Source: Psychromonas sp. 14N.309.X.WAT.B.A12
GTDB taxonomy: Bacteria; Pseudomonadota; Gammaproteobacteria; Enterobacterales; Psychromonadaceae
Length of the DNA: 64,000 nucleotides
Direction: 5' to 3'
Assembly: GCF_030397575.1 (NCBI RefSeq)
Contig: NZ_JAPNXS010000014.1
Coordinates: forward strand, 1 to 64,000
Shown: piece by piece, positions 1-64,000 of the stretch
Numbering within the stretch: the first letter of the stretch is position 1
Layout: every line of letters starts with the position of its first letter
Position numbers and translations under genes: made by a program
Notes under the pieces: generated by a model
The model's input: the letters and a program-made list of their open reading frames with translations, nothing else
Databases searched by the model: none
What the model was told of the DNA's origin: nothing

Positions 1-27
1 AGAGCGTGCCTTTCGGCTAGGCGGCGT

Positions 28-192
28 ATATTACGCGCCTTTCAAACAATGTCAACGTTAATTTTCAACTTTATTTCGAAGCGAACTTCGAAGCGTTTAC
101 TGCGTTTATTTTGTTCTCAAACTCGCTGGGTAACTTGCGTTCCGTCCCGTGTCTGTGGGGTCGCATTATAGGGATTAAGATCACATTGGCAA
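28..192 (-). promoter_or_regulatory. Tandem rRNA operon promoters (rrn P1 and P2) reading out of the left edge
   Basis: Read on the minus strand there are two strong sigma-70 promoters in tandem. The distal one has TTGCCA (187-192), a 16-bp spacer and TATAAT (165-170), followed by a GC-rich discriminator (GCGACCCC). The proximal one has TTGACA (50-55), a 16-bp spacer and TAATAT (28-33), again followed by GC-rich sequence (ACGCCGCC). Both the 16-bp spacing and the GC-rich discriminators are typical of stringently controlled rRNA promoters. The last bases of the window on this strand, GCTCT, fit the beginning of the boxA antitermination element that precedes 16S rRNA. AT-rich sequence at about 193-240 may be an UP element. 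The 16S gene itself is outside the window, so the assignment is by promoter architecture only. Confidence 0.8.
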
Positions 193-354
193 GCGTTTAT
201 TAACGTTTTTTTTGAATTTAAGTTTGAATGATTATTTAGCGAACAACTTGGGGGATTTTCATACTAATTTATCCATTTTTATGGTCTTTAACTGGTTATA
301 ATGATGCCTTTCATAATTGGGTTCATTTTTGTTTATATAGTGGAGACTTACATA

Positions 355-819
355 ATGAGTAATATCGATATATTAGTAGGAAGTACGTTAGGCGCTACTG
401 AGTATGTTGCAGAGGCAACGCAACCTATTTTGGAAAAGGCTGGATTTACCACAGAAATACACTTTATACCTAATATAGAAGTATTAGATGTTACTTCTGA
501 ACAATTATGGTTAATTTGCATTTCTACACATGGTGCAGGAGATTATCCAGATAACTTTAAAGTATTTGCAAACCAAATAGACCAATTAGATAAACAGGCG
601 CTTACTAATATACGTTTTGGTTTAGTTGGTGTTGGTGATTCGAATTACGATACTTATTGTTATGCAGCAAAAAAATTGGATCTATTATTAATAGCAAAAG
701 GAGCATCGCGTATTGGAGAGTTATTCACCATTGATGTAGTTGAATCTCCTATTCCAGAAGATAAGGTCATAGACTGGATCCCAACTTGGATAAAAGATCT
801 TAATAATTCTGCAAATTAA
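355..819 (+). CDS. mioC: MioC, flavodoxin-like FMN-binding protein
   Basis: This is a short-chain flavodoxin-type protein of 154 residues, close to E. coli MioC (147). FMN-phosphate loop residues are seen at 9-20 (GSTLGATEYVAE), a second loop at 57-67 (STHGAGDYPDN) and a third at 92-102 (GVGDSNYDTYC). MioC proteins bind FMN and have been linked to biotin synthase activity in vitro; the physiological role is not settled. I chose the ATG at 355, preceded by TGGAG, over the in-frame ATG at 301, which adds 18 hydrophobic residues absent from the family. It is divergent from the rRNA promoters and lies directly left of oriC, the same position as in E. coli and Vibrio. Confidence 0.93.
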   Translation: MSNIDILVGSTLGATEYVAEATQPILEKAGFTTEIHFIPNIEVLDVTSEQLWLICISTHGAGDYPDNFKVFANQIDQLDKQALTNIRFGLVGVGDSNYDTYCYAAKKLDLLLIAKGASRIGELFTIDVVESPIPEDKVIDWIPTWIKDLNNSAN

Positions 820-1190
820 TTTGTAAGTTACCCACAAGCTTCTGTGCATAATCCATTTATAACTCTTGAATTAGTTTTGTGTAATCGCTTTATAATAATG
901 TGTATAAAAAGGCCTGTGTATAAAGGCTTTTTCTATACTCAGGTTGATCGCATTAAGATCCCTTATTATGCACACGATCGGATCTCTTTTAAGATCCTGA
1001 TCTTTAATCAGATATAAGTGTTTTACACAGATCTTGCTTTGCTTAATAAGTGTAGTAATAAAAGATCTTTAAAGATCTATATATAATACTAATACTATTC
1101 TTTTGCTATTAAATCCGCTCTTCGCTTTCCTTTATTTTTTAAAAGAGTAAAATCCTGCTTTAAATTTTATATAGCTGTATTTGGAATATT
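820..1190. other. oriC: Chromosomal replication origin (oriC)
   Basis: The mioC-mnmG intergenic region has the layout of an enterobacterial or Vibrio oriC. Exact DnaA-box matches (TTATNCACA) are at 843-851, 899-907 and 915-923 on the minus strand and 966-974 on the plus strand, with near matches at 828-836 and 1021-1029. Nine GATC Dam/SeqA sites start at 946, 957, 976, 981, 993, 999, 1030, 1064 and 1074. To the mnmG side lies a very AT-rich stretch (about 1055-1165), the expected unwinding element, in the same orientation relative to mnmG as in E. coli. No long ORF is present. Function is inferred from motif density and synteny. Confidence 0.9.
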
Positions 1191-3080
1191 ATGATTTACC
1201 ATGAACATTTTGACGTTATCGTAGTTGGCGGTGGCCATGCAGGCACAGAAGCTGCTGCTGCACCTGCTAGAATGGGATTAAAAACCCTATTATTAACTCA
1301 CAATATTGAAACGTTAGGTCAGATGTCATGTAACCCTGCCATCGGTGGTATCGGTAAAGGACATCTTGTAAAAGAGATTGATGCTTTAGGTGGCTTAATG
1401 GCTTCGGCTATCGATAAGGGTGGTATTCAATTCAGAACACTTAATTCAAGTAAGGGACCTGCTGTTCGTGCTACAAGAGCACAAGCGGATCGTCTTCTGT
1501 ACAAAGCAGCTATTCGTGAAAAATTAGAGAACCAAGAAAACCTCAAGATTTTCCAACAAGAAGTGGAAGATCTAATTATTGAAAATGATCGCGTTACTGG
1601 TGTAATCACTAAAATGGGTGTGCGTTTTTCAGCTAAAACTGTTGTTTTGACTGTGGGTACATTCTTAAATGGTTTGATTCATATTGGTATGAAGAATTAT
1701 AGCGGTGGTCGAGCGGGTGATCCTGCTTCAGTTACTTTATCTGATCGTTTAAAAGAAATGCCTTTACGTATGGGACGTCTTAAAACTGGTACACCTGCTC
1801 GTATTGATGCTCGTAGCATCGATTTTTCTGAACTAGAAGTGCAACATGGTGATAATCCTACTCCTGTATTCTCTTTCCTAGGGAGTCGTGAAGAACACCC
1901 ACGTCAAATACCATGTTATATCACCCATACCAATGAGAAAACACATGATATTATTCGTGAAAATCTTGATCGTAGCCCTATGTACTCAGGTGTTATTGAA
2001 GGTGTTGGACCACGTTATTGCCCTTCTATCGAAGATAAAATTATGCGTTTCGCAGATAAAAACTCTCATCAAATATTTGTTGAGCCTGAAGGGTTAACAA
2101 CACATGAAGTTTATCCGAACGGTATTTCTACAAGCTTGCCTTTTGATGTTCAACTTAAGTTTATTCAATCGATGAAAGGTTTTGAAAACGCGTTTGTTAC
2201 TCGTCCAGGTTACGCTATTGAATATGATTATTTTGATCCTCGAGATCTAAAATCAACCTTAGAAAGCAAATATATCAATGGTTTATTCTTTGCAGGTCAG
2301 ATTAACGGTACAACCGGTTATGAAGAAGCTGGTGCGCAAGGTTTATTAGCCGGTATGAATGCAGGCTTACAAGTACAAGATAAAGAAGCTTGGGCACCCC
2401 GTCGTGATCAAGCATACATAGGGGTTTTAGTTGATGACCTATCTACTTTAGGTACTAAAGAACCTTACCGTATGTTCACTAGTCGTGCTGAATATCGTTT
2501 ATTGTTACGTGAAGATAATGCCGATACTCGTTTAACTGAAAAAGGCCGTGAATTAGGCCTCGTTGATGACGTCCGTTGGAAAGCTTTCAGTGAAAAGCAA
2601 GAATCGGTAGAAAAAGAGTTACAACGTTTAAAAACGCATTGGGTAAACCCAGGTTCAACCAATGCAGAGCAAATTAATTCACTTTTGAAGACTCCAATGC
2701 AACGTGAAAGCACGTTAGAAGCAATGATACGTCGTCCTGAAGTGGATTATGAAACATTAATGAAAGTAGAAGGCCTTGGTCCTGCTATCGAAGATCCAAT
2801 TGCAGCAGAGCAAGTTGAGATTAAGATCAAATATCAAGGTTATATTGATCGCCAGCTAGATGAAATTGCTAAGCTGAAGCGCCATGAAGATACGGTATTA
2901 CCACGTGATCTTGATTATTCAGAGATCAAAGGCTTATCAAATGAAGTTACAGCTAAGTTGAATGATATTAAACCTGAAAGTATTGGCCAGGCATCTCGAG
3001 TATCAGGCATAACGCCTGCGGCTATTTCAATTTTGCTTATTCATCTGAAAAAGAGCGGCGTGCGTCGTAAGGCAGTCTAA
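1191..3080 (+). CDS. mnmG: tRNA uridine-5-carboxymethylaminomethyl modification enzyme MnmG (GidA)
   Basis: With MnmE this FAD enzyme installs the carboxymethylaminomethyl group at C5 of the wobble uridine of several tRNAs. The protein has 629 residues, the same length as E. coli MnmG. The dinucleotide-binding motif GGGHAGTE is at residues 13-20 and the conserved [11 protein letters not shown] stretch at about 47-57. The ATG at 1191 follows oriC directly. Its stop codon overlaps the rsmG start by one base (TAATG), which indicates translational coupling. The partner gene mnmE is also in this window at about 30 kb. Assignment is secure. Confidence 0.97.
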
Positions 3081-3706
3081 TGAGTTTACGTACTGAATTA
3101 GATGCTTTATTGGCACAAACAAGTTTAAATATCAGTGAACAACAAACAACACAATTAGTGCAACTAGTAGAACTATTAGCAAAGTGGAATAAAGCTTATA
3201 ACCTGACTTCGGTGCGCGATCCTTCACAAATGTTAGTGAAACATATTATGGACAGCATTGTCGTATCTCCGCATCTATCGGGTAATAGTTTTATTGATGT
3301 TGGAACGGGTCCTGGTTTACCGGGTCTACCTCTGGCGATTTTAAATCCAGATAAACAGTTTGTGTTATTAGATAGTTTAGGTAAAAGATTACGTTTTATA
3401 AGACAAGCTATTTTAAGCTTAGGTCTAAAAAACGTTGAAATAGTACAAAGTCGTGTTGAAGAGTTTCAACCAGAGCAAGGGTTTGACTGTGTGTTAAGTC
3501 GTGCTTTTGCTTCATTAGAAGATATGTTGTCTTGGTGTCATCATTTACCCAACGAAAATGGGCATTTTTTAGCACTAAAAGGACAATATCCTGAATCTGA
3601 GATCACTCATTTAGATTCTAAATTTGAATTTATAGAGTCAGTTACCTTACAAGTCCCACAATTAGATGGTGAACGCTGTTTAGTAAAAGTTAAGCGTGTA
3701 TCGTAG
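3080..3706 (+). CDS. rsmG: 16S rRNA (guanine527-N7)-methyltransferase RsmG (GidB)
   Basis: RsmG methylates N7 of G527 in the 530 loop of 16S rRNA using S-adenosylmethionine; loss of the enzyme is known to give low-level streptomycin resistance in several bacteria. The protein has 208 residues, as in E. coli (207). The SAM-binding motif [10 protein letters not shown] is at about residues 73-82, preceded by the conserved KHIMDS at about 54-59. The ATG overlaps the mnmG stop by one base. The next gene, parA, starts 28 bases downstream, so mnmG-rsmG-parA-parB may be one transcript. Confidence 0.96.
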
Positions 3707-3733
3707 TGACTATAATTTTTTAGGTAGGTATTT

Positions 3734-4540
3734 GTGGGTAAAATAATAGCAATTGCAAATCAAAAAGGTGGCGTAGGTAAAACAACTACGTGCGTCAATT
3801 TAGCTGCTTCAATGGCGGCGACGAAACGTAAAGTATTAATTATTGATCTTGACCCGCAAGGCAATGCAACCATGGGTAGTGGTATCGATAAATATGAAGT
3901 TGCCCATACTGCCTATGATCTATTGATCGACGAACTACCGCTTGCTGATGTTGTAGAAACTGAAACCAGTGGTGGTTTTCACTTAGTTGCTGCAAATAGT
4001 GATGTAACAGCTGCTGAAGTTAAGTTAATGACTTTTTTCGCTCGTGAAACACGGTTAAGAACTGCTTTAGAAGGCGCTAGAGACGTTTATGATTATATTT
4101 TCATAGACTGCCCTCCTTCGTTAAATATGTTAACTGTTAATGCGATGACAGCAGCTGATTCAGTATTAGTGCCTATGCAGTGCGAGTACTACGCTCTAGA
4201 AGGCCTAACTGCGCTTATTGATACGATCAGCAAATTAACAGCCGTGGTTAATGCGGATCTTAAGGTTGAAGGGATCTTACGTACTATGTACGATCCACGT
4301 AATCGCTTATCAAGTGATGTATCAGATCAGCTTAAAAAGCATTTTGGCGACAAAGTTTACAGAACAATTATCCCACGTAATATTCGTTTAGCTGAAGCAC
4401 CAAGTTTTAGTAAGCCTGTTATGTTTTATGATAAAAGCTCAACAGGAGCAAGAGCTTACCTATCTTTAGCTGGGGAAATATTGAGACGAGAAGAGCAATC
4501 TATTAGTACAGATCAGGAAGTCATTGAAGATGCTAAGTAA
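3734..4540 (+). CDS. parA: Chromosome-partitioning ATPase ParA (Soj)
   Basis: This is a deviant-Walker ATPase that works with ParB-parS to segregate the origin region. The protein has 268 residues, with the Walker A motif KGGVGKTT at 11-18, the Walker A' region DLDPQGNA at 38-45 and a Walker B-like FIDCPPS near 125-131. It lacks the extra N-terminal HTH found in plasmid ParA proteins of the type Ia class, as expected for a chromosomal protein. The start is GTG at 3734, preceded by TAGGTAGG. It overlaps parB by 11 bases if parB starts at its ATG (4530). Its DNA targets are expected at the four parS sites at 17.1-23.3 kb. Confidence 0.95.
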
Positions 4541-5438
4541 AAAAAGAGGGTTAGGTAAAGGGTTAGATTCTTTGTTAAGTAGCAGTACTGTTACGCGTAA
4601 TAAACAAGTTTCACACGATATCCATGCTGAAAAGACACAGCAACTGGTGAGTAATGAGCAAGGCGCTTTACAGGATCTTGATATTAATCAGTTGCAAGTG
4701 GGAAAATATCAACCTCGTCGAGATATGGCTTCTGATGCTTTGCAAGAATTAGCAAATTCTATTCATGCTCAAGGCATTATTCAACCCTTAGTAGTTCGTG
4801 AGACCGGTCATCAAAAATATGAGATTATAGCAGGTGAACGTCGTTGGCGTGCTGCTAAAATTGTCGGCTTATCGTCTATTCCTTGTTTGATTAAAAACGT
4901 TGAAGATGATGCAGCAATCGCGATTGCTCTTATCGAAAACATTCAACGTGAAAACCTTAATGCCATGGAAGAAGCTATCGCATTAAAACGTATTGTTGAT
5001 GAGTTTGAATTAACCCATCAAGAAGTCGCGAAAGCAGTCGGTAAATCACGCACTGCAGTGAGCAATTTGTTACGTCTAAATCACCTTAATCAAGATGTGC
5101 AATTATTGCTAGAGCATGGTGACTTAGAAATGGGCCACGCTAGAGCATTATTAGCTTGTGAAGGTGAGTTACAATCAGAGCTTGCAAAAAGTGTGGTAAG
5201 CAAAGCATTGAGCGTACGTGATACTGAAAAATTAGTAAAACAAGCGCAAGCGCCAGAGAAAGTGAAAACTCCCCCTTCAGTTTGTCCAAAAACTGAGTCA
5301 TTAGTTACAACTTTAGAAAATAAATTCGGCCTCAAAGTTACTGCTAAAAATAGTCAAAATGGTCGAGGAAAATTGGTTATAGATTACACTTCTATTACTG
5401 ACTTAGATGCATTGATCACATTAATTGAAAAAAGTTAA
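4530..5438 (+). CDS. parB: Chromosome-partitioning protein ParB (Spo0J)
   Basis: ParB binds parS and spreads as a CTP-dependent clamp. The CTP-binding core is visible as GERRWRA at about residues 102-108 and ENIQREN at 136-142, followed by the HTH region ([17 protein letters not shown]) at about 161-177 and a C-terminal dimerisation part. The N-terminus has the conserved [13 protein letters not shown] box, thought to contact ParA. I prefer the ATG at 4530, with AGGAAG nine bases upstream, over the TTG at 4524; this gives 302 residues. It follows parA in the same operon. Confidence 0.95.
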
Positions 5439-5544
5439 TCGATCTTAGCCATTATTAATCTGAATCAAATTCGAATTAAGCCATTTACTAGTAATATAAC
5501 CAAATAAACTAGCAGACCTGTTGTCTTCTAATTCAATGGTTATA

Positions 5545-5572
5545 TTGCATTGAATGGCTTTGTCGGTATAAT
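5545..5572 (+). promoter_or_regulatory. Probable sigma-70 promoter of the atp operon
   Basis: TTGCAT at 5545-5550 and a perfect TATAAT at 5567-5572 are separated by 16 bases. They lie 86 bases upstream of the atpI start, in the only non-coding stretch between parB and atpI. Placement and the consensus -10 element support it; the start site is not proven. Confidence 0.6.
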
Positions 5573-5657
5573 TTGCGCAGGTTTTAGCTTGTAGGAAAAG
5601 TCTGGTTGAATAAATCATTTTTCTATACTTCAAGTTAGCTAGTAAAGGGAAATCAAA

Positions 5658-6852
<1,195 letters not shown>

Positions 6853-6890
6853 TTATTTGGGTATAACATTAATATTTACTTTTTAAGTAA

Positions 6891-7196
<306 letters not shown>

Positions 7197-7235
7197 TAAC
7201 GGATCCTAATTAACTTAATTAACTAAGGAGCTGTT

Positions 7236-7706
7236 ATGAATATAAATGCAACCCTAATTGGCCAAGCAATCGCATTTGCGATATTTGTTTGGTTCTGCAT
7301 GAAGTACGTGTGGCCACCACTTTTAGATGCGATTGAAGCGCGTCAAAAGAAAATTGCGGATGGTTTAACTCAAGCTGAACGTGCAGGAAAAGATCTAGAA
7401 CTTGCGCAAGCTAAAGCAGCTGAAAAGCTGAAAGAAGCTAAAGCACAAGCAGCAGAAATAATTGATCAAGCTAATAAGCGTCGTACACAAATTGTTGAAG
7501 AAGCTAAAAGCGAAGGTGAAGCTGAGCGCAGTAAAATTATTGCTCAAGGTGAAGCTGAAGTAGAAGCTGAGCGTAACCGTGCTCGTGAAGAGTTACGTCA
7601 ACAAGTTGCTACGTTAGCGATAGCTGGTGCTGAGAAAATCATTAAGCGTTCTATCGATAAAGAAGCGAACAGCGATATTATTGATAAATTAGTTGCTGAA
7701 CTATAA
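7236..7706 (+). CDS. atpF: F1Fo ATP synthase subunit b
   Basis: Subunit b is the peripheral stalk. The protein has 156 residues, the same as E. coli, with one N-terminal membrane helix (about 5-25), then a long Ala/Glu/Lys-rich coiled coil (about 30-140) that dimerises and reaches up to the delta subunit. AAGGAG lies upstream of the ATG. It is 11 bases before atpH. Confidence 0.97.
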
Positions 7707-7717
7707 GGAGCTAGCTT

Positions 7718-8251
7718 ATGTCTGAATTGACTACTGTAGCTCGTCCTTATTCAAGAGCCGCTTTTGAATTTGCTGTGAGTAATAACAACATTGAAGCTTG
7801 GTCTGCAATGCTGTTTTTTGCCTCTGAAGTTGCACAAAATGCAACCATGGCAAATGTATTAACACGCGATAAAGCACCACAAGAGTTAGCTGAACTGTTT
7901 ATTAATGTTTGTGGCGACCAACTCGATGAGAATGGTCAAAACTTTATTAAAGTATTAGCTGAAAATGGACGTTTGAGTGTTTTGCCTCGCGTTGCACAAC
8001 TTTTTGCTGATTTAGAAACAGAGTATAAAAAAGAGGTCGACGCTGATGTCGTTTCTGCTTATGCCCTTTCTAAAGAACAACAAAAAGAATTAAGTGTTTC
8101 GCTAGAAAAACGTCTCGCACGAAAAGTAAACCTAAATTGTAGTATTGATAAGTCATTAATTGCCGGAATGGTAATTACTGCTGGAGATTTAGTGATTGAT
8201 AGCACAGCTAGCGGTCAACTAACTCGTTTATCACATACTTTACAATCTTAA
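7718..8251 (+). CDS. atpH: F1Fo ATP synthase subunit delta
   Basis: Subunit delta connects the peripheral stalk to the top of the alpha3beta3 head. The protein has 177 residues, as in E. coli. The N-terminus (TVARPYSRAAFEFA) is the conserved helix that contacts alpha subunits, and the C-terminal LIAGMVITAGDLVIDSTASGQLTRL is the family signature that binds subunit b. Preceded by AAGGAG; atpA starts 12 bases after its stop. Confidence 0.97.
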   Translation: MSELTTVARPYSRAAFEFAVSNNNIEAWSAMLFFASEVAQNATMANVLTRDKAPQELAELFINVCGDQLDENGQNFIKVLAENGRLSVLPRVAQLFADLETEYKKEVDADVVSAYALSKEQQKELSVSLEKRLARKVNLNCSIDKSLIAGMVITAGDLVIDSTASGQLTRLSHTLQS

Positions 8252-8263
8252 TGGGAAGTTAGC

Positions 8264-9805
8264 ATGCAACTGAATTCCACTGAAATTAGCGATCTTATCA
8301 AGCAACGAATTGGACAATTCGAAGCGGTAAGCGAAGCGCGAAATGAAGGTACAATCGTTTCTGTAAGCGATGGTATTATTCGCATCAACGGCCTTGCTGA
8401 ATGTATGCAAGGTGAGATGATCGAACTGCCAAATGGTAGCTTTGCTATGGCACTTAACCTTGAGCGTGACTCGGTAGGTGCGGTAGTAATGGGACCTTAC
8501 CGTAACCTTAAAGAAGGTGAAAAGGTAAAATCAACTGGTCGTATTCTTGAAGTACCAGTAGGTAAAGGTCTTCTTGGTCGTGTTGTAAACACAATGGGTG
8601 AGCCAATTGATGGGAAAGGACCAATCGAAAACGATGGTTACTCTCCAATTGAAGTAATTGCACCAGGTGTAATCGATCGTAAATCAGTTGATCAACCAGT
8701 TCAAACTGGTTGGAAATCAATCGATTCAATGATTCCAATCGGTCGTGGTCAACGTGAACTTATCATTGGTGACCGTCAAGTAGGTAAAACTGCTATTGCA
8801 ATCGATGCAATCATTAACCAAAAATCAACAGGTTTATACTCAATCTACGTAGCAATTGGCCAAAAAGCGTCAACTATCGCTAACGTAGTACGTAAACTTG
8901 AAGAGCATGGCGCATTAGAAAATACTATCGTTGTTGTTGCATCTGCTTCTGAAGCTGCTGCACTACAATACCTAGCACCATATGCTGGTTGTTCAATGGG
9001 TGAATACTTCCGTGATCGCGGTGAAGATGCACTGATTGTATATGATGACCTTTCTAAGCAAGCTGTTGCTTACCGTCAAATTTCACTACTGCTTAAACGT
9101 CCACCTGGTCGTGAAGCATACCCTGGTGACGTTTTCTACCTTCACTCACGTCTACTTGAGCGTGCTTCTCGTGTAAGCGAGCACTACGTTGAAACATTTA
9201 CTAAAGGCGCAGTGAAAGGTAAAACTGGTTCATTAACAGCATTACCAATCATTGAGACACAAGCGGGCGATGTATCTGCATTCGTACCGACTAACGTAAT
9301 CTCTATTACTGATGGTCAGATCTTCTTAACAACTGAACTATTTAATAATGGTGTTCGTCCAGCTGTTGATCCAGGTATCTCTGTATCGCGTGTTGGTGGT
9401 TCTGCTCAGTGTAAAGTGATTAAGAAACTTTCTGGTGGTATCCGTACTGCACTAGCGCAATACCGTGAATTAGCGGCGTTTGCACAGTTCGCATCTGACT
9501 TAGATGAAGCAACTCGTAAACAGCTTGACCATGGTAAAAAAGTAACTGAATTAATGAAGCAGAAACAATATGCTCCAATGTCAGTTGTTGAACAAGCGTT
9601 GTCATTATTTGCTGCAGAGAAAGGCTTCTTAAATGATGTCGATGTTGAAAAAGTATTAGACTTTGAAGCATCTTTAATCTCTTACGCTAAAAATGAGCAT
9701 GCTGAGTTCTATGCTCAAATTAATGAAACTGGCGCTTACAGCAAAGAAATCGAAGGGCAATTCAAGGCTATCTTGGAATCTTTCGTTGCGACGCAAACCT
9801 GGTAA
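8264..9805 (+). CDS. atpA: F1Fo ATP synthase subunit alpha
   Basis: Subunit alpha carries the non-catalytic nucleotide sites of F1. The protein has 513 residues, as in E. coli. The P-loop GDRQVGKT is near residue 169-176 and the family signature [17 protein letters not shown] near 365-380. Codon use is strongly biased toward translationally preferred codons, as expected of a highly expressed gene. Confidence 0.98.
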
Positions 9806-9853
9806 TTAATTAACAACAATTGTTGTTAATTAAGCATTAATTAGGAGTAAGAA

Positions 9854-10720
9854 ATGGCCGGCGATAAAGAAATTAGAAATAAGATCGCGAGTGTTAAAAA
9901 CACTCAAAAGATCACTGGTGCGATGGAAATGGTAGCTGCATCTAAGATGCGTCGTGCGCAACAGCGCATGGAAAGCAGTCTTTCTTATGCATCTACTATG
10001 CGCAAAGTGATCGGTCATATCGCACTAGGTAACTTGGAATACCATCACCCTTATCTTCAAGAACGTGAAGTTAAGCGTGTTGGTTACATTGTCATTTCAA
10101 GTGATCGTGGTTTATGTGGTGGTTTAAACATTAATTTGTTTAAACCGGTTATCCAAGAAATGAAAAAACACAGCGAAGCTGGTGTTGAAGTTGATTTAGC
10201 CGTTATTGGTTCTAAAGCAGCTAGTTTCTTTGGTGGCTTAGGCGCTAATATTGTTGCACAAGCAACAAGCTTAGGTGATGCACCAACCGTTGATGATTTA
10301 ATCGGTTCGGTAAAAATCATGTTAGACGCTTACGACGCAGGAAAACTTGATCGCTTGTATATAGTGAACAATAAATTCGTTAGTACCATGGTACAAGAAC
10401 CTACTGTCAGTCAATTATTACCTCTGCCTAAAGCAGAAAACGATGATGAAGTAGCTGCCCATCACTGGGATTACATTTACGAAGGTGACGCTAAAGATAT
10501 TTTAGACTCGTTATTAGTTCGTTATGTTGAATCTCAAGTGTATCAAGCGGTAGTTGAAAACTTAGCGTGTGAACAAGTTTCACGTATGGTTGCAATGAAA
10601 GCTGCAACAGATAACGCAAGTGACTTGATTGATGATTTACAACTTGTTGCCAATAAAGCACGTCAAGCTGCAATTACTCAGGAGCTTTCTGAGATTTGTG
10701 GTGGTGCGGCTGCGGTATAA
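9854..10720 (+). CDS. atpG: F1Fo ATP synthase subunit gamma
   Basis: Subunit gamma is the central rotor shaft. The protein has 288 residues (E. coli 287). The N-terminal helix begins with the conserved [20 protein letters not shown], and the C-terminal helix ends with [20 protein letters not shown], the family signature. TTAGGAG precedes the ATG. The 48-base gap after atpA contains an AT-rich inverted repeat (TTAATTAACAACAATTGTTGTTAATTAA spread over about 9804-9831) that may form a hairpin between the two genes. Confidence 0.97.
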
Positions 10721-10726
10721 TTTTAA

Positions 10727-12148
<1,422 letters not shown>

Positions 12149-12163
12149 TAGCTGGAGGTAACT

Positions 12164-12583
12164 ATGGCTAAGGCAATGACCACACATTTAGATGTTGTAA
12201 GTGCAGAAAAATCACTCTTTTCAGGGTTGGTTGCTCACTTATCAGTATCTGGTCAAGAAGGTGAACTAGGCATTATGCATGGTCACACACCATTATTGAC
12301 ACCGATTAAGCCAGGAATGGTTCAATTAGTGAAACAAGATGGTGGCGAAGAAGTCATTTATATCTCAGGTGGTTTTCTTGAAGTACAGCCTGGTGGCGTT
12401 ACTGTTTTAGCTGATACTGCAATTCGTGGTCAAGATCTTGACCAAGCGAAAGCAGAAGAAGCTAAACGTGCTGCTGAAGCGCAAATGTCTAACCCTAATA
12501 AGGATATCGACTTTGCATTAGTAACGGCTCAACTTGCGCAAGCAGTTGCTCAGTTACGTGCTATTAAGTTAACACGTAAGTAG
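12164..12583 (+). CDS. atpC: F1Fo ATP synthase subunit epsilon
   Basis: Subunit epsilon belongs to the rotor base and can inhibit hydrolysis through its C-terminal helices. The protein has 139 residues (E. coli 139). The N-terminal beta-sandwich includes [19 protein letters not shown] (about 32-50), and two C-terminal helices follow from about 90. It is preceded by TGGAGG and is the last gene of the operon, followed by a strong terminator. Confidence 0.97.
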
Positions 12584-12600
12584 ATATTTACACTTTCATT

Positions 12601-12631
12601 AAAAAGGCGGCCTATGGGTCGCCTTTTTTTT
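12601..12631 (+). terminator. Rho-independent terminator of the atp operon
   Basis: AAAAAGGCG pairs with CGCCTTTTT around a short GC-containing loop and is followed by a run of eight T. It lies 18 bases after the atpC stop. Confidence 0.85.
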
Positions 12632-12816
12632 GCTTATTTTTCGGCTAAATAAATGTAAGTTATTTATTTTAAGACAGAAAACTTAGGTAATTTTATCTAA
12701 TCAAACTTAGTTTTTTTAAAATAGAGATTGAATTGAGGTTTTAAAATAAGTCGTGAGGGATATGTAAAAAGAGATTAATTATTAGAGTAGAAAAAGAAGC
12801 AGTAACTTATAAAATT

Positions 12817-12842
12817 AAAGCGCACTCTAGGAGTTACGCTTT
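12817..12842 (-). terminator. Possible terminator of the small YhfL-like lipoprotein gene
   Basis: An imperfect inverted repeat (AAAGCG outer arms) lies about 30 bases beyond the stop codon of the lipoprotein gene on the minus strand, followed there by AATTTTAT. The stem has mismatches, so support is moderate. Confidence 0.45.
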
Positions 12843-12870
12843 ATTTTTAATATCAGAAAGATATTAAATA

Positions 12871-13029
12871 TTATTCACCACATGCACCGATAGCAGCAGG
12901 AATAGATAGTTGTGGAACTAGTAGGTAGTCCATAGAACAATCTTTAGCACTGTTGTAAGTAGTACCAGTACAACCAGCAAGAAGAACAACGGCAACAGCA
13001 GCAACGGCGAATTTAGCGATAGATTTCAT
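12871..13029 (-). CDS. yhfL: Small YhfL-like (DUF4223) lipoprotein
   Basis: This ORF encodes only 52 residues. The protein begins MKSIAKFAVAAVAVVLLAGC: a short basic start, a hydrophobic stretch and a lipobox (LLAGC) with the lipidated Cys at 20. The mature part contains NSAKDCSMDYLLVPQ and ends IPAAIGACGE, which closely resembles E. coli YhfL (a small lipoprotein of unknown role with NCSYDYLL and GGCG motifs). An AAGGA ribosome-binding site lies just upstream of the ATG and a promoter (TTGACA, 16 bp, TATACA) at 13051-13078. It is predicted to be membrane-anchored in the periplasm; function unknown. Confidence 0.82.
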   Translation of the reverse strand: MKSIAKFAVAAVAVVLLAGCTGTTYNSAKDCSMDYLLVPQLSIPAAIGACGE

Positions 13030-13050
13030 AATGAGTCCTTATATTATATA

Positions 13051-13078
13051 TGTATATTAACAATCAATGTATTGTCAA
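13051..13078 (-). promoter_or_regulatory. Promoter of the YhfL-like lipoprotein gene
   Basis: On the minus strand TTGACA (13073-13078) and TATACA (13051-13056) are separated by 16 bases, about 22 bases upstream of the lipoprotein ATG, giving a very short leader. Confidence 0.6.
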
Positions 13079-13106
13079 CTGGACGCAAGATATCACAAAA
13101 AAAACC

Positions 13107-13148
13107 TCAATTAAATAATTAATTTATTTTTATTAATTATTTAATTGA
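13107..13148 (-). terminator. AT-only hairpin, probable terminator of the DUF2161-type gene
   Basis: A perfect 17-bp inverted repeat (13107-13123 and 13132-13148) with an 8-base loop overlaps the stop codon of the upstream minus-strand gene. Almost all pairs are A-T. On the minus strand it is followed by GAGG and eight T, so it probably ends transcription of that gene. Confidence 0.6.
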
Positions 13149-13833
13149 TTGATATTTTTTGTTTTTTCTTCCAATCAATTAATTCCAATTTCCCCTTTTC
13201 AGATAGGGTATATAGACCACGTTGTATTTTATCAAACCAAGCATAATGATTATTATATAGAAATTGTGTTGCTTGTGGTTCATCAATAGCTTTATTGATT
13301 GAAGCACCTGAGGTTGGTGGTGATTGTAATAAGTATTCAGCGATTCGAATGGCACGTTGTCTATAGGCTGTTAGTCCTGCCGCGCTATTAGTTGAACCGC
13401 CCTTTTGAGTATCACCTTGACGTAAATTAAACTCTTTTAACAGGGCTTTTTGTTTACGTTTATTCTTTTTTGGAGTGTAGTCTTTAGGATCATTGATCAC
13501 TTCTACATATTGTTGTGTTTTTTGTATATCTACGACAATTAAGCCCAATCCTAAACGAGCAATTAATTTTTTAAGTTGTTTCTGCTTATTTTTATAAATA
13601 GTGGCTTGTTTAGGAATTGCAATATAGACGTTATCAGCAAGTGTAAAACGCTCTACAGCTTGTAATAAAAGAGTAATGTTAAGTGTTAATTTTAATTCAA
13701 TAATTAACATCTCTTGGTCTTTGATTGCCACGATATCGCAGTTTTTTACTTCCCCTTTCACCTGATAGCCTAAATTGCTTAAAAAATGCTTTATAGGTAA
13801 ATACAGGTCAGATTCTTGTAGTTTTATAGGCAT
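13141..13833 (-). CDS. DUF2161-type protein with PD-(D/E)XK nuclease-like core
   Basis: The protein has 230 residues and no signal or membrane segment. Near the N-terminus the pattern CDIVAIKDQEMLIIELKL (about 28-45) has the D...ExK spacing of the PD-(D/E)XK nuclease fold, and the overall sequence resembles the DUF2161 family. The middle (about 115-140) is rich in Lys, and the C-terminal third (YLLQSPPTSGASINKAI) looks like a winged-helix or DNA-contact region. No activity is established for the family as far as I know. It is transcribed alone, ends in an AT-only hairpin and is divergent from glyQS. Confidence 0.65.
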   Translation of the reverse strand: MPIKLQESDLYLPIKHFLSNLGYQVKGEVKNCDIVAIKDQEMLIIELKLTLNITLLLQAVERFTLADNVYIAIPKQATIYKNKQKQLKKLIARLGLGLIVVDIQKTQQYVEVINDPKDYTPKKNKRKQKALLKEFNLRQGDTQKGGSTNSAAGLTAYRQRAIRIAEYLLQSPPTSGASINKAIDEPQATQFLYNNHYAWFDKIQRGLYTLSEKGKLELIDWKKKQKISIN

Positions 13834-14075
13834 ATGTATTCATTAATAGCTGATGGTGTTACTAGGGAATAGATAAAATATAACATATTCATTTGTCTGT
13901 TTTACTGATATTAACCTGTAAATCTCCAAGGTGTTTATAGTAGATATTTTATGCTGCTGATTATTTTAAGTATTGACTTGCCAAGTTAAGCGATGTAATT
14001 GATTGTCATTGGTATAATTGTCGCCAAATGGGTATAATAAATTTCATTTTTTCTAATTAACTCGAAGCCTAAATC

Positions 14076-14984
14076 ATGCAAAAATTCGATACAAAAACAT
14101 TCCAAGGGCTAATTCTTGCTTTGCAAGACTTCTGGGCTCGTCAAGGTTGTGCCATTGTACAACCACTCGATATGGAAGTTGGGGCTGGCACATTCCATCC
14201 TCAAACATTCTTACGTTCAATTGGTCCTGAGCCAATGAGCAGTGCTTATGTTCAACCATGTCGTCGTCCTACCGATGGCCGTTACGGTGAAAACCCTAAT
14301 CGCTTACAACACTATTACCAATTCCAAGTTGTATTAAAGCCATCGCCTAAAAATATCCAAGAACTATATTTACAGTCGCTAGAAGAGATCGGTATCGATA
14401 CATCGATTCATGATATTCGCTTTGTAGAAGATAACTGGGAATCGCCGACACTAGGTGCGTGGGGTTTAGGTTGGGAAATATGGTTAAATGGTATGGAAGT
14501 GACACAGTTTACTTACTTCCAACAAGTTGGTGGACTTGAATGTTCTCCTGTAACGGGTGAAATTACTTACGGTTTAGAGCGTTTAGCAATGTATATCCAA
14601 GGGGTCGATAGTATTTATGATCTTGTTTGGACTGATGGGCCAATGGGTAAAGTTACTTACGGTGATATTTTCCACCAAAATGAAGTTGAACAATCAACTT
14701 ATAACTTTGAACATGCTGATGTTGATGCACTTTTTGTACAGTTTGATCAATGTGAAAAAGATAGTCAAAAGTTAATTGAAGCTGGTTTACCTTTACCTGC
14801 CTACGAGCAAGTAATGAAAGCATCGCATGTATTTAATTTGTTAGATGCGCGCCATGCGATCTCTGTGACAGAACGCCAACGTTATATATTACGTGTTCGT
14901 TCACTTTCAAAAGCAGTTGCAGAGGCTTATTACAGTGCACGTGAAACACTTGGTTTCCCACTTTGTAAAAATTTAGATAAATAG
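14076..14984 (+). CDS. glyQ: Glycyl-tRNA synthetase alpha subunit
   Basis: This is the catalytic-site subunit of the alpha2beta2 bacterial glycyl-tRNA synthetase. The protein has 302 residues (E. coli 303). The class II motifs are recognisable: the N-terminal [19 protein letters not shown], the conserved [20 protein letters not shown] near 61-80, and [11 protein letters not shown] near 168-178. It is 11 bases upstream of glyS and forms an operon with it. A TATAAT at 14013-14018 lies upstream, but no good -35 is seen. The region 13834-14075 shows nothing else. Confidence 0.97.
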
Positions 14985-14995
14985 AGGCAAGTTTA

Positions 14996-17062
14996 ATGTC
15001 ACATGAAAATTTATTGATTGAGTTGGGTACAGAAGAGTTACCACCGAAATCACTTCGTAAACTTGCTGAATCATTTGCTAACAATGTTGAAGCAGAATTA
15101 GTTAAAGCTGAATTAGCTTTTGATAAAGTTGAATGGTTAGCTTCTCCAAGACGTTTAGCAGTAGTAGTTACTAACTTAGTAGCCGCACAAGCTGATAAAA
15201 TTGTAGAAAAACGTGGACCAGCAGTTAATGTCGCATTTGATGATTCAGGTATAGCGACTAAAGCCGCGCAAGGTTGGGCTCGTTCAAACGGTATTAGTGT
15301 TGAACAAGCTGAGCGCCTAGTGACGGATAAAGGTGAATGGCTATTATTTAAGTCATCAGTTAAAGGCCAAGAAATTAGTCAGCTAATTCCTGAGATCGCG
15401 GCGACTGCATTAAGTAAACTACCAATCCCTAAACCAATGCGTTGGGGAAGTGAAAGCACACAGTTTATTCGTCCTGTGCATACAGTGACAATGTTATTTG
15501 GTAGCAAGCTAATCCAAGGTGAGTTGTTAGGTGTTGCTTCAGACAGAGTTATCCGAGGACATCGTTTCCTAGGTGAAGCTGAGTTAACGTTAAATCACGC
15601 AGACGATTACCAATCATTACTAGACGATTCTGGTAAAGTGATTGTTGATTATGAACGTCGAAAAGCAATCATTCGTGAGCAAGTAGAAGCTGTTGCTGCG
15701 CATGAAAACGGTGTTGCGGCTATTGATGAAGAATTATTAGAAGAAGTAACGTCATTAGTTGAATGGCCTGTTACGCTGGTGGGTTCTTTTGAAGAGAAAT
15801 TCTTAGCCGTTCCTTCTGAAGCGCTTATCTACACAATGAAAGATAACCAAAAGTACTTTCCAGTACTAGATAAAGAAGGTAATTTATTACCTCGCTTCAT
15901 CTTTGTTTCAAATATTGTTAGTCGTGATCCTAAACAAGTTATTTCAGGTAACGAGAAAGTAGTTCGTCCTCGTTTAGCAGATGCTGAGTTCTTCTTTGAA
16001 ACAGATAAAAAGAAAACATTAGAAAGCCGTTTAGGCTCTCTATCAACTGTATTATTCCAAAAACAACTGGGTACATTAAAAGAGAAATCTGAGCGTATTA
16101 GTGAAGTTGCTGCAAAAGTTGCGGCTAAAATTGATGCTAATACTGAGCATGCACAACGTGCAGGCCTATTATCTAAAGCAGACTTAATGTCTGAGATGGT
16201 GATGGAATTCCCTGACGTTCAAGGTGTAATGGGGATGTATTACGCTCGTTTTGATGGTGAACATGAAGATGTTGCTGTTGCATTAAACGAGCAATACTTA
16301 CCACGTTTTGCTGGTGATAAACTACCAACTTCTTTAGTTGCCTGTGCTGTGTCTTTAGCTGATAAGTTAGATACATTAGTGGGTATCTTTGGTATTGGTC
16401 AAGCTCCAAAAGGTGATAAAGACCCGTTTGCTTTACGTCGTGCGGCCATTGGTCTATTACGTATCATTACTGATAAACAGTTAGACTTAGATATCGTTGA
16501 CCTGGTTGAAATCGCTAAAGTCCAATATGGCGATAAATTAACTAACGACAACGTAGTTAATGATGTTGTTGATTTCTTGTTCGGTCGTTTCCGTGCAACT
16601 TATCAAGCTGGTGGATATTCAGTTGAGCTTATTCAATCTGTTTTAGAGCGTCGTCCTACTAAACCTGTAGACTTCGAAAAACGTATTAAAGCAGTAGCTA
16701 AGTTCCAAACTTTACCAGAAGCTGCACCTATTGCTGCTGCAAATAAACGTATTAGTAATATTCTTGCTAAAGTAAATGATGAAATTAACAGTGAAGTTGA
16801 TGCAAATTTACTCCAAGAAGACGCTGAAAAAGCACTTTCTGAAATTTTAGAGGCTCTAGAAAGCAAGCTAAGCCCTTTATTTGAAGAAGGAGACTACGAG
16901 TCAGCCTTGTTCGAGTTAGCTAGCTTAAAATCGCCTGTAGACGATTTTTTCGATAGCGTGATGGTAATGGCGGACGATTTGGCAGTAAAAAACAACCGTT
17001 TAGCCCTTTTAAACCGTTTACGTAACTTGTTCTTACGAGTTGCTGATGTTTCTGTTTTGTAA
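14996..17062 (+). CDS. glyS: Glycyl-tRNA synthetase beta subunit
   Basis: The beta subunit binds and positions tRNA(Gly). The protein has 688 residues, close to E. coli (689). The N-terminus ([15 protein letters not shown]) and the HD-like region around [31 protein letters not shown] (about 455-485) are typical, with a C-terminal DALR/anticodon-binding-like helical domain. AGAGGCAA precedes the ATG. A strong terminator follows. Confidence 0.97.
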
Positions 17063-17093
17063 TTTATCGTAATAATAAAACATTAATCTCAAC

Positions 17094-17123
17094 AAAAAAG
17101 CTCAGTTTTTACTGAGCTTTTTT
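17094..17123 (+). terminator. Rho-independent terminator of glyQS
   Basis: AAAAAAGCTCAGT pairs with ACTGAGCTTTTTT around a TTTT loop, 31 bases after the glyS stop. Its last base is also the first base of the parS site at 17123. Confidence 0.88.
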
Positions 17124-17138
17124 GTTTCACGTGAAACA
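17123..17138. other. parS: parS site 1 (ParB-binding centromere)
   Basis: TGTTTCACGTGAAACA is an exact match to the conserved 16-bp chromosomal parS palindrome. It sits immediately after the glyS terminator, in the non-coding stretch 17063-17417, which otherwise holds only the terminator and parS site 2. Confidence 0.93.
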
Positions 17139-17352
17139 GGTTTAGACTATTTTGGCTTGTTTAATTTGAACTTTTGATGTGAGTTTTTACCTATTTCATA
17201 ATGGCCCTCATCATTAAAAACCTTATTTTTCTCCTTTATATTTATGAATATTCGCTCTGCTTATATTGATCAGTAGGATAAAATAAACAGGTAAAAATTT
17301 AAGATGAAGCTTTTTTATTGCTTATAAGATCAGTGGTAAAAGTACAAAATCA

Positions 17353-17368
17353 GGTTTCACGTGAAACA
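17353..17368. other. parS: parS site 2 (one mismatch)
   Basis: GGTTTCACGTGAAACA matches 15 of 16 positions of parS, differing only at the first base. It lies 50 bases upstream of the avtA start, so bound ParB could overlap the avtA promoter region. Confidence 0.88.
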
Positions 17369-17417
17369 AATTATTTTGAAACTGCATAATTAAAATTTAT
17401 ATTTAGGATTGTTATAA

Positions 17418-18674
17418 ATGCCCTATTCAACTTTTGGAAATAAATTTACACAGCATTCTGGCATCAATGAGCTAATGGACGACTTAAATAAAGGTGTAAA
17501 AGGTGGCGATGATATTTTAATGTTAGGTGGCGGAAACCCTGCTAGTATTCCGTCTATTCATCAACGACTCACTGATTTAATGCAGGAGTTATTAGACCAA
17601 GGGAAACTAATGGATACCCTTGGGAACTATGATGGACCACAAGGTAAAGATGCATTTATTAATGCATTAGTAGAATTGTTCAATGATCTATACGATTGGG
17701 ATTTATCTACAGACAATATCATGTTAACAAATGGTAGCCAAAATGCGTTTTTCTACCTATTTAATTTATTAGCGGGTGATTTTTCACAGGGTAAAAAACG
17801 TAAAATTTTATTCCCTCTCGCCCCAGAATATATTGGCTATGCCGATGCCAGTGTCTCTGAAGATACTTTTGTCGCTGTTCGACCTAAGATAACAGAACTA
17901 CCAAACCAACAATTTAAGTACCACGTTGATTTTGATGCATTGAATATAACAGATGATATTGGTGCTATTTGTGTTTCTAGACCAACTAACCCAACGGGCA
18001 ATGTATTAACTGATGCAGAGATTGAAAAGTTAGATAAGCTAGCTAAACAACATAATATTCCACTGATTATCGATAATGCTTATGGCACTCCTTTTCCAAA
18101 TATTATCTTTGAAGAGGTAAAACCTCACTTTAACCTTAATACTATTTTATGTTTAAGTTTATCTAAGTTTGGTTTACCAGGTGCACGTTGTGGGATAGTC
18201 ATTGCTAATTCAGAAGTTATTAAAGCAATGTCTAATTTATCTGGCATTATGGCTTTATCACCAGGTGGTATCGGCCCTGAAATCGCACTACCATTAGTTA
18301 AAAGTAAAGAGATTATTGAATTGAGTGATCAGGTTATTAGGCCTTTTTATAAACAAAAATCTGAAGTTGCTATTAAACTATTATCTGAAAAAATACACAG
18401 TAAAAATTTCAGAATTCACAAATCAGAAGGTGCATTATTTCTTTGGCTTTGGTTTAAAGATTTACCTATCACTTCACATGAACTATACCAGCGCTTAAAA
18501 GAGAGAGGCTTGATTGTTGTTTCAGGTCATTACTTTTTCCCTGGTTTGGATCAAGGTTGGCAACACACCCAAGAATGTCTTCGACTTAATTACGCACAAG
18601 ATAGCGACGTAGTAGAGCGTGGCATTAATATATTGGCTGATTTAGTCAATGAACTCTATACAGAAAACGTCTAA
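17418..18674 (+). CDS. avtA: Valine-pyruvate aminotransferase AvtA
   Basis: This is a PLP-dependent class I/II aminotransferase that interconverts valine plus pyruvate with 2-ketoisovalerate plus alanine. The protein has 418 residues (E. coli AvtA 417) and is similar to it throughout: LGGGNPASIP (36-45), NYDGPQGK (75-82), LTNGSQNAFFYLFNLLAG, SRPTNPTGNV (about 195-204) and the PLP-lysine region SLSKFGLPGARCG (about 247-259). It is flanked by parS sites on both sides, an association of position only. TTAGGA lies upstream of the ATG. Confidence 0.93.
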   Translation: MPYSTFGNKFTQHSGINELMDDLNKGVKGGDDILMLGGGNPASIPSIHQRLTDLMQELLDQGKLMDTLGNYDGPQGKDAFINALVELFNDLYDWDLSTDNIMLTNGSQNAFFYLFNLLAGDFSQGKKRKILFPLAPEYIGYADASVSEDTFVAVRPKITELPNQQFKYHVDFDALNITDDIGAICVSRPTNPTGNVLTDAEIEKLDKLAKQHNIPLIIDNAYGTPFPNIIFEEVKPHFNLNTILCLSLSKFGLPGARCGIVIANSEVIKAMSNLSGIMALSPGGIGPEIALPLVKSKEIIELSDQVIRPFYKQKSEVAIKLLSEKIHSKNFRIHKSEGALFLWLWFKDLPITSHELYQRLKERGLIVVSGHYFFPGLDQGWQHTQECLRLNYAQDSDVVERGINILADLVNELYTENV

Positions 18675-18689
18675 TTTTTATTGAAATGT

Positions 18690-18717
18690 AAAGTGTGTTT
18701 CACGTGAAACACACTTT
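18690..18717. other. parS: parS site 3 within a 28-bp perfect palindrome
   Basis: The exact parS 16-mer TGTTTCACGTGAAACA is at 18696-18711. The symmetry extends six further bases on each side to give a perfect 28-bp palindrome (arms 18690-18703 and 18704-18717). It starts 16 bases after the avtA stop and is followed on the plus strand by TATTTAAT, so it may also act as an avtA terminator. Confidence 0.93.
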
Positions 18718-18750
18718 ATTTAATACCTTCCTCTTTATTTTTTCTTACTT

Positions 18751-20691
18751 TTAACGCTTTAATTGCGTGATTAAATTATTCAATACTTCACTAATATCTT
18801 TGATGATGCTGCTGGATTGGTTAATCTCTTGGAGATTATCGCTGACTTGTTGTGCATGTTGTTTAATGGCATTGGTATTTATTACAACTTGCTCAATGGT
18901 TGCAGTCTGCTCTTCTGTTGTTGTTGCGATGGTATTATTGAATAGGTAAATATCATTAATTATATTCGATACTGATTTTAGTTGTTCTTGAGCTTCTAAA
19001 CTATGGTTGGCGCAATCGATGGCTGCATCACTTTGCTGTAGGACAAATTCATTTGCTTGGTTTGCCGTATCAACTAATTGGTTAATGATATGTTGAATCT
19101 CTTCCGTTGAACTAGAGGTACGAATTGCTAATGCTCTTACTTCATCTGCAACTACTGCGAACCCCCTCCCTTGTTCACCAGCACGTGCAGCTTCAATGGC
19201 TGCATTAAGTGCGAGTAAATTGGTTTGGCTAGAGACGTTATTAATGACTTCTAATACATTATTAATTGAGTAAGTATCTGCCGTTAACTTTTTAACAATT
19301 TTACTGAGAGAAAGAATATTGTCTGATAATTGCTTGGTTTTTTGCACTTCACTGGCTAAAACAAAATCTGCTTTATTAACTAATTTAACCGCTTGATCTG
19401 TTTGTTTACTGGTATCCACTGCATTTTTTGTAATTTCAGTAAAGGAATCCGATAAAGCAATGATTGAAGTATTTACCAATTCGGTTTGTTGGTGCTGTTG
19501 CTGGCTGCTCTGTTGCGCCTGTATTGCTCGCTTTTGCAAAAGGTGACTAGCATTAAGAGCTTGTTCTGATTGCGATTGTAAGGAGGCTGTGAGCTCTTTT
19601 AAATAGGTTTGTAACCTAACACTCCTATTATTAACAATATTAAACTCAGAAAAGCGACTATTTACCTTAAGTGCTTGTCCAAAGTCCCCTGATGTTAATG
19701 CATCGAAAAAAGGCAGTAATCTGCGGATGAACTGTAATGTTTTAAATTGTAAGTTCGCTGATAATACGATCATTAATGTAAATAACAGCAATGTACATGA
19801 GCCGATTAAACGTACTTTTTCGGTTATTGATTGTTTTTGTCGATCAACAATAGTTGAATATTCAGTAAAGGTTTTTATTAAGGTAGATAATTGAACACTT
19901 AATTTAGTGCGGCTATCAATGACGGAAGACAACATAGTTCGAGTATTTGATAACTCTTTTGGGTAACGAATGGTTAAGCTTTTCAACTCCCCTATTACCT
20001 CTAACGTTAAATCGACAGTTTCCGGTTGATCAAAACTGAACTCATCTACTGTTTCTGTATAAAATAAATTAAGTGTAGGTAGTTCGCTGATGCTTTTTAA
20101 ATGTTCCATAATAGTATTATTTTGTTCAATCAAATTATGTTTAATCGTATCGCTTTTTTGTTCTATATAACTTTGTCTCAATACCGCTATTTGGTGTAAA
20201 TTTTGATTTATGTTTAATAACAGTCGGTAATAGTTTTGTCTTATATTTAAATTAACTTCTGATTTATTAATTAAACGGCCTAGATCAGTGATATAACCTT
20301 GTCGTTCTATCTCATTATTAATGAGCAGTAGATCAGGTGTTGCTGCTAATTTTCCTGCTTCTCTGGTACCTGCAATTGCCTTTTCTAATTTAACTATCTC
20401 TTTGGTTATTGACTCTGATTGTGTTGAGTTAAGCCAGTCAATTGGGGTCGTTTTTAATATTTCTAATTTATTTTCTGCATTTAATAATTTTTGAGTATCC
20501 CCATTTCCCAAGTATTGTTCCAATGAGATAGCAATGTCGTTTTCCAATGTGGATTTTATTGCATGATAAGACTGGTTTATTTGATAGGGTTTATCAACCT
20601 CTTGCCAAGCCCATATGATAAATCCTGAAATAAATAATAGTAAGGCAGCAATACAGCTACAAATAATTTTCGTAAGTAAGTTAATCGACAT
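18751..20691 (-). CDS. Methyl-accepting chemotaxis protein
   Basis: The protein has 646 residues and the layout of a transmembrane chemoreceptor. A first membrane helix is at about 7-29, a periplasmic helical sensor region at 30-294, a second membrane helix at about 295-316 and a long cytoplasmic coiled coil. The highly conserved signalling tip [23 protein letters not shown] lies at about 485-507, followed by [16 protein letters not shown] recognisable ligand domain is not evident, so the signal is unknown. No che genes are nearby; it is a stand-alone receptor between avtA and gyrB, inside the parS cluster. No C-terminal NWETF-type pentapeptide is present. Confidence 0.92.
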
Positions 20692-20796
20692 AATGCGCTC
20701 TTCATAATAGTGACAGGCGCATAGTAGCCATCAAATATGGCAATAATATTTCTTGATATCTATAATTAGGTATTAATTTCTAAAATTTTAATTAAA

Positions 20797-20824
20797 AAAA
20801 ATCCAGCTTAAAAGCTGGATTTTT
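20797..20824 (-). terminator. Rho-independent terminator of gyrB (possibly bidirectional)
   Basis: ATCCAGCT and AGCTGGAT arms with flanking A and T runs (AAAAAAAA before, TTTT after on the plus strand) lie 27 bases beyond the gyrB stop. On the minus strand the stem is followed by at least eight T. Confidence 0.85.
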
Positions 20825-20850
20825 CAGATAATTCATCGATATTTATGTAA

Positions 20851-24367
<3,517 letters not shown>

Positions 24368-24450
24368 TAATCAGTTTCCTGAGTGAAGTAGCATGCAGTA
24401 ATTGTTATCGCCATCTTGTCGATATCATCAGTAGATAAGATATTAGACTG

Positions 24451-25554
24451 CTATAAACGCATTGGCATTAATACATATAGTGAGTCATCACTATCAAGCG
24501 ACTCAATTAACGCACTGTGGTCTGAAGTGCTAAATGTTATTTTAACTTGTTCACTTTTTAATGTGTTTAGTACATCTAATACATAGCTTACATTAAAGCC
24601 TATCTCTAATTCTGCCGATTGGTAATCAACATCAATATACTCTTCAGCTTCTTCTCGCTCAGGGTTATTAGCGGTAATTTTTAAAAGATTTTCAGACAAG
24701 GTTAAACGTACGCCACGGAATTTCTCATTAGATAAAATAGCAGCTCGACTAAAAGCTTGTTTAAGTGTTTCACGACTAGAAATAAGTTCTTTATCACCAT
24801 TACGTGGAATAACTCGACGGTAATCAGGGAAGCGCCCGTCCACTAACTTGGTGGTAAACACAAAACCATCAATCACTGCACGTAAGTTATTTTTGCCCAA
24901 TTGAATTGTGACATTTGCTTGGTCTTTATCAAGTAGCTTAACTAACTCTAATACCCCTTTACGAGGCACAATTACAGATTGCTCTTCAATGGCTTGATCA
25001 ATGTTAATGGCACATGAAGCTAAACGATGACCATCGGTTGATACACTGCGTAAAGTGTTGCCTGATACTTCAAAAAACATACCATTTAGATAGTAACGAA
25101 CATCTTGACTCGCCATTGCAAACTGAGTGAACTCAATTAGCTTTTTAAATTCGTTTTGTGGCACAGTTAATTCAATCAGACTCTGCCAAGATTCAATATT
25201 CGGGAAATCGATTGAAGGCAAAGTTGATAGTAAGTACCTACTACGCCCTGATCTTACAGTAACGCGTTCATTTTTCACTTCAAAAGTGACTTCGCAAGGG
25301 TCTGCTAAACCACGGCATATATCCAATAGTTTACGTGCTGGTACGGTAATAGCACCCTCTTCAGAAGCTTGCTCTAATGGTATTTGAGCCATTAATTCAA
25401 CTTCTAAATCAGTACCTGTTAAGTTTAAAAAGTTATCTTTTACTTCAATCAGGATATTACCCATGATCGGTAAAGCTGGGCGACCACCTGCAACCGAGCC
25501 AACCACAAGTTGTAATGGTCTTAATAATATTTCACGGGAAATAGTAAACTTCAT
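24451..25554 (-). CDS. dnaN: DNA polymerase III beta subunit (sliding clamp)
   Basis: DnaN dimerises into the ring that tethers polymerase III to DNA. The protein has 367 residues (E. coli 366). The start MKFTISREILLRPLQLVVGSV and the C-terminus SLYVLMPMRL are the family's conserved ends, the latter forming the partner-binding pocket. It starts 14 bases after the dnaA stop, in one operon with dnaA. Confidence 0.98.
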   Translation of the reverse strand: MKFTISREILLRPLQLVVGSVAGGRPALPIMGNILIEVKDNFLNLTGTDLEVELMAQIPLEQASEEGAITVPARKLLDICRGLADPCEVTFEVKNERVTVRSGRSRYLLSTLPSIDFPNIESWQSLIELTVPQNEFKKLIEFTQFAMASQDVRYYLNGMFFEVSGNTLRSVSTDGHRLASCAINIDQAIEEQSVIVPRKGVLELVKLLDKDQANVTIQLGKNNLRAVIDGFVFTTKLVDGRFPDYRRVIPRNGDKELISSRETLKQAFSRAAILSNEKFRGVRLTLSENLLKITANNPEREEAEEYIDVDYQSAELEIGFNVSYVLDVLNTLKSEQVKITFSTSDHSALIESLDSDDSLYVLMPMRL

Positions 25555-25568
25555 GAGATAAGCCTTTT

Positions 25569-26945
25569 TTACATCGATAAGGTGCGAATAAGTATTTTAT
25601 AGTCTTCTTGAATATCGTTATTTTCACGACGTAGTTCTTCAACTTTACGACAAGCGTGTAATACCGTTGTGTGGTCACGACCACCAAAAGCTTCACCTAT
25701 TTCAGGTAAGCTATGTTGTGTTAACTCTTTAGCAAGTGCCATAGCAATTTGACGTGGGCGCGCAACGGTTCGTGTACGTCGTTTTGAAGACATATCTGAA
25801 ATTTTAATACGGTAATGTTCAGCGACTACTTTTTGAATATTATCTACAGTCGTTTGCTTAGTGTGCACCGCTAACATATCACGTAATGCATCCTGTACCA
25901 GTGAGATAGTGATATCTTGACCGGTAAATTGAGCTTTAGCTGAGATGTTGGCAATCGCGCCTTCTAATACACGAACATCAGTAATGGTTAAACGCTTAGC
26001 AATAAAGAAGGCTACATCATCAGGCAATGTTAAACCACGTTCTTCTGCTTTACTGATCAAGATAGCAACACGCGTCTCTAATTCAGGTGGATCGATTGGA
26101 ATAGATAAACCCCAACCAAAACGAGTACGTAATCGTTCATCGATACCTTCAATCTCTTTTGGAAAGCGGTCACTGGTTAAAATAACCTGCTGGTGGCCAT
26201 CTAACATAGAGTTGAATGTTTGGAATAATACTTCCTGTGAGCGTTCTTTACCTGCGAAGAAGTGAATATCATCTATTAATAGTGCATCAAGAGATGCGTA
26301 ATACTCTTTAAACTGTTCAATGGTATTGTTACGAATTGCATTGATCATATCTTGTACAAACCGTTCAGAACGAATATACACTACTTTGCTTTCAGGGTTT
26401 TCTGAAACAATGGCATTACCTACAGCATGTAATAAATGCGTTTTGCCTAAACCTGGATGTGCATATAAAAAGAGTGGGTTGTAAACACCGCCTGGATTTT
26501 CTGCAATCTGTTGTGTAGTAGCAATAGCAAAATTATTCGATTTACCTTCAACAAAGTTATCAAAGGTATATTTTTTAATTAAATTACTTTTATGGGCGAT
26601 ATTTAAAGATTTTGATTCGCCTTCCCAAGGTTGGTTTGTATTTTGTACCGGTGCTGCTTTTGATACTGTTGGATTATTCGTTGCAGCATTTGCTGTGCCG
26701 ACTAATAAACGTATTTTAATGCTGAGATTAGGATCGACTTCATGTGCCAAGGTTTGCAATTTAGTTTCAATGATATCCATGTACTTTTCTCGTACCCATT
26801 CACTAGTATATTTATTTGGCGAGTATAATGACAAAGTATGATTGTCGTATTCTGCCTGTAAAGGGCGTAACCAAGTACTAAAGTCTCCAGCTGATAGCTC
26901 GTCTTTTAATTGTGCTAAACATTCTTGCCAAATAGCCAGGGACAT
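25569..26945 (-). CDS. dnaA: Chromosomal replication initiator DnaA
   Basis: DnaA binds DnaA boxes and opens oriC in its ATP form. The protein has 458 residues (E. coli 467). An N-terminal DnaB-contact domain is followed by a linker (about 90-120), the AAA+ domain with Walker A HPGLGKTH (about 163-170) and Walker B LLIDDIHF (about 223-230), and the C-terminal HTH with the signature [14 protein letters not shown] near 423-436. The gene points away from rpmH. A DnaA box and several GATC sites lie in its upstream region, consistent with autoregulation. oriC is about 26 kb away, not beside dnaA. Confidence 0.98.
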
Positions 26946-27174
26946 TGTGGAACTCCAGTAGATTCATTAGGGCGGATAATTCTACCGATAAGATCGTCAT
27001 GATGCCATAAGATCAAGCAACAAAAAGAAAAAAAAGATCCTTGAAATTTATCTCATTCAGTGGTTAAAGCATCCACAAGGTTCTAACTAGGTAACATCAA
27101 GGGCACAGAACTTTATCCACAACATACTTATTTAACTATTTACAAATCTTAATTTATAAGATCGCGGAAGATCC
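26946..27174. promoter_or_regulatory. dnaA upstream control region with DnaA box and GATC cluster
   Basis: The 516-base stretch between dnaA and rpmH is non-coding. A perfect DnaA box TTATCCACA lies at 27113-27121. GATC sites start at 26992, 27011, 27036, 27160 and 27170. Candidate dnaA promoter elements on the minus strand are TTGATC (27011-27016) and TCTTAT (26988-26993), 17 bases apart, or a TAGAAT at 26979-26984; both are weak and overlap GATC sites. Autoregulation by DnaA and Dam/SeqA is inferred. Confidence 0.6.
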
Positions 27175-27202
27175 TTGCTTATTAGTGTCGCTTATATATA
27201 AT
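27175..27202 (+). promoter_or_regulatory. rpmH operon promoter
   Basis: TTGCTT (27175-27180), a 16-base spacer and TATAAT (27197-27202), followed by GC-rich CGCGCCACC, resemble a growth-rate controlled promoter. The resulting rpmH leader would be about 250 nt, in which I see only weak hairpins near 27308-27332. Confidence 0.65.
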
Positions 27203-27461
27203 CGCGCCACCCTAACTTTTGAGTTTGGCTCGTAGTGTTTATTTATTTCTTTATTATTTAATTCTAAAGAAAATGAATTTAATCTACCAGAAAGAAGCAT
27301 CTCTGATTGACTTTTAGTCGATCAATCAATAGAATTCGCTCTCTTTTTAATCGGCTGACGCTTTCGATTAATATTGGTTAATGACTTTCCGAAGTGATTA
27401 AGCACTACTAGATTGAAAAAATTAGCTACTGTACAGTACTTAACAATAAGTGGAAAAGAGC

Positions 27462-27596
27462 ATGAAACGTACTTTTCAACCAAGCAACACAAAGCGTAAG
27501 CGTTCACACGGTTTTAGAACTCGTATGGCGACTAAGAACGGTCGTGCCGTATTAGCTCGTCGTCGTGCTAAAGGCCGCGCTAGCTTAAGCGCATAA
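27462..27596 (+). CDS. rpmH: 50S ribosomal protein L34
   Basis: The 44-residue product begins [18 protein letters not shown] and ends in an Arg/Lys-rich helix ([12 protein letters not shown]), the standard L34 sequence. It is a component of the large ribosomal subunit. GGAAAAGAG lies upstream of the ATG at 27462. It heads the conserved rpmH-rnpA-yidD-yidC-mnmE cluster and ends 10 bases before rnpA. Confidence 0.97.
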
Positions 27597-27606
27597 TTTA
27601 CCAGAC

Positions 27607-27963
27607 GTGGTGAATTATTCGTTTTCTCGGGAGTTACGTCTGTTAACTCCCGAAGATTTTCAACCTGTATTTAAAAATGCTATTCCAGCAGTATCTCCGC
27701 ATTTAACTCTTCTTGCTAGAAAAAATACCTTTGAACATCCTCGTATTGGTATGGCTATTCCTAAAAAGCACATTAAACATGCTGTAGGTCGTAATCGTAT
27801 CCGTCGCATAGTAAGAGATCATTTCCGTCTTCAACAACATGAGCTTCCTAACATCGATATTGTCGTTGTTGCTAAAGCTGGTATTGCTGATTTATCAAAT
27901 CAAGAGCTTCATAAGGTATTAGATAAGTTATGGCGAAAATTAGTGCAGCGTTGCAATGGATAG
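27607..27963 (+). CDS. rnpA: Ribonuclease P protein component
   Basis: RnpA is the basic protein that helps the RNase P RNA cleave tRNA 5' leaders. The protein has 118 residues (E. coli 119). The RNR-type signature is seen as [18 protein letters not shown] near 57-74, with [13 protein letters not shown] at the start. The start is GTG at 27607; the next codon is also GTG, so the exact start is uncertain by one residue. It overlaps yidD by 34 bases. Confidence 0.96.
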
Positions 27964-28193
27964 CAATTAAATTCATTCGTGGTTATCAGCTAGTTATAAG
28001 TCCCATTCTTGGACCTCGTTGTCGTTTTACGCCAAGTTGTTCACATTATGCGATAGCTGCCATAAAGAGTCATGGTATGATAAAAGGATGTTGGCTAGCC
28101 GCTCGTCGTCTTGTAAAATGCCATCCCTTTAATGAAGGAGGATATGATCCTGTACCTCCTTGTTGCGCAACTAAAAATAAACCTAAACCTTAG
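27930..28193 (+). CDS. yidD: Membrane protein insertion efficiency factor YidD
   Basis: YidD is a small membrane-associated protein that aids insertion of YidC/Sec substrates. The protein has 87 residues, with the hallmark [26 protein letters not shown] near 14-39, whose cysteines are conserved, and [13 protein letters not shown] near 64-76. It begins inside the 3' end of rnpA and ends 14 bases before yidC, an arrangement conserved across bacteria. Confidence 0.95.
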
Positions 28194-28207
28194 AGATCGA
28201 ATACGTT

Positions 28208-29878
28208 ATGGAATCACAACGCAATTTACTTTTCCTCGCACTATTGTTTGTTAGCTTTTTGCTGTATCAAGCATGGGTTACCGAGCAAAACCCTCAGCCA
28301 GTTGCTGCAGCGCAAACGACTGAACAAAGCACTTCACAATCATCAGTACCATCGACTAGTAATCATAGCGCTGATATTCCAGCTTCTTCTGAAGACCATT
28401 CTTCTGTTGCAGCACAAGTACCAACACAAGCGCCGACTAATGCAATTACTGTATTAGAAAATGACCAACTACGTTTAGAAATAACCTTAGTAGGCGGTGA
28501 TGTTGTTGTTGCAGACCTAATTGAACATGATGACGAGTTAGATTCTGGTGTTCCATTTCGTTTATTAGAAAATGCAAACGGCTTTACCTATATTGCACAA
28601 AGTGGATTGATTGGTAAACAAGGCCCAGATGCAAACCCTAAAGGTCGCCCTTACTACAGTACAAATAGTAAAGAAAACGTTTTAGCGGATGGTGAAGATT
28701 CTGTATCTACTGCGTTACGTTATGTAGACCAAGCTGGTAACGTATTTACTAAAACGTTTACTTTAAAACGTGGTGAATACAACGTAACAGTTGATTACAC
28801 AATTGAAAATAAATCAGCGAGTGATGTAAATGTTCAATTATACGGTCAATTAAAAGAATCGTTAAAAGAGCACTCTACTAACTTAATGATGCCTGTTTAT
28901 CGTGGTGGTGCATTCTCAACAGATGATACTAAATACAGTAAATACACATTTGACGATATGGTTGAGCGTAACTTAAGTGAGACGACTCAAGGTGGTTGGG
29001 TAGCGATGCTACAACACTACTTCGTTTCTGCTTGGGTACCTAATGCTAATGATAATAATGTGTTATACACTAATGTTATTCAAAACAAAGATGCAGCTAT
29101 TGGTTTTAAATCACCAATCAAAACGATTGCACCTAACAGTACTGAAAAATTCTCTACTAACTTATGGATTGGTCCTAAGTTGCAAGATGAAATGTCACAA
29201 GTGGGCGAAAGCTTAGACTTAACTGTTGATTACGGTTGGTTATGGTGGCTTGCACAACCATTATTCAAACTGTTGTTATTCTTCCAAGGTATTGTGGGTA
29301 ACTGGGGTGTTGCAATCATCTTAATTACATTCACAGTGAAAGGCCTTTTATACCCACTGACAAAAGCACAATACACGTCAATGGCTAAAATGCGTCTATT
29401 ACAACCTAAAATTCAAGCGTTACGTGAGCGTTACGGAGAAGATCGCCAGAAAGTATCAAAAGCAATGATGGAAATGTACAAAGAAGAGAAAGTGAACCCA
29501 TTAGGTGGTTGTTTCCCTATCTTGTTACAGATGCCTATATTCATCGCTTTATACTGGTCATTAATGGAGGCGGTTGAACTACGCCATGCACCATTTATGT
29601 TCTGGATCCAAGATTTATCGGTACAAGACCCATACTACATTTTACCTATCTTAATGGGTGTGAGTATGTTCTTTATTCAGAAAATGTCTCCAGCAACAGT
29701 TCAAGACCCAATGCAGCAGAAGATTATGAAGTTTATGCCAGTGGTATTTACCTTCTTCTTCTTATGGTTCCCAGCTGGTCTAGTACTTTACTGGTTAATG
29801 AGTAATATCGTGACACTAGTACAACAAACCGTTATTTATCGTCAATTCGAAAAAAACGGCTTAAGTGCTAAGAAATAA
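28208..29878 (+). CDS. yidC: Membrane protein insertase YidC
   Basis: YidC inserts and folds inner-membrane proteins, alone or with SecYEG; subunit c of the ATP synthase encoded in this window is a classic substrate. The protein has 556 residues (E. coli 548). An N-terminal membrane anchor (5-22) is followed by a Gln/Ser/Thr-rich linker, a large periplasmic beta domain (about 75-325), and the five-helix core from about 340, including GNWGVAIILITFTVKGLLYPL and NPLGGCFPILLQMPIFIALYW. Confidence 0.97.
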   Translation: MESQRNLLFLALLFVSFLLYQAWVTEQNPQPVAAAQTTEQSTSQSSVPSTSNHSADIPASSEDHSSVAAQVPTQAPTNAITVLENDQLRLEITLVGGDVVVADLIEHDDELDSGVPFRLLENANGFTYIAQSGLIGKQGPDANPKGRPYYSTNSKENVLADGEDSVSTALRYVDQAGNVFTKTFTLKRGEYNVTVDYTIENKSASDVNVQLYGQLKESLKEHSTNLMMPVYRGGAFSTDDTKYSKYTFDDMVERNLSETTQGGWVAMLQHYFVSAWVPNANDNNVLYTNVIQNKDAAIGFKSPIKTIAPNSTEKFSTNLWIGPKLQDEMSQVGESLDLTVDYGWLWWLAQPLFKLLLFFQGIVGNWGVAIILITFTVKGLLYPLTKAQYTSMAKMRLLQPKIQALRERYGEDRQKVSKAMMEMYKEEKVNPLGGCFPILLQMPIFIALYWSLMEAVELRHAPFMFWIQDLSVQDPYYILPILMGVSMFFIQKMSPATVQDPMQQKIMKFMPVVFTFFFLWFPAGLVLYWLMSNIVTLVQQTVIYRQFEKNGLSAKK

Positions 29879-29900
29879 TTCTATTATTTAGTAATTGATA

Positions 29901-29929
29901 AAAGGCGACTATAATAGTCGCCTTTTTTA
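29901..29929 (+). terminator. Rho-independent terminator after yidC
   Basis: An 11-bp perfect stem (AAAGGCGACTA and TAGTCGCCTTT, loop TAA) is followed by TTT and lies 22 bases after yidC. It separates yidC from mnmE, at least partly. Confidence 0.85.
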
Positions 29930-29960
29930 TTGGCTTCATTTTTTAAGTTAGGAACAGAAC

Positions 29961-31328
29961 ATGATAAAAGCTACTGATACTATTGTTGCTCAAGCAACTG
30001 CGCCAGGGCGTGGTGGTGTAGGCATTGTGCGCGTTTCTGGTCCTGATGCAGAAGCCGTAGCAGAGATTATTTTAGGTAAAAAGCCGAAAGTACGTTATGC
30101 CGAGTACTTACCTTTCTATGACCAAGATAAACAAGTTTTAGATCAAGGAATTGCGTTACTCTTTAAAGGACCTAACTCCTTTACTGGGGAAGATGTACTT
30201 GAACTACAAGGCCATGGTGGTCCAGTGGTGATGGATATGTTGATCAAAGCTATTCTAACTATCAAAAACCTTCGTAGTGCAAACCCTGGTGAGTTCTCTG
30301 AGCGTGCATTTATGAATGACAAGCTCGATTTAGCGCAAGCAGAGGCAATTGCTGATTTAATTGAAGCAAGTTCTGAGCAAGCCGCTAAAAGTGCACTGCA
30401 TTCGTTACAGGGTGAATTTTCTCATAAAATTAATGATCTTGTTGAAAGTCTAATCTATTTACGTATCTACGTTGAAGCTTCTATTGATTTCCCTGAAGAA
30501 GAAGTGGACTTTTTAAGCGATGGTAAAATTGCCAAAGACTTATATCAGATTATTGATAACCTAAATGCGGTAAAAGAACAGGCAAAACAAGGTGCTATTT
30601 TACGTGATGGTATGAAAGTCGTTATTGCTGGCCGCCCTAATGCCGGAAAATCTAGTCTACTTAATACATTAGTAGGTAAAGAAAGTGCGATTGTAACCGA
30701 TATAGCAGGTACAACACGCGATGTAATGCGTGAACATATCCATATTGATGGTATGCCTTTGCATATTATTGATACAGCTGGCTTACGTGAAGGTGCCGAT
30801 GAGGTTGAACGTATTGGTATTGAACGTGCTTGGACAGAAATAAAAAATGCTGATCGTATTTTATTTATGTTAGATGCAACGACAACTAATGCAGAAGATC
30901 CGCATGAGATTTGGCCTGACTTTATCGAAAAATTACCTGCAGATGTTGGTTTAACTGTGGTACGTAATAAGGCAGATTTAACTGGTGAATCATTGCAAAT
31001 GACTGAGCATGATAACCACCCTGTTTACCGTATTTCAGCGAAAACAGGCTTAGGTGTTGATCAATTAAAACAACATTTAAAAGATATTATGGGTTATCAA
31101 GGTAATACTGAAGGTGGTTTTATGGCTCGTCGTCGTCACTTGCAAGCGATTGATCAAGCTGAGAAACATCTTTTAGAAGGTAAGATTCAATTAGAAGAAT
31201 ATAAAGCCGGTGAGTTACTTGCCGAAGAATTACGTCTCACGCAGCAACACTTAAGCGAAATCACTGGAGAGTTCACCTCTGATGACTTATTAGGACGTAT
31301 ATTTTCTAGCTTCTGTATTGGTAAATAA
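29961..31328 (+). CDS. mnmE: tRNA modification GTPase MnmE (TrmE)
   Basis: MnmE is the GTPase partner of MnmG in wobble-uridine modification. The protein has 455 residues (E. coli 454). An N-terminal formyl-THF-binding domain (1-120) is followed by a helical region and an inserted G domain with GRPNAGKSS near 224-232, TDIAGTTRD near 248-256, DTAG near 270-273 and NKAD near 336-339. It ends in the conserved FCIGK, whose Cys is characteristic of the family. A terminator follows. Confidence 0.97.
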
Positions 31329-31352
31329 AATTACCATTTTCCATGATATATG

Positions 31353-31376
31353 AAGCCGCTGTATTGCGGCTTTTTT
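31353..31376 (+). terminator. Rho-independent terminator of mnmE
   Basis: AAGCCGC and GCGGCTT arms with a TGTATT loop are followed by TTTTT; 24 bases after the stop codon. Confidence 0.85.
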
Positions 31377-31552
31377 ATTTCCACCCTTCTATTATAACTC
31401 CTACAAAGAAATTGAACTTTTTAAAATGTAATATATCCGCAATATTTTTGTCATATTCAATCCCTAGACTGCTTCTCCGTAAACAGCAATAAGCTGCAAA
31501 ACAAAAAATTATATTCCTTAAATATTATTTGAAATCTAAACACGGATGAATC

Positions 31553-32467
31553 ATGAAAAAAACACTATTAGCAACAGCAATTTTGGCGGGTCTTGTTTCT
31601 GCAACGGCTCAATCTGCAACTGTATATGATCAAGACGGTACTACACTTAAAATTGGTGGTCGTGCTGAAGTACGTGCTGAGTTTAAAGATACTGGTGATG
31701 GTTCTGTTGAAGATAAAAGCCGTGCTCGCATTAACTTTGGCGGCAAAACTCAAATTACTGACAACCTAACAGGTTTTGGTTTCATGGAATACCAAATCGA
31801 ACCTGGTGAAACAGTTGATAACCGTTACTTATTTGCTGGCTTTGGTACATCAATTGGTGATTTCTCTTACGGTCGCCAAGATACTGCTAACGTACAAGTT
31901 TCTGATATGACAGATATTGCTTCTGTTCATTCAGGTTACCAACAAGTATTTGATGCTTCATCTGATAAAGAAAACACAACTTTCTTATATTCAGGTACAT
32001 TTGCTGATTCAGTAACAGTGCAAGCTAACTTCACAGGTTCTGATGAAGATGATCAAGATTCTGTTGCTATCTCTGCCCTTTACTCTAGTGACTTCGGTTT
32101 AGACCTAGGTATCGCACATACAGATGCACAAACAGATGAAACACAAACAACTATCGCAGCAGCTTACTCTGTAGGTGATTTCTATGGTGCTGCTTCATAC
32201 GCAACGGGTGATGCATTTAATGAGGCAGATGAAATTTCTGATATGACGTCAATCGAAATTGCACTGCAATACAAGTTTACTAAGCAATTCCGTATGATTG
32301 GTATTATTGCTCAACAAGAGATTGATGATGTAGATACTGCTGATTTCTATGCAGTTGAAGGTCAGTACCGTTTCAACAAATTAATCCGTACATACGTAAC
32401 TTACCAATTTAACCAAATTGATGATGCAGAAGATTCTTTAGTAGCGGGTATCCGTTACAACTTCTAA
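31553..32467 (+). CDS. Gram-negative outer-membrane porin
   Basis: The 304-residue precursor has a signal peptide (MKKTLLATAILAGLVSATAQSA, cleavage near 21-22). The mature part alternates polar and hydrophobic residues as beta strands, rich in Asp, Gly and aromatic residues, and ends in YNF with a C-terminal Phe, the outer-membrane assembly signal. The start (TVYDQDGTTLKIGGRAEVRAEF) resembles general trimeric porins of the OmpC/OmpU group, though it is shorter than the usual 330-370 residues. Specificity cannot be read from the sequence. It is a single-gene unit with its own terminator. Confidence 0.88.
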   Translation: MKKTLLATAILAGLVSATAQSATVYDQDGTTLKIGGRAEVRAEFKDTGDGSVEDKSRARINFGGKTQITDNLTGFGFMEYQIEPGETVDNRYLFAGFGTSIGDFSYGRQDTANVQVSDMTDIASVHSGYQQVFDASSDKENTTFLYSGTFADSVTVQANFTGSDEDDQDSVAISALYSSDFGLDLGIAHTDAQTDETQTTIAAAYSVGDFYGAASYATGDAFNEADEISDMTSIEIALQYKFTKQFRMIGIIAQQEIDDVDTADFYAVEGQYRFNKLIRTYVTYQFNQIDDAEDSLVAGIRYNF

Positions 32468-32492
32468 TCAACTAATAAGTTAGATTTAAAAT

Positions 32493-32521
32493 AAAATCCC
32501 GGGCATTGCCTGGGATTTTTT
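32493..32521 (+). terminator. Rho-independent terminator of the porin gene
   Basis: AAAATCCCGGGC pairs with GCCTGGGATTTT (one G-T pair) around an ATT loop, followed by TT; 25 bases after the porin stop. Confidence 0.87.
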
Positions 32522-32635
32522 GTTTGTACTGCTCACCTTTTAGCAGTTATTCAACAGCTCCCACCCGCTAATAGTTGTATTTTTATACCATTAACCAATT
32601 TAGAATAATAAATATCTTACCGTATGTTTTTATCT

Positions 32636-32646
32636 TGTGAGAGATC
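32636..32646 (+). promoter_or_regulatory. Candidate GacA/UvrY/VarA half-site upstream of the CsrB-like RNA
   Basis: TGTGAGAGATC matches the left part of the 18-bp inverted repeat bound by UvrY-type response regulators upstream of csrB genes. It lies about 170-190 bases upstream of the presumed RNA start, a distance similar to that in E. coli. The right half is degenerate (CTAAGAG nearby), so this is tentative. Confidence 0.4.
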
Positions 32647-32820
32647 GACCATTGCTAAGAGAGGTTATTGCATTATTTAAAACAAGTTTAATACTCTTTT
32701 AATCAATAAATATTATACTAAGTCATTGTTATTAAGTTGTTTGTTGTTTTTTTGTTCTGTGATGCAATATAAAATTTCTTCTCTTATGCCATTATTATTT
32801 AGAAAAAGGTCGTATTCTTT

Positions 32821-33209
32821 GTCTCGCAAAGGGGAAACGCTTTACAGGATGTAAACAATGACTCGATGCATTGCTAGGATGGCAATTAGGACCTCTCAGG
32901 ATGAGAGTTTATAAAACAGGATGTTTTATAATTAGGGAAAGCAGGACACTTCAGGATGAAGTTATTAGTGACTACTAGGATTGTGGTTATTAAGCCAGGA
33001 TGGCAAAGAAGGACACCTCCTAAGGAAAGGGAGATGACGGGTAAACAGGATGTTTATCTCATAAGGATGTAACAAGGAACGAGCCCAAAGGATTTGGGAA
33101 GTGGACGCCTAGTATGGCATTAGTCAAAGGGATGTAACGCAGGGAGCATCAACTATCATGGATCAGATAGATTAGACTAAAATAAGGGCAGCTTCGGCTG
33201 CCCTTTCCT
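32821..33209 (+). ncRNA. csrB: CsrB-like regulatory RNA sequestering CsrA
   Basis: The region has no coding potential but contains more than twenty GGA motifs, many as CAGGATG or AGGAT. At least six are presented in the loop of a perfect hairpin: 32841-32855, 32893-32907, 32909-32931, 32948-32962, 32994-33004 and 33042-33056, each with AGGAT as the five-base loop. The segment AGGACACTTCAGGATGAAGT is nearly identical to part of E. coli csrB. It ends in a strong terminator. CsrB RNAs bind many CsrA dimers and so relieve CsrA-mediated translational control. The 5' end is approximate (about 32805-32825); a TATTCT at 32813-32818 may be the -10. Confidence 0.9.
33184..33209 (+). terminator. Terminator of the CsrB-like RNA
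   Basis: AAGGGCAGC and GCTGCCCTT arms close a TTCG tetraloop, followed by TCCTATTT. It defines the 3' end of the RNA at about 33205-33209. Confidence 0.88.
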
Positions 33210-33279
33210 ATTTCTGCAATATTAAAAAATACTTATCTGAATAAACTTCAATTATAAATACTGTCCCATACTTCTATTA

Positions 33280-34194
33280 TTAGCCTTGTAATTGATGCTT
33301 TAAGCTCTCTTCTAATAAATCATATTGAAAAGTAAACCCTGCATCTAATAGTTTAGTTGGTCGAACATTGGTACTTGAAAGCAATAACGCTTCGCCCATT
33401 TCAGCAAACAGTAATTTAACCATAAGTGCAGGTAAAGGTAAGATACAAGGTCGGTTTAAAATATTGGCTAATATCACTGAAAAGTTTCGGTTAGTGACCG
33501 GATGAGGAGAAACTAAGTTAACTGGGCCTGATAATTCCACATTACGCATAATAAATAAAATAGCATTAACCTGATCGGTTAAGTCTATCCAACTCATTAT
33601 TTGTTCACCTTTACCGATTTTACCGCCAACACCCATTTTAAAAGCAGGCAACATTTTAGCTAATGCTCCCTCTTGTTTGTTTAATACAATTCCTGTTCGT
33701 AAGTTAACGACTCTAGTGCTATTAGTCTTTACTCGGTGGCTAGTTTGTTCCCATTGAGCCGCTAATTGGCTTACAAATTCATCACCTTGTGGTGAACCTT
33801 CATCGACTGGTTGCTGACCACTATTCCCATAAAAGCCAATGGCGGAAGCGCAAATGAACAGACTCGGAGGCGTATCGCTGTTATTAATAAAATCAACGAT
33901 GAGTTGTGTTGACTGGATACGACTATCAGTTATTTTCTGTTTTACTTTTTCAGTCCAACGTCGATTAGCGATGTTTTCACCTGCTAAATGAATAATGATG
34001 TCCGGTTGAGGTGCTGAATTGAGGTGTATTTGCTGTTGGTCGATCAACCAATAAGGTTCCGTGTCGCTTACGGTTCGTTGCAAAGTATAGACTTGATAAC
34101 CCTGAGAAGTTAATAAAGGGGTCAAAGCGCGACCAACTAAACCTGATGCACCAGTGATCAATACTTTTTGTTTTGTTTCAGCTTGTTGAGTCAT
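33280..34194 (-). CDS. TIGR01777-type NAD(P)-dependent epimerase-like protein (YfcH family)
   Basis: The protein has 304 residues and belongs to the extended short-chain dehydrogenase superfamily. The dinucleotide-binding motif GASGLVGRAL is at about 15-24. The stretch IIHLAGENIANRRWTEKVKQKI near 66-87 and CASAIGFYGNSG near 115-126 are signatures of the YfcH/TIGR01777 group, which has no firmly assigned reaction. The C-terminal part carries the DUF1731-like end (LLDAGFTFQYDLLEESL). It is convergent with the CsrB-like RNA and divergent from pabA. Confidence 0.88.
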   Translation of the reverse strand: MTQQAETKQKVLITGASGLVGRALTPLLTSQGYQVYTLQRTVSDTEPYWLIDQQQIHLNSAPQPDIIIHLAGENIANRRWTEKVKQKITDSRIQSTQLIVDFINNSDTPPSLFICASAIGFYGNSGQQPVDEGSPQGDEFVSQLAAQWEQTSHRVKTNSTRVVNLRTGIVLNKQEGALAKMLPAFKMGVGGKIGKGEQIMSWIDLTDQVNAILFIMRNVELSGPVNLVSPHPVTNRNFSVILANILNRPCILPLPALMVKLLFAEMGEALLLSSTNVRPTKLLDAGFTFQYDLLEESLKHQLQG

Positions 34195-34273
34195 TAATGC
34201 CCCTTAATGTTATTAGGATTAGATACGAGACTAATGGTAAAATGGATCTTTATGTTCTAGATGGCCACTATTT

Positions 34274-34858
34274 ATGCTGTTAATGATTGATAACTATGAT
34301 TCCTTTACTTATAACTTAGTTCAGTACTTCGGAGAACTAAAGCAACAAGTAATAATAAAGCGAAATGATCAAATTAACTTAAAAGAAATTGCAGATTTAA
34401 ACCCCGATCATATCGTTATTTCACCGGGCCCTTGCACTCCCAATGAAGCGGGTGTGTCATTAGCAACGATAGAGCGTTTTGCTGGTGAGATACCAATATT
34501 AGGTGTTTGTCTTGGCCATCAAAGCATTGCCCAAGTATTTGGTGCAAAAGTAATTAGAGCAAATAAAGTAATGCACGGTAAGAACTCATTAATAGATCAC
34601 GATAATCGCGGTGTTTTTGCTGGTTTAGCTAACCCATTGAACGTAACGCGTTATCATAGTTTGATTGTGAAGGAAGATACATTACCTGATTGCTTTGATA
34701 TTTCAGCCAGAGTGATAGAAAGCCAAGAAATAATGGCGATTCGTCATAAACATATGGCGTTAGAAGGGGTACAATTTCACCCTGAAAGTATTCGCTCAGA
34801 ACAAGGACTCTCGCTCCTGAATAATTTTATTGAGCAATCTATTGGATTGTCAAAATAA
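34274..34858 (+). CDS. pabA: Aminodeoxychorismate/anthranilate synthase glutamine amidotransferase subunit (PabA)
   Basis: This class I glutamine amidotransferase supplies ammonia to PabB (folate) and possibly TrpE. The protein has 194 residues (E. coli PabA 187). The catalytic triad is visible: Cys in [15 protein letters not shown] (about 79), His and Glu in VQFHPES (about 169-175). The oxyanion region [11 protein letters not shown] lies near 51-61. The gene next to argD is the enterobacterial and Vibrio pabA position, which favours pabA over trpG; no trp genes are nearby. Confidence 0.92.
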
Positions 34859-34923
34859 GTGCGTATATTAAGCTGTTATAACCCCTATTTTATGACTGTT
34901 TCAAATTGTTAAAGGAATTCTTT

Positions 34924-36144
34924 ATGTCAAACACTCACATCACCCGTCCGTTATTCGATCAAGTTATGGTGCCAAACTATGCTCCGTTAGAAATGATCCC
35001 TGTACGCGGTGAAGGCTCTCGAGTGTGGGACCAACAAGATAACGAATACCTTGATTTAACAGGTGGTATCGCTGTTAATGCGCTAGGTCACGCGCACCCT
35101 GAATTAGTCACAGCACTAACAGAGCAAGCTCAAAAATTATGGCATGTTAGTAATATTTATACTAATGAACCAGCGTTGAGCTTGGCGCAAAAATTAGTGG
35201 ATAATACATTTGCTGAAAAAGTGTTTTTTGCCAACTCAGGTGCAGAAGCGAATGAAGCAGCGTTAAAGCTTGCGCGTCGAGTTGCTTTTGATCAAGCAGG
35301 CACTGATAAAACAGAAATTATCGCATTTTATCAAGGTTTTCATGGACGTACATTCTTTACTGTTACCGCTGGTGGACAATCGGCTTACTCTGATGGTTTT
35401 GGCCCTAAACCTGCGGATATAACGCACCTTGAATATAATGACTTAGCAGCACTCGAAAAAGCAATTTCAGATAAGACCTGTGCAGTGATTCTAGAACCTT
35501 TACAAGGCGAAGGTGGTGTTTTGCCTATTTCACCTGATTTTGCACAAGGTGTTCGTGCTTTATGTGATAAACACAATGCATTAATGATCTTTGATGAAGT
35601 GCAAACAGGTATGGGTAGAACAGGTGAATTGTTTGCTTATATGGCGTTGGGGGTCACGCCAGATATTGTGACTTCTGCAAAAGCATTAGGGGCAGGTTTT
35701 CCAATTGCAGCCATGCTAACCAAAAGCAACCTAGCAGCGCACTTTAAAGTAGGCACACATGGAACTACATTTGGTGGTAACCCTTTAGCTTGTGCTGTTG
35801 CAGGTAAAGCATTCGATTTAATAAATACACCAGAAATGTTGGATGGTGTTAAGCGTAAAGAGCAGTTAATTCGTCAGCATTTACAAGAAATTAACCAAGA
35901 ATTCTCAGTATTTAAAGAGGTTCGTGGTGCTGGACTGCTATTAGGTGCTGTATTAAATGAACAATATCAAGACCAAGCAAAAACCTTCTTTTTAGGAGCT
36001 GCTGAACAAGGTCTATTAATCTTAGTTGCTGGTGCTAACGTATTACGTTTTGCACCTGCTTTGAATATTTCAGATGAGCTTATCGAACAAGCGATGCTGA
36101 AACTAAAACAAGCTGTAAAAATTATCGTTAATAAAGATGCATAA
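34924..36144 (+). CDS. argD: Acetylornithine/succinyldiaminopimelate aminotransferase
   Basis: This PLP enzyme converts N-acetylglutamate semialdehyde to N-acetylornithine in arginine synthesis and probably also acts in lysine/diaminopimelate synthesis. The protein has 406 residues, the same as E. coli ArgD. Typical parts are [16 protein letters not shown] near 102-117, [12 protein letters not shown] near 222-233 and the PLP lysine in [15 protein letters not shown] near 249-263. I chose the ATG at 34924, with AAAGGA nine bases upstream, over the TTG at 34906. It follows pabA by 65 bases. AstC (arginine degradation) is a close paralogue and cannot be fully excluded. Confidence 0.92.
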
Positions 36145-36215
36145 GAGCAAGGTTTGTTATTAATTTTTTAATAACACTTTGTTTTAATTAGATTTAAAAA
36201 TTGGGAGCTCATAAA

Positions 36216-37226
36216 ATGAGACGCGAATTAGCAATAGAATTTTCTCGAGTAACAGAAGCCGCTGCACTTGCTGGCTACAAATGGTTAGGTCGAGGTGATA
36301 AAAACACAGCAGATGGTGCTGCGGTTGAAGCAATGCGCTTGATTTTCAACCAAATTGATATCGATGGCGAAATTGTGATTGGTGAAGGCGAAATTGACGA
36401 AGCGCCAATGCTGTATATTGGTGAGCATGTTGGAACAGGATCTGGCGATGCTGTGGATATTGCTGTTGATCCAATCGAAGGTACACGCATGACCGCAATG
36501 GGTCAGTCAAATGCATTAGCTGTATTAGCAGTAGGCGAAAAAGGTAGCTTCTTACGAGCACCTGATATGTACATGGAAAAATTAATTGTTGGTCCAAATG
36601 CTAAAGATGCTATCGACTTAGAACGTTCTCTTGAGCAAAATCTGAAAGCAATCGCATTTGCATTAGGTAAATCTCTTTCTGAGTTGACTGTTGCTACATT
36701 AGCTAAACCACGACATGACCGTATCATTAAAGATATGCAAGGCATGGGCATTCGTGTATTTGCTATTCCAGATGGTGATGTTGCTATCTCTGTTTTAGCT
36801 TGTATGCCTGATAACCAAGTTGATGTTTTGTACTGTATTGGTGGTGCACCTGAAGGGGTTATTTCGGCTGCTGTTGTACGAGCATTAGATGGCAACATGC
36901 AAGCTCGTTTAATTCCTCGTCCAATGGTTAAAGAGCCATCAGAAGAGAATATTAAAATTGGTAAAGAAGAAGTAGCGCGTTGTGAAGCTGCTGGTATCGA
37001 AGTAAACAAAGTCTTAAAATTAGAAGACTTAGTGAAAAACGATAATGTTATCTTCTCTGCAACGGGTATTACTAAAGGTGACTTAGTAGAAGGCGTATCA
37101 ATTGACGGTCGTCTAGCAACGACTGAAACGTTATTAGTACGTGGTAAGTCGCGTACAGTGCGTCGTATTAAGTCTACGCACTACCTAGACCGTAAAGATC
37201 CAAACTTAAAAGATATTATTCTTTAA
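36216..37226 (+). CDS. glpX: Fructose-1,6-bisphosphatase class II (GlpX)
   Basis: GlpX removes the 1-phosphate from fructose 1,6-bisphosphate in gluconeogenesis. The protein has 336 residues, as in E. coli, using the ATG at 36216 with GGGAG upstream rather than the TTG at 36201. Metal-binding and catalytic parts are visible: GEGEIDEAPMLYIGE near 57-71, DPIEGT near 87-92 and a C-terminal GATP-like GGAPEGVISAA near 208-219. No glpFK genes adjoin it. Confidence 0.95.
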   Translation: MRRELAIEFSRVTEAAALAGYKWLGRGDKNTADGAAVEAMRLIFNQIDIDGEIVIGEGEIDEAPMLYIGEHVGTGSGDAVDIAVDPIEGTRMTAMGQSNALAVLAVGEKGSFLRAPDMYMEKLIVGPNAKDAIDLERSLEQNLKAIAFALGKSLSELTVATLAKPRHDRIIKDMQGMGIRVFAIPDGDVAISVLACMPDNQVDVLYCIGGAPEGVISAAVVRALDGNMQARLIPRPMVKEPSEENIKIGKEEVARCEAAGIEVNKVLKLEDLVKNDNVIFSATGITKGDLVEGVSIDGRLATTETLLVRGKSRTVRRIKSTHYLDRKDPNLKDIIL

Positions 37227-37240
37227 GTTCATTAGACATT

Positions 37241-37266
37241 AAAAAGGCGCAATTAGCGTCTTTTTT
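37241..37266 (+). terminator. Terminator between glpX and coaA (probably bidirectional)
   Basis: AAAAAGGCGC and GCGTCTTTTT arms (one G-T pair) around AATTA are flanked by A and T runs. It lies 14 bases after glpX and 8 bases beyond the convergent coaA stop. Confidence 0.75.
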
Positions 37267-37274
37267 ATTGTCTT

Positions 37275-38240
37275 TTATTTACGCAATTGCACCTGGCTGA
37301 CCTGGTGGTTGGTTGATTTTTTCAGAATTAAATTAGCTCTATCGCGTGTTGGACGTATATTTTCCTCTAAATTCACACCGTTAATCTCATCCCAAATTTT
37401 CGATGCAATGCCTACTGCTTCCCGTTTACTCATTTTCGAATAACTATGGAAATAAGCGTTAGGATCAGTGAAAGCCCCCTCTCGAAATTTTAAGAAACGC
37501 TGTATATACCAAGTTTTTAATAGATCGGTTTCAGCATCAACAAAAATAGAAAAGTCGACAAAATCAGAAACAAACGTACGATGTGATTGATCACCCTCAG
37601 TTGAGGCTGCTGTTTGTAGTACATTTAGCCCTTCTAAAATAACGATATCAGGCTGTTCAACATGCAAAGATTGATCAGTCATAATGTCATAAGTTAAATG
37701 TGAATAAACCGGTGCTGTCACTTTCTCTTGTCCAGATTTTATTGCCGAAACAAAATCAATTAAAGCTTTAATATCAAAGCTTTCTGGGAAACCTTTCTTA
37801 TGCATTAAATTACGTGCAACTAACTCTTTATTAGGGCGTAAAAAGCCATCTGTTGTCACTAAGGCCACTTTTGGGTGTTCTGGCCAGCGTGATAACAACG
37901 CTTGTAGAATACGTGCAGAAGTACTTTTACCAACCGCAACACTGCCGGCAATTCCAATAATATAAGGGACTTTTTCATTATGTGAGTTAAGGAATTTATC
38001 TCGGACCGTATGGCGATATTGCCGCGCACCTACGTACAAGTTAAGTAAACGCGACAAGGGTAGATAGATATCAATGACTTCTTGCATGGATAAAGATTCA
38101 TTAATCCCCTGTAATTGTTTGATATCCTCTTCTGACAAAGTGAGCTTTACATTGTCGCGTAGGTCAGCCCATTCATCGCGCTCAAACTGTATGTATGCAC
38201 TATGGCGGTTTTCTGGGTTAAACGCTGAATGGCTATTCAT
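37275..38240 (-). CDS. coaA: Pantothenate kinase type I
   Basis: CoaA phosphorylates pantothenate, the first and regulated step of coenzyme A synthesis. The protein has 321 residues (E. coli 316). The P-loop [12 protein letters not shown] lies at about 92-103, and [11 protein letters not shown] near 200-210 and the [20 protein letters not shown] stretch near 248-267 are family signatures. It overlaps the upstream P-loop kinase-like gene by 8 bases, so the two are probably co-translated. Confidence 0.96.
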
Positions 38241-38883
38241 TGTCGAGCTGAGCTTCTTCTAGATAAATTGATCTGCTGTTACCAATAGGGTCATCTGCAT
38301 AGAGGTGGTATTGTCCAGCTGGTTTAATTAACAATTCAAATAGATTAACTAAGGCTTCCTGTGATTCTTCAATATTAACTTGTTCATGTAGGCGTTTACG
38401 TGCTGTTTCAAAATTACTTTTCACCCAACAACTGTAATCGTATAAATCTAGATAAGCTTCTTGTAACAGATATACCCCCTCGATCAGGATTATATCGATA
38501 TCATTAAAGTGGTAATCAACGGTACGAGGTGATTCTGCATCATCTAAGTTAACTGATGTCTTAATGCTACCAAATAGTTTAAGTGGAAGAATTAACTCTT
38601 CAAACATCTCATCAAAACGGTATGCATTTAGGTAATATTCTTCTGGACTGTTCATTATATTGAAGCGAACATCCTTACTGGCTTCCCAATCATCGGTGTG
38701 AATTACCGCGACATTCAGGCCATCTAATCTTAAAGCTGCTGCAATTTTTTCGGTTAGTTCACGTTTGCCACTGCCCTCAATTCCACTGATAGCAACAATC
38801 TGAGCCTTAGTAGACTCTTTGTTGTTGTGCAGTTCTTTAATAGCACTTTTCATTTGTGCTGAATTATTAAACATGGTTTTCAA
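38233..38883 (-). CDS. Uridine kinase-like P-loop protein of unknown substrate
   Basis: The protein has 216 residues and belongs to the phosphoribulokinase/uridine kinase/pantothenate kinase superfamily. The P-loop GIEGSGKRE is at about 33-41, TDDWE follows near 63-67, and [25 protein letters not shown] near 135-159 is the Walker B-type region with the usual aspartates. I see no clear match to a characterised subgroup. The start is uncertain: TTG at 38883 has GGGGAG nine bases upstream, while ATG at 38874 is too far from it. It overlaps coaA by 8 bases, suggesting a shared pathway or coordinated expression. Confidence 0.75.
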
Positions 38884-38928
38884 CGGTCATCTCCCCTTTT
38901 TGACGCCGCTATTATGCCATAAAAATGA

Positions 38929-38952
38929 AAAAAGCCACTAATGTGGCTTTTT
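38929..38952 (-). terminator. Rho-independent terminator of srkA-dsbA
   Basis: AAAAGCCAC and GTGGCTTTT arms around TAAT, with T runs on both strands; it lies 32 bases beyond the dsbA stop on the minus strand. Confidence 0.82.
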
Positions 38953-38983
38953 ATTTTAAATTGGGGTGTTTAAAACTAGGTTT

Positions 38984-39592
38984 TTAGTCTGTTTTTTTAG
39001 TTAAAAATTTAACTAATTCAACGAATTCTTGAGTACTTTTAACTGAACCTGTATTTACTTTGTACTTACCGTTAACAATTAGAGTTGGTACACCACGCAC
39101 TTTAAATGTTTCAGTATTACGTTTCATTTGTGCTGCCATACCGTTTACAGGGAAGCTAGCTAAAGCACCTTTTGCTTCTTTTTCTGAGATGCCAGCCTTA
39201 GCAAAGATATCAAGTATATCTTGTTCGTTATTGATCGCTTTACGTTGTACGTGGATTTGATCAAAGATAATGCTAGTTACTTCTTCTTTCACATCTAACA
39301 GATCTGCAGCAGCATAAGCTTTAGTGACTTCGTCTGCCATTGCTCCACCTAAGAAATTAACGTGGCTTTTCTTAACAGCTACATCAGCAGGTAACTCTTT
39401 TTCAAGGTTTTTCATTAGCGGTTCAAACTTGAAACAGTGTGGGCAATAGAAAGAGAAAAACTCTAATACTTCAGGTTTATCAGTCGCTGTTTGTTTAATA
39501 ACGTCATAGTGAGTACCTTCTTCAAAGTCTGCAGCTTGAACACTTAACGGCAGTAAAAACAAACCGATTAATAGAGCAAAAACCTTTTTCAT
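38984..39592 (-). CDS. dsbA: Periplasmic thiol:disulfide oxidoreductase DsbA
   Basis: DsbA introduces disulfides into exported proteins. The 202-residue precursor has a signal peptide ending at VQA (residue 20). The thioredoxin-fold active site CPHC is at 50-53, in FSFYCPHCFKFEP, and the cis-proline loop is RGVPTLIVNG near 168-177. I chose the ATG at 39592 because it begins the signal peptide directly with GATC-AGGATC upstream; the longer in-frame start adds seven residues ahead of it. It follows srkA by 45 bases, as in E. coli (yihE-dsbA). Confidence 0.95.
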   Translation of the reverse strand: MKKVFALLIGLFLLPLSVQAADFEEGTHYDVIKQTATDKPEVLEFFSFYCPHCFKFEPLMKNLEKELPADVAVKKSHVNFLGGAMADEVTKAYAAADLLDVKEEVTSIIFDQIHVQRKAINNEQDILDIFAKAGISEKEAKGALASFPVNGMAAQMKRNTETFKVRGVPTLIVNGKYKVNTGSVKSTQEFVELVKFLTKKTD

Positions 39593-39637
39593 TATGTGAT
39601 CCTTTATTATCATTGTTGTGATTTTATGATGTAAAAA

Positions 39638-40627
39638 TTAATAGTGTGGCTGAAGCATGATAGGTGCTTCATCTAATAATACTAACTGTTGTTGTAACGA
39701 TTGTAACCACTCTTTCCAATATTGTTCTGTTATAAACCATGGAAAGTTACGAGAAAACGCCGGATCTTCCCATCGATTATGAATCCATGCAGTGTAATTA
39801 ATCATGCGTAGAGTACGTAGGACTTCAATGTAAGCTAATTGTTCCGTTTCAAACTCATATTCTTCTTGGTAACCTTCTAAAATCATAGAAATTTGTAATA
39901 ACTGCTCATTTCGATCGCCATGTAATAACATCCACACGTCTTGTACCGCAGGACCCATTTTACAATCATCGAAATCTACCCAGTACGGTTGCCCTTCTTT
40001 TAGTAAGATATTACTGGCGTGCGCATCACCGTGTATAGCGATCATCGTCAGCTTAGGTAGTTTTTTTGTGGTGATTTTATAGTGTAAATCTTGCAATGTT
40101 TGAAATACGTCTGCATGAATACTTGTAGGTATAAATTGACAGTTTCTTAATGCTTCAATGGCCGTTTTTATGGTGCTGTCGATAGATAACGAAGGACGCT
40201 GGGTAAATTGATGCTGAGCGCCTACTTTATGTAATTTACCCAACGCTATGCCTACTTCATACAAACTATCTACATCATCCACGGCGAGTGAACGTGCAGA
40301 TAAATTTTCAAATAATGCAAAGAAATAACCAGCAAAATTATGCAATGTACTGCCATCAATCTCTAAAGGTGCTGATAACTGCAGGCCTGCTTCAGTGAGT
40401 TTTTTAGAAAATACATGGTCTTCTAGTAATTGTTGTTCATTCCAACGTTCTGGACGATAAAACTTTACCACATAACGCTGTTGTTGCTCATCGGTGAAAG
40501 AAAAAACTCTATTTTCATAAGAGTTGAGTGCTAACAAGCCTGTCTCAGGGTAAATACCAATACTCGCGAGTGCATCTAGTTGGCATTCAGGGGTTAATTT
40601 TTGATAGGTTTGGCTTGTATTTGACAT
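39638..40627 (-). CDS. srkA: Stress response kinase A (SrkA/YihE)
   Basis: SrkA is an aminoglycoside-phosphotransferase-fold Ser/Thr kinase that protects stressed E. coli cells. The protein has 329 residues (E. coli 328). The catalytic loop HGDAHASN is at 199-206 and the metal-binding DFDD at 218-221; VVKFYRPERW near 53-62 holds the ATP-binding lysine. GGAG precedes the ATG. Just upstream lies a terminator-like hairpin (40642-40672) in the leader. It is co-oriented with dsbA. Confidence 0.93.
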   Translation of the reverse strand: MSNTSQTYQKLTPECQLDALASIGIYPETGLLALNSYENRVFSFTDEQQQRYVVKFYRPERWNEQQLLEDHVFSKKLTEAGLQLSAPLEIDGSTLHNFAGYFFALFENLSARSLAVDDVDSLYEVGIALGKLHKVGAQHQFTQRPSLSIDSTIKTAIEALRNCQFIPTSIHADVFQTLQDLHYKITTKKLPKLTMIAIHGDAHASNILLKEGQPYWVDFDDCKMGPAVQDVWMLLHGDRNEQLLQISMILEGYQEEYEFETEQLAYIEVLRTLRMINYTAWIHNRWEDPAFSRNFPWFITEQYWKEWLQSLQQQLVLLDEAPIMLQPHY

Positions 40628-40641
40628 TATATTTCTCCAAT

Positions 40642-40672
40642 AAAAAAGGCGCAGCCAATGTATTAGCGCGCC
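40642..40672 (-). terminator. Terminator-like hairpin in the srkA leader
   Basis: On the minus strand GGCGC and GCGCC arms with a 15-base loop are followed by six T, ending 14 bases before the srkA ATG. It may end an upstream transcript or act as an attenuator; the stem is short. Confidence 0.4.
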
Positions 40673-40824
40673 CCTATAAAATATTTATTTTTTTATACGT
40701 AAAATGTTAATACGGTCTATATAAGATAACAAATTCATGAGTGATTGATATAGCTGAGCTTAAATAATTTACTTAAGTTTCGAGTGGTTTTGAGAAGATA
40801 CTTGATACTTTTTGGGAGAAAATT

Positions 40825-40849
40825 AAAGTACTCAAATATTGAGTACTTT
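40825..40849 (-). terminator. Terminator of the small lipoprotein gene
   Basis: A perfect 11-bp AT-rich stem (AAAGTACTCAA and TTGAGTACTTT, loop ATA) starts 17 bases beyond the stop of the minus-strand lipoprotein gene and is followed there by AATTTTCTCC. Confidence 0.65.
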
Positions 40850-40866
40850 ATATAAGAAAGAAAATA

Positions 40867-41214
40867 CTACAGTGTTTCAGTACAACCTTTGGCAGTCATT
40901 ACAGGTGTTGCTATCTCTTTAGCTGTGTCGTAGCTTGTTTGCATTTTTTCTGTTGCCGTTGCAGTACTGATGCCTGCAGTTGTTAATAGGCTAGAGCTGC
41001 TTTCTAGGCTAGTCATTTTTGCTTCATAATCCACAAACGTTTGTTTGATCTCAGCGCAAGTTAAGCTTGGGAAATTAGTTTCTAGTAGGTTATTGGTTAA
41101 ACTAGTTACTGTGCTTGTTGTATCTGTTGTGCTGCTATCAGTTGTTTCTGTATTGGTAGTTTGACAACCAGCAAGTAATACACCACCTAATAAAATTAAC
41201 GCTGTTTTTTTCAT
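40867..41214 (-). CDS. Putative lipoprotein, Ser/Thr-rich
   Basis: The protein has 115 residues. MKKTALILLGGVLLAGC is a lipoprotein signal with lipobox LAGC and the acylated Cys at 17. The next 30 residues are nearly all Thr, Ser, Asn, Asp and Glu (a flexible linker), followed by an amphipathic C-terminal part containing two Cys (in LTCAEIKQTF and the final KGCTETL) that could form a disulfide. I do not recognise a family. It is a single gene, divergent from the metal-transport operon. Confidence 0.75.
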   Translation of the reverse strand: MKKTALILLGGVLLAGCQTTNTETTDSSTTDTTSTVTSLTNNLLETNFPSLTCAEIKQTFVDYEAKMTSLESSSSLLTTAGISTATATEKMQTSYDTAKEIATPVMTAKGCTETL

Positions 41215-41294
41215 TTTGACCCCATTTGTAATTGATAGATAAACCAGTGTATTTTTTTATGCAAAAACAATCAATCTGTAACACCTATCAAGTT

Positions 41295-41313
41295 GATAAT
41301 GAATATCATTTGC
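41295..41313 (+). promoter_or_regulatory. Fur box upstream of the sit operon
   Basis: GATAATGAATATCATTTGC agrees with the 19-bp Fur consensus GATAATGATAATCATTATC at 15 positions. It lies 63 bases upstream of the sitA-like start, where Fur would be expected to repress in iron-replete cells. Confidence 0.7.
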
Positions 41314-41375
41314 GATTGAAATATTGAACTGCTATCTTTAGTTTACTTATTAAACTAATTGGATAGGCGGGTTGT

Positions 41376-42272
41376 ATGTTAAGAACTTTATTTGTTGTGT
41401 TGATGCTTATTTTTCAGGCTCAAGCAGGGTATGCAGCATCGAATGACAAATTTAAAGTGGTGACCACTTTTACTGTTATAGCTGATATGGCAAAAAATGT
41501 TGCCGGTGATGCCGCCATTGTAGAGTCAATTACTAAAGCTAATGCGGAAATCCATAATTATCAAGCTACACCGGGTGATTTACGTCGTGCGCAGGGCGCA
41601 GATATGATCCTTTATAACGGGTTAAATCTAGAGCTATGGTTTGATAAATTTTTTAATAACTTAAAAAATGTGCCAAAAGTGATTGTTTCTGATGGTATTG
41701 AACCGATGGGTATTACACAAGGGGCTTATTCTGGCAAACCGAATCCACATGCTTGGATGTCAGCTCCTAATGCATTGATTTATGTTGATAATATTCGAGC
41801 AGCACTCGTTGAGCACGATCCAAGTCACGCAGCAACTTACAATGCTAACGCTAAGCAATATAGTGAGCAGATTATTGCTGCGGTTGCACCTTTCAAAGCC
41901 CAAATTTCAGCAGTACCAGAGCAACAACGCTGGTTGGTGACCAGTGAAGGCGCATTCAGTTACCTAGCGCGAGATTATGGTTTAAAAGAGCTATACCTAT
42001 GGCCAATGAACTCAGATGCTCAAGGCACACCACAACAAGTTAAAGAGGTCATTGATACGATGCGTTTAAATAATATTAATGCAGTGTTTAGTGAAAGTAC
42101 GGTCTCCGCTAAACCAGCCCAGCAGGTAGCAAGAGAAACGGGGGCGTTATACGCGGGTGTCCTTTATGTTGATTCATTGAGTAATACAGATGGTCCTGTC
42201 CCTACTTATATTGACTTGTTAACGACGACATTAAGTCGGATTGCAGCGGGAGTAAACCAAGATGCTAAATAA
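41376..42272 (+). CDS. sitA: Periplasmic metal-binding protein of a Mn/Fe ABC transporter (SitA/YfeA-type)
   Basis: This cluster A-I (ZnuA/SitA-like) solute-binding protein has 298 residues and a signal peptide ending near AYAA (residues 18-21). Metal-ligand regions are seen as [13 protein letters not shown] near 55-67, [13 protein letters not shown] near 118-130, [14 protein letters not shown] near 189-202 (Glu) and [10 protein letters not shown] near 265-274 (Asp). The absence of the His-rich loop of ZnuA and the Fur box upstream favour manganese or iron over zinc. It overlaps the ATPase gene by 11 bases. Confidence 0.9.
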
Positions 42273-43134
42273 ACAAACAACAGCAAACAATATAAAAGTA
42301 AATGATATTACAGTAACTTATAGAAATGGCTTTACCGCTATTCATGATGCCAGTTTTACTTTACCTAAAGGCTCTATCACTGCGTTAGTGGGTATCAACG
42401 GCAGCGGTAAATCGACTATCTTTAAGTCTATTATGGGCTTAGTGAATTTAAAAACTGGTTCAGTAAATATCTTAGGTTTATCAGTCAAACAAGCACTAAA
42501 GAGCAACATTGTTGCTTATGTCCCCCAATCAGAAGAGATCGATTGGGATTTCCCTATCTTAGTGGAAGATGTGGTGATGATGGGGCGTTACGGGCATATG
42601 AATATGTTGCGTATGAGTTCAGCTAAAGACCGTGAAATGGTTGATCAAGCTTTACGTCGTGTGAACATGCAAGACTACCGTCACCGTCAAATTGGCGAGT
42701 TATCCGGTGGCCAGAAAAAGCGTATATTCTTAGCACGCGCATTAGCACAAGAGAGCCAGGTCATTTTATTAGATGAACCTTTCACAGGTGTTGATGTAAA
42801 AACAGAAGAGCACATTATGCAATTGCTAAAAGTATTGCGAGAGGAGGGTAAAGTCATTTTAGTATCAACGCATAACTTAGGTAGCATTCCTGAATTTTGC
42901 GATAGAACGGTCTTTGTTAATCGTACTGTGTTGGATGAGGGACCAACTGAGAAGGTCTTCACACCAGATAATATACAAAAAGCCTTTGGCGGTGCGCTTC
43001 GTCACTTTGTGTTAAGTGGTGATCTGTTACATACCGATGATGATAAACGCCAAGTTACCGTGATCAGTGATGATGAACGCCCAGTTGTTCTATACGGAGA
43101 GCAACATACTAATACCGTGCTGAATCAGCTATAG
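42262..43134 (+). CDS. sitB: Metal ABC transporter ATP-binding protein (SitB-type)
   Basis: This is the ATPase of the metal importer. The protein has 290 residues. Walker [10 protein letters not shown] lies near 43-51, the Q-loop in [14 protein letters not shown] near 84-97, the signature LSGGQKKR near 147-154 and Walker B VILLDEP near 167-173. The sequence [23 protein letters not shown] is typical of the Mn/Fe (SitB/YfeB) group. It overlaps the binding-protein gene and is 9 bases from the first permease gene. Confidence 0.92.
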
Positions 43135-43143
43135 GAGGGGGGG

Positions 43144-44004
43144 ATGTTGGAATATTTATTAGAACCTTTTAGTTACGATTACATGGTAAATGCGATTTTG
43201 GTGAGTGCATTAGTCGGTGGTGTTTGTGCTTTTTTATCTGTGTACTTAATGCTGAAAGGTTGGTCATTGATCGGTGATGCTTTATCACACTCTATCGTTC
43301 CAGGGGTTGCGGGTGCCTACATGTTAGGGTTGCCATTTGCAGTTGGGGCGTTTTTTTCAGGTGGTTTAGCAGCAACAGTGATGTTGTTTCTAAACCAAGC
43401 CTCTAGATTAAAAGAAGATGCCATTATAGGCATTATTTTTACCTCATTTTTTGGTTTGGGATTGTTCATGGTCTCTTTGAGTCCAACATCAGTGAATATA
43501 CAAACCATCGTCATGGGCAATATTTTGGCAATCACACCTTATGATACCTTGCAGTTAGTCATCATCAGCATGGTCACTCTAGCGGTATTAACCGTGAAAT
43601 GGCGTGATTTTATGGTGCTGTTTTTCGATGAACAGCATGCAAGAAGTATTGGCTTGAATGCCAATGCGTTAAAAATTATCTTTTTTACCTTATTAAGTGC
43701 ATCAACAGTAGCCGCGCTGCAAACAGTAGGAGCCTTTCTAGTGATTGCGATGGTCGTGATCCCAGGTGCTACGGCTTATCTGCTTAGTGATAAATTCAGT
43801 AATGTCATTTTTATCAGTATTAGTATCGGTACGTTAAGCTCATTAATTGGGGCATACCTAAGCTATTTCATCAATGGAGCGACTGGCGGCATTATTGTTT
43901 TATTGCAAACCTTTATCTTCTTATCTGCTTTCTTTTTCTCGCCTAAGTATGGCTTGATTAGTAATAGAAAAAAGCAGAAATCATTAACCGTTAAGCAAGG
44001 ATAA
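43144..44004 (+). CDS. sitC: Metal ABC transporter permease (SitC-type)
   Basis: The protein has 286 residues with about eight hydrophobic segments of the ABC-3 permease family. LMLKGWSLIGDALSHSIVPGVAGAY near 35-59 is the family's conserved N-terminal part and DEQHARSIGLN near 162-172 the cytoplasmic ATPase-contact loop. A strong GGAGGGGGG lies just ahead of the ATG. The second permease gene follows after 4 bases. Confidence 0.92.
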   Translation: MLEYLLEPFSYDYMVNAILVSALVGGVCAFLSVYLMLKGWSLIGDALSHSIVPGVAGAYMLGLPFAVGAFFSGGLAATVMLFLNQASRLKEDAIIGIIFTSFFGLGLFMVSLSPTSVNIQTIVMGNILAITPYDTLQLVIISMVTLAVLTVKWRDFMVLFFDEQHARSIGLNANALKIIFFTLLSASTVAALQTVGAFLVIAMVVIPGATAYLLSDKFSNVIFISISIGTLSSLIGAYLSYFINGATGGIIVLLQTFIFLSAFFFSPKYGLISNRKKQKSLTVKQG

Positions 44005-44008
44005 TTAC

Positions 44009-44062
44009 ATGACAGCATTATTTGAAAACTTAACGTCTCCTTTTGCCTTTGATTTTATGTAA
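44009..44062 (+). other. Orphan 5' end of the second permease gene, closed by an in-frame TAA
   Basis: An ATG at 44009, 4 bases after sitC, opens a frame with the expected SitD N-terminus (MTALFENLTSPFAFDFM) but meets TAA at 44060-44062, codon 18. The reading frame then continues without a break into the permease body. The next codon is CAA (QAF), and permeases of this family commonly carry MQQAF here, so a CAA-to-TAA change is likely. Confidence 0.8.
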
Positions 44063-44074
44063 CAAGCGTTTGTA

Positions 44075-44923
44075 ATGGTGCTGGTTTTAGCGGTACCAAC
44101 TGCGATATTGTCATGCTTTTTAATCTTAAAAGGGTGGTCATTGATGGGTGATGCAATTTCTCATTCAGTGTTACCAGGTATTGTGATCGCTTATGTGTTG
44201 GCTATCCCTTTTGCCATCGGTGCTTTTGTCGCAGGTATCGGGTGTGCTGTTTTTACTGGTTACATTAAAGAAAATAGCCGTTTGAAAGAAGATACGGTAA
44301 TGGGAATCGTTTTCTCAGCGATGTTCGCTTTAGGCTTGCTATTAATCACTAAAATAGAGACAGATGTTCACCTTGACCAAATATTGTATGGCGATCTATT
44401 AGGTAGTAGCTGGAGCGGCATTATGGAAGTGGCGATCGTGAGCTTAGTAGTGTGTACTTTCTTGTTTGTACAAGGTAAAAACTTATTATTATATGTATTT
44501 GATAAACAGCATGCACAGGCAATAGGGTTGTCCGTTAGATTTCTACACTATGCGTTGTTATCAGTGTTGTCGATTACGATTGTATTTGCGTTAAAATCGG
44601 TAGGTATGATTCTAGTGATTGCTATGTTAATAACACCTGGGGCGATAGCTTTTTTAATGACACGTAACTTTTACAAGATGTTGGTGATTAGTGTTGGAGT
44701 TTCTTGTAGCTGCGCAATATTAGGGATCTACTTGAGTTTCTTTATCGACAGTGCACCCGCACCAACTATTATTATGTTGTTGGCAACATTATTTATTGGC
44801 GTGTTTAGTTACAGCAGTTTAAAAGTTAAAAAATTAACTCAACATACTGTTAAACATGAGAAGAAACACTCGGCTAAAGGCGCATGGTTAGGTTATCCGT
44901 GTCGTCTTCGAAACCACTGTTAA
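44075..44923 (+). CDS. sitD: Metal ABC transporter permease (SitD-type), N-terminus interrupted
   Basis: The open frame from the ATG at 44075 encodes 282 residues of an ABC-3 family permease (LKGWSLMGDAISHSVLPG near 23-40, FDKQHAQAIGLS near 147-158). The natural start appears to be 44009, but an in-frame TAA at 44060 separates the first 17 codons. No convincing ribosome-binding site precedes 44075. The gene is therefore either a pseudogene, translated by reinitiation, or affected by a sequencing error. All membrane helices are within the downstream frame, so a restarted product might still work. The other three subunits are intact. Confidence 0.75.
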   Translation: MVLVLAVPTAILSCFLILKGWSLMGDAISHSVLPGIVIAYVLAIPFAIGAFVAGIGCAVFTGYIKENSRLKEDTVMGIVFSAMFALGLLLITKIETDVHLDQILYGDLLGSSWSGIMEVAIVSLVVCTFLFVQGKNLLLYVFDKQHAQAIGLSVRFLHYALLSVLSITIVFALKSVGMILVIAMLITPGAIAFLMTRNFYKMLVISVGVSCSCAILGIYLSFFIDSAPAPTIIMLLATLFIGVFSYSSLKVKKLTQHTVKHEKKHSAKGAWLGYPCRLRNHC

Positions 44924-44951
44924 CAAACAAAAGCAGGGTATCTATAGTTCG

Positions 44952-45149
44952 CTAATAGGTACTTTGCTTAAATTGATGATTGCTTAAATCATAAATAAAG
45001 CCAGCACTCGCGAGCCGCTCTTTTAACAGTGCTTTATCCATTTCGTAAGTTGCACACAAGTCATCCAATGTTTTTTGCTCATTTCTCAATTTCATATTAA
45101 CAATGCTTAATAACATATTAACATCCATCTTTTTGTAGTTCTCTAACAT
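44952..45149 (-). CDS. Small DUF4250-type protein
   Basis: The protein has 65 residues starting MLENYKKMDVNMLLSIVNMKLRNEQKTLDDLCATYEMD, which matches the pattern I know for DUF4250. Function unknown. I chose the ATG at 45149, preceded by GGGAG; an in-frame ATG ten codons upstream has no such signal. It follows yihD on the same strand and converges on the sit operon with 28 bases between and no clear terminator. Confidence 0.75.
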   Translation of the reverse strand: MLENYKKMDVNMLLSIVNMKLRNEQKTLDDLCATYEMDKALLKERLASAGFIYDLSNHQFKQSTY

Positions 45150-45218
45150 TGCGCTCTCCCTGTCTAGTGATTGCCCCAACTACATTAAATTAGTTAATAT
45201 TGTTTAATGCACTCGGTA

Positions 45219-45482
45219 TTATAGTAAACCTCTTGCCTTCAATAATGCACTTTGAAAATCATCTTCGCAATCTTTTGCAATCCCTGGAATCATTTCATCT
45301 TTATCAGTTTGGTCCATTTTTAGGTGATAAATAATTACTTCATCAGTTAATGTATCGATTGGTCCATCAAAACCTGATTCAGTGGCAATGTGCTTTAACA
45401 GCGTTAATAAATCTAGATCTTGGTGTTTTAACCAATATGGTTTTATTAACTCTAATATCTCGTTAATACGGTGACTCTGCAT
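45219..45482 (-). CDS. yihD: YihD family protein
   Basis: The protein has 87 residues and is similar to E. coli YihD (89) along its length: RINEILELIKPYW, LLKHIATESGFDGPID, DEVIIYHLKMDQTDKDEMIPGIAKD and DDFQSALLKARGLL. The function is not established. It follows the DUF1488 gene by 23 bases. In E. coli yihD sits next to srkA-dsbA; here it has moved next to aroE, about 6 kb away. Confidence 0.88.
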   Translation of the reverse strand: MQSHRINEILELIKPYWLKHQDLDLLTLLKHIATESGFDGPIDTLTDEVIIYHLKMDQTDKDEMIPGIAKDCEDDFQSALLKARGLL

Positions 45483-45505
45483 AATTAAAACCCTTTATTA
45501 AATGG

Positions 45506-45787
45506 TTAACAATGGTTGAGCTCTATACTCCCATTATCATTAAAAGCTTGCTGATTAATCAATGCTTCAGCGAGATCTTCAATATCAAATCGCGCCGCTT
45601 CAAACAGTGCTAATGCAGCTCTCTCATTAGCAGTTGCTGGTGGCGTATTCGGCTGATCAAGTGCGTTTAATGTTATCCAAGAGATGACACAATGAATTAA
45701 GCGTCCTTGGCATTGAGCGTGAAACTCCACTTGCTGCAAATCATGGTTATAGTATTCGTTATCAGAAAATAGAATGTTTTGATTCAT
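45506..45787 (-). CDS. DUF1488-type protein
   Basis: The protein has 93 residues, is acidic and lacks signal or membrane segments. VEFHAQCQGRLIHCVISWITLNAL and AALALFEAARFDIEDLAEALI fit the DUF1488 family, whose genes often sit beside aroE in Vibrio relatives. It starts 6 bases after the aroE stop, so it is probably in the aroE transcript. Function unknown. Confidence 0.72.
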   Translation of the reverse strand: MNQNILFSDNEYYNHDLQQVEFHAQCQGRLIHCVISWITLNALDQPNTPPATANERAALALFEAARFDIEDLAEALINQQAFNDNGSIELNHC

Positions 45788-45793
45788 ATTAAG

Positions 45794-46612
45794 TTAACCA
45801 GCTAAATTATGACGTAATTCATTTAAAACTTGCTTTGCACCTGGTTTTACACCGCGCCAAATCGCAAAGCTTTCTGCCGCTTGTCCTACTAACATGCCTA
45901 ACCCATCAATAGTGAGTCGTGCTCCATTGTCTTTTGCCCAAGCATTAAATGCGGTTACTTGTGCATTATAAGTCATGTCATAAATTGCCGTTTCAGGGGT
46001 AATTAAGCTGCTAGAAATAGCTGGTAAACTGCCATGTAAACCTGCAGAAGTTGAATTAATAATAAGATCAAAGGGGCCACTTAATTGATCGAAAGGCTGT
46101 GCATTAATATTGCCCAATTGTTCAAAAATAGATACCAAGTTTTGTGCCTTTTCAAAGGTTCGGTTAGCGACCGTTAACTGTGCAGGGCTTTCAGCTAGAA
46201 GAGAGCTACATACACCGCGAGCCGCTCCACCAGCTCCTAGCAACAAGATGCGTGCTCCAGTGAGATCAACATGATTGTTTTTTAAATCTAAGACCAAACC
46301 TGCACCATCAGTATTATCACCAATAATTAAACCGTCATCGGTTTTCTTTAGGGTATTCACTGCACCAGCTAAACGTGCGCGATCTGTTAAAGATTGTGCA
46401 AACTGAAAGGCTTCTTCCTTGAAAGGAGCTGTAATATTACAGCCTTTTGCATCGCTATTGAAAAAGGCTTGTACGGAAGCAGTAAACCCATCAACAGGCG
46501 CTTCAATAATACCGTAGGTCATTTGTTGTTGTGTTTGATTGGCAAATAATGTGTGAATAAAAGGCGATTTGCTATGTTTAATAGGGTTGCCAAAAACAGC
46601 GTACTGATCCAT
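45794..46612 (-). CDS. aroE: Shikimate dehydrogenase
   Basis: AroE reduces 3-dehydroshikimate with NADPH in aromatic amino acid synthesis. The protein has 272 residues, as in E. coli. The substrate site shows [10 protein letters not shown] near 8-17 and [11 protein letters not shown] near 58-68 (catalytic Lys), NTDGAGL near 99-105, and the cofactor motif [11 protein letters not shown] near 123-133. It probably heads an aroE-DUF1488-yihD-DUF4250 transcript. Confidence 0.95.
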
Positions 46613-46710
46613 GTGAGCTCCAATTTCAATAAGTTTAGTCTGAGTTTAATTTAACATGTCTGCTTTGTTCAGTGTATCGACACAAGATATTTTTATTTAC
46701 TGAAGATGAC

Positions 46711-47592
46711 CTATAACGATAATTTTGGTTGTATATAGTCGATAAAAGCAGAAATACGGCGCGCAATGGCCGACGATTTATAATATACGGCATTGATTTG
46801 CTCACGGTCGTGACTCACCTGTTTTTGATCTGCTAGTAAAGGGATTAACAGACCTGCTTCGATATCTTTTTGCACCATAAAAGCAGATAAGCAAGCAATG
46901 CCATTACCTGCAATAGCTAACTGTCGAACACTTTCACCATTACTTGATGTGATGCTTGGCTGAATACCATTAAAGCCTTTAAGTGGCCATTGGTTAAGTA
47001 CTTTTGCACCAGATAAGCCAAGCAGTTGATGATCTGCTAACTGGGCCGTGGTTTGCGGAACCCCATGAGTCGAAAGGTAACTTGGGGCTGCCACAATGTG
47101 TAATAAGCTTCTTCCTAATGGTCGAGCATGTAAGGTTGAATCTACTAAACGACCAATACGAATTGCCACATCGGTTTTTTTTTCTAACAGATCCACTATG
47201 CCTTCGTTACTGGTTAATTCTAGTTGGATATCAGGGTATACCTCTGAAAAACCTTTAATAAGTGGAATTAACTGATGAAAAATAAATGGGCTGGCGGCAT
47301 CGACTCGTAACCGGCCTTTGGGTAATTCACCACGTGATATTAAGTCTTCTTCAGCCTGTTGAAGTTGTAATAAACCTTGTCGTACTGATTGAATAAATTG
47401 CTGACCTTCATCGGTTAACTCTAAACGTCGTGTGGTGCGATTTAAAATAGAAACACCCAATTGTTTTTCTATCTTGCTGACGGATCGCGACACGCGCGCT
47501 ACTTGAATATCCAGTCTATCAGCCGCGGCAGAAAATCCTCCGTTATCAATAACGGCAAGTAAAATGGTTAAGTCATCTGATCGGGTTTGCAT
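46711..47592 (-). CDS. LysR-family transcriptional regulator
   Basis: The protein has 293 residues. The N-terminal winged HTH (DLTILLAVIDNGGFSAAADRLDIQVARVSRSVSKIEKQLG, about 6-46) is followed by the periplasmic-binding-protein-like effector domain. The layout resembles the CrgA/AaeR-like branch that controls efflux or oxidoreductase genes. It is divergent from an MFS transporter gene across a 201-base gap, so control of that gene is likely; the effector is unknown. Confidence 0.9.
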   Translation of the reverse strand: MQTRSDDLTILLAVIDNGGFSAAADRLDIQVARVSRSVSKIEKQLGVSILNRTTRRLELTDEGQQFIQSVRQGLLQLQQAEEDLISRGELPKGRLRVDAASPFIFHQLIPLIKGFSEVYPDIQLELTSNEGIVDLLEKKTDVAIRIGRLVDSTLHARPLGRSLLHIVAAPSYLSTHGVPQTTAQLADHQLLGLSGAKVLNQWPLKGFNGIQPSITSSNGESVRQLAIAGNGIACLSAFMVQKDIEAGLLIPLLADQKQVSHDREQINAVYYKSSAIARRISAFIDYIQPKLSL

Positions 47593-47793
47593 AGCGATAC
47601 TCTCATGGGAACACTTTTGTAGTTATAGCAAAAGTAATTTGTAATGGACACTGTTTATGTCAATAAATAGCTTGTTCATAATGCGGCCTCAATGATTAAT
47701 GACTTGATCTTAATTTTGTTTAATTTGCTCCACACTGATCTTGACGAGTGAGCTGATTGATTGAAAAGAGATCGCTAACAAGAGAGAACAACA

Positions 47794-48993
47794 ATGCCAT
47801 TAGCTTTATTTGCATTAACCCTAAGCGCCTTTGCGATTGGGACAACAGAGTTTGTTATCGTAGGGTTAATCCCAACGATGGCGATGGATTTAAATGTATC
47901 GTTACCTTCTGCAGGGCTATTAGTCAGCTTGTATGCATTAGGTGTTGCGGTTGGTGCGCCAGTATTAACTGCATTAACAGGGAAGTGGAATAGGAAATAT
48001 GTGCTGTTATCGGTAATGGCATTATTTGTAATGGGTAATCTACTTGCTTGGCAAGCTCCAGGGTATAACAGCCTTGTTATGGCGCGAATTATGACAGGAT
48101 TAGCACATGGTGTGTTTTTCTCTATTGGGTCAACCATTGCGACTGGTCTTGTTTCAAAGGAAAAAGCCGCCAGTGCTATTGCTATTATGTTTACTGGGTT
48201 AACCGTTGCATTAGTCACAGGTGTGCCATTAGGTACATATATTGGTCAACATTTTGGTTGGCAAGCAACCTTCTTAACAGTTGCTTTATTAGGTCTGCTA
48301 GCATTAATTGGTAGTGCGCTACTTGTTCCTAACAACTTAAAGCAAGCAACAGCGACTAAACTTTCTACGCAGTTAAAGGTACTTACTCAACCACGTTTAT
48401 TGTTGGTATATGCGATTACTGCGTTGGGTTATGGTGGTACATTCATTGCCTTTACTTTTCTCGCACCAATCTTGGAGCAAGTCTCTGGTTTTGATGCCAG
48501 TGCGGTAAGCTTAATTATGTTGGTGTACGGTGTCTCTGTTGCCTTCGGTAATATTATGGGCGGTAAAATGGCAGATAAAATGGGGCCAATTAAAGCATTA
48601 ACTATTATTTTCTTTGGCCTAGCGAGTGTGTTGATCATCTTTAACTTCACTGCGTTCAATCCCATTACAGCAGTGTTAACTATCTTAGTATGGGGGGCAT
48701 TTGCTTTTGGTAATGTCCCTGGCTTGCAAGTTTATGTGGTTAAGTTAGCTGAAAAATATGCTCCCGATGCCGTTGATGTTGCTTCAGGATTAAATATTGC
48801 TGCTTTCAATGTGGGGATTGCTTTAGGTGCATGGGGTGGCGGTATTATCGTGGATAACGCTGGGCTAATGCATACGCCCTGGGTTGGTGCTGTGATTGTT
48901 GTCATCGCTTTATTGTTAACCCGTTTAAGTGGTGTGTTAGATAATAAGGCTAAGTCGTCAAATACAAGCTCAATACAGTCGAATATGGCTTAA
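47794..48993 (+). CDS. MFS transporter, DHA1/AraJ-like efflux family
   Basis: The protein has 399 residues and about twelve membrane helices. FAIGTTEFVIVGLIPTMAMDLNVSLPSAG (about 11-39) and GKWNRKYVLL near 63-72 (the conserved loop between helices 2 and 3) place it in the DHA1 group near AraJ, NepI and PbuE-type exporters. The substrate cannot be read from sequence. It is divergent from the LysR gene, its probable regulator, and ends in a strong terminator. Confidence 0.9.
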   Translation: MPLALFALTLSAFAIGTTEFVIVGLIPTMAMDLNVSLPSAGLLVSLYALGVAVGAPVLTALTGKWNRKYVLLSVMALFVMGNLLAWQAPGYNSLVMARIMTGLAHGVFFSIGSTIATGLVSKEKAASAIAIMFTGLTVALVTGVPLGTYIGQHFGWQATFLTVALLGLLALIGSALLVPNNLKQATATKLSTQLKVLTQPRLLLVYAITALGYGGTFIAFTFLAPILEQVSGFDASAVSLIMLVYGVSVAFGNIMGGKMADKMGPIKALTIIFFGLASVLIIFNFTAFNPITAVLTILVWGAFAFGNVPGLQVYVVKLAEKYAPDAVDVASGLNIAAFNVGIALGAWGGGIIVDNAGLMHTPWVGAVIVVIALLLTRLSGVLDNKAKSSNTSSIQSNMA

Positions 48994-49016
48994 TTTCATC
49001 AAAGTCGATAGAGGCG

Positions 49017-49047
49017 AACCCAGCTTATCAACATAAGCTGGGTTTTT
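49017..49047 (+). terminator. Rho-independent terminator of the MFS gene
   Basis: AACCCAGCTTA and TAAGCTGGGTT arms around TCAACA are followed by TTT; 23 bases after the stop. Confidence 0.87.
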
Positions 49048-49141
49048 GTTTTGTTGCTGGAGACGGTTTGCTAGAATAGCCTTTCATTATCTGGCATTCA
49101 TTTTTGCTAAATAGCTACTTTCCTTTACTGAGTTTTTGATT

Positions 49142-50155
49142 ATGCCAATAACTGCTTTATTAACCGCTGCCTTAGCGAAACGTGAATTCCTTATTAATAA
49201 CCTTTCTGTTGAGCAACAACCTAAAACAGACTGTTTTCGTGTTTTTCATGGCACAGTAGAAGGGGTAAATGGGCTTAATATCGATCGCTACGGTGATGCC
49301 TGGTTAATTCAAACCTTTCATGAAACCTTAACTGAAGAACAGTTAACAGATATTAAAACGGTATTGTTAAGCGTTGCTGATTTACCTCTGATTTATAACG
49401 ATAGGTCTAATAAAAATTCTCGTATTATTAATGAATTAGATGAAAAAGCTGACGCTTTTGCGCAAAGTGATCAAGTGATCTCTGAAAACGGCGTGTTGTT
49501 TACCAGTAAATTGCGCCATGAAGGGCAAGATCCGCTGTTATTTTTAGATATGCGTGTTGGCCGTGAATTCATGAAAAAGCACAGTCATAAAAAGAGTGTG
49601 CTAAATCTATTCTCTTACACTTGTGGAATCGGCACTGCAGCGGCAGTAGGTGGTGCAAAGCGAGTTGTGAATGTAGATTTTTCTTCCTTTGCGCTAGCTG
49701 CAGGACGTAAAAATGCGCAACTCAATGACGTAGAATCAGTTTGTCAGTTTATTCAAAGTGATGCTTTCCCTGCACTACGCCAGTTAGCTGGACTTAAGGT
49801 AACGAGTCGTAATAATAAAAAACTACCAAGCTACCCTAAAATGTCTGCTTCACAGTTTGATTTAGTCTTTTTAGATCCACCTCGTTTTGCTAAAAGTGCT
49901 TTTGGTACGGTTGATTTAGTTAATGATTACCAAAGTTTATTTAAACCTGCAGTACTAACGACTAAAACGGGCGGTACGATTATTTGTTGTAATAATGTAG
50001 CTAAAGTTGACAAGCAAGCCTGGTTTAAAAGCTTAGTGCGTTGTGTTGAAAAGCAGGGAAGAGAAGTAACAGCAGTAGAATGGTTAGACTGTCATGCTGA
50101 TTTTCCTTCTTTTGATGATAATCATCCATTAAAAATCGTAGCGTTAACGCTTTAG
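49142..50155 (+). CDS. Class I SAM-dependent methyltransferase, RlmI-like without PUA domain
   Basis: The protein has 337 residues. The first part (FRVFHGTVEGVNGLNIDRYGDAWL, about 32-55) is the EEHD-type domain seen in the 23S rRNA m5C methyltransferase RlmI, and the second part is a Rossmann methyltransferase with VLNLFSYTCGIGTAAAVGGAKRVVNVD near 153-179 and the catalytic-loop LDPPRFAKS near 246-254. The N-terminal PUA domain of RlmI is absent (RlmI has about 396 residues). An RNA cytosine methyltransferase is likely; the site is unknown. ATG at 49142 is preferred to TTG at 49136. Confidence 0.8.
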   Translation: MPITALLTAALAKREFLINNLSVEQQPKTDCFRVFHGTVEGVNGLNIDRYGDAWLIQTFHETLTEEQLTDIKTVLLSVADLPLIYNDRSNKNSRIINELDEKADAFAQSDQVISENGVLFTSKLRHEGQDPLLFLDMRVGREFMKKHSHKKSVLNLFSYTCGIGTAAAVGGAKRVVNVDFSSFALAAGRKNAQLNDVESVCQFIQSDAFPALRQLAGLKVTSRNNKKLPSYPKMSASQFDLVFLDPPRFAKSAFGTVDLVNDYQSLFKPAVLTTKTGGTIICCNNVAKVDKQAWFKSLVRCVEKQGREVTAVEWLDCHADFPSFDDNHPLKIVALTL

Positions 50156-50166
50156 CAGACATAAAA

Positions 50167-50189
50167 AAGCCGAGTTTAAAACTCGGCTT
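50167..50189. terminator. Bidirectional terminator between the methyltransferase gene and purK
   Basis: AAGCCGAGT and ACTCGGCTT arms are flanked by an A run on the left, giving at least six T on the minus strand. It lies 11 bases after the methyltransferase gene and 22 bases beyond the purK stop. Confidence 0.82.
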
Positions 50190-50210
50190 ATATTCCTACA
50201 TTCGCTTATA

Positions 50211-51359
50211 TTAATTTTCTAATAAACGCTGTGCAGTCGCTTTTACACCAGGATAATCTTGCTCAGGTAGTATTTCAGCCAACTGCAGTAACTTATCTGC
50301 TAATGCAGCATCCGATTCCGCTGACACATTGATATGTCCCATTTTACGACCTGCGCGTTGTGCTTTGCCATACCAGTGGCTTTTAACATCACTGATACTC
50401 AGTACTTGTTCGCTGATATCCGCTTGCCCTAACACGTTGATCATCACACTGACTTTCTGTAGCTGAGTATCACCTAATGGTAAACCAGCAACGGCACGCA
50501 TGTGGTTTTCAAATTGGCTACAAGCTGTGCCTTGTTGAGTCCAGTGACCTGAGTTATGTACACGTGGTGCAATCTCATTAACCATTAACTGACCGTCAAC
50601 ATCAAAGAATTCGATGGCCAATACACCCACGTAATTCATTTCTGTAGACAGTTTGTTAAATGCATCAATAGCTTGTTGTTGAATGTTAAGTTCAATCTTA
50701 GTGGCTAATGATAGCGTTAATACGCCATTAGTATGTTGATTTTCAGTCACAGGGTAGATCGCAATATTGCCCGCTTTATCACGTGCACCAATCACTGATA
50801 CTTCACGGTTAAAAGGGATCATTTTCTCTGCGATGATACTATGCGGGAAATTTTCAGTTCCTGCTGCAATAAACTCAGCCATTTCAGACCAAATAGCATC
50901 TAACTGATCAACCGACTTTAAGCGCCATTGGCCTTTACCATCATAGCCCGCTTGACAGGTTTTAATCACTAATGGTAAGCCAAGTAACGATACAGAATCT
51001 ACTAAGTGTTGCTTTTCTGTGATCAGCTTGTAAGGAGCGGAAGGGACGCCTGTTTTGTCAAGCAGTGCTTTTTCAATACTACGGTCACCACCAGCTTTGA
51101 TTGCTGCTTTACCCGGAAAGAACTTACCGCTGTCATTACATAGAGCAAGTACGTCATCAGGTATATGCTCAAATTCACAGGTGATCACATCAACTAACGC
51201 GATAGCTTGTTCAAGAGATTGTTCATATGACTGTAATGTTAGTGGATGAAGCACTTGTTTTGAGCCAACATCATAAGCACGTACGTTTAAGTTTAACGGT
51301 GCTGCTTCTAAGCTCATCATACGTGCAAGTTGTCCTGCACCTAATACTAGAATATTCAT
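50211..51359 (-). CDS. purK: N5-carboxyaminoimidazole ribonucleotide synthase (PurK)
   Basis: PurK uses ATP and bicarbonate to make N5-CAIR from AIR in purine synthesis. This ATP-grasp protein has 382 residues (E. coli 355). Visible parts are LGAGQLARMMSLEA near 5-18, KTCQAGYDGKGQW near 133-145 and EIAPRVHNSGHWTQQG near 264-279. It starts 1 base after the purE stop and is the second gene of purEK. Confidence 0.95.
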   Translation of the reverse strand: MNILVLGAGQLARMMSLEAAPLNLNVRAYDVGSKQVLHPLTLQSYEQSLEQAIALVDVITCEFEHIPDDVLALCNDSGKFFPGKAAIKAGGDRSIEKALLDKTGVPSAPYKLITEKQHLVDSVSLLGLPLVIKTCQAGYDGKGQWRLKSVDQLDAIWSEMAEFIAAGTENFPHSIIAEKMIPFNREVSVIGARDKAGNIAIYPVTENQHTNGVLTLSLATKIELNIQQQAIDAFNKLSTEMNYVGVLAIEFFDVDGQLMVNEIAPRVHNSGHWTQQGTACSQFENHMRAVAGLPLGDTQLQKVSVMINVLGQADISEQVLSISDVKSHWYGKAQRAGRKMGHINVSAESDAALADKLLQLAEILPEQDYPGVKATAQRLLEN

Positions 51360-51360
51360 A

Positions 51361-51843
51361 TTAAACCGCTGGGTCTGGATTAGCTAATACTGTGTCTGTT
51401 TGCTTCTGACGGAACTCATCAACTTTAGCAAGCAGTTCTGGTTGTTGGCATGCAAGAATTTGAGTCGCTAATAATCCCGCATTGGCTGCGCCAGCTTCAC
51501 CAATAGCCAGTGTACCAACGGCAACGCCTTTAGGCATTTGGCAAATTGATAATAACGAGTCAATGCCTTTAAGTGCTTTAGACTGAACTGGAACACCTAA
51601 TACAGGTAAGCTAGTAAAAGCAGCAGCCATTCCCGGTAAGTGCGCAGCACCACCAGCCCCGGCAATAATTACTTTAATGCCGCGCTCAGCAGCACTAGAA
51701 GCGTAATCAGCTAGTAGTTGTGGAGTACGATGTGCAGAAACAACACGAGTTTCATATTCAACACCAAAAGAATCCAACATGTTTGCCGCGTGTTCCATGG
51801 TCGGCCAGTCAGACTTAGAGCCCATGATAATACCAACTTTCAT
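51361..51843 (-). CDS. purE: N5-CAIR mutase (PurE, class I)
   Basis: PurE moves the carboxylate of N5-CAIR to C4, giving CAIR. The protein has 160 residues (E. coli 169). [13 protein letters not shown] near 8-20, [15 protein letters not shown] near 38-52 (catalytic His) and [16 protein letters not shown] near 60-75 are the class I signatures. ACAGGAGT precedes the ATG, and a promoter with consensus -10 is upstream. Confidence 0.96.
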
Positions 51844-51882
51844 ACATACTCCTGTAATAGGGAATTATTTATAATGCGCGCG

Positions 51883-51912
51883 ATTATATACCCGTTAGCC
51901 TACAAGATGCAA
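51883..51912 (-). promoter_or_regulatory. purE promoter
   Basis: On the minus strand TTGCAT (51907-51912) and TATAAT (51883-51888) are 18 bases apart, about 40 bases before the purE start. The following ATCGCGCGCATTAT is a near palindrome, but it does not match the PurR consensus well. Confidence 0.55.
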
Positions 51913-51959
51913 AGTTCGACTAGTTAATTAGAAGGGGGAGTTTTGAGATAAAAATATTA

Positions 51960-51989
51960 AAAACCTCCACATATAATCGTGAAGGTTTT
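51960..51989 (-). terminator. Terminator downstream of tsaC
   Basis: AAAACCTCCAC and GTGAAGGTTTT arms (one mismatch) around ATATAATC lie 30 bases beyond the tsaC stop; on the minus strand they are followed by a T-rich run. Confidence 0.65.
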
Positions 51990-52019
51990 GGTTCATAGAG
52001 TCATGGGTCTTGAAGTGAC

Positions 52020-52589
52020 TTAACGTAGACGCTTACCTGTCACTGCATCATGAATTTGTGAGGGATTCTCTAAACCTGATACGGGTTGATTAACTACATA
52101 ATTCAGTAATGGGTGGTTAGCAAACATCTGCTCCACTTGCTCTCCTGTAATACAAGATTTTTCACCTGATAAATTGGCGCTGGTGGAGATAATTGGCTTG
52201 CCAAATTCGTTACATATCGCTTGTACAACAGGGTGTTGAGTAACACGTACAGCTATACTGTCGAAATCACCGCTGACTAACTTAGACAGTGAAGCTTGTA
52301 CAGGTACAACCCACGTAAAAGGACCTGGCCAAGTCGCCTTAATTTTATCCAGTTGCTCGGAGCTAAGTGATGAAAAGTCAGCATAGTTTTCTAACTGCTC
52401 TATATTAGCGGCAATTAAGATTAAACCTTTATGGGCAGGGCGTTGTTTTAAGTCGAGAATTTTTTGAATGGCAAGGTCGCTATCTGGGTCACAACCTAAT
52501 CCAAACACGGATTCTGTTGGATAAGCAATGACACCTTCTGCTGTTAAAGCTGAAAGCGCTTGAGAAAGCTGGTTTTTATTGATTGTCAT
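52020..52589 (-). CDS. tsaC: L-threonylcarbamoyladenylate synthase TsaC (YrdC)
   Basis: TsaC makes threonylcarbamoyl-AMP for the t6A37 modification of tRNAs that read ANN codons. The protein has 189 residues (E. coli 190). GVIAYPTESVFGLGCDP near 18-34, the KxR-type KQRPAHKGLILI near 48-59 and STSANLSGE near 139-147 are the Sua5/YciO/YrdC signatures. It is the last gene of the dprA-smg-yrdD-tsaC run, 54 bases after yrdD. Confidence 0.95.
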   Translation of the reverse strand: MTINKNQLSQALSALTAEGVIAYPTESVFGLGCDPDSDLAIQKILDLKQRPAHKGLILIAANIEQLENYADFSSLSSEQLDKIKATWPGPFTWVVPVQASLSKLVSGDFDSIAVRVTQHPVVQAICNEFGKPIISTSANLSGEKSCITGEQVEQMFANHPLLNYVVNQPVSGLENPSQIHDAVTGKRLR

Positions 52590-52643
52590 TAACAGTCCTA
52601 CTTATTACTGGCTTAAGCCGTTTTAATATCAAACAGCCAATAA

Positions 52644-53198
52644 TTATATAGGCTTACTACGATAACCACACCCTTTTTTAGGACAAAGCATACGGGTAGC
52701 GGTAGCGGTTTTTCGTTCAACTAATATTGGCCACTTACACTCAGGGCAGAACTCATTAACAGGTTTGTCATTCACCGCATATTTGCAATCGGGGTAGTTA
52801 TCGCAAGCATAAAAAGTTTTCCCAAAACGCGATTGTCGGGCAACTAGATGACCTTTTTTGCAGCTTGGGCAGGCAACGTCAGCTTGCGTTTTTTCAGGTT
52901 GAGTTGTTTGTTCGGATAGTTGCGCGGTGTGTTCGCAGGTCGGGTAGTCACTACACCCAATAAATAAACCAAAGCGACCTTGTTTTAAAACCAATTCCTT
53001 TTGGCATAAAGGGCAACTTGTGCCTGTGAGCACTTTCTTTATATCACTTTTTTCGTGCAAAGGGCGTAAGTAGTCACACTCAGGGTAGGCGCTACAACCT
53101 AAGAAGGGGCCTTGTTTACCATTTCTGATATGCAATGCAGACTCACACTTTGGGCATGGTTCAGTGACTTTTTTATGGTGTGTCGTCAGGCTGCTCAT
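52644..53198 (-). CDS. yrdD: Topoisomerase-type C4 zinc-finger protein (YrdD)
   Basis: The protein has 184 residues and consists almost entirely of zinc-binding units. At least four blocks with paired CxxC motifs are present (for example CPKC...CSAYPEC, CPLC...CSDYPTC, CPSC...CDNYPDC and CPEC...CPKKGC). These resemble the C-terminal zinc domains of DNA topoisomerase I but without a catalytic part. E. coli YrdD has the same length and gene position. DNA binding is likely; its role is unknown. It begins directly after the smg stop. Confidence 0.92.
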   Translation of the reverse strand: MSSLTTHHKKVTEPCPKCESALHIRNGKQGPFLGCSAYPECDYLRPLHEKSDIKKVLTGTSCPLCQKELVLKQGRFGLFIGCSDYPTCEHTAQLSEQTTQPEKTQADVACPSCKKGHLVARQSRFGKTFYACDNYPDCKYAVNDKPVNEFCPECKWPILVERKTATATRMLCPKKGCGYRSKPI

Positions 53199-53672
53199 TT
53201 AATGAATCAGCCCCTCTTCAAAGTCCATTACCATTGATTCTAATTGTAGGAATGCATCGTCACTTACTGGATCATTAAATAATACCATCAGAATTAACCA
53301 CTTAACGTCTTCAAGAATTAATTCACCGCTATCTAATGCCATGATGCAGTCGATCACCATTTCACGGGTATGAGTGGTGAGGATTTTGGCTTCTTCTAAG
53401 TAATTAATGTAATTACGACAAGTCAGCGAAATTTGACGCTGTTCTTGCTTGTTATAAATACGGTGAGAGGTGGCTTTCTCGGCGGTCGCGCGGCTTTGAG
53501 GCTCTTGATTATGCATGTTAGCTAGATTGTCTAACCAAGCTAATGCCTTGGTTATATCAGACTTTTGAAAGCCTTCTTGCATTAATTCATCGGTCACCTC
53601 TTGCGTATCAAGCTCCATCGTTTGGTCAACTTGGATATAACTTTCAAAGAGATACATGATAATTTCGAACAT
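53199..53672 (-). CDS. smg: Smg family protein (DUF494)
   Basis: The protein has 157 residues, as in E. coli Smg. FEIIMYLFESYI at the start, QRQISLTCRNYINYLEEAKILTTHTREMVIDCIMALDSGELILEDVKWLILMVLFN and FEEGLIH at the end match the family. Function is not known; the gene accompanies dprA in many gammaproteobacteria. It is 2 bases after dprA and directly before yrdD, an operon with coupled translation. Confidence 0.93.
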   Translation of the reverse strand: MFEIIMYLFESYIQVDQTMELDTQEVTDELMQEGFQKSDITKALAWLDNLANMHNQEPQSRATAEKATSHRIYNKQEQRQISLTCRNYINYLEEAKILTTHTREMVIDCIMALDSGELILEDVKWLILMVLFNDPVSDDAFLQLESMVMDFEEGLIH

Positions 53673-53674
53673 AG

Positions 53675-54784
53675 CTAGCCTTTTAACTTAGTATAACCTT
53701 GCGGTTGGACGGTAATTATACCATTTATCTCTAATTCTATTAACTGATTTTGTAAGCTCACCACATCTAATCCACTTCGTGCTAGTAAAGTCTCAAAACT
53801 GGTTAGGTTATAATCGATTAATGCCACTAAAGGTGACTGCTTACTTACTGCTGGTGGTACTGTATTACTGGTTATTTTTGGCAACTGTAAAGCCGGAAAC
53901 TCATTAATAATATCATTACACTCTAAGACTAATTTTGCTCCTTGTTGAATTAATTTTAAGCAGCCGCAAGCTTGTGGATTATCTATTGAACCTGGTAATG
54001 CAAAAACTTCTCTGTTTTGTTCATTAGCATAACGTGCTGTGATTAACGAACCACTTTTTACTGAGGCTTCAATCACTAATGTTCCCAAGCTTAACCCTGA
54101 AATAATGCGATTTCGTCGAGGAAAGTTACTTGGATAAGCAGGGGTATCAGGCCAAAACTCCGACACTAATAAACCTTGTTCACTAACTTGTTGAGCGAGC
54201 TCAAAATGTCGTTTAGGGTAAATGTTATTTAAACCAGTACCTAAAACAGCAATGGTTGAGCCTAGACCTTTTAAGGCGCCTTTATGTGCCATACCATCAA
54301 CACCAATGGCTAACCCACTGGTAACTGTTAAGCCAATGTTAGACAATTGCTGTGCAAGATCGTGTGCTTTCTCCTGCCCATAGGGGGTACAGCTTCTGCT
54401 ACCCACAATAGCGATTTGTGGCGCATTAAGCAGTGCGATATTCCCTTTAACAAATAACAACAAAGGACCACTACTAATTTGCTTCAATAGTGCGGGGTAG
54501 TTTGGATCGTCATAACTAATAATATATTGATTAAGTAAAGGCTGATGCCAAGACAAACATTGTTCAATATGCGCTTGGTTAGGATGCAAAAAGGCATTAA
54601 TTTGCGCTTCATTTAACTTAAGCTTAGCTAATTGTGCCGCATCGAGTTGAAACAGTGATTGGATAGAATAATGTGCAAGTAACGAAAATATTTTACGTTT
54701 TTGTATTGCTGGAATAGCATCAAGTGCTATCCAGCAATAAAGAGGATTATTGGTTATATCATCTTCAAATAATGAACCTTGAAT
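53675..54784 (-). CDS. dprA: DNA-processing protein DprA (Smf), probable ATT start
   Basis: DprA protects incoming single-stranded DNA and loads RecA during transformation. The Rossmann-like core shows VGSRSCTPYGQEKA, TSGLAIGVDGMAHKGAL, GTGLNNIYPKRH and FPRRNRIISGLS; the C-terminal winged helix follows. The frame is open far upstream of the first usual start (TTG at 54589), and the upstream 65 codons encode a plausible N-terminal helical domain (LYCWIALDAIPAIQKRKIFS). No ATG, GTG or TTG lies in that stretch; an in-frame TAG precedes it. ATT at 54784 has AAGGTAGG five bases upstream and gives 369 residues (E. coli 374). If the TTG is the start, the domain is lost. Confidence 0.82.
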   Translation of the reverse strand: MQGSLFEDDITNNPLYCWIALDAIPAIQKRKIFSLLAHYSIQSLFQLDAAQLAKLKLNEAQINAFLHPNQAHIEQCLSWHQPLLNQYIISYDDPNYPALLKQISSGPLLLFVKGNIALLNAPQIAIVGSRSCTPYGQEKAHDLAQQLSNIGLTVTSGLAIGVDGMAHKGALKGLGSTIAVLGTGLNNIYPKRHFELAQQVSEQGLLVSEFWPDTPAYPSNFPRRNRIISGLSLGTLVIEASVKSGSLITARYANEQNREVFALPGSIDNPQACGCLKLIQQGAKLVLECNDIINEFPALQLPKITSNTVPPAVSKQSPLVALIDYNLTSFETLLARSGLDVVSLQNQLIELEINGIITVQPQGYTKLKG

Positions 54785-54808
54785 AGTAACCTACCTTAAT
54801 AAAAAGGC

Positions 54809-55885
54809 TTAAAACGCTAGCCCTTCAATTTTATATGTCGAGCCTATAACATCAGTACCACGCATTAAAATCGCAATACTTAGTTTTTCATAGACTTTAA
54901 ATACCATTAATTCACCCACACGTTCTGCTGGTAGGGTTAAATCAGGATCGCCGATTTGGTCAAAGGCATCACCATCATCTTGATAAATTATGTCATCATT
55001 TACCAGAATGGCTTGTCCTGAGCGTAAAATAGAGAACATTGAACCGATCTCTACGTCATCTCGTGACCCTTTATCAATCACCACAACATCCCATTTACCA
55101 ATTGCTGATGGCCCATTTAACGATGATAAAATGTGACCTTTTAATGATTTACTTACTGGCTTAGGAATGAAATAAGCTGGTAATGTTTCATATTCAGGAA
55201 TCGGCAAGATTAAGTCACCTTGGCGCGCTTCTCTAGAGCTTCTAATCAAGCTTAGTGGAGTTACCTTATCTGTTTTATCAACATTAGGGCTTTGTGACAC
55301 TTGCGCTTGACCGATAAAGAGTAGTTCAGAGCCTAAATTTTCGCTATATTTTCCCTTGAAGTTATCGCCTAAACGGTAGATTCCATACAATTTATTCTCA
55401 TCATATTGGCCTTGACCGTAAAAAATATCACCTTCAAAGAAACGTGGCGAACCAACTGCATCGCCTAATACTTTAGGTGAATCCTCTACTAACTCAGGCG
55501 CAATAACATGGTCTTTTGTTAAAAAGGCTGACAATCTATTCAGTGGAATGATAGGAATAGCTTGGTCTTTATCTTGAATGCGTGGTGTTGGAGAAAGCTT
55601 TTTAAGGCGTTTACGGGATAGTCGTGGTTCACCATCAACCCAGATAAGATTTAATACATCACCAGGGTAAATAAGGTGTGGATTTTCAATTTGGTTGTTG
55701 TTTTCCCATAGACGAGGCCATAACCAGGGACTATTTAAAAACAGTGCTGAGATGTCCCATAGTGTATCTCCTTTTTTCACTGTATATGTTTCTGGATGAT
55801 CTGCTTTTAGTTTCAGCGTGTCAGCAAGCGCCGTCATTGATAACACAACACCAATGAGGAGCGATGCAATAAGTTTTAATTTCAT
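54809..55885 (-). CDS. Secreted LysM-domain protein
   Basis: The 358-residue precursor has a signal peptide (to about residue 21, MTALA-DT). A LysM domain follows at about 33-82 (YTVKKGDTLWDISALFLNSPWLWPRLW ... NPHLIYPGDVL), expected to bind peptidoglycan. The rest (about 100-358) is a beta-rich region without a family I can name, containing GKWDVVVIDKGSRDDVEIGSMFSILRSG. Genes of this kind commonly lie between def and dprA in gammaproteobacteria. It is divergent from def and 24 bases upstream of dprA. Confidence 0.9.
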   Translation of the reverse strand: MKLKLIASLLIGVVLSMTALADTLKLKADHPETYTVKKGDTLWDISALFLNSPWLWPRLWENNNQIENPHLIYPGDVLNLIWVDGEPRLSRKRLKKLSPTPRIQDKDQAIPIIPLNRLSAFLTKDHVIAPELVEDSPKVLGDAVGSPRFFEGDIFYGQGQYDENKLYGIYRLGDNFKGKYSENLGSELLFIGQAQVSQSPNVDKTDKVTPLSLIRSSREARQGDLILPIPEYETLPAYFIPKPVSKSLKGHILSSLNGPSAIGKWDVVVIDKGSRDDVEIGSMFSILRSGQAILVNDDIIYQDDGDAFDQIGDPDLTLPAERVGELMVFKVYEKLSIAILMRGTDVIGSTYKIEGLAF

Positions 55886-55979
55886 AACAATCCTTGCTCT
55901 GTGATTAATAAAACTGTTTTTTATAATAGGAAATGACTAGAATTAACTTTTTAACATTAATTATGAGAGCGATAATACC

Positions 55980-56492
55980 ATGGCTTTACTCGAAGTATTA
56001 CATTTTCCAGATGATCGTTTAAGAACGGTTGCTAAACCTGTCGAAGAGATCACCCCTGAAATCAAGCAATTCGCTGCAGATATGATTGAAACCATGTATG
56101 ACGAAGATGGTGTCGGCCTTGCTGCAACGCAAGTAAATGTACATCAACGTATTGTGGTTATTGATGTCTCTGCTGAACGCAATCAACCACTAGTATTGAT
56201 CAACCCAACTATTTTAGAAAGTGATGGTGTTGAAATTTCTGAAGAAGGTTGTCTATCTGTACCAGAAACTAATGCTGAAGTGCAACGTGCTGAATTTGTT
56301 ACTTTAGAATATCAAGATTTAGATGGTGAAACACAAGTTGTTAAAGCTGACGGTTTATTTGCGGTATGTATTCAACATGAATTAGATCATTTAAAAGGTA
56401 AACTATTCATTGATTACCTTTCACCGTTTAAGCAAAAGCGCGTTAAAGCAAAATTAGAAAAACTAAAACGTCAGCAGAAAAAATTCTCATAA
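55980..56492 (+). CDS. def: Peptide deformylase
   Basis: Def removes the formyl group from nascent N-terminal methionine. The protein has 170 residues (E. coli 169). The three metal motifs are present: GVGLAATQV near 45-53, EEGCLSVP near 88-95 (metal Cys) and [12 protein letters not shown] near 132-143 (HExxH). It is followed by fmt after 29 bases, the usual pair. It is divergent from the LysM gene. Confidence 0.97.
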
Positions 56493-56521
56493 TTATTCAT
56501 TCAACGGTTTAAGGTTATTTT

Positions 56522-57475
56522 GTGGAAAAACTAAAACTCATTTTTGCAGGCACCCCTGATTTTGCTGCTAACCATTTGCAAGCATTGATTGATGCTAAGT
56601 TTGATATAGTCGGAGTATATAGTCAGCCTGACCGCCCAGCTGGGCGTGGCAAAAAACTCACGGCTAGCGCTGTTAAAGAAGTGGCTTTAGCGAATGATAT
56701 TGCAGTTTATCAACCAGAAAACTTTAAACAAGCTGAGAGTGTTGAGCAATTAGCTTCATTAAATGCAGATTTAATGATCGTCGTCGCTTATGGTTTAATT
56801 TTACCAACTAGCGTGTTAACTACACCTCGCTTAGGTTGTTTAAACGTACACGGCTCATTATTGCCAAGATGGCGAGGGGCTGCACCTTTCCAACGCGCCA
56901 TTTGGGCAGGCGATAAAGAAACAGGTGTGACCATCATGCAAATGGACGAAGGTTTAGATACTGGAGACATGCTGAAAAAAGTCAGCTGCCCGATTGATGC
57001 CCATGAAACTAGTGCCTCTTTATATGCAAAAGTCGCAGAGCAAGCACCGTCAGTATTGATTGATACTATTAAACAGTTACAAGCTGGTGAATTAGTTGCT
57101 GAAAAGCAAGACGAAAGCGCTGCGACCTACGCTAAAAAATTAAGTAAAGCAGAAGCTCAAATCAATTGGCAAGATGAAGCGCAATTTATCGATCGCTGTA
57201 TTCGTGCCTTCAATCCTTGGCCTATTAGCCACTTTCAATGGGCAGGACAGGTAATAAAAGTACACCAAGCTAAACTTATTGACGCTGAGACAACTGCATC
57301 AGCTGGCTCGGTAATAAAAGTCGATAAACAAGGTATTCAAGTTGCGACGGGCAAAGGTGTTTTAAATTTAGAAGTTATCCAATTAGCAGGCAAAAAAGCG
57401 ATGCCTGTCGCGGATGTTTTAAACTCTCGTCATGATCTGTTTAGTACATCAAGCAACTTACTCGAACAAGGTTAA
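56522..57475 (+). CDS. fmt: Methionyl-tRNA formyltransferase
   Basis: Fmt formylates initiator Met-tRNA. The protein has 317 residues (E. coli 315). The catalytic region shows the SLLPRWRGAAPFQRAIWAGD stretch near 111-130, VHGSLLP, and MDEGLDTGDML near 141-151; a C-terminal tRNA-binding beta domain follows from about 205. The start is GTG at 56522. It is 5 bases upstream of rsmB. Confidence 0.97.
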   Translation: MEKLKLIFAGTPDFAANHLQALIDAKFDIVGVYSQPDRPAGRGKKLTASAVKEVALANDIAVYQPENFKQAESVEQLASLNADLMIVVAYGLILPTSVLTTPRLGCLNVHGSLLPRWRGAAPFQRAIWAGDKETGVTIMQMDEGLDTGDMLKKVSCPIDAHETSASLYAKVAEQAPSVLIDTIKQLQAGELVAEKQDESAATYAKKLSKAEAQINWQDEAQFIDRCIRAFNPWPISHFQWAGQVIKVHQAKLIDAETTASAGSVIKVDKQGIQVATGKGVLNLEVIQLAGKKAMPVADVLNSRHDLFSTSSNLLEQG

Positions 57476-57480
57476 TAATA

Positions 57481-58779
57481 ATGAATGTACGTGCGATTGC
57501 CGCTAAAGTATTAAATCAAGTGGTAGAAAAGGGGCAATCGTTATCACAAGCATTGCCAGCCATACAACAAGAGCTCACACCTAAAGATAAAGGGCTAGTA
57601 CAAATGCTCTGTTACGGTGTACTACGTACTTTGCCTCGCTTAGATTTCTTTTGTCGCTCATTAATGAAAAAACCATTAACGGGTAAACAACGTGATTTGC
57701 ACTTTTTAATTTTAGTAGGAATGTATCAATTACTGTATACCCGTATTCCAAGCCATGCGGCAGTAGGTGAAACAGTAAATGGTGCAAAAGCACTAAAGAA
57801 ACCAGCCTTAAAAGGGATGATTAATGGCGTATTAAGAAGTTTTTTACGTGAACAAGAAGCCTTGATTGAGCAAGCAGATCAACAACCTGCTTTATTATAT
57901 TGCCACCCAAGCTGGTTAGTTAAACGTCTGCAGGCAGCCTATGGTGAAGAAAAAGCCGCCGAGATAATGACTGAAAACAACCAACAAGCACCGATGTGGT
58001 TACGTGTTAATGCGCGTTTTCATGATCGTGAGCAATACCTTGCATTATTAACAGCGCAAGATAAGCAAGCTGAAGGTACTGATAACAATGACAATGCGCT
58101 TTGTTTAGAAAGTGCTTGTGATGTTTATCAATTACCTGGCTTTGAAGATGGCTGGGTGTCTGTGCAAGATGGGGCGGCACAGTTAGCGGCACATTATTTA
58201 GAAGCGCAACCAAATGAGCTGATTTTAGATGCATGTTCAGCACCGGGAGGTAAAACTGTTCACACATTAGAGCTACAACCTGAGCTTAAACAGATGGTTG
58301 CCGTGGACTTTGATGAGAAACGTTTATTGCGCGTGCAGGAAAACCTTGATCGATTAAATCTACAAGCAACCGTGATCCATGGTGATGCCTCTAAGCCAGA
58401 CGAATGGTGGTCAGGTGAACAGTTTGACCGTATATTATGCGATGCACCTTGTAGTGCAACAGGTGTGATCCGTCGTCACCCAGATATCCGTTGGTTACGT
58501 CGTGATAGTGATATCAATGACCTAGTATCATTGCAACAAGATATTCTGCAGGCATTATGGAAAAAACTGAAACCGGGTGGGGTATTATTATATGCAACAT
58601 GCTCAATTTTACCCGATGAAAATGATTTACAAATCGAACGTTTTTTAGCATCCACTAGTGATGCCTCATTGATTCCTTTATCAAGTAAGGTCAATGACAC
58701 GGTTTGTCAGCGTCAAATTTTGCCAAATGAGCAAAAAATGGATGGTTTCTATTACGCGAAACTACAAAAAGCGTTATAA
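57481..58779 (+). CDS. rsmB: 16S rRNA (cytosine967-C5)-methyltransferase RsmB (Sun)
   Basis: RsmB methylates C5 of C967 in 16S rRNA. The protein has 432 residues (E. coli 429). An N-terminal NusB-like RNA-binding domain (about 1-130) precedes the methyltransferase domain with LDACSAPGGKT near 254-264, the catalytic region DAPCSATGVIRRHPDIRWLR near 321-340 and the second Cys in YATCSI near 371-376. The gene follows fmt by 5 bases and precedes trkA. Confidence 0.96.
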   Translation: MNVRAIAAKVLNQVVEKGQSLSQALPAIQQELTPKDKGLVQMLCYGVLRTLPRLDFFCRSLMKKPLTGKQRDLHFLILVGMYQLLYTRIPSHAAVGETVNGAKALKKPALKGMINGVLRSFLREQEALIEQADQQPALLYCHPSWLVKRLQAAYGEEKAAEIMTENNQQAPMWLRVNARFHDREQYLALLTAQDKQAEGTDNNDNALCLESACDVYQLPGFEDGWVSVQDGAAQLAAHYLEAQPNELILDACSAPGGKTVHTLELQPELKQMVAVDFDEKRLLRVQENLDRLNLQATVIHGDASKPDEWWSGEQFDRILCDAPCSATGVIRRHPDIRWLRRDSDINDLVSLQQDILQALWKKLKPGGVLLYATCSILPDENDLQIERFLASTSDASLIPLSSKVNDTVCQRQILPNEQKMDGFYYAKLQKAL

Positions 58780-58823
58780 AACGATATCAACGACAATAGT
58801 CTATCGATAACTAGTGAGACGAA

Positions 58824-60200
58824 ATGAAAATTATTATTTTAGGTGCAGGACAAGTAGGCGCTTCTTTAGCTGAAAATTTAGTTGGCGAAAATAACGATAT
58901 CACAGTGGTTGATGAAAACCATGAAGCCTTACAAGAGTTACAAGACCGTTTTGATTTACGTGTAATACAAGGTAGTGCGTCGTGTCCTACTACGTTAGGC
59001 AATGCTGGAGCAGTGGATGCTGATATGTTGATCGCTGTGACCAATAGCGATGAAATCAACATGGTTGCCTGTCAAATTGCGTTTACCTTATTTAACGTGC
59101 CTAAAAAAATAGCCCGTATTCGCTCACAAACCGTGGTGATGCATGAACAAGAGTTATTTAATAAAGATGCCTTTCCAATTGACCACATTATAGCACCTGA
59201 GAAGTTAGTAAGTGATTACATTGCTCAGTTGATTGAGTATCCAGGGGCTCTGCAAGTGGCTAACTTTGCTAATGGTAAAGTAGGTTTAGTTGCTATTCGT
59301 GCTTATTACGGTGGTTCGCTGGTGGGTAATGCTATTTCAGCATTAAAAGAGCATATGCCTAATATCGAAGCACGTGTCGCTGCCATTTTTAGACGTGGTA
59401 AAGCGATTCGTCCACAGGGCACTACGATTATTGAAGCTGATGATGAAGTGTTCTTTATCACCGCCAGCCCAAATATTCGCGCGATCATGGGGGAGATGCA
59501 GAAACTAGAGCATCCTTATAAGCGTATTATGATTGTTGGCGGTGGGTATATTGGTGAAAGCCTTGCGAAACGTTTGGAAAAAGAAAATTCGGTCAAACTG
59601 ATTGAAAAAAACTTCCGACGTGCAGAGCACTTATCTGAAACCTTATCTAATACCATTGTTTTCTGTGGTGATTCATCAGATCAAGACCTGTTATTAGAAG
59701 AGCATATCGATCAAACAGATTTGTTTATTACTGTGACCAATGACGATGAAGCGAATATCATGTCTGCGATGCTAGCGAAGCGTCTTGGTGCTCGTAAAGC
59801 TATGGTACTGATTCAACGTACTGCCTATGTTGACTTGATCCAAGGTAATATTTTGGATATTGCTATTTCCCCACAACAAGCGACGTTATCCGCGCTGTTA
59901 ACCCATGTACGTAAAGCTGATTTAAAACACGTTTATTCATTACGCGAAGGCTTAGCTGAAGCCATTGAAATTGTTGCTCGTGGCGATAATATGACATCAA
60001 AAGTAGTGGGCAAAGAGATTTCACAATTAAAACTACCAAAAGGAACCAGTGTTGGTGCGATTGTACGTGAAGAACAAGTATTAATTGCCCATGATGATAC
60101 CGTGATAGAAACTGATGACCACGTGATCCTATTCCTAGTGAATAAGAAGTACATCAGTGATATCGAAAAACTATTCCAACCTAGTCCGTTCTTCCTGTAA
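58824..60200 (+). CDS. trkA: Trk potassium uptake regulatory protein TrkA
   Basis: TrkA is the cytoplasmic NAD(H)-binding gating subunit of the Trk K+ transporter. The protein has 458 residues, as in E. coli. Two RCK units are present: the first opens with [15 protein letters not shown] (about 5-19), the second with [16 protein letters not shown] near 236-251. Each is followed by a TrkA-C domain. It is 10 bases upstream of trkH, which encodes the membrane partner. Confidence 0.97.
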
Positions 60201-60210
60201 GCAGTAAACA

Positions 60211-61656
60211 ATGACTTATCGTCCACTGTTTTTTATTACTGGACTAGTACTGTCAAAAATGGCAGTGTTTATGTACTTCCCGATGATATTGGCTTTTTAC
60301 ACCGCTACCTTTGGTGGTATGGAATTTTTATTATCGATAGTGATCACTCACCTTGCTTCAATCGTTTTCTTATATTTTGGTGGTGAGAAACAACGTTCTC
60401 ATCTAGGTGTCAGGGAGATGTTCCTACTCACCACGGGAGTATGGATTCTGGCGAGCTTATTTGCCGCGTTACCCTTTGTATTTATAGAGCATATTAGTTA
60501 TAGCGATGCCTTTTTTGAGACCATGTCTGGCATCACTACTACTGGTAGTACCGTATTACATGGCTTAGATTCCATGCATCATAGTATTCTACTTTGGCGT
60601 TCAATTTTACAATGGTTAGGTGGCGTTGGTTTTATCGTGATGGGGGTTGCGATTTTACCTTTCTTAAATGTGGGTGGTATGCGCTTATTCCAAACGGAAT
60701 CTTCAGATTGGTCTGAAAAGTCTGCATCTAAAACGCGCCAGGTTGCCTTGGATATTTTAATGGTTTATATCACCCTAACCATCGCTTGTTATATTGGTTA
60801 TCGTTTATCTGGAATGGAAAATTTTGATGCGGTTAACCATGCCATGACCACTATCTCTACGGGGGGTTACTCAACCTCCGATAGTTCTATGGGGCACTTC
60901 TCTCATTTTGCTCATTGGAATGCTATTGTTTTCATGTTTTTAGGCGGCATACCTTTTCTCTTAATGATTAAAAGTATGCAGCAAAAGTCTTTAACACCAT
61001 TGTGGCAAGATGCGCAAATACAAGGTTTTGCTAAGTTAATTATTGCTTGTACCTTAAGCTTAACAGTCTACCTTGTTAATTCTGGGCAGTTTATGTGGTT
61101 AGATGCCTTGCGTTTAAGTATGTTTAATGTGGTCTCTGTCATTACGACAACAGGCTTTGGTTTAGATGACTTCTTAACTTGGGGTGACTTTAGTGTTGTG
61201 GTGTTTGCTGGGTTATTATTTTCAGGGGCATGTTCAGGCTCAACATCTGGTGGCATTAAAATTTTTCGTTTTCAAATTGCCTTTAGTTTATTACAACGTC
61301 AACTGATGCTACTAATGCATCCACATGCGTTATTCCCTCAAAAATACAATAATCGTAAAGTCAGTGATGAGATTTTACGTTCTTTAGTTGCGTTTATTCT
61401 CGCTTATATGGCGACGATTGCTGTGTCCACGTTATTGTTAACCGCATTTGGCTCAGAGGCTATGATTTCTCTAACTGCTTCTATAACCGCAGTATCAAAT
61501 GTTGGACCTGGGTTAGTGCCTGCAATCGGTCCATCAGGTAATTTTGCTGACTTTCCTAATGCATCGAAATGGGTGTTATCGATTGGAATGTTAATGGGAC
61601 GCTTAGAGATTTTGACCGTTGCCGTGATGCTGACACGACACTTCTGGCGTCGTTAA
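60211..61656 (+). CDS. trkH: Trk potassium transporter membrane subunit TrkH
   Basis: TrkH is the ion-conducting subunit in the inner membrane. The protein has 481 residues (E. coli 483). Four pore loops can be seen, with the filter glycines in SGITTTGSTVL near 108-118, TISTGGYST near 216-224, ITTTGFGLDD near 309-318 and SNVGPGLVPAIGPSG near 428-442. Together with TrkA it forms a complete low-affinity K+ uptake system. Confidence 0.97.
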   Translation: MTYRPLFFITGLVLSKMAVFMYFPMILAFYTATFGGMEFLLSIVITHLASIVFLYFGGEKQRSHLGVREMFLLTTGVWILASLFAALPFVFIEHISYSDAFFETMSGITTTGSTVLHGLDSMHHSILLWRSILQWLGGVGFIVMGVAILPFLNVGGMRLFQTESSDWSEKSASKTRQVALDILMVYITLTIACYIGYRLSGMENFDAVNHAMTTISTGGYSTSDSSMGHFSHFAHWNAIVFMFLGGIPFLLMIKSMQQKSLTPLWQDAQIQGFAKLIIACTLSLTVYLVNSGQFMWLDALRLSMFNVVSVITTTGFGLDDFLTWGDFSVVVFAGLLFSGACSGSTSGGIKIFRFQIAFSLLQRQLMLLMHPHALFPQKYNNRKVSDEILRSLVAFILAYMATIAVSTLLLTAFGSEAMISLTASITAVSNVGPGLVPAIGPSGNFADFPNASKWVLSIGMLMGRLEILTVAVMLTRHFWRR

Positions 61657-61715
61657 ATTTTTGGATTCCTTCAACTTATATATGCTTCAACATTACGCGT
61701 TCGCTGCAAAGGTAA

Positions 61716-62606
61716 ATGATGATTAATCAAAAACATTTAAATACATTTATAACACTAGCGGAAACTCGCCATTTCACTCAAACGGCAGAGCGTTTATTCA
61801 TGACGCAGCCTGGTGTGACGCAACATATTAAAAAACTTGAGAAGCACTTTAATACTTTGTTGTTAGAGCGTTATGGTAAACAGTTTGAGTTAACCTTAGC
61901 GGGTGAGAAACTTTATCAAACTGCATTAACCATGCGTGAGCTAGAAGCGCAGTTAAACGAACAAATTAACCATGATGAAATGACCAAAGGGATATGCTCA
62001 ATAGCCTGTTCTGGCGCATTAGCTAACCTGTTGTATCCTCACTTTGTTCAACAACAGACTATTCATCCTGAGTTGAGTGTATTTGTTGAAGCTGCACCCA
62101 ATAAGAACATCATTGCTGATTTGCTAAGTAACAAAGTTGATCTAGGCATTGTGACCATAGAAAGCTCTCATGAACAACTCAAGCAAACCTTAGTGGGAGT
62201 TGAAGAGCTACAGCTGGTGTTGCCGGCAAGTGTGAAGCTTGAAGGTGCATTTAGTTTTGAGGATTTGAACCAAATTGGCTTTATCAACCACCCAGACGGA
62301 CTGCACTTTGCTGAAAAGGTGTTATCGGTTAATTTTAAAGCAGATTATAAAGGTCCAAACAGCTTAACGATTAAAGGTTATGTTAATCAACTGCAACAGA
62401 TTCTATTACCGGTAGCGAAAGGGGTTGGTTATACCGTCTTAGCAAAAAGCACCGTTGAGCAATTTCAGCAACAATCATTATTGCAAGTCTTACCATTACA
62501 GCATGTTATTCAAGATTCGCTGTATTTAACGCAGAAGCGTTACCGTCAGTTACCTGCGCGTTATCAATGGTTTGAAGATACAATCAAAACGTTGTTAAGT
62601 GATTGA
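61716..62606 (+). CDS. LysR-family transcriptional regulator
   Basis: The protein has 296 residues (295 if the second ATG at 61719 is used). The HTH region HLNTFITLAETRHFTQTAERLFMTQPGVTQHIKKLEKHFN (about 6-45) is typical; a substrate-binding-like domain follows. AAAGG lies just upstream. Its target is not evident: it follows trkH by 59 bases and its 3' end overlaps the convergent rmuC by 12 bases. Confidence 0.9.
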   Translation: MMINQKHLNTFITLAETRHFTQTAERLFMTQPGVTQHIKKLEKHFNTLLLERYGKQFELTLAGEKLYQTALTMRELEAQLNEQINHDEMTKGICSIACSGALANLLYPHFVQQQTIHPELSVFVEAAPNKNIIADLLSNKVDLGIVTIESSHEQLKQTLVGVEELQLVLPASVKLEGAFSFEDLNQIGFINHPDGLHFAEKVLSVNFKADYKGPNSLTIKGYVNQLQQILLPVAKGVGYTVLAKSTVEQFQQQSLLQVLPLQHVIQDSLYLTQKRYRQLPARYQWFEDTIKTLLSD

Positions 62607-63983
62607 ATTATTGTCGCTATTGGTACTGTTAGCCGGGTCACTTAACTGGTTATTGTCGGCGGTTAACTTATCCGCAATAGGGCGCTTAATAGGTACTCCA
62701 AGTCCCTTTAATTGCTCTGCTTGTTGAATCACATTACCACGACCATCACTTAGCTGTTTTAAAGCACTTTGGTAAGTTTTTTGAGCCTTATCTATCTGTG
62801 AGCCAACTTCTAAAAAGTTATCACTGAACAGGCGTAATTTATCGTATAGCTTGCTTGCTTGTTGTGCTATCAATTGGCCATTTTTTTCTTGGCGTTCAAA
62901 GCGCCATAGATTCTCGATAGTGCGTAGGGCAATCATCAAGTTGCTTGGACTAGCCAGTAAGATGTTATTATCCAATGCCAATTGCACTAAACTTGGATCA
63001 TGCTCCAAAGCCACAATAAAAGCAGGTTCAACGGCCACAAACAGTAATACATAATCTAAAGTATTCGCGCCAATTAAATCTTGGTAATCTTTTTTCCCTA
63101 AGCCTTTAATATGTTGTCTTATCGACAAACAATGTGCGTCAATCGCTTGTTTTTGCTCGCCAACATCTTGGCTATTAAAATAACGTTCATAAGCCACTAA
63201 AGACACTTTAGAGTCGATAATGATATTGCGGTTTTGTGGTAAGTTAACAATCACGTCAGGTAAAAAACGTTGGCCTTTACTGTCTTTTAAATTGACCTGA
63301 GTTTGGTATTCATGGCCTTCACGTAACCCCGAATTTTCTAAAATACGCTGTAGAACGACTTCACCCCAATTACCTTGCTGTTTGTTATCACCTTTTAAGG
63401 CATTCGTTAAGTTTTGTGTTTCTTGATGCATCAAACTATTCAAATTCGCGAGTTGATCGATTTCTCGTTTTAAATTAAAGCGCTCTTTACTTTCATTGAT
63501 GTAACAATCGCTGACTTGTTTTTTAAAGCCTTCTAACTGCGTGCTTAATGGGTCCAGCAGCTGTTTAATTGATTGTTCATTTAATTGTTTAAACTGTGTC
63601 GATTTATCGTTAAAGATACGTTGTGATAACACTTCAAATTGTTGGCTTAACTTCGCTTCAGTTGCCTGTTGATCGCGCAAACGTTGTTCACCTGCTTGTA
63701 AGCGAATGTCCGATTCTCTGACTCGTGTTGTTAGTTTATTAGCCTGCATTTGTAAGCTTTCATTATGTAATGATAAATCGCGCACTTTATCTTCAAGTAT
63801 TTGGTTTTGCTGCTCTTGCTGCGCTAAATGCTGCTCGGTGAGTTTCAAAGTTAGATATTGCTCTGCCTGTTGGCTTTTAACATTCGATAATCTGTTGAAT
63901 ACTAATAACAGCAGTACAATAAAAACAATGATGAAAATTGTTAATACAGCAAAAATATTGTCGGTTAATAACGCCACAGACAT
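62595..63983 (-). CDS. rmuC: DNA recombination protein RmuC homologue
   Basis: The protein has 462 residues (E. coli RmuC 475). An N-terminal membrane helix (about 9-30) is followed by a long coiled coil (about 35-120) and the RmuC domain (about 150-400) with GNWGEVVLQRILENSGLREGHEY, FLPDVIVNLP, DSKVSLVAYERYF and LLASPSNLMIALRTIENLWR. This domain is related to restriction-enzyme-fold nucleases. RmuC limits inversion at short inverted repeats in E. coli; the mechanism is unclear. The start lies 17 bases from the window end. Confidence 0.94.
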   Translation of the reverse strand: MSVALLTDNIFAVLTIFIIVFIVLLLLVFNRLSNVKSQQAEQYLTLKLTEQHLAQQEQQNQILEDKVRDLSLHNESLQMQANKLTTRVRESDIRLQAGEQRLRDQQATEAKLSQQFEVLSQRIFNDKSTQFKQLNEQSIKQLLDPLSTQLEGFKKQVSDCYINESKERFNLKREIDQLANLNSLMHQETQNLTNALKGDNKQQGNWGEVVLQRILENSGLREGHEYQTQVNLKDSKGQRFLPDVIVNLPQNRNIIIDSKVSLVAYERYFNSQDVGEQKQAIDAHCLSIRQHIKGLGKKDYQDLIGANTLDYVLLFVAVEPAFIVALEHDPSLVQLALDNNILLASPSNLMIALRTIENLWRFERQEKNGQLIAQQASKLYDKLRLFSDNFLEVGSQIDKAQKTYQSALKQLSDGRGNVIQQAEQLKGLGVPIKRPIADKLTADNNQLSDPANSTNSDNNSIT

Positions 63984-64000
63984 ACTAGTATTCCATTTTT

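Follow-up and report, generated by a model that had tools for sequence, protein, structure and literature searches.

A predicted csrB gene in Psychromonas, its upstream UvrY-type site and the genes of the Csr circuit

The forward-strand sequence from 32825 to 33209 of the window, which is the whole 64,000-nucleotide stretch of Psychromonas sp. 14N.309.X.WAT.B.A12 DNA that was analysed, is in all likelihood (probability about 95%) a csrB gene, the transcription of which would be switched by UvrY and the RNA of which would titrate CsrA. Judged from its sequence, it is a fresh member of a known RNA family, preceded by the usual type of control site and accompanied in the genome by genes for the partner proteins. 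Direct observations are the family match, the anatomy of the tract, the conservation of the upstream box and the occurrence of partner genes in the genome. New in detail are a conserved helix that is predicted to close the 3' end of the RNA and csrB members that are missed by the Rfam model. The elements discussed below are all on the plus strand of the window:

32636..32653, plus strand: box TGTGAGAGATCGACCATT of the UvrY type, where phosphorylated UvrY may bind, by likeness to published sites
32719..32731, plus strand: weak IHF-like sequence TAAGTCATTGTTA, matching the pattern TAANNNNTTG at 32719
32813..32818, plus strand: predicted -10 element TATTCT, with the start of transcription estimated near 32825
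32825..33209, plus strand: predicted csrB RNA gene of about 385 nt, from the RF00018 match and 23 GGA; the 5' end is a prediction
32841..33098, plus strand: region of seven AGGAT-loop hairpins with five-base loops and stems of 5-9 pairs
32841-32855, 32870-32886, 32893-32907 and 32909-32931, plus strand: AGGAT-loop hairpins 1-4
32948-32962, 33039-33059 and 33084-33098, plus strand: AGGAT-loop hairpins 5-7
33120..33180, plus strand: conserved 3' module from RNAalifold, with a TTAGTC...GACTAA closing helix around AAGGGATG, GC-AGGGA-GC and a CTATC/GATAG hairpin
33184..33209, plus strand: predicted intrinsic terminator, AAGGGCAGC-TTCG-GCTGCCCTT (hairpin 33184-33205) followed by a T-rich tail

Anatomy and family membership of the GGA-rich tract

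A preliminary description of this DNA had placed an RNA with the architecture of CsrA-titrating RNAs in a gene-free gap of 812 bases 3' of a porin gene. This gap was recovered between the porin stop at 32467 and the end of a convergent yfcH-like gene at 33280, with the GGA-rich tract between the two genes on the plus strand, and the architecture is supported by the RF00018 match, the GGA density, the AGGAN hairpins and the terminator. The claimed number of more than 20 GGA motifs was confirmed by a count of 23 in 32821-33209, together with 15 AGGA and 10 AGGAT, while 2000 dinucleotide-preserving shuffles reached at most 20, 13 and 6, respectively. When both strands of the window were scanned in 389-base stretches at steps of 20, this stretch had the densest GGA on either strand (23 vs a mean of about 2.5), and the best stretch of the minus strand contained nine. 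Hairpins with an AGGAN loop and a stem of at least 4 pairs occur seven times, compared to a mean of 0.05 and a maximum of 1 in 60 shuffles; their repeated occurrence had been described correctly, but their number had been given as six. An additional GCC-AGGAT-GGC hairpin at 32994-33004 has 3 pairs only. The stretch has a fold energy of -113.4 kcal/mol, lower than that of any of 100 shuffles (z = -4.1). At the end of the tract, the GC-rich terminator expected from the preliminary description was found as a terminator-like hairpin at 33184-33205. A phage origin was rejected, as none of 50,697 phage records matched 32600-33230 by blastn.

The covariance-model search that had been proposed as a check was passed narrowly: Rfam CsrB (RF00018) matches 32852-33215 on the plus strand with 71.8 bits (E 3.8e-17), 0.8 bit above the gathering score of 71 bits. 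The match spans model positions 1-356 of 356 and was the only one when the whole window was compared to Rfam 15 by cmscan with gathering thresholds. Because this margin is thin, independent evidence was sought. Features that characterize the family are many GGA motifs, several of them in hairpin loops, and an upstream UvrY/GacA-type site; the tract has 23 GGA and seven hairpins, and the upstream site is present by its sequence. The RNA of E. coli K-12 (RF00018) is similar in length (369 vs about 385 nt) and GGA number (22 vs 23), in its AGGA hairpin loops and its terminator, and in an identical stretch of 19 bases, GGACACTTCAGGATGAAGT, at 32944-32962, which is the longest identity between the two. 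A segment of 20 bases had been described as almost the same as in E. coli csrB; the segment was confirmed, but the exact identity extends over 19 bases. The neighbours differ, since E. coli csrB lies between syd and yqcC and the csrB of the window between the porin and yfcH genes.

Several observations count against identification as csrB: the 0.8 bit margin for RF00018, a second copy that scores below the cut-off, a -10 element (TATTCT) that is not listed by a consensus scan, a box without the right half of the inverted repeat of E. coli, and a CsrD-like protein below its cut-off.

Putative upstream control region and partner proteins

In E. coli csrB, the UvrY site TGTGAGAGATCTCTTACA is centred at -183/-182, and the SirA site of Salmonella csrC is given as TGTGAGACATTGACCATT (PMC4682653, Zere et al.). 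The first 11 bases of the window box are identical to the E. coli site, and the box differs in two positions from the Salmonella csrC site, to which the boxes of two other Psychromonas genomes (G003 and G012) are identical. For csrC of Salmonella and E. coli, the comparison covered this upstream SirA site (PMC4682653). Of the 18-base inverted repeat of E. coli csrB, the Psychromonas box has the left half alone. Its position is similar, as both organisms have a UvrY-type box about 180-190 bases upstream: from the first base of the box it is 177 bases to the predicted -10 element here and 191 bases to the annotated start of the RNA in E. coli.

The 20-mer TGTGAGAGATCGACCATTGC was found with up to 4 mismatches in 33 of 34 csrB copies, while shuffled upstream stretches (20 per copy) never came below 6 mismatches; the exception, L051, has 8 mismatches in 20 positions and lacks a good box. 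When 2 mismatches were allowed, the 18-mer TGTRAGASATYGACCATT matched twice in this genome, both times exactly and once before each csrB, but the reversed pattern gave 3 matches, more than the 2 true ones. Across 24 Psychromonas genomes the exact pattern occurred 28 times, spread over 16 genomes, and its reversed control not at all. Twenty-seven of the 28 exact boxes begin 452-768 bases upstream of a same-strand match to R1, our genus model of the 3' module of csrB, and the remaining one (in G014) precedes a divergent GGA-rich tract. By sequence, all exact boxes seen thus stand in front of a csrB or a csrB-like tract. The converse fails because eight of the 24 genomes have no exact box.

The sequence TAAGTCATTGTTA has one mismatch to what we take to be the IHF consensus. 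A putative IHF site is described at the corresponding place in E. coli csrB (Zere et al., PMC4682653). The tract is intergenic and ends in a terminator, and its promoter is proposed from conservation: a sigma-70 consensus scan of 32450-33300 returned two promoter-like sites, compared to a mean of 3.3 in shuffles, and the predicted -10 element was not among the two. The corresponding hexamer is TATTAT in L040, the closest relative, as it is in many further copies. A -10 pattern written by eye matched 24 of the 34 copies, at a distance from the box of 173-177 bases in 22 and of 160-162 in two.

The suggestion of a Gac/Var-Csr circuit in this organism was borne out at the level of genes, as CsrA, UvrY and BarA are all encoded, each above its NCBIfam cut-off, and a CsrD-like protein is encoded that scores below its own. 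CsrA (118.4 bits, cut-off 73) is encoded by one gene in the genome, and the protein has 60 residues from the start ATG, including L4 and R44, which are described as critical for RNA binding (review PMC7652899). BarA (1211.5 bits, cut-off 890) has sCache_4, HAMP, HisKA, HATPase, receiver and Hpt domains. UvrY (398.4 bits, cut-off 280) is complete with 214 residues, the stop inside the match being its own terminal stop, and has an Asp at position 54. A CsrD orthologue is not universal in BarA-UvrY-Csr circuits. The best NCBIfam family of a GAPES4-GGDEF-EAL protein of this genome is CsrD, with 526.4 bits under a cut-off of 663:

L118 301-2226 (G000:C23): CsrD-like GAPES4-GGDEF-EAL protein

On reading its sequence, the GGDEF and EAL motifs look degenerate. 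According to the review, the distribution of CsrD orthologues appears to be restricted to Enterobacteriaceae, Shewanellaceae and Vibrionaceae (PMC7652899). Since Psychromonas is outside these families, a CsrD in this genus would, if confirmed, widen the range given there.

From these elements we infer how csrB may be transcribed, activated, bound by CsrA and degraded. UvrY phosphorylated through BarA-UvrY signalling would bind the box, at its upstream distance of 177 bases from the -10 element, and turn transcription on, probably helped by IHF between box and promoter, and transcription would end at the GC-rich hairpin. The resulting CsrB RNA of about 385 nt, with some 23 GGA, of which seven or more are presented in hairpin loops, would bind many CsrA dimers, so that CsrA would leave its mRNA targets. 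Decay may be started near the 3' module by the CsrD-like protein together with RNase E.

The 3' module and csrB copies across the genus

For the 3' end, 28 distinct modules drawn from 34 tracts were aligned. According to RNAalifold, an AGTC/GACT helix encloses GGATG, a GC-AGGGA-GC mini-hairpin and a CTATC/GATAG hairpin, and the terminator comes after it. In the three helices of the module (outer pair added), all lettered cells are paired and one of 12 pairs shows a two-sided change; in the whole 3' structure two of 21 pairs do so, a number that 6 of 500 shuffles reach. The model points to a conserved structure, for which the covariation support is thin. Folds of two sequences from other families of the order, L005 and L006, can be read as having a similar closure. 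The 3' end of E. coli CsrB folds without a closing helix of the TTAGTC/GACTAA type, in contrast to Psychromonas csrB, a comparison made on single folds of 125-base pieces. Because the RNase E site of E. coli CsrB is described to lie in unstructured sequence that directly precedes the terminator (review PMC7652899), the closing helix might alter the decay of CsrB.

The genus was sampled with 24 Psychromonas genomes, this one and 23 others; loci L117 and L125 were left out of the analysis. A pattern scan returned 34 stretches, 26 of which are titled Psychromonas; the other eight have 3-14 GGA around the match and in no case the genus terminator, and were taken as chance matches. Rfam CsrB matches at E ≤0.001, in rows obtained under stricter filters, occur in 19 of the 24, and R1, built from the 28 distinct genus sequences, finds the 3' module in all 24. 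Only five genomes (G001, G005, G006, G018 and G021) are an independent test of R1, because the other 19 supplied its sequences or carry identical ones, and these five are also the five without an Rfam match. Among them, the csrB 3' module of L124 (G006:C1:4428800-4430300) obtained 89.5 bits with R1 and no Rfam match at E ≤0.01; by sequence, it is a member missed by the Rfam model. The other 33 csrB copies have 2-12 AGGAN hairpins each, with shuffle means of at most 0.28.

This genome contains a second csrB on contig C3 (38554-38933, minus strand), which has 30 GGA over about 400 bases and, with 50.3 bits, lies below the Rfam cut-off. It shares neighbours with the copies in L035 and L050. A 220-residue protein without a Pfam match is encoded beside it (L032 4782-5444) and has 84% identical counterparts beside csrB in the same two loci. 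With a further copy in the genome and an RF00018 score close to the cut-off, the tract in the window could be regarded as a decayed, functionless csrB. We consider this extremely unlikely and rejected it: compared to L040, the spacer has diverged but the box, the -10 region and the RNA body are nearly identical, with all seven hairpins kept in the RNA body; the R1 score of 115.5 bits about equals the 115.3 bits of the second copy, the next match in the genome having an E of 0.024; and box and terminator are intact.

Beyond typical csrB genes, the upstream box serves as a search handle, as it led to the divergent GGA-rich tract in G014 (L122 449-744; G014:C68, minus strand). Within 500 bases, this tract has 27 GGA, and it has a hairpin with T residues behind it; it matches Rfam CsrB with 22.4 bits (E 0.0024), far under the cut-off, and was not listed by R1. 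Standing behind an exact UvrY-type box, it possibly represents a further type of csrB-like RNA. Short csrB-like remnants with R1 scores of 32.1 and 33.9 bits were seen in G021, at about 330-450 of L123 (G021:C107:45647-45735), directly behind a porin gene and before a full csrB, and in G006 (G006:C1:4429242-4429330), respectively. In a genome from another family of the order, five CsrB matches follow one another on one strand (G032:C1:4533806-4536939).

By description, the sibling copies resemble csrB1-4 of Vibrio, which arose by duplication and generally number two to three, with four in V. tasmaniensis LGP32 (PMC6262261). Csr RNAs are also described for another cold-living marine gammaproteobacterium, Pseudoalteromonas fuliginea, to which Psychromonas csrB is likewise compared by description: Pf1, Pf2 and Pf3 have 25, 21 and 9 GGA motifs, Pf2 and Pf3 bind CsrA, and for Pf1 and Pf2 no homologues are reported outside Pseudoalteromonas (PMC11882849).

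Genomic address and biological meaning

In a neighbourhood survey of 20 regions from 18 genomes, csrB adjoins mnmE in 15 of the 18 genomes, 14 by these regions and the present one by the window, which makes the neighbourhood of mnmE a conserved address within the genus; of the remaining three, G007 and G012 were sampled at another address and the contig of G020 begins just before csrB. The yfcH and porin genes were named by profile, whereas the names of mnmE, mioC, mnmG, the antiporter and other neighbours are our assumption from recognition of the proteins. Vibrio csrB genes lie at different addresses (PMC6262261), in contrast to this address beside mnmE with its often tandem copies: two or three GGA tracts stand beside mnmE in nine of the 14 regions (L033, L036, L037, L038, L042, L044, L046, L047 and L048), with an antiporter gene between the two tracts of L048.

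A porin gene lies between csrB and mnmE in nine of the 14 regions, and yfcH beyond in nine. As the tract follows a porin gene of the same orientation, and a short csrB-like remnant is found directly behind a porin gene in G021, the tract might be read as part of the porin mRNA, forming a 3' untranslated tail that binds CsrA, rather than as a separate RNA. This is very unlikely and was rejected, since a terminator-like hairpin at 32493-32519 belongs to the porin itself, the box and the -10 region sit between porin and tract, and csrB occurs without a porin match in five of the 14 mnmE-side regions (L037, L039, L044, L046 and L049).

The preliminary description had also noted a position of the csrB gene near the origin, and this agrees with a cluster of DnaA boxes about 32 kb away: the window contains 13 TTWTNCACA boxes, five of which fall at 843-1029, in an A+T-rich gap that is flanked by genes presumed to be mioC and mnmG. 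By its sequence, this gap is likely oriC. An origin next to dnaA was rejected, as there is a single DnaA box there vs the five at 843-1029. Proximity to the likely origin, the conserved place beside mnmE and the tandem tracts would fit a functional role of the address, by which replication-linked csrB dosage would raise CsrB in fast growth, in addition to the action of csrB as a UvrY-switched titrator of CsrA. We consider such a role unlikely, since csrB may owe its address merely to common inheritance with a conserved housekeeping cluster and the second csrB copy lies on another contig.

Taken jointly, the peculiarities of the genus allow a tentative and on the whole doubtful picture. High-affinity UvrY sites in Psychromonas may have been reduced to those of csrB genes, in which case BarA-UvrY would act almost wholly via CsrB; with a closing helix that is absent from E. 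coli CsrB, the 3' region may decay by other rules; tandem copies on the origin side may set the dose of CsrB; and the divergent RNAs behind the same box, far under the Rfam cut-off, may form a further CsrA-titrating set.

In a literature search from which subscription journals were mostly outside, we found no account of csrB in Psychromonas, and the present analysis adds a predicted csrB gene together with the whole encoded circuit for this genus. Exact boxes were found in the genus only in front of csrB-type genes, which would make Psychromonas well suited for a clean test of whether BarA-UvrY acts mainly via CsrB.
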